From IMG/VR virus record IMGVR_UViG_3300050821_002755, positions 1-32,971 of that record: 32,971 nucleotides of DNA; one strand, given 5' to 3'. The notes under the pieces were generated by a model. That model ran no database searches. It worked only from the letters and a program-made list of their open reading frames with translations, and was not told the DNA's origin. Made by a program: the position numbers and the translations under genes. This document shows positions 1-32,971 of this stretch, in pieces (the first letter of the stretch is position 1; each line of letters begins with the position of its first letter). This stretch comes from a virus.

Positions 1-218
1 ATGTTGTTAGCGGTGTAACCAAAGCTCAACTTATAGGATGTGTATTAAATTTAGATAATAGTTCAGTTAATACATATTCATCTGGTGGAGCAGATATACT
101 AGTAAGAAACTCTACTTCTTTTGATGTAGAAAGTATTACTGGAGCATCAGGGACTTTTACAACAGTAGATCTAAAAACAGTAACAGTTACAAACGGTATT
201 ATAACATCAATAGTATAA
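1..218 (+). CDS. Tail fibre, C-terminal end (continues from 29910 across the circular junction)
   Basis: This is the 3' part of the collagen-like fibre gene that starts at 29910. The reading frame enters at base 3 and stops with TAA at 216-218. Joining the two pieces after removing the 76-base overlap gives 3204 nt, an exact multiple of three (1067 residues), which confirms that the gene is intact in the circular genome. The last 70 or so residues are Ser/Thr/Val-rich and end in a short beta-type segment (KTVTVTNGIITSIV). Such endings are common at fibre tips, but I see no catalytic or intramolecular-chaperone motif. Confidence 0.9.
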   Translation, partial: VVSGVTKAQLIGCVLNLDNSSVNTYSSGGADILVRNSTSFDVESITGASGTFTTVDLKTVTVTNGIITSIV

Positions 219-232
219 AATTAATAATATAA

Positions 233-1528
233 ATGAAATTTGAATTAAAAGAATATAGATTTAAAAGTGAATTAAGAGCAGTAGTTGTTGATAATATTGG
301 TGGTGCCTATGTGCCCATAGCACATAGGATGTCAGATTTCTTTGATAAAGTTTATTATCATTCAGTTAATCAATCACCATTCCCAAGAATATCTTTAGAT
401 AAAATTGGTATTGGTTATGATGATATAGAAAGATTAGATGATTTTTGGAGTAGCTTATCTTTATTTGATGTGGTTATCTTCACTGATATATATTTTAGTG
501 ACTGGGGTGAGAGACTTAGAAAGATTGGTAAGTTAGTATGGGGTGGTTGTCAATCAGATGTTATTGAAACTGATAGGAAGTTATTTAAAGATGAATTAAG
601 TAATGTTGGTATGTTAGTTGCACCTACAAAATATATTAATGGTATAACTGATTTATTAGAATATTTAAAAGGAAGTAAAGATAAATGGATAAAGATGTCA
701 TATTATAGAGGTGAGATGGAAACATTTCATCATATTAATTGGTCACAATCACAAGTATGGGCAGATGATCTGAAAAGAGAAATGGGGCCTTTAGGAGAGA
801 CAGTTGAATTTATAATTGAAGATAGTATAGACTCTATTGCAGAGGTAGGATATGATGGTTATTGTATTAATGGTATTCATCCACAATCTGCGTTATGGGG
901 ATTAGAAGTTAAAGACTGTTGTTATGTAGGTAAGCAATCATTAAATAGTGATATGCCACAACCAGTACAATATGTAAATACAACATTTAGTCCTGTACTA
1001 CAGAAATATAAACACACAGGCTTCTATTCAACAGAAATACGTTATACAAAAGATGGTGATAGTTATTATACTGATCCTTGTTTAAGAGCAGGGTCACCAC
1101 CAAGTAATACTTATTTGGATATGATAGATAATTGGGATGATATTATTGTTGAGGGTGCTAAAGGTAATGTTGTTGAGCCAAAGTTCAGAGCAAAATATGG
1201 TGTAGAGATAATATTGAAGTCAGGTCACGCAACTGATAACTATTTACCGGTATCATTTGATCCTAAATATTCTAAGAATGTTAAATTGAAAGGATCATTT
1301 TATATTAATGATAGTAATTATATTATACCATTTAAACACGCAGGAATTGATATGAGCGAATTTGGGAGCGTTGTAGTAGTTGGTGATGATTTACCTTCAA
1401 TTGTGAATCAAGCGTTAGAAATCGCTTCTAATGTCGAATGTTATGGTATTAATTATGATAATAACGCTCTTGATAAAGCGATGGAGACGTTATCAAAGGT
1501 TGAGGAAGCTTTAAAAATAAAATTCTAA
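233..1528 (+). CDS. ATP-grasp ligase-like protein beside the tail fibre
   Basis: The 431-residue protein has the layout of ATP-grasp carboxylate-amine ligases related to phosphoribosylamine-glycine ligase. Residues about 113-160 (ETDRKLFKD, then VGMLVAPTKYI, then WIKMSYYRG with Lys154) resemble the first ATP-binding part. Residues about 268-295 (TEIRYTKDGDSYYTDPCLRAG) resemble the metal-binding core with an acidic residue, Asp and Arg. The C-terminal segment (GSVVVVGDDLPSIVNQALEIA) resembles the family's closing subdomain. The gene lies 14 bp after the fibre and 13 bp before a neck gene, so it is co-expressed with virion genes, which is odd for a purine-synthesis enzyme. Inference: it may attach an amino acid or similar group to a virion protein or to host surface material. 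The fold call is fairly firm; the substrate is unknown. Confidence 0.75.
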   Translation: MKFELKEYRFKSELRAVVVDNIGGAYVPIAHRMSDFFDKVYYHSVNQSPFPRISLDKIGIGYDDIERLDDFWSSLSLFDVVIFTDIYFSDWGERLRKIGKLVWGGCQSDVIETDRKLFKDELSNVGMLVAPTKYINGITDLLEYLKGSKDKWIKMSYYRGEMETFHHINWSQSQVWADDLKREMGPLGETVEFIIEDSIDSIAEVGYDGYCINGIHPQSALWGLEVKDCCYVGKQSLNSDMPQPVQYVNTTFSPVLQKYKHTGFYSTEIRYTKDGDSYYTDPCLRAGSPPSNTYLDMIDNWDDIIVEGAKGNVVEPKFRAKYGVEIILKSGHATDNYLPVSFDPKYSKNVKLKGSFYINDSNYIIPFKHAGIDMSEFGSVVVVGDDLPSIVNQALEIASNVECYGINYDNNALDKAMETLSKVEEALKIKF

Positions 1529-1541
1529 ATTTTAAATTCTA

Positions 1542-2009
1542 ATGGATAAAATTAAATTAACTAATCTAAAGAAACAAATGGATATAGTTGGTAGAGAAGT
1601 TATTAAAGAACTGATTGATCAATTAATACATTTAGATAAGAAAGCAACTGGTGCTCTTATTAACTCATTAGAATATGAGGTAGTAGAAGTATTAAATGAT
1701 GTGTTCTTAAATATTTATAGTTTAGACTATTTAGATTACCTAGACAAAGGAAGAAAACCAGGTAAGATGCCACCAAGTCAATCTTTTATTCCCTGGATAA
1801 GAGCAAGAGGAATTAAAATAAAGAATTGGACAGACGAACAATCTGCTTTTGTAATAGCAAGATCAGTTGGTAAGAAAGGAATTAAACCACTTAACTTTAA
1901 AAAGAAAATGACCGACAACATATTAAGTAGAAAGTCACAATTAATTGCAGAAGGTGTAACAATGGATATACAAGAAGCATTACATAAAATAATAGAAAAT
2001 ATAAAATGA
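1542..2009 (+). CDS. Neck / tail-completion protein (HK97 gp10-like)
   Basis: The 155-residue protein matches the general pattern of the HK97 gp10 neck family: an N-terminal helical half, then a basic segment LDKGRKPGKMPPSQSFIPWI (residues about 68-87), and later AFVIARSVGKKGIKP (about 106-120). These proteins sit at the head-tail interface. The stop overlaps the next start by 4 bases (ATGA), indicating translational coupling to the tail protein at 2006. Location among tail genes fits a tail-completion role. Confidence 0.75.
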   Translation: MDKIKLTNLKKQMDIVGREVIKELIDQLIHLDKKATGALINSLEYEVVEVLNDVFLNIYSLDYLDYLDKGRKPGKMPPSQSFIPWIRARGIKIKNWTDEQSAFVIARSVGKKGIKPLNFKKKMTDNILSRKSQLIAEGVTMDIQEALHKIIENIK

Positions 2010-3781
2010 CAGCAAGTTTATTATTAGAACCACAAGAGTATTCACCAGTAAATGGTAATGTATGGTATAGATATGGTATAAATACCGATATTAATCCAGC
2101 ATCCTTTAGTGCTGTTAATTTAAACTATGTTGTAAATGTTAATCAATTAAGTTTTACTGGTAGTGTTATACAATCATTTCCAACTGTTGTATTACCACCA
2201 GATCCATCCAATGATGCTGCTTTTGATGCGCAAAGAATGTTAAAAACACAAGTCAATTATGATTTAACACATACACAACAAACATTGGAACCACAAGTTA
2301 ATGATACAGATACTTGGATATCTTTCAATACAAATTATGGATTCTCTTATGATCCAGGAACGACGTTTAGTAATGCCTATGATACAAATGGTTTCTTATC
2401 ATTTACATTCAGTACTGATATAACAAATATTTTAGAAGTAAATGATACTATATCTTATCAGTTACAAGTTACATCATTCACAATTGCATCATCTGGTACT
2501 GCATCAATTACACAAATATCAAGTTCATATTCTATTGTAACTGATATACAAGATATATCATTATTTTACACAGGTAATGTTGGTACACCAGGTGAATTAG
2601 GTGTGTTTAGTAACTCAACAAATGGATTACAAACTGCTGTAATATTTATTGGTGGTATTCCACCTTCTGTTGCTAATCAAATTAAACCAGGTATGTTATG
2701 GGCTTTTGGTGGTCAGACAAGTTCAATTGTATTAAGTGGTGCTGGACCATATCCTTATGGTGGTACTTATGGTAACTATCAATTATTGATGCAATTAGGT
2801 AATCCACAATCAGGAACAACAATTGGTAATTCTTATCAAAATGTAACCTATTCATTTTATAATACCGTATCAAATGGTAATGTAATTCAACCAGGTAACA
2901 TAACATCTTTATATAGAATAAATGGAACATCATCTACAAGATATGGATATGATGGAACAAGACAATATGATCAGAATTATAATGTATTTAACTTTAGTGT
3001 ATATGCTGCTAAAATAGGAACAAGTATGAGTTCTGCTGGTATGTTCTTAACTGATTATACACAGACTAAACAAGTATTCATAAGTAATTTTGAAACACTT
3101 GCTTTCATTGCCAATGCAAATGAAGTTAATTTTCCACTAACAACATATGTAATTACCTATGATCAGAATAATAATATTATAAATCAATATAATAGAACTG
3201 ATATTGGTGCCTCACAGAGTGGTATAATTTATACTATTGGTGCTGGACCACAAAATATTATAAATCACGGTGAGTTGGATCTAACAGGAGTTGATCATTA
3301 TACTGTTCAAGTATGGGATACTGATCATAATACAATTATTCAACCATTTACATATCAAATAGTACCTAATTGTTCGGTATATCCTAATGTAAGAGTGATG
3401 TTTATGAATAGATTTGGACAATTTGATTATTGGAATTTCAATAAAGATGATTTAAAAACAATTAATACAACAAGAACAATATATAGGAAACAATTACCTT
3501 ATAATTATAATATTGGAGATAGAGGTGATACGACATTATCACAAAAAGTTAATGAAGAACATACTATTCAAACAGATTGGATAAGTGAATATGATTATAA
3601 TTATTTAATTGAGTTAGCAACATCACCAGAAATATATATTATGAGTGATTTTAATACTAATCCATTTCCAGCTTTAATAACAGACACTACATTTGCTACT
3701 AAGACAGTCAATAGAGATAGAATATTTAATTTATCTATTGGTTATCAATTTGCTTATGATATAAATACACAAACAAGTTAA
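2006..3781 (+). CDS. Tail structural protein, probably distal tail / tail tip
   Basis: A 591-residue beta-rich, Asn/Thr/Tyr-rich protein. The C-terminal quarter contains a block beginning VRVMFMNRFGQFDYWNF, followed by a domain with the segment QKVNEEHTIQTDWISEYDYN. I recognise this arrangement from tail proteins of phages and prophages of Bacteroidota. It lies between a neck gene and a large tail-tip gene, overlapping both (4 bases upstream; one base, TAATG, downstream). A role in the tail tip or baseplate is inferred from context and the C-terminal block; there is no enzymatic motif. Confidence 0.7.
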   Translation: MTASLLLEPQEYSPVNGNVWYRYGINTDINPASFSAVNLNYVVNVNQLSFTGSVIQSFPTVVLPPDPSNDAAFDAQRMLKTQVNYDLTHTQQTLEPQVNDTDTWISFNTNYGFSYDPGTTFSNAYDTNGFLSFTFSTDITNILEVNDTISYQLQVTSFTIASSGTASITQISSSYSIVTDIQDISLFYTGNVGTPGELGVFSNSTNGLQTAVIFIGGIPPSVANQIKPGMLWAFGGQTSSIVLSGAGPYPYGGTYGNYQLLMQLGNPQSGTTIGNSYQNVTYSFYNTVSNGNVIQPGNITSLYRINGTSSTRYGYDGTRQYDQNYNVFNFSVYAAKIGTSMSSAGMFLTDYTQTKQVFISNFETLAFIANANEVNFPLTTYVITYDQNNNIINQYNRTDIGASQSGIIYTIGAGPQNIINHGELDLTGVDHYTVQVWDTDHNTIIQPFTYQIVPNCSVYPNVRVMFMNRFGQFDYWNFNKDDLKTINTTRTIYRKQLPYNYNIGDRGDTTLSQKVNEEHTIQTDWISEYDYNYLIELATSPEIYIMSDFNTNPFPALITDTTFATKTVNRDRIFNLSIGYQFAYDINTQTS

Positions 3782-6480
3782 TGAATCCAAGATTTGATAT
3801 AATGGTCGAGATAGGTGGTCAAAGATATTACATAGACACCTATAGTTATGATCCAATTACACTTAATTATTCTATTGCTGATGTAAATACCATTACATCC
3901 AGAGATGCAAGTTATTCTAAGACAATAACTGTTCCTGATACATCTAATAATAGAGCAGTATTCCAATTTATTTCTGATTTAAGTGTCCAATCTTTTTTTA
4001 ATGCAAATAAAAAAGTTAGATGTTGGGTATTAGTTAATACAGTTGTTGTATTGGAAGGTAATTTACAATTAAACCAAGTTAATCCAAATCTATCAACAGG
4101 AGTAACAGAATATAATTTAACAATATTCTCTGATTTACAAGATTTTTATACTGCACTCGGTGAGAATTATATTGTTGGTAATACAACTAATATTGATCCA
4201 AATACCGGCACATCAACAGATGATATTGATTTCTCTGATTTAGATCACATATGGGACTTAGATAATATAACAAATTCTTGGAACTATGATTATAATTGGG
4301 GTTATTATTATCCATTAATTGATTATGGTAATGGATGGAATCTCAATGAGATAAATGGTGGTCCTTATGTATTACCAAATGGTATGACAGCAACATCAGC
4401 AACTGGTGGAACTGGTACTGCAGGATTTACTGGATCAAATATTTACCCAACACAAGTAGATATTGTTGATATGTATCCAGCAACCTATGTTAAACAAATA
4501 TTTGATAGAATGTTCGAACATACAGGATTTAAATATCAATCTGATTTTCTTAATGGAGATATATCTAAGAATTTAATTATTCCTTTTAACGGAGTTAATA
4601 TGACAACTGGACAAATTGCTACCAATAAAGAATTTGAGGTTGCAATAGAAGGAACTTATTCCTTTGCAACAAGTTCTTATATCTCATCAACATATTCAAT
4701 AGCAAAGGCAGGGATTTTATCATCAACATATTATGTATGGCAGTATAAAACATCAACCAATAGAGTTCCTTATAACTTTGTTATCAGTGATGTAAATGGT
4801 TATTATGATTTAGTTAATTACGATTATCAAAATACACAACCACCATATACATTTAATCAATCATTTGTTGTTAATGTTGATTTAACATTTTATAATACAA
4901 CTTTTAATAATTTTGGATTCCCAAATGAAAATTATGTACCATTATATACTGACATAACAGTTAATTTCTGGAGAGATTTTGGTGGAACAACAGCATCACA
5001 AATATTTGATAGTCAAGTAGTTTATAATAATATACCATCAGCACCAACTGTTTTATATACAGATGGTAACACTGGTATAGTAACTTTAAGAGGCTATACT
5101 GCATCACTTACATTAGGTTTAGGTATCCAGGTATTAGGTACAACAGCAGTTGGTAGTTGGAAATCAACTACAGTAGTTGGATCTGTTCAATCTAAGTTCT
5201 TAAACTTTTTAAATTATCCAAATACTTCATATCAACCAATATTACCAAATGAAAAGGTGTGGGTTGAGGTTATTCATAATCAATTAAATTTCTTTAATTT
5301 AGATAGTTTTGGAACAAATCCATTTAATTTGGGTCAAGCAACTTTCCCTACTAATAAAATTGGTTGGGATGGTGGTGTATTAAGATTTAATGATTATAAT
5401 AATGGATTAAATAAGAATGGTAATTTATTTGCTAACATATTTAATGAAGCAGTTGTTCCTGGTGGATTTATAGATTATAATTCTGTTATCCCACAGAAGT
5501 TTAAACAAAAAGATTTCTTTTATAATATAGTTGAGATGTTTAATTTATATATAGAACCATCCAAAACTGATCCTTATACATTAATAATAGAACCAAGAGA
5601 ACTATTCTATGCTAAAGGTAAGGTATTGGATTGGTCAAGTAAGATAGATATAAATGATGCTGGTCAGGAACAAATATTAGCAAGTAGTGATTCTCAATTT
5701 AAGAAAATTATACTAACATATAGCGATGCAACTGATTATTTAAATAACTTTTATAAACAACAATATAACCAAACATATGGGTATTTTGAATATGATATTG
5801 ATAATGATTTCAGTACTGATGTACAGACTATACAACCAACCTTTGCACCAACAGCAATTACCTATATACCTGGATCAATTGATCAGACAACTGGTTTTAT
5901 TATTCCAAGGATAACAAAGGATAATGGTAGTTATAACAATATTAATGGTGGTAGATTATCTAATAGTACTAATCCAACTACAATAATGTTAAAGTATTTT
6001 AATCCTGGTATTCAAGTAGGTAATTATGGATATGGATTATTACAAATACAAAATCAAGTTGAGAGATGGTTCATAGCAGGTATATCACCAGTAATTGCAC
6101 AATATGGTCAAGTAAATCCAGGTGCAACAGTATCTTGTTATCCATATGCGGGTCATTTTGACAACCCATATAAGCCAACAGTCGATATAAACTTTGGTGT
6201 AGCTAATGCTTATTTCTATAAACCAGCAACAGTAACAGATAATAACCTATCAACGTATTATGATAGTATGTTGAATGAATTATATTCTCAAGATAGTAGA
6301 TTATTGACATTATCAATGTATTTAACAGAGGTTGATTTATATAATTTTAGTTTCTCAGATAAAATATATCTATTCTTTAATGGATCTGGTCAATATTACA
6401 GGGTAAATAAGATATCAAATTATGATCCTGGTCAAAATTTAACTTGTCAAGTTGAATTTATAAAAATTATTAATTTATAA
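3781..6480 (+). CDS. Large tail-tip / tail-hub-like protein
   Basis: An 899-residue protein. The N-terminal part (residues about 1-120) contains SKTITVPDTSNNRAVFQF and an EGNLQLNQV segment typical of tail-tip proteins of Bacteroidota phages. Around residues 570-650, FKQKDFFYNIVEMFNLYIEP and YTLIIEPRELFY resemble a hub-like domain, as in tail hub or baseplate proteins. The middle is low in charge and rich in Tyr/Asn/Thr, as expected for an extracellular beta structure. Start and stop overlap neighbouring genes through TAATG junctions, so it belongs to the same translational unit. Function assigned from context and pattern. Confidence 0.7.
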   Translation: MNPRFDIMVEIGGQRYYIDTYSYDPITLNYSIADVNTITSRDASYSKTITVPDTSNNRAVFQFISDLSVQSFFNANKKVRCWVLVNTVVVLEGNLQLNQVNPNLSTGVTEYNLTIFSDLQDFYTALGENYIVGNTTNIDPNTGTSTDDIDFSDLDHIWDLDNITNSWNYDYNWGYYYPLIDYGNGWNLNEINGGPYVLPNGMTATSATGGTGTAGFTGSNIYPTQVDIVDMYPATYVKQIFDRMFEHTGFKYQSDFLNGDISKNLIIPFNGVNMTTGQIATNKEFEVAIEGTYSFATSSYISSTYSIAKAGILSSTYYVWQYKTSTNRVPYNFVISDVNGYYDLVNYDYQNTQPPYTFNQSFVVNVDLTFYNTTFNNFGFPNENYVPLYTDITVNFWRDFGGTTASQIFDSQVVYNNIPSAPTVLYTDGNTGIVTLRGYTASLTLGLGIQVLGTTAVGSWKSTTVVGSVQSKFLNFLNYPNTSYQPILPNEKVWVEVIHNQLNFFNLDSFGTNPFNLGQATFPTNKIGWDGGVLRFNDYNNGLNKNGNLFANIFNEAVVPGGFIDYNSVIPQKFKQKDFFYNIVEMFNLYIEPSKTDPYTLIIEPRELFYAKGKVLDWSSKIDINDAGQEQILASSDSQFKKIILTYSDATDYLNNFYKQQYNQTYGYFEYDIDNDFSTDVQTIQPTFAPTAITYIPGSIDQTTGFIIPRITKDNGSYNNINGGRLSNSTNPTTIMLKYFNPGIQVGNYGYGLLQIQNQVERWFIAGISPVIAQYGQVNPGATVSCYPYAGHFDNPYKPTVDINFGVANAYFYKPATVTDNNLSTYYDSMLNELYSQDSRLLTLSMYLTEVDLYNFSFSDKIYLFFNGSGQYYRVNKISNYDPGQNLTCQVEFIKIINL

Positions 6481-7925
6481 TGGCTGATATAGTTGTTGGT
6501 GGTATAGGTGGGTTCGTTCAACCATCTAATTTAGTTACTAAACCAGGTAATGTAGTTGCTGGTTCTAATAATGTTATACTTGGTAAGTATAATTCAGGTA
6601 ATGGTCAGTATAATATCTATGCGGGTCATTGGAATAATATTGAATCCAATAATAATATTGTTGCTGGTATTCAAAATACTATTCCTTTATCTTCACCTAA
6701 TACTCACATAGTAGGAAATAACAATACTATTACACCAGGGTCAAATCCTGCTGCGATATTCGGTAGTGGTAACACAATTACTGGTGATGGAACATATGTC
6801 ATAGGATCAAATATAATTGCTACACAGAGTAATTCAATTGTAACTAATTTACCAATCATTACAGTTGATATTAATAATAATATTATAAATAACAATGCTG
6901 TTTTAACACCTGTAACATATGCTCAGGCTGCTGCCCTTATAGCAGCAGGCGGATTGGTTCCTTCTCAACAATATATTATTACGGATAGAGGAGATAATGG
7001 AATTATTTTAATGTCAGTAACACCAACTCAATTTAGTTTAACAGGAACAAGATTGATGTTGTGTCCAGATAATTATTTGATTGAATCTGATACTGGACCA
7101 TCTGGACCAAGACAATGGTTAGGTGTATGGAATACATCAATGTCAGTATCAATTAATGGATTAACAATATGGGGCGGATTAGTCTGGCAGAATCTAACTG
7201 GATCAGTTGGGACAGCAACAACATCTATTCTATTAGATGCTACTAATTGGGTATTGATACCAAAGAATAGTTTTACTAATGGTGAGTATGTTCCACTAAC
7301 ATTTACAGTAATATATGATTTTAATAATGATTTTATAAAAACACAATATGATAACTGGAATAATGTTATACAAGGAACTTTATATGGTGGTACTACTAAC
7401 ACAATTGATATGACTGACTGGCATTATAATGGATGGACAGGATTCCAATTAACTAATAATAATTGTTTTGGTATTTATAATAATACTACTTCTATTATTA
7501 CTTATAACGATATACCTGGTACGATAGATACTAATAATAGTACATCAATATTTAATAATTTTACTAATGGTAGTATATCTGGTAATACAAACGGGGGTCA
7601 AATATCTAATAATTCAAATAATGGTGGAATATCTAATAATTCAAATAATGGTACAATAAATGGTAATAGTAATAATGGTAGCATCAGTGGTAATTCAAAT
7701 ACAGGATCTATAAATACAGGTGGAATAAATGATAATAGTAATAATGGTAGCATCAGTGGTAATTCAAATACAGGATCTGTAGCATTTATTATTTCTAATA
7801 TTAATAATGGTGAAATATCTAATAATTCAAATACAGGACTTATATATAATAATACTAATAATGGTTCTATTACTAATGCTACAAGTGCAACCACAGATAT
7901 AACAGACCCAATAGTTAATAAGTAA
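6480..7925 (+). CDS. Repeat-rich tail appendage with YadA-like head repeats
   Basis: A 481-residue protein. The N-terminal 115 residues contain repeated N-N-x-I-x-G units (SNNVILGKYNSGNGQYNIYAG, NIVAGIQNTI, HIVGNNNTITPG) like the left-handed beta-roll of YadA-type adhesin heads. Residues about 360-470 form a second repeat tract of SNNGSISGNSNTGSI units. The middle, about 140-340, is a non-repetitive domain with many Trp residues. The composition suggests a long extended surface appendage that could bind host receptors. It follows the tail-tip gene with a one-base overlap. Receptor binding is inferred, not shown. Confidence 0.65.
   Translation: MADIVVGGIGGFVQPSNLVTKPGNVVAGSNNVILGKYNSGNGQYNIYAGHWNNIESNNNIVAGIQNTIPLSSPNTHIVGNNNTITPGSNPAAIFGSGNTITGDGTYVIGSNIIATQSNSIVTNLPIITVDINNNIINNNAVLTPVTYAQAAALIAAGGLVPSQQYIITDRGDNGIILMSVTPTQFSLTGTRLMLCPDNYLIESDTGPSGPRQWLGVWNTSMSVSINGLTIWGGLVWQNLTGSVGTATTSILLDATNWVLIPKNSFTNGEYVPLTFTVIYDFNNDFIKTQYDNWNNVIQGTLYGGTTNTIDMTDWHYNGWTGFQLTNNNCFGIYNNTTSIITYNDIPGTIDTNNSTSIFNNFTNGSISGNTNGGQISNNSNNGGISNNSNNGTINGNSNNGSISGNSNTGSINTGGINDNSNNGSISGNSNTGSVAFIISNINNGEISNNSNTGLIYNNTNNGSITNATSATTDITDPIVNK
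7664..7778 (+). repeat. 46-bp direct repeat inside the appendage gene
   Basis: Bases 7664-7709 and 7733-7778 are identical over 46 bp and are 69 bp (23 codons) apart. They encode NSNNGSISGNSNTGS units. The offset is a multiple of three, so recombination between copies would add or remove repeats without breaking the frame. Confidence 0.9.
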
Positions 7926-7977
7926 GTATAAATTTCTCAATAAATATATATATTAATAGAAAAATAATCTAAATGGA

Positions 7978-10497
7978 ATGGCATATGATCAAAAGAAGGA
8001 AACTATAGCAGTCGAAATTAAGACGAATGTCCAGACAGCTAACTTTGATAAGGGTATGAAGCATATCACTGATAGTGTCAAGAAGACAACTAAAGAAGGT
8101 AGTAGTTTATTTGCTGATATGCTGAAGGCGGATGTTGTACTAGATGCCGCTTCTGGCATAGTAGGTTTTTTCGAGGATGCCAGTAGTGAAGCTCTCAAAA
8201 CAGGAACAGCAGTTGCCGTTTTAACAACAACATTAAAAGGTTTAGGTCAAGGTAAATATACAGAAGGATTAGTAAAAGAAGCGGAGAACTTAAGAAATAA
8301 ATATGGAGCCAGTGTAGAAGAGATAACTAAATCTCAAGTAGCTCTATTGAATACTGGTAAAGTATCAGCAAATCAATTAAAGACATTAACACCTTTAATA
8401 GAAGATTATGCCAAGAAAACAGGTAAAAGCTTTTCTGAAGCTTCTGATGCTATTATAAATGGTATCGAAGGTAGAGGTAAAGAACTTAAAAAAGATAATA
8501 TCAATCTTGATAAGAACGCAACAGCCTCACAAAACTTAGCTAGCATAACAGCTCAATTAACTAAAAATTATGGAGGATTTGCAGACGAATTAGCTAACAC
8601 GGATCCTGCTGCTGAGATAGATGCACTAGAGGGTTCTGTTGCTAATTTAAAAGATCAAGTAGGTACTGAATTAAATAAATCATTTGGTGATTTAGCAAAG
8701 AAATTAAAACCATTTTTAGATGAATTGATTCCTAAATTTGTAAAACTAGTAGGTTTCCTAGCAGATAAATTCTCTGATTTAGTCAGTGTCTTAATACCTT
8801 TAATTAGTTCTACATTAAAAGGATTAGAAGTCATTATTAAATCTATATCAAATAACTTTGGATTAGTAACAGAAATTGTAGAGACAGCAACCGTTGCTTT
8901 TGTAGCATATCAAATTGCAGTAAATGGTGCCGCTATTGCAACCAAAGTATTAAGTTCCATTACTGAAGTATATACTGGTATCCAAGCAGCATTGAATTTA
9001 GTTATGGATGCAAACCCAATTGGATTAATAATAATTGCTATAGCAGCTCTTGTGGCAGGATTTGAAATATTGTATAATAAAGTTAAGGTATTTCACGATT
9101 TTATATTAGCAGTGTGGCAAGATGTAACTGATTTTTTTGGATTTACTTCTGATCAATCAAGAGCAGCTGATAAGGCAGCTGCTGATCAAGCAGCAAAAAT
9201 ATTAAAAGATAAAGCTGATCAAGCAACAAAAGATAAGATAGCAGCAGAGAAAGCAGAACAAGATAAACAAGATGCAATAGCTAAGACTGTAAAAGAGTCA
9301 CAAGATAAACAAGATAAACTAGATCAAAAACATAAAAAGAAAGTAAAAGATCAAGGAGCAATAGATAGGAAAAAGAAAGCAGATGAAACTAAAAAAGATG
9401 ATAAAGATGAATTAAAGATATTAGAGGAACAATATAAAACAAGATTAAACTATGTTAAAGAAGGTTCTAAAGAAGAATATGATTTAAAGACTGCTCAAAT
9501 AGATGATGAAGTAGGTGCATATGGTAAAGTATATGCTAAACAACTTGCTGATCTGGATAAATTACATAAAGATAAGAAAATTTCTGAGAAAGATTATCAA
9601 GATCAATCATTACAATTAACTACATCTTATCAATTACAATTATCTGAGTTATCTAAACAATCTGAAACACTTATTTCTGAACAAAAGAAAAAAGAAAAAG
9701 AAGAATCTGCTAAATTATTAAAGGATCAACAAGATAACGCACTAGCAGAATTAGAGTATGAAAAGAGTTTAATAGATGATAAGAAAACTACACTAGAAAA
9801 GGCTGCTGAAGAAAGATTAGCAATTGAGCAGAACGAACACGACATTAAAATGCAACAATTGGCAGCTGCTGAGGCTGCTGAATTGGCATCAACAGAATTA
9901 ACAGAACAACAAAAGGCTGCAATAAGACAAAAATATTCACTTGAGAACAAAAAGAATGATAAAGAATTAGCAGATTCACAAAAACATCTATCTGATGTTA
10001 CTAAGCAAGTTAAATTAGATGAGTATAAAGCTGTTGGTGATGCTGCTTCTGCTCTATCTGGATTACTTGGGCAACAAACAGCTGCTGGTAAAGCATTAGC
10101 ATTATCATCAGCCTTAATTAATACCTATCTAGGTATTACAGAGGCGCTAAGACAACCATCAACCTTACCATCCCCATTTGATGTGATTGCAAAAGTAGCA
10201 AATGTTGCCACAGTATTATCAACAGGCATATCCGCTGTTAAGAAGATTACAGCTGTTAATGTTCCTGGTGGTAAAGGTGGTGGAGGTGGAGGTGCTTCAC
10301 TAGGTGGTATTCCAACATCAGCACCAAGTTCCTTCTCAACTTTATCCAATTCTCAGTTGTCTGCTATTGGTAATGGTTCTTCACAATTAAGTAATGGAAC
10401 AGATGGACCACAAAAAGTATTTGTAACTGAAGCAGATATTACCAGAACACAAACAAAAGTTGCTGTCATACAGCAACGTGCAAAGATAGGACATTAA
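7978..10497 (+). CDS. Tail tape measure protein
   Basis: An 839-residue protein with the usual tape-measure layout. There is an Ala/Lys-rich N-terminal region, then a hydrophobic middle (about residues 295-366, including ANPIGLIIIAIAALVAGFEI), then a long Lys/Glu/Gln-rich helical coiled-coil region (about 398-680), and a C-terminal part with a glycine run and a second hydrophobic segment (LALSSALINTYLGITEAL). The tape measure sets tail length; by the usual rule of about 0.15 nm per residue this would be near 125 nm. ATG at 7978 is chosen because an ATG five bases earlier is out of frame. No sheath gene is seen, so a siphovirus-type tail is more likely than a contractile one. Confidence 0.88.
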   Translation: MAYDQKKETIAVEIKTNVQTANFDKGMKHITDSVKKTTKEGSSLFADMLKADVVLDAASGIVGFFEDASSEALKTGTAVAVLTTTLKGLGQGKYTEGLVKEAENLRNKYGASVEEITKSQVALLNTGKVSANQLKTLTPLIEDYAKKTGKSFSEASDAIINGIEGRGKELKKDNINLDKNATASQNLASITAQLTKNYGGFADELANTDPAAEIDALEGSVANLKDQVGTELNKSFGDLAKKLKPFLDELIPKFVKLVGFLADKFSDLVSVLIPLISSTLKGLEVIIKSISNNFGLVTEIVETATVAFVAYQIAVNGAAIATKVLSSITEVYTGIQAALNLVMDANPIGLIIIAIAALVAGFEILYNKVKVFHDFILAVWQDVTDFFGFTSDQSRAADKAAADQAAKILKDKADQATKDKIAAEKAEQDKQDAIAKTVKESQDKQDKLDQKHKKKVKDQGAIDRKKKADETKKDDKDELKILEEQYKTRLNYVKEGSKEEYDLKTAQIDDEVGAYGKVYAKQLADLDKLHKDKKISEKDYQDQSLQLTTSYQLQLSELSKQSETLISEQKKKEKEESAKLLKDQQDNALAELEYEKSLIDDKKTTLEKAAEERLAIEQNEHDIKMQQLAAAEAAELASTELTEQQKAAIRQKYSLENKKNDKELADSQKHLSDVTKQVKLDEYKAVGDAASALSGLLGQQTAAGKALALSSALINTYLGITEALRQPSTLPSPFDVIAKVANVATVLSTGISAVKKITAVNVPGGKGGGGGGASLGGIPTSAPSSFSTLSNSQLSAIGNGSSQLSNGTDGPQKVFVTEADITRTQTKVAVIQQRAKIGH

Positions 10498-10520
10498 AAT
10501 ATAAAAAATAAAACAAATAT

Positions 10521-11177
10521 ATGCCAAAGTACAAATATGATGATGATAACATACCAACATTCGAAATAGTTTTAAGTGATGATGATACCAGTCAAGGTAT
10601 TAGATTCATTAGTTTAGTTACTGATCCAGCTATTGATGTATTCGGGATGGCTTTTAGTAAAGATAAATCCTATGAACATCAATTTAAATCATTACCTGAT
10701 CAACAAATGATTGTTGGACCAACAATGATTCCTTATAAAAAGATTAACAGAATTGATAAAGCCACACAACAAAAATATTATGCAATATTTACTCCAGAAA
10801 CTATTATGAAGATAGTTGATAGGTTTAATTCAGGTAATAATAGTAAATCAATTAATATAGATCATAGTAATAGAATGGTACCTGGATATATCCAACAGAA
10901 TTGGATAGTATCAGACCCAGTTTATGATAAAAGTAAATATTATGGTTACAATTTGCAAATAGGATCTCATTTTGCTGAGATTAAAATCACTGATAAACAA
11001 TTTTGGGAAGAACAAGTTAAGGAAGGTGGTAGGTACTCTTTCTCTATTGAAGGGATGTTCGGTCAAACAGCCTATCAATTTAGTAGTGATGAACTATTGG
11101 AAATAGAGATGAACGCAATCATAGACCAGTTAAGCGAACAGGAGATTTTAGATATCTTAAATAGCTTAAAAAATTAA
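10521..11177 (+). CDS. Prohead protease, XkdF-like
   Basis: The 218-residue protein contains the hallmarks of the XkdF-type prohead serine protease: INIDHSNRMVPG (His115), a following WIVSDPVYDKSKYYGY segment, and GRYSFSIEGMFG (candidate Ser173 or Ser175) with adjacent Glu. These enzymes process scaffold and capsid during head maturation. It precedes a scaffold-like gene and the major capsid gene, the standard order. The acidic C-terminal tail (residues about 190-218) is helical and may contact the scaffold. Confidence 0.85.
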   Translation: MPKYKYDDDNIPTFEIVLSDDDTSQGIRFISLVTDPAIDVFGMAFSKDKSYEHQFKSLPDQQMIVGPTMIPYKKINRIDKATQQKYYAIFTPETIMKIVDRFNSGNNSKSINIDHSNRMVPGYIQQNWIVSDPVYDKSKYYGYNLQIGSHFAEIKITDKQFWEEQVKEGGRYSFSIEGMFGQTAYQFSSDELLEIEMNAIIDQLSEQEILDILNSLKN

Positions 11178-11242
11178 TCCTTAAATATAAAAAAAAGTAC
11201 TTTCTATATATATTATGTAGAGAACAATAAAATAATACACTT
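11178..11242 (+). promoter_or_regulatory. AT-rich leader before the capsid genes, possible late promoter
   Basis: The 65-bp gap contains an A-run, then TACTTTCTATATATATTATG at about 11200-11219, and a 24-base A-rich leader before the scaffold ATG. It only loosely resembles the five-copy promoter motif found elsewhere in the genome. Similar TATATATAT stretches precede the tape measure (about 7942-7953) and the small gene at 13666. A late promoter is possible but cannot be shown from sequence alone. Confidence 0.35.
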
Positions 11243-11911
11243 ATGAATAAAAACGAAGCAATGGAAAAAATTAAATCAACCCTTAAAGGATTGATGAAAT
11301 TCTCAAAAGAAATCGGAGTTGAGACTAAAATGGGTACATACGAATTAACTGATGGTACTAAAATTACTTGCGAAGGTGATGATTTAGCAGTTGGTGAAGT
11401 TGTATATCAATTAGATGACCAAGGTAATCAAACACCGTTAGAAGCAGGTACATATGTAATAAATGATGGTAGATCAATTACTGTTGATGAAAAAGGTTCT
11501 ATTACAGAATTAGCAACAGCAGAAGATGCACCACAGGAAGAAACAGAAACACCAGCAGATTCATTAGAACAATCAAAAGAAACTAAAATGGATGATGGCT
11601 TACCTGAAGATGGAACAGAAGACGCACCAGCGGCTGATGGAGACATTGAATCAAGAGTAGCAGATTTAGAATCACAACTTGCTGAAGTATTAACTATTCT
11701 TAACAAATTAGGTGATGGTCAAAACGAGGTTAATGAACAAATGATGTCAAAAATAGTTGAGATATCAAGAGAACCTGGTGATGAACCAATCAGATTACAA
11801 AAGAAAGGTTATGAAGCATTTGATAAATCTTCAAGTAAATTGAAAAAACAAAACGAAGCTATTCAAGATCTTAGAGATGAGATAAAAAGAAGAAGAGCAT
11901 TAGAAAACTAA
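11243..11911 (+). CDS. Head scaffolding protein
   Basis: A 222-residue, very acidic and low-complexity protein. It has a helical N-terminus, a central part with short beta repeats (GTYELTDGTKI and GTYVINDGRSI), an Ala/Glu/Asp/Pro-rich linker (about residues 90-130), and a C-terminal coiled coil (ESRVADLESQLAEVLTILNK) with a basic end (KRRRALEN). The position between protease and major capsid, together with this composition, marks it as the scaffold. There is no sequence family I can name. Confidence 0.75.
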   Translation: MNKNEAMEKIKSTLKGLMKFSKEIGVETKMGTYELTDGTKITCEGDDLAVGEVVYQLDDQGNQTPLEAGTYVINDGRSITVDEKGSITELATAEDAPQEETETPADSLEQSKETKMDDGLPEDGTEDAPAADGDIESRVADLESQLAEVLTILNKLGDGQNEVNEQMMSKIVEISREPGDEPIRLQKKGYEAFDKSSSKLKKQNEAIQDLRDEIKRRRALEN

Positions 11912-11938
11912 AATAAAAAATAAAAAAAGAAAAATAAT

Positions 11939-12967
11939 ATGGCAACACCAATTAATTCAACAGTAGTGTTATCTGCACTAACAAAATACATAGATCAACT
12001 GGGCAGACCAGAAATTATGACTGAGATCGTGTTGAGTGGTAGAACAGCTAAAATTGTTAATAAACAAACAGGCGTTAAATACCAACAAGCGATCAACTAT
12101 ATGACATCTCAGCTATTATGGCAGGCTACACAATGTGGTAACGCATTCACTTCTGCAACTGGTTCAGTAACATTAAATCAGCAAATTATGACAGTAACCC
12201 CTGTATCAATCATCGAAAACGTATGTTTAGTTGGTGCTGGTTCAATGGAACAGTACTGGACAGGTATGTTAATGACTAAAGGTTCTTACCAAGAAAAATT
12301 AACACCAGATGTATTCGCTAAAGCCTATGTAAGTGACAAAATTATGAAGATTCAAGACAGCATTGAAAAAGCAATCTGGCTTGGAATTGCGGGTGGAACA
12401 AACTCAGTATATCCAAATCTTAACTGGACAAATGGTTTCGTCTATCAATTAGAACAAACTGGAGCATCTGCATCAGTAATAATTGGTAACCCAACTTGGT
12501 CAGGTCCAATGCCAATATCTACATCATCTAGCGATTTATCAACAGTGAATTTCGTTAATGGTTTATTCACAGCAATACCTGAAAACGTATCAGATCAACC
12601 AGATCTTACATTGTTTATGAGTATATCTAACTTTAGAAACTATATTCTTGGTATGCAGAACTTAAATAGATATGACCCAACTTTCTTCTCTGTTAATCCA
12701 GATGGAGCAAATACTGAGAGATTATCTTGGAGTTACTTACACCCAGGAACTAACCTTAGAGTTGTTGGTACATCAGGTCTATTAGGATCAAATAAAATGG
12801 TAGCATCACCTGCAAGTATAATGTTTGTAGGAACTGATAACGAGGGTGAAGAAGAACAATTTGAAATATGGTTCTCACAAGACTATAATGCAATTGGATT
12901 CAGATCTCAATTCAAATTAGGAACTAACATCGTTTATCCTCAGTACGTAGTAGAATACAAAGGGTAA
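11939..12967 (+). CDS. Major capsid protein
   Basis: A 342-residue protein directly after the protease and scaffold genes, with richer codon usage than the accessory genes, as expected for a very highly expressed protein. It has a helical N-terminus (LTKYIDQLGRPEIMTEIVL), a long middle with a spine-helix-like segment (YVSDKIMKIQDSIEKAIWLGI), and a C-terminal beta part (EIWFSQDYNAIGFRSQFKLG). The layout and size fit an HK97-fold capsid of the type seen in Bacteroidota phages. Assignment rests on gene order plus these features. Confidence 0.8.
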   Translation: MATPINSTVVLSALTKYIDQLGRPEIMTEIVLSGRTAKIVNKQTGVKYQQAINYMTSQLLWQATQCGNAFTSATGSVTLNQQIMTVTPVSIIENVCLVGAGSMEQYWTGMLMTKGSYQEKLTPDVFAKAYVSDKIMKIQDSIEKAIWLGIAGGTNSVYPNLNWTNGFVYQLEQTGASASVIIGNPTWSGPMPISTSSSDLSTVNFVNGLFTAIPENVSDQPDLTLFMSISNFRNYILGMQNLNRYDPTFFSVNPDGANTERLSWSYLHPGTNLRVVGTSGLLGSNKMVASPASIMFVGTDNEGEEEQFEIWFSQDYNAIGFRSQFKLGTNIVYPQYVVEYKG

Positions 12968-12988
12968 TTTAAATTAAAATGAATAATC

Positions 12989-13007
12989 GGGTGTGTTAAT
13001 CACACCC
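12989..13007 (+). terminator. Hairpin between capsid and tail-tube genes
   Basis: A perfect 7-bp stem (GGGTGTG / CACACCC) with a 5-base loop. The downstream tract is TTAAATAAAAA, without a real T-run, so it is a weak terminator or an mRNA-stabilising or processing hairpin that lets the capsid message be more abundant than the next gene. Confidence 0.55.
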
Positions 13008-13031
13008 TTAAATAAAAATAACTAAAAACAA

Positions 13032-13556
13032 ATGGCACTAAATTGCTCACTTTCAGCTGGTTACCAGTTACCTTGTAGAAGTACAGGTGGTATTCAGGAA
13101 ATATATATAGGAACATATAATGGTAATGCATTACAATACATTTTTGGAACAGACAGTTCTATTATAGGATTTACTGGTTCAACTGTATCTTTCTATGGTT
13201 TCCAACAACCAGCACAGATAGGTTCTTATGTAGAAGCAGGACAAGGTTCTATTGAAAACGGTACATTCTTCTATGAAGGTACATTAGAAATGACACTACA
13301 ACAAATGACTCAAGCACTTGCAAACACAATTAATACTTTAGGTATTGGTAGATGGAGAGCAATCTTGTTAGATCAAAATGGTTTATATTGGTTAGTCGGA
13401 AGACAAAATGCAGTATATGTCACAACATCTACACCATCACTTGGTAAAGCATTTGGAGATTTAAACGGTACGGTAATAACATTCCAATCAGATGAACCTC
13501 TTACAATTACAAATGTATCTCAAGCAGCTGCATTATCAGTAATAGTTCAACCTTAA
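13032..13556 (+). CDS. Major tail tube protein
   Basis: A 174-residue beta-rich protein beginning MALNCSLSAGYQLPCRSTGG, followed by GIQEIYIGTYNGNALQY and a GRWRAILLDQNGLYWLVGR segment (about residues 110-128). I recognise this pattern from tail tube-type proteins in Bacteroidota phages, which carry the same start, 'STVSFYGF' block and 'DLNGTVITFQ' block. It follows the capsid gene and is bracketed by hairpins, which suits separately controlled high expression. A 51-bp piece of this gene (13089-13139) is also found, diverged, in the GIY-YIG gene at 28608-28658. Confidence 0.75.
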   Translation: MALNCSLSAGYQLPCRSTGGIQEIYIGTYNGNALQYIFGTDSSIIGFTGSTVSFYGFQQPAQIGSYVEAGQGSIENGTFFYEGTLEMTLQQMTQALANTINTLGIGRWRAILLDQNGLYWLVGRQNAVYVTTSTPSLGKAFGDLNGTVITFQSDEPLTITNVSQAAALSVIVQP

Positions 13557-13591
13557 TAAACTTTATTTCTTACTTATCGGAAATTAAAATT

Positions 13592-13625
13592 AAGCCCTTA
13601 TTCTAAAAAAGTAGGGGTTTTTTTT
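13592..13625 (+). terminator. Rho-independent terminator after the tail-tube gene
   Basis: A 10-bp stem with three G-U pairs (AAGCCCTTAT with GTAGGGGTTT), loop TCTAAAAAA, runs directly into eight or so T residues. It is the clearest intrinsic terminator of the rightward strand and separates capsid/tail-tube transcription from the portal group. Confidence 0.85.
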
Positions 13626-13665
13626 ATTGTTAAGTATAAAAAATACAAAAAATATATATATAATT

Positions 13666-13884
13666 ATGGAAATAAGATTAAAAGAAGGCTATTTGAATAC
13701 AGTTTTATCAGATCCCTTCACCGGAAAGATGCAAAGTCTAAGATTTTTATCAAAAGATATGTATATACACTATTATAATAGAGGATATCAATACCTTTTT
13801 GAAGAAATATTACCAATTGAAGAAGAAAAACCTGTAGAAGAGGATAAAATTGAAATTGAAATAGAAAATGATAAATCTGAATAA
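13666..13884 (+). CDS. Small acidic protein of the head-tail module
   Basis: A 72-residue protein with a compact N-terminal domain (MEIRLKEGYLNTVLSDPFTG, then YIHYYNRGYQYLFEE) and a very acidic tail (EEEKPVEEDKIEIEIENDKSE in part). ATG at 13666 is preferred to an in-frame TTG at 13627, because an AT-rich tract typical of starts in this genome lies directly before it. It overlaps the next gene by 17 bp. The family is not recognised; position suggests a small structural or assembly factor. Confidence 0.65.
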   Translation: MEIRLKEGYLNTVLSDPFTGKMQSLRFLSKDMYIHYYNRGYQYLFEEILPIEEEKPVEEDKIEIEIENDKSE

Positions 13885-14329
13885 CAATGGATCAACTTTA
13901 GTAACTGTAACTTTGTATGAACAATGTGTAAATATATTTAATCCATATTTTACTTGGTCATTAACAAGGAAAGGTAGTCAAGAAACAATAATCTTTACTG
14001 CTGATGATATTTCTAATGCCCCATATTATTACAACTCATTTACATTTTCAGTTGCAACATATTCTATTAGTGATACACAAATGTATTGGAACCCAGTTAC
14101 TTTTACATATAGTAACCCACCAGCAAACGGATTAACTCAAGGTGTTATTCCTATTTACCCAGGTGAGTGGGAATATAAAGTTTATGAACAATCACAACCA
14201 TATATTTTGAGTACTCAATCAGCAGTAGGATTAGTTGAAGTTGGATTATTAATAGTTCCTTATACTCAATCAGCAACACCTAATTACACTAATAACACAA
14301 GAAATATACCTGTATATAAAAATAATTAA
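13868..14329 (+). CDS. Probable head-closure / connector-type structural protein
   Basis: A 153-residue beta-rich protein. A conserved-looking C-terminal strand pair (GEWEYKVYEQSQPYILSTQS, then GLVEVGLLIV) is familiar from small structural proteins placed next to portals in Bacteroidota phages. It starts within the end of the preceding gene and lies 5 bp before the portal. Role inferred from position. Confidence 0.55.
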   Translation: MINLNNNGSTLVTVTLYEQCVNIFNPYFTWSLTRKGSQETIIFTADDISNAPYYYNSFTFSVATYSISDTQMYWNPVTFTYSNPPANGLTQGVIPIYPGEWEYKVYEQSQPYILSTQSAVGLVEVGLLIVPYTQSATPNYTNNTRNIPVYKNN

Positions 14330-14334
14330 TAACA

Positions 14335-15678
14335 ATGGATAAGAAACCAATGAGGTCAGAAAGAATGGAATTTGCTAAGTATGATATCCCACAATATTTG
14401 GAGAAACCAAATAAACAAAAAGGTTATATCAGTTATGGTGATGATAATATGTACGCGCAATATCTAATATCATTATTGGCTAAGTCATCAGTACACGCAG
14501 CAATAGTTAAAGATAAAGCAACTATGGTAGGTGGTCAAGGATGGATTAAAGATAATCTTGGTGTCGATACAATGATGTTCCTAAAGAACGCTAGAAACCC
14601 AATGGACCTAGATGAAATAATGTATAGATGTGGATATGATATGGAAATATATGGTTCATTTGCTCTTAACATTATTTGGGATAAAGCAAGAGAAACTATC
14701 TCTGAAATTAATTATATAGACTGTTCTAAAATAAGAATACAAACACCTGATCCAGATGCTAAGTATGACAAATCAACTACAGAGAATTATTTTATAAGTG
14801 ATGGTTGGGAAAATGAAAGAAAATATCCACCAGTTTTATACCCAGGTTTCTCTACTGTCAATAGAAAGAAAGCCAGTCAGATTTATTATGTCAAAGCACA
14901 TAGAGCAGGTACAGAATATTATGGACAACCAGAATATTTACCAGCTGTCAATTGGATAGAATTAGAATGGCAAATATCTCAATATCATTTAAGTGGTGTT
15001 GTAAATGGATTCCATCCAGGATTCTTAGTTAATTGGCCAATTGGTCAAGCTTCAGATGAAGAGATGAATCAGCTTGTAGCAAGGCTTAAAAATCAATTTG
15101 CAGGTGCCTCACAGACTAACGAACCAATCTTTACCTTCCCTGAAAGAAAAGAGGATGCACCAGAGTTTATTCCACTAGAAGAAAATACTTCTGATAAAAG
15201 ATTTATTCAATTGAATGATATGGTAAAAGAAGGTATATACCACGCACATAGAGTTACTAATCCAGAGCTATTTGGTATTAATGTTTCTGGTAAAGGTGGA
15301 TTACAGATTGGTGATAAAAATTCTATGATGGAAAGTCTAGAGATATTTCAAAATAAATATGTCACACCTAACCAAAGGATATTAGAAAAAGTATTCAATA
15401 GATTAGCACAGATTAATGCTATTAACGATAGACTTTATATTCAGAAATATTCAGAACAATTTAGGAAGATAGATACTAATATTCCTGATGTGTTATCAAT
15501 CTTGGAAGCAGCAATAGAACCTATTCAAAAATATTGGATATTAGTTCAGAATGGTTATACACACGAGATAGCATCTAAACTTACTCAGTATAAGGAAGGT
15601 AATATGATCGATCCAACACCAGAAAAAGTTACTACACCAGTTGTAGATAAAACTAAACCAACTATCAATGCAAACTAA
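14335..15678 (+). CDS. Portal protein
   Basis: A 447-residue protein with the HK97-type portal pattern: early GYISYGDDNMYAQYLISLL and a VHAAIVKDKATMVGGQGW segment, then the central AGTEYYGQPEYLPAVNWIELE (about residues 190-210), and the helical stem with LNDMVKEGIYHAHRVTNPELFG. The C-terminal part is helical, ending in a Thr/Pro-rich tail. The portal forms the DNA entry ring in the capsid vertex. It overlaps the connector gene by 11 bp. Confidence 0.88.
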   Translation: MDKKPMRSERMEFAKYDIPQYLEKPNKQKGYISYGDDNMYAQYLISLLAKSSVHAAIVKDKATMVGGQGWIKDNLGVDTMMFLKNARNPMDLDEIMYRCGYDMEIYGSFALNIIWDKARETISEINYIDCSKIRIQTPDPDAKYDKSTTENYFISDGWENERKYPPVLYPGFSTVNRKKASQIYYVKAHRAGTEYYGQPEYLPAVNWIELEWQISQYHLSGVVNGFHPGFLVNWPIGQASDEEMNQLVARLKNQFAGASQTNEPIFTFPERKEDAPEFIPLEENTSDKRFIQLNDMVKEGIYHAHRVTNPELFGINVSGKGGLQIGDKNSMMESLEIFQNKYVTPNQRILEKVFNRLAQINAINDRLYIQKYSEQFRKIDTNIPDVLSILEAAIEPIQKYWILVQNGYTHEIASKLTQYKEGNMIDPTPEKVTTPVVDKTKPTINAN

Positions 15679-16285
15679 TGAAGCCTTCTTTGTCACACCA
15701 CAATATATATTCGATAATTATTCTCTTTACCTAGATGATAATATTGATGAGAATTCAATCAATAGTGCTATACTATTGGCTCAGGATAAGTTCACACAAT
15801 CTGCTTTAGGTTTCACTTTATACAGAAAGTATATAAATGATATATCAGCATTTTATAATGGAGGTGCTCCTCTAGGAACACATTATCAAATGTTATTTGA
15901 GAACTGGATACAAAAAGAAGTTTCTTTATGGGCTCTATGGATAGCATATCCAAGTCTTCATATTAAGGCTACAAACAAATCTATTGTAACTAAACACTCT
16001 GATAACAGTAACGCTGTCACTTTAAAAGAGGTTGATTATATGAGAAATGATATTCAATCATCAGCTATGTTCTATGACTCAAGAATCAGAGAAGAGATAT
16101 TAAACTACCCACAGAATTTCCCAGAATATTTTACAATTACTGGTGTGGATAGAATCATTCCTAAATCATTAGTATATAGAGGAAGTATTTACTTAAATCC
16201 AACTCTTAGAAAAAGTAATGGATATGGTAGTAAAGGATGTCCTGGATGTCCAAATGATGGTATAGGAACAAATTTAAATTGGTAA
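15668..16285 (+). CDS. Head-tail connector protein (adaptor-like)
   Basis: A 205-residue protein starting within the portal gene. The N-terminal helix (NEAFFVTPQYIFDNYSLYLD, NSINSAILLAQDKFTQSALG) resembles the head-tail connector family next to portals in Bacteroidota phages. A Cys/Gly-rich tail (SKGCPGCPNDGIGTNL) is unusual and might bind metal. The function as an adaptor between portal and tail is inferred from family and position. Confidence 0.65.
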   Translation: MQTNEAFFVTPQYIFDNYSLYLDDNIDENSINSAILLAQDKFTQSALGFTLYRKYINDISAFYNGGAPLGTHYQMLFENWIQKEVSLWALWIAYPSLHIKATNKSIVTKHSDNSNAVTLKEVDYMRNDIQSSAMFYDSRIREEILNYPQNFPEYFTITGVDRIIPKSLVYRGSIYLNPTLRKSNGYGSKGCPGCPNDGIGTNLNW

Positions 16286-16290
16286 TAAAT

Positions 16291-16434
16291 ATGAAGAAAA
16301 ATAAAAGGATCAGTAAGGATGATAAAAAACTTTTAGAATTCCTAAAGTTATATCAAAAAAAACAAAATAAAGTAAATGATACTATTAAGCAGCCATACGG
16401 ATGTAGTAACACCGAGATTAAACCTAAGTTATAA
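16291..16434 (+). CDS. Small basic ORF overlapping the peptidase start
   Basis: A 47-residue Lys-rich ORF (MKKNKRISKDDKKLLEFLKL and onward) that starts 6 bases after the connector stop and overlaps the peptidase by 59 bp in another frame. The first 30 residues look like a real amphipathic helix; the last 17 look like shadow translation of the peptidase gene. It may only serve to carry ribosomes to the peptidase ATG. A frameshift joining it to the peptidase is unlikely because the peptidase frame has TAA directly before its ATG. Confidence 0.45.
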   Translation: MKKNKRISKDDKKLLEFLKLYQKKQNKVNDTIKQPYGCSNTEIKPKL

Positions 16435-16942
16435 TGGAGGTAATCACTATGGTCTATTAGATAATTTCATTGGAATATTAACAACATATTTAACATTATA
16501 TTCTTCACCAGCAATCAGATTGTTAGAGAAAGAAAGTAAGATATCTATCTATCATAATACAATGGAAGAATTTGGTATATTACACAACGCACCAAAGTTA
16601 TTTGAAGGTGATATTGTTATTAATATTGATGTATGTTCTAATAATGAATATGATAATTATGATATTGCAATTGAAAATATATATGGTATAGAAAATATTA
16701 ATAGCGTAATTGAAAATTTAGAATGGGAAGGATATAAAATACTTAAAAAAGAATATACTGGTGATTTAGAAGATGAGGATGAAGCTTTTGAATGGATAAA
16801 AAAACAACAGCCTGTGTTATCTTTCATTATTCCGATACAATCGAGGGGTAATGGATGGCATAAGGAAAACTCTATAATTTCAAATGAGGTTGTACTTAAA
16901 GCATCTGAATGTTTAAGTCGATTAATTTGTTATTTATTATAA
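16376..16942 (+). CDS. M28/M20/M42-type co-catalytic metallopeptidase
   Basis: The 188-residue protein has a full set of residues expected in a two-metal amino- or carboxypeptidase: SSHTDVV (His7, Asp9), GLLDNFIG (bridging Asp29), MEEFGIL (Glu64 general base, Glu65 ligand), VINIDV (Asp85) and GNGWHKENS (His162). It is shorter than typical family members and starts almost at the first metal ligand, so it is a minimal catalytic domain. The next two genes encode small membrane proteins, so this is the lysis position, where phages of this kind often carry an amidase. Inference: a peptidoglycan peptidase used for lysis, or a processing peptidase. The catalytic family call is strong; the substrate is unknown. 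Confidence 0.75.
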   Translation: MILLSSHTDVVTPRLNLSYNGGNHYGLLDNFIGILTTYLTLYSSPAIRLLEKESKISIYHNTMEEFGILHNAPKLFEGDIVINIDVCSNNEYDNYDIAIENIYGIENINSVIENLEWEGYKILKKEYTGDLEDEDEAFEWIKKQQPVLSFIIPIQSRGNGWHKENSIISNEVVLKASECLSRLICYLL

Positions 16943-16956
16943 AATAAAAATTAGAA

Positions 16957-17133
16957 ATGGACGAATCACTTAAAAGTATTATACCTGGAGTATGCGCAGG
17001 AATGATTACTAACGAAATCACAAACAGCTTATTTGCAACATTATTTATTGCTTTCCTGACAGGTATGGTAGCCTATATAGGACAATTAATTATCAAATGG
17101 GTAATCAAAGAAATTAAAAAATTTAAAATTTAA
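16957..17133 (+). CDS. Small membrane protein, holin-like candidate
   Basis: A 58-residue protein (MDESLKSIIPGVCAGMITNE at the start) with one strong hydrophobic helix (SLFATLFIAFLTGMVAYIGQ, about residues 24-43) that may extend to residue 50, and a Lys-rich C-terminus (KEIKKFKI). It lies 14 bp after the peptidase and 10 bp before another membrane protein. Size, charge and position fit a class III-type holin or antiholin. Confidence 0.65.
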   Translation: MDESLKSIIPGVCAGMITNEITNSLFATLFIAFLTGMVAYIGQLIIKWVIKEIKKFKI

Positions 17134-17143
17134 ATATTAAAGA

Positions 17144-17359
17144 ATGATTAAACGAATCTGGGACGTTTTAAGCAACATTTTATCTGAGGAAGGTAATCTA
17201 TCATCAAAAAGATTAGCGGGCTTCCTTGCGCTCCTAAATGCTATTGTTTTAGGATATATGAGTCTTAAATATAATGTATCAAATACTATTTTTGACGGCT
17301 TCTTATGGTTTAGTTCGGGATGTTTTGGTCTTAGTGTAATAGATAAATTTGTAAAATAA
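17144..17359 (+). CDS. Holin-like two-helix membrane protein
   Basis: A 71-residue protein with an N-terminal amphipathic part (IKRIWDVLSNILSEEGNLSS) and two hydrophobic segments (about residues 25-42 and 50-66) separated by a short loop. The pattern 'SEEGNLSSKR' followed by two membrane helices is one I associate with putative holins of Bacteroidota phages. Last gene of the rightward virion block. Confidence 0.65.
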   Translation: MIKRIWDVLSNILSEEGNLSSKRLAGFLALLNAIVLGYMSLKYNVSNTIFDGFLWFSSGCFGLSVIDKFVK

Positions 17360-17387
17360 AAAACCCGGAGTATCTCTACTTACCGGG
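17355..17387 (-). terminator. Terminator between convergent transcription units
   Basis: Stem CCCGG+AGTA / TACT+TA+CCGGG at 17364-17387. On the minus strand the hairpin is followed by TTTTTTATTTT, making it an intrinsic terminator for the leftward operon ending with the lipoprotein. The same hairpin would lie just after the stop of the rightward holin-like gene, but without a T-run on that side. Confidence 0.8.
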
Positions 17388-17429
17388 CGACGAAATCACG
17401 CGTCTTATATAAAGAATAAACAAAGAAGT

Positions 17430-17612
17430 TTAAAAAGGAGGAGTATATGTTCCTGGAGGAATTGATCCATCAGGCATACATTGACCACTTTGTATAATAT
17501 ACACATATCCTGGACCACAAGGTGATGTTGGGGTTGGTGCTGGTGCAACTGATTCTTTTTTACAAGATGCCATCAAGGCAATTACTGATAATGCTAAGAT
17601 AATTTTTTTCAT
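17430..17612 (-). CDS. Short proline-rich lipoprotein (o-spanin or exclusion candidate)
   Basis: A 60-residue protein with a clear lipoprotein signal peptide: Lys-rich start, hydrophobic core (IILALSVIAL), lipobox-like MASC with the lipidated Cys17, followed by KKE. The mature part is only 43 residues, Pro-rich (PAPTPTSP and PPGTYTPPF) with two further Cys. Size and proline content recall Rz1-type outer-membrane spanins, and the neighbouring holin-like genes fit. However, it is transcribed in the opposite direction with the early-looking operon, and no partner inner-membrane spanin is seen. A superinfection-exclusion lipoprotein is the alternative. Confidence 0.75.
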   Translation of the reverse strand: MKKIILALSVIALMASCKKESVAPAPTPTSPCGPGYVYIIQSGQCMPDGSIPPGTYTPPF

Positions 17613-17659
17613 TTTGTTTATTATTTTTATTTTGATATTGTAAATATATATCTATTCTT

Positions 17660-17935
17660 TTAATCTACCAAATTATTTTTATCCTCTTCAATATGCCGAT
17701 TCATTGTATTAATCCTATCATCAATTAACTGCATTGTTCTATCAAATGCAATTTTAATTAATTCATCCTTAGATGAAGTTTTTTCTTTTTCATAGAATAT
17801 ATTTATATACTTTAATGTAGGTACTTTTCTATTCCATCTCGATTTGCTTTTCATTTCAAAATATTCATCCAAGGTCTGTCTATGTAATAAACCAACATAT
17901 TTTTTAAGAAACTTATAATCTATTTCACTTTCCAT
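17660..17935 (-). CDS. Hypothetical protein, Lys/Glu-rich
   Basis: A 91-residue protein from the ATG at 17935, which follows the upstream stop in a TAATATG junction; a longer start at 17968 would overlap the upstream gene by 32 bp and is less likely. It is mostly helical (ESEIDYKFLKKYVGLLHRQT; DELIKIAFDRTMQLIDDRIN). No family recognised. Fifth gene of the leftward operon. Confidence 0.65.
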   Translation of the reverse strand: MESEIDYKFLKKYVGLLHRQTLDEYFEMKSKSRWNRKVPTLKYINIFYEKEKTSSKDELIKIAFDRTMQLIDDRINTMNRHIEEDKNNLVD

Positions 17936-17936
17936 A

Positions 17937-18161
17937 TTAAATTTTAAATTTTTTTTTGAAGTAATCATCCAATGAACTTATACCTACTATTAATAAATAG
18001 ACTAATATAATAAATGATGTCATTATTATGAATGGTAACCATACCGCCAAGTAATGATTAGTTTTACTTATTACACAATATATACTACCAATGACACCAC
18101 ATATCAATAATATTGAAGGCATAGTTAATATACTTGATCCATTTTTAGATGGTATTCTCAT
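17937..18161 (-). CDS. Small two-helix membrane protein
   Basis: A 74-residue protein with two hydrophobic segments (ILLICGVIGSIYCVI about residues 17-31, and WLPFIIMTSFIILVYLLIVG about 41-60) and a basic C-terminus (YFKKKFKI). It overlaps the upstream gene by 17 bp; a later Met14 start is possible. Unknown role; small membrane proteins in early operons often act on host physiology or exclusion, but nothing here proves that. Confidence 0.65.
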   Translation of the reverse strand: MRIPSKNGSSILTMPSILLICGVIGSIYCVISKTNHYLAVWLPFIIMTSFIILVYLLIVGISSLDDYFKKKFKI

Positions 18162-18462
18162 ATAGTATTGTATCTAATTTTTTATCTCTTTTTAATTCAA
18201 TCATAAATGGTATTGGTAGAGATTCAATTGCATTTATTAAATTAAGGACATCAGTATCAGTATCTCTAATTGTATATACTTTTTCACTTACTTCCGTATA
18301 ATTTACTTCAAATACCAACCAACTTTTATAATCATTATCATAATGAATATTAATTTTACCATCATACCTTTTAATAATAAAATCATAAAATAACTGATAC
18401 TTATATGATTTAGCGTTAATAAAATAATCTAAGTCAAGTTCTTTCTTTTTAAACCATCTCAT
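18145..18462 (-). CDS. Hypothetical protein starting MRWFKKKE
   Basis: A 105-residue alpha/beta protein. Its first residues (MRWFKKKE) nearly repeat those of the next upstream gene (MGWFKKKE), although the rest of the two proteins differs. The start overlaps the upstream stop by one base. No family recognised. Confidence 0.65.
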   Translation of the reverse strand: MRWFKKKELDLDYFINAKSYKYQLFYDFIIKRYDGKINIHYDNDYKSWLVFEVNYTEVSEKVYTIRDTDTDVLNLINAIESLPIPFMIELKRDKKLDTILYENTI

Positions 18463-18842
18463 TATTTAAATTCATTTTTTAGAAAATCAAATTCCTCTTG
18501 TGTCATATTAAGTTTAGCAAGAATTGATTTTTTCATTTTAATATTATTTTCAATCTCTTCACATAAATTATTACTATCCTCAATGATTTCATTTACTATT
18601 TGCATTATATCATTTATATCATATTTAGCATAGTCAAAATGAGATTGGTTTTTTCTTCTATAATCATTATAAATTACTATATAATCTAGTAATTCGTAAT
18701 CATAAAACTCATAATAATAGCTTGTTATTACAACGCTAAAATCTTTCTTTTTATTTTTATTTTTATTTACTAGTTCTTCGATTTTTTTGAAATCATTAAA
18801 ATCAATTATTTTCTTTTCTTCTTTCTTTTTAAACCATCCCAT
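18462..18842 (-). CDS. Hypothetical protein starting MGWFKKKE
   Basis: A 126-residue, Lys/Asn/Tyr-rich protein with a C-terminal helical region (NEIIEDSNNLCEEIENNIKM) and an end (AKLNMTQEEFDFLKNEF) that resembles a small helical motif. Shares only the WFKKKE start with the following gene. The ATG lies within the upstream gene's last codons, so translation is coupled. No family recognised. Confidence 0.65.
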   Translation of the reverse strand: MGWFKKKEEKKIIDFNDFKKIEELVNKNKNKKKDFSVVITSYYYEFYDYELLDYIVIYNDYRRKNQSHFDYAKYDINDIMQIVNEIIEDSNNLCEEIENNIKMKKSILAKLNMTQEEFDFLKNEFK

Positions 18843-19077
18843 ATTCCATTTTTATTTTTTGTTTCCTTCCCTTTCTAACCTCTATTGGATCAACCGGTAA
18901 AGAATTTTGTTTTAAACATCTATATTTCCATATACATAATTCTCTCTTAAAACTATTCCAATCAATTTCTTTTATTGGAAGAGCATAGAAACCCATTGAT
19001 TCAAAATATTCATCTGTGATAATATCTGGTGGGAAATTATCATCAAAGAATTCTTCTATGGTTAGATTAATTATCAT
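18829..19077 (-). CDS. Hypothetical protein, first gene of the leftward operon
   Basis: An 82-residue protein with an acidic N-terminal half (EEFFDDNFPPDIITDEYFES) and a basic C-terminus (EVRKGRKQKIKMEYG). Its ATG is only a few bases downstream of the conserved promoter-like motif at 19080-19114, so the message may be nearly leaderless. Function unknown. Confidence 0.7.
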   Translation of the reverse strand: MIINLTIEEFFDDNFPPDIITDEYFESMGFYALPIKEIDWNSFKRELCIWKYRCLKQNSLPVDPIEVRKGRKQKIKMEYGMV

Positions 19078-19079
19078 AT

Positions 19080-19114
19080 GTTATATATATTAAGTTGTAA
19101 AAGTGTCTTTTTTC
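19080..19114 (-). promoter_or_regulatory. Conserved promoter-like motif, leftward copy
   Basis: On the minus strand this site reads GAAAAAAG, then ACACTTTTACAACTTAATAT, then ATATAA. The 34 bp (19081-19114) are a perfect inverted copy of 19852-19885. It sits directly before the first gene of the leftward operon (ATG at 19077). Conservation in five places before transcription units supports a promoter for a phage-specific or modified polymerase. Confidence 0.75.
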
Positions 19115-19169
19115 CATTTTTAATTATAAATATATATGTATATTATTTTGAATTTTAAAAAAATACTAA

Positions 19170-19197
19170 AAGGGACTTTTAAAACTTAATATATAAC
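19170..19197 (+). promoter_or_regulatory. Promoter-like motif, variant copy reading into the structured region
   Basis: GGACTTTTAAAACTTAATAT then ATAA at 19173-19196 is a shortened variant of the five-copy motif. It points rightward but no protein gene follows for 690 bp, so its product would be the structured element that begins near 19205. This is the best evidence that the region is transcribed as an RNA. Confidence 0.65.
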
Positions 19198-19199
19198 TT

Positions 19200-19690
19200 A
19201 ATTAATAAAATTAAATAAATTTACATACGTAAATAATCTTGTTGCCAGATGCAAGATTTAAATCAAAAGAATGGCTCAACTGATTGAAATAGTAGGTGGT
19301 CGGTGGCGATGGTTGGCTGGAACTCTACAACCTACACTCAAGTGAGTTAACGTCCAACGACAAGAAATAAACGAAAGGTAACAACTAAGGACTAAGGAGA
19401 TTGTCCAAAGTACTTCAATCTGACAATTATACCGCAAGGAAAAAACTTGACGGGCAATTAGATATTAGGTATATAAAATTTTATGGGTAACAAAAATTAT
19501 CTATAGAGTTTTTATCACTTAATCTTCTAATTGCCCGCAAGTTTCTGAATTGGCCTCTAATAAGTGATCTGGTCAATTAAATTTAAATATTTAAATTATT
19601 TTAATTACTTAAAATTTGCGAGTCTGACGCTCGCTGACCATAAATTTATTATGTAGCGTTGCGCACCCAAAGCGCATAAGCGATACTAAA
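19200..19690 (+). ncRNA. Candidate large structured noncoding RNA (possibly overlapping a replication origin)
   Basis: This gene-free stretch has locally higher G+C than its flanks and many complementary segments. Seen directly: hairpin 19235-19241/19252-19258; stem 19292-19297/19330-19335; stem GATTGTC/GACAATT (19399-19405/19422-19428); a 19-bp stem with one bulged A (19443-19462 with 19526-19544); hairpin AATTGGCC/GGTCAATT (19548-19555/19571-19578); and an 8-bp tertiary pairing ATCACTTA (19514-19521) with TAAGTGAT (19561-19568) that links the loops of the last two, a pseudoknot. GC hairpins follow at 19618-19634 and 19660-19676. Large ornate RNAs such as GOLLD and ROOL are known from phages; I cannot assign this to a known class. 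An origin with palindromes is the alternative. Confidence 0.55.
19580..19615. repeat. AT palindromes in the structured interval
   Basis: An 18-bp perfect palindrome, AATTTAAATATTTAAATT (19580-19597), is followed at once by an inverted repeat ATTTTAA-TTAC-TTAAAAT (19598-19615). Such easily melted palindromes next to GC-rich hairpins are typical of replication origins, but also expected by chance more often in AT-rich DNA. Confidence 0.5.
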
Positions 19691-19692
19691 AT

Positions 19693-19806
19693 TTAAATTT
19701 CTCTAAATTTCTTTAATCTTCTTTTATATTTCTTTTTAGAAAGATATCCCTTCCTTAATTGTTCTTGTATTATTTTTAAGTATTTTAATTTTAATTCAAT
19801 ATTCAT
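19693..19806 (-). CDS. Small basic ORF in the intergenic interval
   Basis: A 37-residue, very Lys/Arg-rich, helical ORF (MNIELKLKYLKIIQEQ..., ending KKFREI). Directly upstream on the minus strand is TATATTTGC (19811-19819), which fits the Bacteroidota -7 promoter element TAnnTTTG, but I see no -33 TTTG. The peptide could be a small nucleic-acid-binding protein; the low complexity makes it possible that it is not a gene. Confidence 0.35.
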   Translation of the reverse strand: MNIELKLKYLKIIQEQLRKGYLSKKKYKRRLKKFREI

Positions 19807-19851
19807 ACTGGCAAATATACAATTTTTTTATTTAATATAAAATATAAAATA

Positions 19852-19886
19852 GAAAAAAGACACTTTTACAACTTAATATATATAAT
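19852..19886 (+). promoter_or_regulatory. Conserved promoter-like motif, rightward copy
   Basis: Perfect inverted partner of 19081-19114 (34 of 34 bases). It ends at the ATG (19887) of the first gene of the right block, leaving no room for a leader if the TATATATAAT part is a -10 element. Either the mRNA is leaderless, or the recognised element lies further upstream in ACTTTTACAACTTAAT. Confidence 0.75.
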
Positions 19887-20456
19887 ATGACAACACAAGA
19901 TTACATATCCAGGAATGAAAAGGAAAGAGTATTCTTATTAGAAATATTCAAAAACATCTTTGATAAAGATAAATGTGATGTTAGTTATTATATGACTTCA
20001 ACAGAAGGTTATGATGAATATGATGGTGGTGTATGTATATTTAAAAAAGGAACTGGTTCTGTTGTATGTAGGCAGATATATGAGATTAAAATAAGAGATA
20101 TACATTATCCAGATTTAATGTTAGAGAGAACAAAGTTTAATAGACTCGTAAAGAAAGCAGAAGATTTATGGGATGCTCAGATTAAATATGTAAATGTAAC
20201 ACCACTTGGTACTTATATTTGGAATATAACAAAGGATGATAAGTATATTTGGTTAAAAGAAGAACATAATAAATCAACAACAGAGTTATCAAAAGGTAAA
20301 AAGATGAAACAAGTAACTTATTTAAGCACTTATATTGCAAAAAAAATGGATATGAAAACTTCTGATTATGATAAGTTATATAAAGAACAAAATATTAAAC
20401 AAGAAATTGTAAAGGAAGAACAAAAAAAATGTTTATTTGAATGGCTAATGAAATAG
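19887..20456 (+). CDS. PD-(D/E)XK nuclease-like protein
   Basis: A 189-residue protein, first gene of the right block. Residues 43-70 (DEYDGGVCIF, then CRQIYEIKIRD) carry the spacing of a PD-(D/E)XK active site: Asp46, then Glu66-Ile-Lys68, followed by a helix with Lys (ERTKFNRLVKKAED) and a strand YVNVTPLGTYIWNI. The C-terminal 60 residues are Lys-rich and helical. Being first after the strongest promoter motif suggests early expression, as for host-takeover or DNA-processing nucleases. Fold call is tentative. Confidence 0.55.
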   Translation: MTTQDYISRNEKERVFLLEIFKNIFDKDKCDVSYYMTSTEGYDEYDGGVCIFKKGTGSVVCRQIYEIKIRDIHYPDLMLERTKFNRLVKKAEDLWDAQIKYVNVTPLGTYIWNITKDDKYIWLKEEHNKSTTELSKGKKMKQVTYLSTYIAKKMDMKTSDYDKLYKEQNIKQEIVKEEQKKCLFEWLMK

Positions 20457-20683
20457 AATATGTGGATATGAAGGCAATATGTATTAAAGGTAAATTATGG
20501 TTTGATGATATAGGATTTAAAATAAATATGATTTACAAAGTTACTGTCAAAATAGACACATATATCATAGATGATCATAATATAATAATTTCTTTAAATG
20601 AAAAGGAGTTCAATGAATATTTTATATATCTAGAAGAATTTATTGGGAATAGAAATAAAAAAATAGATGAGATATTAAAATAA
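20441..20683 (+). CDS. Small protein of the ICIK...IRNKKIDDILK family, copy 1
   Basis: An 80-residue protein, overlapping the previous gene by 16 bp. After an N-terminal extension it reads MKAICIKGKLWFDDIGFKI, which matches the start of later copies, so Met10 (20468) may be the true start. It ends YLEEFIGNRNKKIDEILK, the shared C-terminal peptide. The conserved beta-strand spacing (ICIK, a turn with Gly, then an acidic Asp/Tyr strand) suggests a small SH3-like barrel, which is inference. Confidence 0.7.
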   Translation: MANEIEYVDMKAICIKGKLWFDDIGFKINMIYKVTVKIDTYIIDDHNIIISLNEKEFNEYFIYLEEFIGNRNKKIDEILK

Positions 20684-20694
20684 ATAATAATACT

Positions 20695-20913
20695 ATGGCA
20701 GGATGTTATGAAGGGGATATACCAATTAAACTAACTTGTATAAAAGACTTAATATACAAAGGAAATATTTTTAAAAAAGGTATGGAGATAAATACTCATA
20801 TGTCTATTTTAGACTATTTTACATACGATCCAGGAAAAAACGACCCGTATATCAATATAAATGAGTATTTCATTTGTGAAATATTGGATAATGGCGATGG
20901 TTGGCGATGCTAA
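20695..20913 (+). CDS. Small beta-rich protein, distant member of the array
   Basis: A 72-residue protein. The start (IKLTCIKDLIYKGNIFKKGM) resembles the ICIK strand and Gly turn of its neighbours, but it lacks the common C-terminal peptide and ends ILDNGDGWRC. It may be a diverged member of the array that lost the shared end. Function unknown. Confidence 0.65.
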   Translation: MAGCYEGDIPIKLTCIKDLIYKGNIFKKGMEINTHMSILDYFTYDPGKNDPYININEYFICEILDNGDGWRC

Positions 20914-21113
20914 AAAATGATTTATTAAAAATGAAAGAACATATATGTATATGGAATATTGATGATTATAGAGTAGGTGATATTGTATATGCCGATTGTG
21001 ATGGGTTTATAGCCAAAGTATGGTTGAGTAAAACGGAATTTGAATCACATTTTATGTTATTAGAAGAATTTATTGAGATTAGAAATAAAAAAATAGATGA
21101 TATATTAAAATGA
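20907..21113 (+). CDS. Small protein of the ICIK...IRNKKIDDILK family, copy 2
   Basis: A 68-residue protein from ATG 20907, overlapping the preceding stop; ATG 20931 (MKEHICIWNIDDYRVGDIVY) aligns with other copies and is an equally good start. It carries GDIVYADCDG in the centre and ends LLEEFIEIRNKKIDDILK. The 3' end shares about 50 bp of near-identical DNA with the copies at 20631, 21303 and 21593. Confidence 0.7.
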   Translation: MLKNDLLKMKEHICIWNIDDYRVGDIVYADCDGFIAKVWLSKTEFESHFMLLEEFIEIRNKKIDDILK

Positions 21114-21358
21114 CAGAAGTTATTTGTATAAAAAGATATAAAGAATGTGATGGATGTTTTGAAATAGGTGATATTGGATATATTGATTGTAATAAAGATG
21201 ATATTGTATATAACACTTGGGTTTATGTGTATTTTGATAGTACTTATAATGATGATGTGGTATGGTTGACAAAAATGGAACTCAGAGAACATTTTGTGTA
21301 TTTAGAAGAATTTATTGAGATTAGAAATAAAAAAATAGATGATATATTAAATAATTAA
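21110..21358 (+). CDS. Small protein of the ICIK...IRNKKIDDILK family, copy 3
   Basis: An 82-residue protein starting MTEVICIKRYKECDGCFEIG in an ATGA overlap with the previous gene. Contains GDIGYIDCN and ends YLEEFIEIRNKKIDDILNN. It supports the view that the family begins at M-x-x-ICIK. Function unknown. Confidence 0.7.
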   Translation: MTEVICIKRYKECDGCFEIGDIGYIDCNKDDIVYNTWVYVYFDSTYNDDVVWLTKMELREHFVYLEEFIEIRNKKIDDILNN

Positions 21359-21651
21359 TGGCTGAAAAAATAATATTAAAAAAGAAAATGAAAAAATATA
21401 TATGTATAAAAGGACATAAATTTGTTGATGTATGTTTTGAAATAGGTGATATTAAATATGTTGATTGTGATGGCTTGGGTACTACCAAATTTTGTTGTAT
21501 AGTATATTCTGATCCATACATTGAGGATGGTGTAGAATATGTAGAAGGAGCAAAGTTGTTTGAGGATGAATTCAAATCTTATTTTATGGATTTAGAAGAA
21601 TATATTGATATTAGAAATAAAAAAATAGATGATATATTAAATGGAATTTAA
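21358..21651 (+). CDS. Small protein of the ICIK...IRNKKIDDILK family, copy 4
   Basis: A 97-residue protein, one-base overlap with the previous gene. After a Lys-rich extension it reads MKKYICIKGHKFVDVCFEIG, then GDIKYVDCDG, and ends DLEEYIDIRNKKIDDILNGI. Met11 (21388) may be the true start by comparison with copy 3. Fourth clear member of the tandem array. Confidence 0.7.
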   Translation: MAEKIILKKKMKKYICIKGHKFVDVCFEIGDIKYVDCDGLGTTKFCCIVYSDPYIEDGVEYVEGAKLFEDEFKSYFMDLEEYIDIRNKKIDDILNGI

Positions 21652-21847
21652 AATTATAACAATAAGTAACCTACAAACACATATTCTAACTGAGTTACAT
21701 AATCAAGGATACGAAATTGTATCAGTAACAGGATCAGAAGAAACAAAAAGACCATATTCACACGAAACTTATTTGACAATTTTACTAAAAAGAAAACCAC
21801 TAGAAGAATTAAGAGAGGAAAAAATAAAAAATATTATAGATGAGTGA
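21641..21847 (+). CDS. Hypothetical small protein ending KIKNIIDE
   Basis: A 68-residue alpha/beta protein: LQTHILTELHNQGYEIVSVT followed by SEETKRPYSHETYLTILLKR, the compact pattern of a helix and two strands. It starts inside the last repeat copy and ends EEKIKNIIDE, resembling the KINKIIDE ends at 26.3-26.9 kb. The next gene's ATG lies inside its GATGA codons. Unknown function. Confidence 0.65.
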   Translation: MEFKIITISNLQTHILTELHNQGYEIVSVTGSEETKRPYSHETYLTILLKRKPLEELREEKIKNIIDE

Positions 21848-22352
21848 GAAAAAGTTATGTATGAAATGCAATATATACAAAGATTTAGAATGGTTTACTA
21901 AACATACCGTTCGCAAAGATGGTTTAAGTTATATATGTAAAGAATGTTTATTTCATAAAAGAAATAGATTCAAAGATAAAATATATGTAAGGAGTAAAGT
22001 ATGTAAAGAATGTAATATAGAAAAAGAAAGACATCATTTCCCTGTACATAGGAATAATATAGACTTTCTTGGTGAAGTATGTCTTCAATGTAAAGAAAAT
22101 AAAATTGAATATAGATCAAATCATTTAGTTGTTAAGAACAAAAAGTACTTAGATATAATATCTGCCTTCGTAAATAAGATAGAAAGAAATCAAAGGATGA
22201 TTAGTTTAGAAGAACTATTTATTGAACTGATAGACATAGAACAAAAAGTACCTTTTGTATATGTACATAGTACAAAGTGTGGTAAAGAGTTACAGAATAT
22301 GTATAATATTTTATATGATATTTGTAAGGATAATAATCTATTAGATAAATAG
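21840..22352 (+). CDS. Double zinc-ribbon protein
   Basis: A 170-residue protein with two C-x2-C-x22-C-x2-C units: Cys7/10/33/36 and Cys55/58/81/84. The equal spacing points to an internal duplication. The first resembles the zinc ribbon seen with phage HNH endonucleases (CxxC...WF.KH..RKDGLSYICKEC), but no HNH His/Asn core follows. The C-terminal half is helical with a further Cys (STKCGKELQNMYNIL). Likely DNA- or RNA-binding. Confidence 0.65.
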   Translation: MSEKKLCMKCNIYKDLEWFTKHTVRKDGLSYICKECLFHKRNRFKDKIYVRSKVCKECNIEKERHHFPVHRNNIDFLGEVCLQCKENKIEYRSNHLVVKNKKYLDIISAFVNKIERNQRMISLEELFIELIDIEQKVPFVYVHSTKCGKELQNMYNILYDICKDNNLLDK

Positions 22353-22386
22353 AAAAAAGTGATATTTAGAACTTAATATATATAAT
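22352..22386 (+). promoter_or_regulatory. Conserved promoter-like motif
   Basis: GAAAAAAGTGATATTTAGAA followed by CTTAATATATATAAT, ending directly at the ATG (22387), as at 19852-19886. The left part differs (GTGATATTTAG in place of GACACTTTTAC); the right AACTTAATATATATAAT part is identical. It begins on the last base of the preceding stop codon. Confidence 0.7.
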
Positions 22387-22806
22387 ATGACAAACAATGA
22401 TTATAATAAATTAACATTATTAGCAAGTAGATTAAAAGAATACTATTTATTAATAGGCTTTTTATTTTTTGTAGATATTAAAATAGAAATAGATAATGGT
22501 GAATACTTTGTATCAGTTATTAATAAGAAAAAAATAGGAGAACAGAATTTTATCTTAAAGAAAATGATGTTGAAAGAAACTATTGTAGATATGATAGAAA
22601 AATATACTGAAGACTTAGGATTGTTATTATTACCTAAGTATAGCTTTAAAATGTATTTAGAAGACATTAGAGAAGGTTTAATTGAAAATGAGGTAGTTAG
22701 TCAAAAAAGTATTTATTATGCTTTAAATGAGCCCAAATTCAAACCTGATGAAATTAGATATGAATGGCATTGGAATATCTATCCAAAATATTATGAATCA
22801 AAATGA
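22387..22806 (+). CDS. Hypothetical protein
   Basis: A 139-residue alpha/beta protein (hydrophobic strand LLIGFLFFVDIKIEI near the N-terminus, then helices, and a C-terminus rich in aromatic residues ending EWHWNIYPKYYESK). First gene behind the motif at 22352. No family recognised. Confidence 0.6.
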   Translation: MTNNDYNKLTLLASRLKEYYLLIGFLFFVDIKIEIDNGEYFVSVINKKKIGEQNFILKKMMLKETIVDMIEKYTEDLGLLLLPKYSFKMYLEDIREGLIENEVVSQKSIYYALNEPKFKPDEIRYEWHWNIYPKYYESK

Positions 22807-22973
22807 ATAACAATAAATATACAGAACTAAAGGAACAATATTATAATACCTTGAATAAACTAAATGATGCTTTATTTAAAAAGGATATTAATAGAATTAA
22901 TACACTAAGAGATAAGCTAAATAAACAAATATCAAGTCTATTAGATGTAATGAATAAAAATGAATTAGTATAA
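22803..22973 (+). CDS. Small coiled-coil protein
   Basis: A 56-residue, almost entirely helical ORF (ELKEQYYNTLNKLNDALFKK, then INTLRDKLNKQISSLLDVM). It fills the gap between two genes exactly: its ATG overlaps the previous stop (ATGA) and its TAA overlaps the next ATG (TAATG). This perfect fit supports it being a gene. Confidence 0.7.
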   Translation: MNNNKYTELKEQYYNTLNKLNDALFKKDINRINTLRDKLNKQISSLLDVMNKNELV

Positions 22974-23320
22974 TGGACACAGAAATCACACGAATTAAAA
23001 GACAGGTTAGTTTCGATTTAAGACATATTAATCTTGCCTTTGATCAACCATTGGAACAGACCACAATTGATATACTTGAGAATATAATAAAAACATATGC
23101 TAAGTGTATAAGAGAAGATGAATTAGCTACTAATACAATAGATAGTTTAAAATCAATGGTACATAATTATACAATGAGATTAGATATGTTATCAAATAGA
23201 AGCGAATATGTATCATATTCTAATTATGTAAATGACTTATTAGATAATTATATGATGATATGTGAAGACTTAGAACTATTTGAGTCTTGTACTAATCTTA
23301 GAAATATAAGAAAAGCCTAA
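22973..23320 (+). CDS. Hypothetical helical protein
   Basis: A 115-residue protein predicted to be all helical from its heptad-like hydrophobic pattern (TTIDILENIIKTYAKCIRED; DSLKSMVHNYTMRLDMLSNR). One-base overlaps with both neighbours. It lies directly upstream of the sigma-like gene and could be a partner, but this is context only. Confidence 0.6.
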   Translation: MDTEITRIKRQVSFDLRHINLAFDQPLEQTTIDILENIIKTYAKCIREDELATNTIDSLKSMVHNYTMRLDMLSNRSEYVSYSNYVNDLLDNYMMICEDLELFESCTNLRNIRKA

Positions 23321-23871
23321 TGAATGATGTAATCATAGACCACGTTATGAAATCAGAATCTTTAAATAACTATATCAACTTCCATTTTAGGAACAAGGAT
23401 ATAAATTTAAAAAATGATTTCAAACAAGAATTTTATCTAGTTTTATTAGAATATGATATAAAAGAATTGAAAAATATATATAATAGAGGTGGTATAGAAA
23501 AGTTTTGTATGCAGATATTAAAGAATAAACTAGAATCTAAATCAAATATATGGTATAAAGTTTATATATCAAATGGTTTCTGGGATATAAACTTTCTTAA
23601 AACATATGACGAATATAATGAATTTGATTCTCTTCCCATAGAAGATGATATCATAATCAGAAAGGAAAAAGAAAGATTAGAGGATAATAGGATAGAAAGA
23701 ATAGAAAATATTTTATTACATACAGAACCAACCAGTTCTTTATTATTTAAACTAAAGTATTTTAAAGGTTATTCTTATAATCAATTATCAGAAATGACAG
23801 GAGTAAACTATCAAGTTATTAGGAATAAAATAAAAAGTGTATTAGAAGTAATTAAAGGAAAGAATATATGA
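23320..23871 (+). CDS. RNA polymerase sigma factor-like protein
   Basis: A 183-residue protein with the two-domain pattern of a small ECF-type sigma factor. Residues about 30-80 (NDFKQEFYLVLLEYD..., FCMQILKNKLESKSNIWYK) resemble region 2, which binds the core polymerase and the -10 element. Residues about 138-176 (SSLLFKLKYFKGYSYNQLSE, then MTGVNYQVIRNKIKSVLE) form a helix-turn-helix like region 4. An acidic linker joins them. Together with the repeated promoter-like motif in this genome, it suggests phage-directed transcription. A DNA-binding regulator without sigma activity is the alternative. Confidence 0.65.
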   Translation: MNDVIIDHVMKSESLNNYINFHFRNKDINLKNDFKQEFYLVLLEYDIKELKNIYNRGGIEKFCMQILKNKLESKSNIWYKVYISNGFWDINFLKTYDEYNEFDSLPIEDDIIIRKEKERLEDNRIERIENILLHTEPTSSLLFKLKYFKGYSYNQLSEMTGVNYQVIRNKIKSVLEVIKGKNI

Positions 23872-24182
23872 TTTATACTATTATAGAAGAAGTTATTAAG
23901 GATGTTAAATATATAATAAGAGATGGTAACGGTGGTTGGATAGATGGTGTATTTACATTAGATTTTAATTTATATATGTATAGGAGATGTATAAAATGTA
24001 ATGTAAAGTATAATGAAGAACTGATAGCAGTTGATGAAAATATGTATTCAGAGTGTAGTAAGTGTAAAAACATAAGTAAATTATATAGACCAAAGATTAA
24101 TTCTAATATATTAAGTAAATATTTACAGGATCATCCAGAATTAACAAAGGAACAAAAAGAAGAATTATTAACATATTTATGA
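23868..24182 (+). CDS. Zinc-ribbon protein
   Basis: A 104-residue protein with one zinc ribbon, Cys41-x2-Cys44 and Cys63-x2-Cys66 (RRCIKCNVKYNEEL, SECSKCKNI), and a helical tail (LQDHPELTKEQKEELLTYL). Starts in an ATGA overlap with the sigma-like gene, so the two are made together. May bind DNA or RNA polymerase. Confidence 0.65.
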   Translation: MIYTIIEEVIKDVKYIIRDGNGGWIDGVFTLDFNLYMYRRCIKCNVKYNEELIAVDENMYSECSKCKNISKLYRPKINSNILSKYLQDHPELTKEQKEELLTYL

Positions 24183-24439
24183 TTATAACATTATTAAAAG
24201 TATTTATATTAAGTTGGGTTATAACAAAGATGGAATACCTACAATGGTTATTAGATTTAATACCTAATTGTTTATTTAAGTATTTCTTAGTAGTAGTAAC
24301 AGGTTGTTTAATGTGTTGTTCCTTTTGGACATCACTTATTATGACACATAATATTTGGTGGGCTTGTTTATCTTCTTATATAGGCTTTTGGTATAACAAA
24401 AAGATAACACCACACGAAATAAAAATAAGTTTTAAATAA
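24179..24439 (+). CDS. Membrane protein with two to three helices
   Basis: An 86-residue protein with hydrophobic segments at about residues 2-16 and 33-52 (LFKYFLVVVTGCLMCCSFWT) and 60-72, and a cytoplasmic-looking basic tail (KKITPHEIKIS). The Cys-rich segment next to Trp recalls small phage membrane proteins of unknown function. ATGA overlap upstream, one-base overlap downstream. Confidence 0.6.
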   Translation: MIITLLKVFILSWVITKMEYLQWLLDLIPNCLFKYFLVVVTGCLMCCSFWTSLIMTHNIWWACLSSYIGFWYNKKITPHEIKISFK

Positions 24440-24717
24440 TGCAAAACAAGAAAATAGAAAGGAAAATAGAAAAGAAAGTTGAAATTATTAAGGAAGTAGT
24501 ATTCTTTAACCCTGATATAAAAGAAATACAAACACTAGCAAAGGTGGTTAATCCATCAGTAGAGCAAATGGATTCAATTTATAGATTATATAAAAAATAT
24601 ATAGATAAAAATGCTACACCTTATTGTTTAAGTTGCCATACCTCATCAAATAGTATTGTAACATATTTCTGGAAGGTAGTGGCACTAGATACAAATAATT
24701 TAATAGAAAAAAAATAA
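24439..24717 (+). CDS. Hypothetical protein with a CxxCH motif
   Basis: A 92-residue protein: Lys/Glu-rich helix at the start, then a helical segment (VNPSVEQMDSIYRLYKKYID), then YCLSCHTSS (Cys63, Cys66, His67). The CxxCH could bind metal; haem attachment is unlikely because there is no signal peptide. No family recognised. Confidence 0.6.
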   Translation: MQNKKIERKIEKKVEIIKEVVFFNPDIKEIQTLAKVVNPSVEQMDSIYRLYKKYIDKNATPYCLSCHTSSNSIVTYFWKVVALDTNNLIEKK

Positions 24718-24725
24718 AAACAAAT

Positions 24726-24950
24726 ATGAATTATCAATTAACAACAGACAAATTAGTTATCATCGCTACTGATGACCAAGGAAGAAGAACAACTTATTAT
24801 GTTGCTGATCTACAACCAAGATTAACACAGCTAACAACTAATAAAGCAAATGATATTACAAAGTTCAATGAACAATTGAGCCAAAGATATGATTCTAATA
24901 TCGCTTTATATACCGCTTTAGTAGCAGAAGCAGCAACATTAACCGCTTAA
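24726..24950 (+). CDS. Hypothetical small protein
   Basis: A 74-residue protein with an N-terminal beta hairpin (NYQLTTDKLVIIATDDQGRR) and a C-terminal Ala-rich helix. Codon use is less AT-biased than in its neighbours, as in the virion genes. No family recognised. Confidence 0.6.
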   Translation: MNYQLTTDKLVIIATDDQGRRTTYYVADLQPRLTQLTTNKANDITKFNEQLSQRYDSNIALYTALVAEAATLTA

Positions 24951-24972
24951 TACCACGGGGTACAGAGGGAAT

Positions 24973-25005
24973 ATGACTAAAAAATGACAAAATGACAGTA
25001 AAATG
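24973..25005 (+). promoter_or_regulatory. Chain of three mini-ORFs leading into the next gene
   Basis: Three tiny ORFs, MTKK (24973-24987), MTK (24984-24995) and MTVK (24992-25006), each stop in a TGA that overlaps the next ATG (ATGA). The last hands over to the ATG of the gene at 25003. All arise from a repeated AAAATGACA-like unit. This could be a termination-reinitiation leader or a by-product of tandem slippage at a start codon. Confidence 0.5.
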
Positions 25006-25248
25006 ACAATAGAAACAGAAATTGCAACCAGTTTATCTATAAACTTACAATGTGATTATGATGAAGAAAAACAGAAATTCATTATAAACATTGATGTTAA
25101 TGATAAAACCGCATCAGTTGAAATATATCCTGATTACTTAGATGGATTAAATCTATTAGGTAAAGGTATATTTAATGTAATTGATGAGACGCTACGCAAC
25201 ACCGTAGCGGCATATTTAAAACAAATAGTAAATGAAAAGGAAATATAA
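25003..25248 (+). CDS. Small acidic protein, MTxET type, copy 1
   Basis: An 81-residue protein starting MTIETEIATSL and ending NEKEI. Its start resembles the next gene (MTTETQVTQI) and both end in EKEI, although the middle differs. It contains a GC-rich hairpin at 25190-25209 that encodes ETLRNTVA. Function unknown. Confidence 0.6.
   Translation: MTIETEIATSLSINLQCDYDEEKQKFIINIDVNDKTASVEIYPDYLDGLNLLGKGIFNVIDETLRNTVAAYLKQIVNEKEI
25190..25209 (+). repeat. GC-rich hairpin inside a coding region
   Basis: CGCTACG-CAACAC-CGTAGCG forms a perfect 7-bp stem with a 6-base loop. It is strikingly GC-rich for this genome and recalls the GCGTTGCGC stretch at 19656-19664 in the structured interval. Confidence 0.6.
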
Positions 25249-25249
25249 A

Positions 25250-25624
25250 ATGACAACAGAGACACAAGTTACACAAATTACAAATAGTATAAATAATATA
25301 CTACAAAGAGATTATAAATTAAAGTCTCTTACATATATTAAGAAAACATTACTATGTAAACAATTGGATGAATATTATCAAATTAATGATATATTTAAAG
25401 ATTTCTCAATTTTTTTATATGAGGATGAATCAATAGGATTTTTTGTAAACCTATCAACTAAATCTGTGGATTCTGATAAAGAAAAAACCGTTATATTACC
25501 CAATGATTATAATAGTTTTGAAGAAGTTATTAACTTTATTAATGGATACTTTGATGATGTTTATTTTTCCATTAGTTATTTAAGAGATAAAAAAATAAAC
25601 ATAATAATTGAAAAGGAAATATAA
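25250..25624 (+). CDS. Small protein, MTxET type, copy 2
   Basis: A 124-residue protein from ATG 25250 (MTTETQVTQI), which lies two bases after the previous stop; an in-frame ATG at 25232 would add MKRKYK. Ends DKKINIIIEKEI, combining the KIN-type and EKEI-type ends seen in other genes of this block. The middle is acidic alpha/beta. Unknown function. Confidence 0.6.
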   Translation: MTTETQVTQITNSINNILQRDYKLKSLTYIKKTLLCKQLDEYYQINDIFKDFSIFLYEDESIGFFVNLSTKSVDSDKEKTVILPNDYNSFEEVINFINGYFDDVYFSISYLRDKKINIIIEKEI

Positions 25625-25997
25625 AACAACTGATATAATTCAGCAGTTAGTTAAGATGAGGTTAGAGAAATCTGCCAGTAGCCATACTATGTTATCATTT
25701 CTTATGGAAGAATTAGGTAAGGCTAAGACACAAGCCTATCAATTAATGCAAAAAGCTGATAAATATATCACAGATATATATAAAGACCACGCTATTGATG
25801 CACTAGAGAGAGCAGTTGCTGACTTAGAAGAACAAAAAGAACGTGCAAAGAAAGAAGGTGATAGAAAATTAGAACTGGAAATAAAAAAAGAAATCAATAA
25901 GATACAAGGATTATATGTTGAGAAGCACCAAATTGATGGTGTGATAAAGATTCCAGATACAATAACCTTTATCTTACCACCAGATAAAGATGAATAA
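25608..25997 (+). CDS. terS: Terminase small subunit
   Basis: A 129-residue protein with the small-terminase layout: an N-terminal helix-turn-helix-like DNA-binding part (SASSHTMLSFLMEELGKAKT, QAYQLMQKA), a long charged oligomerisation helix (residues about 55-105, ALERAVADLEEQKERAKK), and a tail IQGLYVEKHQIDGVIKIPD, a pattern common in terminases of Bacteroidota phages. It selects phage DNA for packaging and recruits the large subunit. The start is TTG at 25608 inside the preceding gene's end; ATG 25656 would cut into the DNA-binding helix. Confidence 0.7.
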   Translation: MKRKYKTTDIIQQLVKMRLEKSASSHTMLSFLMEELGKAKTQAYQLMQKADKYITDIYKDHAIDALERAVADLEEQKERAKKEGDRKLELEIKKEINKIQGLYVEKHQIDGVIKIPDTITFILPPDKDE

Positions 25998-26298
25998 GAA
26001 ACAAGCAGAAGAAATTAGTAATGAACTAAATAATTGGTTTAATTATTTTGATATAGATTTATGTTCTGAATTCAAATTCACTCAATATATCTATGTTTAT
26101 TACCTGATAGTTTGTGATGGTAAACCTAAGAAGAAACAATTGGGTACATTCGGTGATACTAGAACCTTAGATTATATTACTACAAGAATAAGTGAAATTA
26201 TGTGTGATCATAATATTAAACAAGGTGATAATTGTTCTTATAAAGACTATATCATTCATTTAAGAGAGAGTAAAATAAATAAAATAATAGATGACTAA
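25990..26298 (+). CDS. Hypothetical protein, AEEISNELNNWFNY type, copy 1
   Basis: A 102-residue protein starting MNKKQAEEISNELNNWFNYF and ending LRESKINKIIDD. The first 20 residues are almost the same as in the next gene, and the end matches the next two genes, while the centre is unrelated. It overlaps terS by 8 bp. Lies between the two terminase genes. Unknown function. Confidence 0.65.
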   Translation: MNKKQAEEISNELNNWFNYFDIDLCSEFKFTQYIYVYYLIVCDGKPKKKQLGTFGDTRTLDYITTRISEIMCDHNIKQGDNCSYKDYIIHLRESKINKIIDD

Positions 26299-26941
26299 GA
26301 AAGAAGCAGAAGAAATTAGTAATGAATTGAATAATTGGTTTAATTATTTAGATATAGGTATAGTTTCTAAAGTTAAATTACATAAATTAATAGACCCAGG
26401 ATATAAATCCTATTGGGTTAAGATTTATTATATGAATAATTTATGCGCATATTTTCACGATGATAAATTAGTTAATATTATTAAACATATTGAACTTCTA
26501 ATACACGATATTATTAAAAAACTATGCCTTCTAATACACGATTTTATAAATTATAAAAATTACAGACATCATATAGATAGAGATAGTAAAATAAATAAAA
26601 TAATAGATGAATATGAATAGAGATAAATTAAGAGAAGAAATACAACAATATTATGCAAGTGGTGAAGACAAACTTCTTGAGTTTTGGCCCGTTGTAGGAC
26701 TTACATATGAAACACCAAATGATATATACTTTGATATTAGTAGAGATAATAGGTTTACTGATAAGTCTTTTGAGATATCATCAAATGATTTTAATAATGT
26801 AAAGGAAGCAATAAATCATTTAAATAATCTAATGCTATCAACAATAACAGAACCTCAAGATATATGGGATTACTTTCAAAAAGATAGTTATCCTATACTA
26901 TCCGTTATAAGGAATGTAAGAATAAATAAAATAATAGATGA
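26274..26941 (+). repeat. Three copies of a junction sequence at gene ends
   Basis: AATAAATAAAATAATAGATG followed by A occurs exactly at 26274-26294, 26590-26610 and 26921-26941. Each encodes the end of one protein (KINKIIDE) and contains the ATG of the next gene (26291, 26607, 26938). A looser form, AAAAATATTATAGATGA, joins the genes at 21841. Confidence 0.9.
26291..26620 (+). CDS. Hypothetical protein, AEEISNELNNWFNY type, copy 2
   Basis: A 109-residue protein starting MTKKEAEEISNELNNWFNYL and ending DSKINKIIDEYE. Contains an internal repeat (LLIHDIIKKL, then LLIHDFINYK; DNA TTCTAATACACGAT at about 26495 and 26528). The ATG lies inside the shared junction sequence of the previous gene. Confidence 0.65.
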   Translation: MTKKEAEEISNELNNWFNYLDIGIVSKVKLHKLIDPGYKSYWVKIYYMNNLCAYFHDDKLVNIIKHIELLIHDIIKKLCLLIHDFINYKNYRHHIDRDSKINKIIDEYE

Positions 26942-26948
26942 AGAATGA
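26607..26948 (+). CDS. Hypothetical protein ending RINKIIDEE
   Basis: A 113-residue acidic protein (DKLREEIQQYYASGEDKLLE; NNVKEAINHLNNLMLS). It shares only the C-terminal peptide with the two genes before it. Start may be ATG 26607 or 26613 (MNMN). The large-terminase ATG lies within its last codons. Confidence 0.65.
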   Translation: MNMNRDKLREEIQQYYASGEDKLLEFWPVVGLTYETPNDIYFDISRDNRFTDKSFEISSNDFNNVKEAINHLNNLMLSTITEPQDIWDYFQKDSYPILSVIRNVRINKIIDEE

Positions 26949-28098
26949 TTTACAAATTAAAGGCACATACGTATTTGTAAAGAATCAAAAAGCCTTTGAA
27001 AATGGTCATAGATATATTATTAACCAAGGTGGTGCCAGATCATCCAAAACTCACTCTATATTACAATTATTGATATCAATATGCCTTTTGAAACCCAATA
27101 CAAAGGTAACAATTGTAAGAAGATCACTACCATTACTTAGAAGAACATCCTATGGTGAATTTATTAAGCTATTAAAATCAATGAATCTATATTCATTAAA
27201 TAACCATAATAAGACAAGTAACATATATACCTTCCATAACGACTCATCAATTGAATTCTTTGGTGTTGTTGAAGCAAAAGACCTTAAAGGTGCTGAAAGG
27301 GATATATTATTCTGTAATGAAGCCAATGAATTGTCATATGAAGAATTCTTTCAATTGAACATAAGAACTAAATATACCATATTTATGGACTTTAACCCAT
27401 CTGATACAACAAGTTGGGTATATGATCTTATTAAAGATGATAGAGCCATCTTAATTAAATCTACCTATAAAGATAATCCTTATCTCCCACCTTCTCAGTT
27501 AGAAGAATATAATAGACTAATCAATTGTGATCCTAATATGTATAGAATATATGCATTAGGTGAAGTTCCATTTGCATCATCCAAAGTATATAACCACTTT
27601 AGACAATATGCTGATGATATCGAACCAGAAGAATGGTGCTATGGATTAGATTTTGGTTATACGCACCCTTGTGCGTTAGTTAAAGTTATGTGGAAAGAGA
27701 ATAAGATATATGTAGAAGAGTTATTATATGAAAGTAATCTAACAACAACAGACTTAATTAATAGGATGAGAATCATTATTAGCGATAATAAACCAATTTA
27801 TTGTGATAGTGCCAGACCAGATATCATTGAAGAACTAAAAAGATTTGGATTAAACGCCAGAGAGAGTGATAAGAAAGTAAAAGAAGGAATAAATGAAGTT
27901 AGAGTTAGTGAAATCTATATTAATATAGAATCTGTTAATATATGGAAAGAATATAAAGTTTATTCTTATAAGACAAAGGGTGAGACTATTCTTGAAGAGG
28001 TAATTAAAGAGAATGATGATGCCTTAGATGCGATGAGGTATGCAATCTTTAGCAGTAAGAGAACAAAGAAGGATTTAAGAAAGATAAGATTTTACTAA
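26938..28098 (+). CDS. terL: Terminase large subunit
   Basis: A 386-residue protein with complete ATPase and nuclease parts. Walker A is GGARSSKT (about residues 31-38); Walker B is DILFCNEANE (about 122-131); the coupling region is FMDFNP. The nuclease has GLDFGYTHPCALVKV, IYCDSARPDIIEELK and ENDDALDAMRYAIF, carrying the three acidic sites. It is of the Terminase_3 / PBSX type. It powers DNA packaging through the portal and cuts the DNA. Short but complete. Its ATG overlaps the previous gene by 11 bp. Confidence 0.92.
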   Translation: MKNDLQIKGTYVFVKNQKAFENGHRYIINQGGARSSKTHSILQLLISICLLKPNTKVTIVRRSLPLLRRTSYGEFIKLLKSMNLYSLNNHNKTSNIYTFHNDSSIEFFGVVEAKDLKGAERDILFCNEANELSYEEFFQLNIRTKYTIFMDFNPSDTTSWVYDLIKDDRAILIKSTYKDNPYLPPSQLEEYNRLINCDPNMYRIYALGEVPFASSKVYNHFRQYADDIEPEEWCYGLDFGYTHPCALVKVMWKENKIYVEELLYESNLTTTDLINRMRIIISDNKPIYCDSARPDIIEELKRFGLNARESDKKVKEGINEVRVSEIYINIESVNIWKEYKVYSYKTKGETILEEVIKENDDALDAMRYAIFSSKRTKKDLRKIRFY

Positions 28099-28099
28099 A

Positions 28100-28125
28100 A
28101 CACACTTTTAGAACTTAATATATAT
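28100..28125 (+). promoter_or_regulatory. Conserved promoter-like motif after the large terminase
   Basis: ACACACTTTTAGAACTTAAT followed by ATATAT, two bases after the terminase stop. Here the next ATG (28149) is 23 bases downstream, so unlike the other copies a leader is possible. It would drive the GIY-YIG, tail-chaperone and fibre genes. Confidence 0.7.
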
Positions 28126-28148
28126 GGTAAGAAAAATAATTAAATACT

Positions 28149-28565
28149 ATGATAAAAGAAGATTTAAAAAATTTAAAAATTAAAATCACTTGGGAATATG
28201 TTGATGGAAAAATACTTAATGAGTATTTTATAAATGACAAAGTTGTTTCTGAAATTTTTTGTACATCATTTATAGATGAAGAAAATATATCAAAATATAT
28301 TGTAGAAAAATTGAATCGTGTAATTGATTCTTATAAAACATCAATACAACCAATTAGAAAAATACAACCGCATAAATGTAAATGCATTAATGTTGATTAT
28401 TATTGGGAAGGAGTACTTGAATTAAATAAAGAGTATGAATTTTCAAAGAATAAAAATCACAGTCAGAGATATTCAATCTATGATAACGGAAAAATATTAT
28501 GTGAATTTGATAATACAAAAGGATTTAAAGTAAATATGATTGAATTAAAAAATGAAAACAACTAA
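28149..28565 (+). CDS. Hypothetical protein with a small C-terminal beta domain
   Basis: A 138-residue protein. The N-terminal half is alpha/beta (LKIKITWEYVDGKILNEYFI). The C-terminal half (HKCKCINVDYYWEGVLELNK, EYEFSKN..., CEFDNTKGFKVNMIELK) has the Cys-Ile strand, Gly turn and Tyr spacing of the 20.4-21.6 kb small-protein array, so the two may be distantly related. Function unknown. Confidence 0.6.
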   Translation: MIKEDLKNLKIKITWEYVDGKILNEYFINDKVVSEIFCTSFIDEENISKYIVEKLNRVIDSYKTSIQPIRKIQPHKCKCINVDYYWEGVLELNKEYEFSKNKNHSQRYSIYDNGKILCEFDNTKGFKVNMIELKNENN

Positions 28566-28574
28566 TAACCACAT

Positions 28575-29045
28575 ATGAATACAATTAGACCAGGTCACAA
28601 AGAAACAGGTGTTCAGGAAGTTTATATAGGACCATATAATGGTAATACATTACAATACCTTTCTGATATACCAGAAGGTGCTGTTGGATTTGTATATAAA
28701 ATAACTAATGAACTAGATGGTAGGATATACATAGGTAAGAAACAGTTCTATTCTAATACAAGAGTTAAAATAGGAGTTAAAGAAAAGAAATTAACAAAGA
28801 CAAGGAAGATATATAAGACAATTATAAAAGAAAGTAATTGGAAAGAATATAATAGTTCTTGTGAAGAGTTAAAGAAAGATATTAATGACTTAGGTATAAG
28901 TAATTTTAGTAAAGTAATAATTGAAATATGTTATTCAAAGGCTGATTTAAATTATAAAGAAGTATGGTATCAATTTAAATATGATGTATTAAATACACCA
29001 TCTTATAATGGTAATATTTTAGGTAAGTATTATAAAAAAAAATAA
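28575..29045 (+). CDS. GIY-YIG homing-type endonuclease with a tail-tube-derived N-terminus
   Basis: A 156-residue protein. Residues 38-156 form a GIY-YIG nuclease: GFVYKITN (39-45), GRIYIGKK (49-56), the SNWKEYNSSCEELKKDI block (87-103), catalytic-type Glu129 in NYKEVWYQF, and a C-terminal ending typical of Seg-like enzymes. Residues 12-28 (GVQEVYIGPYNGNTLQY) match the phage's own tail tube protein (GIQEIYIGTYNGNALQY), with 46 of 51 bases equal. This shows that a piece of the tube gene is fused upstream of the nuclease. Free-standing GIY-YIG enzymes of this kind spread by cutting related genomes. Confidence 0.8.
   Translation: MNTIRPGHKETGVQEVYIGPYNGNTLQYLSDIPEGAVGFVYKITNELDGRIYIGKKQFYSNTRVKIGVKEKKLTKTRKIYKTIIKESNWKEYNSSCEELKKDINDLGISNFSKVIIEICYSKADLNYKEVWYQFKYDVLNTPSYNGNILGKYYKKK
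28608..28658 (+). repeat. Copied segment of the tail-tube gene
   Basis: 28608-28658 aligns without gaps to 13089-13139 (46 of 51 identical, same frame). Beyond it the two sequences diverge, apart from a GF pair nine to ten codons on. Confidence 0.9.
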
Positions 29046-29061
29046 AAATATATATAATAGT

Positions 29062-29709
29062 ATGAAGATAATAAATTACGGTAATGACCAAATCAATTTC
29101 CCAACAAGTTTTGAAGACTTTACATTAAGTCAGTTTTATAAATTACAAGAACTTACTAATAAAAAGAATACTATGACAGAAGGAGTATTCGCATTAAAGA
29201 GTTTAGGGTTACTTATTAATAAAGATTATAACTATATGCTCAATTTGCCTGATGAAATATTCAATCAGATGAATGAATTGAATAAAGAATTGAATTATAC
29301 ACCAGTATATACCCCTAAAGAAGTTATTGTTATTAATGGAGTTAATTATGTTCCTAAATCAGATATGAATAAAACATTGCAAGGTGAGAAAGTAACAATT
29401 TCAGCATCTAATGATAATGAAACAGACCCTGAGAAGATAGCATTTAATATATTATCTATATTAATCAGACCAGGACACACAGAAATTAATGCTGAGATGG
29501 GTGGTAAAGAAATATGGAAACAAGATCCATTAGATGCTGATCCATTTATAATCAATTTTAGAAAAGAACAATTCAAAGAACACTTGAAAGCGTGTGATGC
29601 ATTACCAACTCTCAATTTTTTTTTGAATGGGAACGAGAAATTATCGAAAACTATCAAGACCTCTTCAGCAACCCAGTCCAAAACCCGCAAGAAACGCGTA
29701 AAAGCATAA
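29062..29709 (+). CDS. Tail assembly chaperone (gpG-like)
   Basis: A 215-residue acidic/helical protein directly upstream of a second overlapping frame, as in the lambda G/GT pair. The N-terminal part (INFPTSFEDFTLSQFYKLQE) is typical of tail assembly chaperones. Near the end a run of nine T residues (29616-29624) allows a -1 shift. Without the shift the last 28 residues are basic and Ser/Thr-rich (NEKLSKTIKTSSATQSKTRK), looking like out-of-frame sequence. It probably coats the tape measure during tail assembly. Confidence 0.7.
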   Translation: MKIINYGNDQINFPTSFEDFTLSQFYKLQELTNKKNTMTEGVFALKSLGLLINKDYNYMLNLPDEIFNQMNELNKELNYTPVYTPKEVIVINGVNYVPKSDMNKTLQGEKVTISASNDNETDPEKIAFNILSILIRPGHTEINAEMGGKEIWKQDPLDADPFIINFRKEQFKEHLKACDALPTLNFFLNGNEKLSKTIKTSSATQSKTRKKRVKA

Positions 29710-29906
29710 GTGAACCTACTATTGATAGTAGTTTTTCTTGGATAGCTATGATGGATAGATTATCGAATGGTGATATAACAAAACACGAAGCCATTTATAA
29801 TTTGAATTATATAGAGTGTTTAAATTTATATGCTTATTGGCACCAGAGAGATAGAGTGAACGAACATATGAATAAGAAATATAAACAACAAAATAAATTA
29901 AGATAA
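29062..29906 (+). CDS. Tail assembly chaperone GT fusion made by -1 frameshift
   Basis: If ribosomes slip back one base at TTTTTTTTT (29616-29624), the frame continues from GAA at 29625 to TAA at 29904-29906, giving about 281 residues. The extension has a natural protein composition (FEWEREIIENYQDLFSNPVQ, WIAMMDRLSNGDITKHEAIY, ECLNLYAYWHQRDRVNEHMN) and fills the otherwise empty gap up to the fibre gene at 29910. This is the classical gpG/gpGT arrangement. A miscalled T-run in a single gene is the alternative explanation. Confidence 0.75.
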
Positions 29907-29909
29907 AAA

Positions 29910-32900
29910 ATGGCTTCAGATACACAGAGTTTACAAAAGATTTATTCAATAATACAAGATTTAGCACTTAGAAATAAGATGGTTGCTGCTTGTCAATTCG
30001 GACCAACCTGGAATATAGGAACATCTAATATACTTACCCCATTTGTATGGGTAGAGCCAACTGAAACGACAATTGTTTATTCTTCAACAGGTATGGGAAC
30101 TCAATTATTTGGGTTTAATATCTATTGTATGGATAGGATTAACAAAGGAGATGATAACTGGATAGAAACTCAATCTGATACCAGATATATTATCGAAACA
30201 ATGGTTGCTCAAATAGATAGTCACCCTTATTTCATTGCTAATAATATTGCATTCATAAGTGATCAAACACTTGAACCAATGGTTGAAGAATCAGATATCA
30301 ATTGTAATGGTTGGGTATGGAGATGTAGGCTTAATATGCCACTTAGATATGGTATTTGTAACACACCATACTATCCAGTTACTGGATTCACAGTTAGTTT
30401 AAATAGTAATATAGCAGAATATAGATTAATAGGTGCAACGGGACCCCAAGGCCCGATTGGACCAACTGGACCTCAAGGTGCAACTGGTGCCACAGGTATA
30501 GGAGTGACTGGACCAACTGGAACATCAGGTAGCATAGGCGCAACTGGTCCAACTGGTGCAACAGGACCTCAAGGTGATATTGGAGCAACCGGCGCAACCG
30601 GCATATCTGGAGCAACAGGATATGGAGTTACACAATCTTGGCAAGATACGTTGGATGTAAGTTCAACTCTTAATAAAGATAATACTGCCGATGTTAATGG
30701 ATATTCTTTTACATTCACAGATGTTTTTGATTTCAATGCTAGAATAATAGATAAATTTAGTATTACTGATACAGATAGTTTTGCATCTCTATTAGATGTA
30801 GATGTTAATGGTAATTTTAATTTATATAGTTTAATTGATACTTTTCATAATAATACTTTTAGTATCGATATTGAAGGTAATCTTTCTTTACAAGGCTCCA
30901 ATGATGGTACAACATACTTTCAAACATTTCAAGTAGATAATACAGGTCAAATTATATCACATAGTATTGTAAATGGTGTTCAAAATGAGATATTTAATAT
31001 TACAAGTGATGGTTCATTATATCTTAATTCATCTAATAGTGGAGATGGTACTGGATTCTTAAATACTTTTAATATTGATGATTATGGTGAGATGATATTA
31101 GCATCTAATATAAATGTTAGGTCAAATGTAACACTTATAGTAGATAGATATGGTAATATGAATGTGAGAGGTGATGGTAATACAGGTGATGGTACAAATT
31201 ATCAGAATACATTACAATTAAGTAGAAGTGGTGAATTTGAAGTTATATCTAATTTCAATGGTATTTCTAATACAACATTAGATATTAGTGATGATGGAAC
31301 TCTTCAATTAAATGGTGATGGTAATGCAGGTGATGGTACTGGTTTTGTTAATATTCTATATGTTGGTGATACTGGATTCTTTAAATTATTCAGTAATTTA
31401 GGTGGTGTTCAAAATGAAACTTTACAAATAGGTGTTGATGGAGATTTAACATTATTTGGTGATGATGGTAGAGGTGATGGAACTGGTTTTGTTGAAACAT
31501 TTAATATTAATTGGGATGGTTATACTACTATATTTTCTAACATTATTGGTAACCAAAATCAAACACTTAATATAGATAATGAAGGTAATTTTAATATTTA
31601 TGGTGATAGTGGAAGTGCTGATGGGACTAATTTTCAGAAAACATTTGGAATAGATGACCAAGGTCAATTAGTCTTACAATCAAACATTAATGGCTCTTCT
31701 AATGGAACATTTAATATAGATAGATTTGGAGTACTAAACTTATTAGGTGATGGTGGTGCAGGAGATGGTACAAATTTTAATACTACATTTAATATAGACC
31801 CAAGTGGTCAAATATTTGCTTTTGCGAATATAAATGGTACTCAAAATCAAATATTAGGACTAGGTAAATATGGTAATTTTTCTATATTAGCATCATTTGA
31901 TGATACTGGTGATTCATATATAGGTTCATTTGAAGTTAGTTCTGATGGTAGTTATAGTTTTAGTAATACTCAATTCAATGCAAATATTCTTTATTCTACT
32001 GCTGTTGGTGAATTTACATTATATAGTATTATCAATACTCAAAATGTTACTTTACATTTATCTGATGAAGGCTACTTTAGTATTAATGGTGATGGTGGAA
32101 ATAATGATGGAACTGGATTCCAACAAACATTATCATTAAGTGAATCTGGTTATTTTGTTATCAATTCAAATATATCAGGTAATCAAAATCAAACATTATC
32201 ATTAGATACATTTGGTGAATTTCATATCAACGGATGTGGTATTGATACTACAACCTATGTAAATACATTCGTAATAGATAGACAAGGTTTTCTACAAGTA
32301 TATTCTAATTTGAACGGCATACAAAATGAAACTTTCCAAGTAGATAAAGAAGGTGGATTAACATTATGGGGTGATGCTGATTATGGGGATGGTACCGGAT
32401 TTCAAAACACATTTCAAGTTACATCAACAGGTATATTAAATCTATGGTCTAACTTAGTTGGTACTACACCAATACAAACATTTCAAATAGATGATAATGG
32501 TAATTTAAATGTATATGGTATAGTATCAGGTGTTCAATATAATACTTTATTCTTAGATAGTTATGGAAACTTCCAATTATTTGCTGCTACAACTCTTGGT
32601 GTAAATAATACATTTACTGTTACTAATAGTGGAGTTGCATATATTAATAGTATTATTGATGGGTTTAATAATACAACATTTTCTATAGATAATGAAGGTA
32701 ATTTTACATTATCAGGTGATGGTGGTAATAATGATGGAACTGGATTTTTCCCAACATTAACTATAGATAATGAAGGTGATTTTAATTTATATTCTAATAT
32801 ATCAGGTAATCAAAATAATACACTTAGTATAGGTAATAATGGTGACTTTAGATTAAATATATTAAATGGTTCTTTTAATCCTACATTAGAAATAAATGTT

Positions 32901-32971
32901 GTTAGCGGTGTAACCAAAGCTCAACTTATAGGATGTGTATTAAATTTAGATAATAGTTCAGTTAATACATA
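29910..32971 (+). CDS. Collagen-like tail fibre, N-terminal and central part (continues at 1-218)
   Basis: Together with 1-218 this encodes a 1067-residue protein. Residues 1-170 form a compact domain ([50 protein letters not shown]) that resembles tail-terminator or tail-completion proteins of Bacteroidota phages. Residues 175-238 are about 21 Gly-X-Y triplets ([15 protein letters not shown] and so on) with one interruption, a collagen-like rod. The rest is a tract of repeats of about 48 residues ([21 protein letters not shown], then [14 protein letters not shown]), fitting a long beta fibre. The frame is open at the contig end only because of the arbitrary cut. Host binding is inferred. Confidence 0.85.
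32896..32971 (+). repeat. 76-bp terminal overlap with bases 1-76
   Basis: Identical to the first 76 bases. The fibre reading frame runs through in register, so this is the assembly overlap of a circular (or circularly permuted) genome rather than a biological duplication. Confidence 0.95.

Follow-up and report, generated by a model that had tools for sequence, protein, structure and literature searches.

A strand-specific RNA hairpin, probably transcribed, in the presumed late/early control region of a phage genome

Among phages, leaders and intergenic hairpins that are processed by RNase III are known from lambda (the N leader and sib) and from the early mRNA of T7, and origins primed by transcription are known from T7 (the primary origin) and T4 (oriA and oriF). 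RNAs of the GOLLD and ROOL families are often encoded near tRNA islands (PMC12286853). The literature on such ornate RNAs gave us general background only. Here we consider a phage record of 32,971 nucleotides (the whole stretch analysed, hereafter the window), and within it a gene-free interval for which a preliminary description had proposed a new class of large ornate RNA or a replication origin. The reading that we prefer, at a confidence somewhat short of even, is that the interval is a late/early control region in which a promoter at 19169-19195 makes an untranslated hairpin RNA, a leader or a small RNA, likeliest to act in cis.

The record carries an exact terminal repeat of 76 nt (positions 1-76 and 32896-32971), and the tail-fibre ORF, from 29910 to the end, runs across the join and continues in frame at 3-218, for a product of 1067 aa. 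The map is therefore complete and circular, at 32,895 bp. Matches in PHROGs and Pfam identify a terminase, a portal, a tape measure, a DUF6712 protein, a GIY-YIG nuclease, an endonuclease-VII-like protein and the tail fibre, and the same scan of the window ORFs returned a weak sigma-region-4-like match. Phages of Parabacteroides and Flavobacterium encode relatives of the terminase, as do several hundred IMG/VR contigs; the closest relative is 55% identical. We infer a small tailed phage with a host within Bacteroidota. In the ORFs that were run against Pfam and PHROGs we recognised no polymerase, helicase, primase or reverse transcriptase, in line with the earlier statement that the phage encodes no replication enzymes, and the complete genome holds no tRNA or tmRNA gene.

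The interval of about 0.8 kb, said to be gene-free, is indeed so: 19078-19886 is the sole gap of at least 150 bp without an ORF in the whole genome. It is flanked by two identical and divergent copies of a 27-nt motif, one leftward (19084-19110, -), 6 nt ahead of the ORF 19077-18829, the other at the head of the early operon (19856-19882, +), 4 nt ahead of the ORF that starts at 19887. A variant had been described as reading into the interval, and we find it at 19169-19195 (+), with 3 mismatches to the two perfect copies, 0 such matches being expected by chance; the core of this promoter family, ACTTTTAnAACTTAATATATA, is exact at 19175-19195, and a search of IMG/VR for it showed that it is present in related phages. 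In its 21-27 nt form the motif occurs in the window at 19084, 19169, 19856, 22362 and 28104, and it is common to several IMG/VR phages. We tabulated 28 copies with at most 3 mismatches in 13 sequences, a gene being an ORF of 40 aa or more. As 26 of them lie 0-26 nt ahead of such an ORF, the motif appears to behave as a phage-specific gene-start promoter, and the 19169 copy would drive a noncoding stretch only. This copy (19175 in the tabulation), with no ORF of at least 40 aa within 400 nt, is one of the two exceptions. The other lies at 337 in contig L185, 355 nt from the next ORF, with a terminator at ~402-435; the stretch 337-435 (+) of that contig, a motif copy with a terminator within ~80 nt and no gene, is a possible small RNA. 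The motif may be read by the sigma-region-4-like protein encoded at 23320-23871, relatives of which occur in L007, L019 and L003.

On its right-hand side the interval is bounded by a small ORF of 37 aa, MNIELKLKYLKIIQEQLRKGYLSKKKYKRRLKKFREI, at 19693-19806 (-). The product is basic and has look-alikes in L008 (8373-8173) and in L009 (from 6945, - strand). Directly ahead of the ATG, in the window and in L009, stands a TATATTTG box, which we take to resemble the -7 element of Bacteroidota. The first early gene (19887-20456, +) has a predicted PD-(D/E)XK nuclease as its product, with an Hjc-like fold: its structure model (pLDDT 73) matches the archaeal Hjc Holliday junction resolvases with a Z of 10.5 and an rmsd of 3.1 over 109 residues. 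Homologues with the conserved D...E-x-K signature were found in L174 and L190, among the contigs fetched for comparison, a peptide-pattern search of IMG/VR with this ORF having given no match. In the relatives these homologues are located away from the late/early junction, and we therefore claim no link between the nuclease gene and the hairpin.

The most prominent element of the interval had been described as a 19-bp stem (19443-19462/19526-19544). This pairing is exact save for one bulge, but it does not stop there: it is the base of a + strand hairpin of 102 nt (19443-19544), which continues through an upper half (19463-19525) to ~46 pairs and a 6-nt loop, a few positions being bulged or mismatched when pairing is counted without regard to strand. 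When the entire window was scanned for structure against shuffles, 120 nt at a time and on both strands, the lowest value of each strand fell at this hairpin (z -8.1 on +, -6.0 on -). The upper half taken by itself gives a z of -5.35 on the + strand, with none of 1000 shuffles as good, against -0.74 on the - strand. A second hairpin (19548-19578, arms 19548-19555/19571-19578, 15-nt loop), which had also been noted, is likewise present on the + strand only, with a z of -2.64 against -0.28. The folding contrast is clear, and since a - strand RNA or a DNA cruciform would lose pairs in both elements, the structure looks kept as + strand RNA. A cruciform is out for the upper stem, whose pairing is strand-specific. 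All five internal wobbles of the long hairpin are G.U on the + strand and none is an internal A.C, a count that is weak alone (two-sided p ~0.06 for the five, ~0.03 if one in the second hairpin is included).

The G+C-raised 5' part of the presumed transcript (19235-19440, +), where G+C reaches 0.50 per 50 nt, folds no better than shuffles (z +0.66 on +, -0.38 on -), and its six-frame translation shows no convincing gene. The z of -6.1 of the whole interval on the + strand is due mainly to the single long hairpin. The description of the interval as gene-free, structured and transcribed is supported for the + strand hairpin, which has a phage promoter of its own and a fold confined to one strand. 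The reported palindrome of 18 bp, AATTTAAATATTTAAATT, is there at 19580-19597, A/T throughout and without strand. The 8-nt pairing of 19514-19521 with 19561-19568, presented as loop to loop, matches at every letter. However, 19514-19521 is no loop but part of the long hairpin, in its 3' arm. To release it would take ~6.6 kcal/mol, for -7.0 gained, a roughly even balance when no loop cost is counted, and 8-nt matches of this type have a chance p of ~0.03-0.04. The pseudoknot, which would compete with the main stem, is on these grounds unsupported.

How would such a transcript be made and used? Transcription from the promoter at 19169-19195 would run rightward and yield an untranslated RNA a few hundred nt long, with the 102-nt, ~46-bp hairpin as its main feature, followed by the small second hairpin. 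Either this RNA would continue into the early operon and serve as its long leader, or cleavage or a stop at the hairpin would leave a small RNA. A duplex of ~46 bp should be a substrate of the host RNase III and a block to read-through, and would so keep the promoter-proximal RNA apart from both the early mRNA and the convergent small gene 19806-19693. What the sequence shows is the promoter copy, the lack of an ORF, the hairpin and its one-strand fold, from which we infer transcription, processing by RNase III and a regulatory role. No intrinsic terminator was found in the rightward direction, where the stem is followed by no T run on the + strand (its tail is TTTCTGAATT) and the scan gave no call, and we count this against a leader or small RNA.

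In the leftward direction, the - strand carries a T6 directly past the stem (19442-19437), so that a G+C-rich stem base followed by a T run, as in an intrinsic terminator, is present; our simple terminator scanner, which accepts loops of 3-8 nt only, did not call it. The stem base may thus end the leftward transcript of the ORF 19806-19693, and with the T6 it would serve as the terminator of that gene. It could then be argued that the stem has no other duty, that the early operon has in the 19169 copy a second promoter, further upstream, and that the rest is spacer, all the more as terminators built of A-tract, stem and T-tract occur at convergent genes in relatives (L024 17031-17074, L020 7571-7604, L184 4302-4337). 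We consider this rather unlikely, however. A terminator needs ~10-17 bp, and the further ~26 pairs exist on the opposite strand only; moreover, six T in eight are fairly often expected in sequence so A/T-rich. Leftward termination accounts for the stem base and not for the + specific upper half.

For comparison we retrieved contigs that share this gene order and examined the late/early junction of each. Many of these junctions are noncoding, with sequences unlike one another: 552 nt in L019, ~790 nt with a 48-bp inverted repeat in L023, 314 nt in L020, 160 nt in L024, 358 nt in L184, 344 nt with a long direct repeat in L187, 405 nt with a 32-bp inverted repeat in L191 and ~640 nt in L174. The near-perfect inverted repeat of L023 (11804-11851 and 11951-11998) is accompanied by a further direct copy (12025-12084). 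We judged GGGYAATTAGATAT, common to this repeat and to the window hairpin, to be chance-level by our own estimate, the arms being in opposite order, and a hairpin pattern search returned nothing in IMG/VR. The closest relative that reaches the junction, L003, has - strand ORFs there and an A/T-rich gap of 156 nt only, which counts against the leader or small RNA. In its favour is L174, the best parallel, which is arranged alike at this position: first a part of raised G+C without structure, next a hairpin (z -6.7 on the + strand), a terminator and then the early genes. The stretch 9230-9670 (+) of L174 is gene-free, ends in a strong terminator and has no Rfam match; it has the look of another noncoding RNA, unrelated to the first, at the corresponding position. 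A match seen by eye between TAGTAGGTGG..GCGATGG of the window and TAGTAGAGG..GCGATG of L174 proved no better than shuffles, and the two show no recognisable similarity in sequence (p 0.28).

De novo word counting singled out ACCCACCAC, which with at most one mismatch is found in 6 of 11 junctions, a number unreached in six rounds of shuffled gaps, and whose density in the junctions exceeds that elsewhere in most of these contigs. Its junctions include those of L019, L020, L023, L174 and L184, and a longer form, TTACCCACCACCTCATC, occurs in L023 and L184. An unclassified protein of 325-401 aa adjoins the junction in four contigs (L019 6770-7747, -; L020 4525-5544, -; L023 10330-11535, -; L024 14104-15081, -), and a further gene of this kind lies at 2416-3663 (+) in L026. 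Its motifs, D-A-x-x-S-Q-P-R-L-L and L-Q-x-x-E...I-H-D-S, are reminiscent of those of DNA polymerase A or single-subunit RNA polymerases. The protein has no match in Pfam, in PHROGs or by fold, and no sequence relative in PDB beyond chance; its structure model (pLDDT 44) was unusable.

These junctions motivate a replication origin, possibly primed by the 19169 transcript, where strands would separate in the A/T-rich stretches and initiation would be aided by the hairpin. Such a function would suit a window in which the ORF scan recognised no replication gene, and the relatives offer a junction that is noncoding, repeat-rich and next to the polymerase-like gene (L019, L020, L023, L024) and enriched in the ACCCACCAC word. 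Against an origin in the window, its single copy of the word, ACCGACCAC (19296-19304, -), is imperfect by one mismatch, the polymerase-like gene is absent, and the gap contains no DnaA box (at most one mismatch) and no iteron family. Moreover, the upper stem is not a DNA cruciform, and cumulative GC skew, the check proposed for an origin, merely tracks gene direction and was not used. An origin is better motivated by the relatives than by the interval itself, and we regard it as unlikely here.

Doubtful as well is a lineage-specific RNA that the phage would make early from a promoter dedicated to it. Its 46-bp duplex would act in trans, perhaps by tying up a defence sensor or an enzyme of the host that binds double-strand RNA, or the transcript would prime replication in a phage without a recognisable replication enzyme of its own. 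An improbable reading is that of decaying or recently inserted sequence without function. It has for it that no search returned a homologue and that the G+C lies above that of the surroundings. However, the genome has no other gap of at least 150 bp, and a one-strand hairpin that stays intact despite imperfect complementarity is unexpected from decay.

Homologues of the interval were sought in phages, in plasmids, by pattern searches of IMG/VR and in 395 genomes of one host class, and none was found; the last search had no positive control, so its empty answer shows little. An exact 19-mer from the G+C-rich part is absent from IMG/VR. The covariance models proposed as a check (GOLLD, ROOL, OLE and the other Rfam RNAs) gave no gathering-threshold match in the window and nothing relevant in the interval at E up to 10, and the matches obtained at a relaxed threshold, in the interval and in L174, were chance only. 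No reverse transcriptase that would go with a retron or diversity-generating retroelement RNA was found among the ORFs scanned with Pfam and PHROGs. A phage RNA of a new class, large and ornate in the manner of GOLLD and ROOL, has in its favour the fold of the whole interval and the promoter that reads into it, but is very improbable, with a 5' half at z near 0 where elaborate structure over most of the length would be expected, a pseudoknot that competes with the stem, no Rfam match, no tRNA gene and no homologue. The interval shares with GOLLD and ROOL (PMC12286853) that it is noncoding, phage-borne and structured; it differs in having no covariance-model match, no tRNA island and no conserved family, and its structured core is shorter, ~140 nt.

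We conclude that the + strand RNA hairpin in this phage control region is real and probably transcribed, and that it is probably placed at the switch between late and early genes. The reading that fits best is that of a leader or small RNA, untranslated and with a possible duty in termination or processing. Since phage genomes of this size are almost wholly coding, the sole untranslated stretch with its own promoter likely matters for early control or replication. The related uncultured phages have a common gene order around the late/early junction, which is often noncoding and without conserved sequence. As in several of them this junction lies beside the polymerase-like gene, it offers a defined place to seek replication and switch signals.

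Among the systems to which the locus can be compared, intrinsic (rho-independent) terminators share with it the A-tract, the G+C-containing stem and the T-tract of the - side. The window hairpin differs from them by its ~46 bp, its 6-nt loop on the + strand and an upper half specific to the opposite strand. The T7 primary origin and T4 oriA and oriF resemble it in having a phage promoter followed by A/T-rich noncoding DNA; here the phage is one without recognised replisome genes. As compared with the RNase III-processed leaders of lambda and T7, the window has a longer stem, an unrelated sequence and a host of an unrelated phylum, but it shares with the lambda N leader, with sib and with the T7 early mRNA a long untranslated hairpin of the + strand, set between an early promoter and the early genes.
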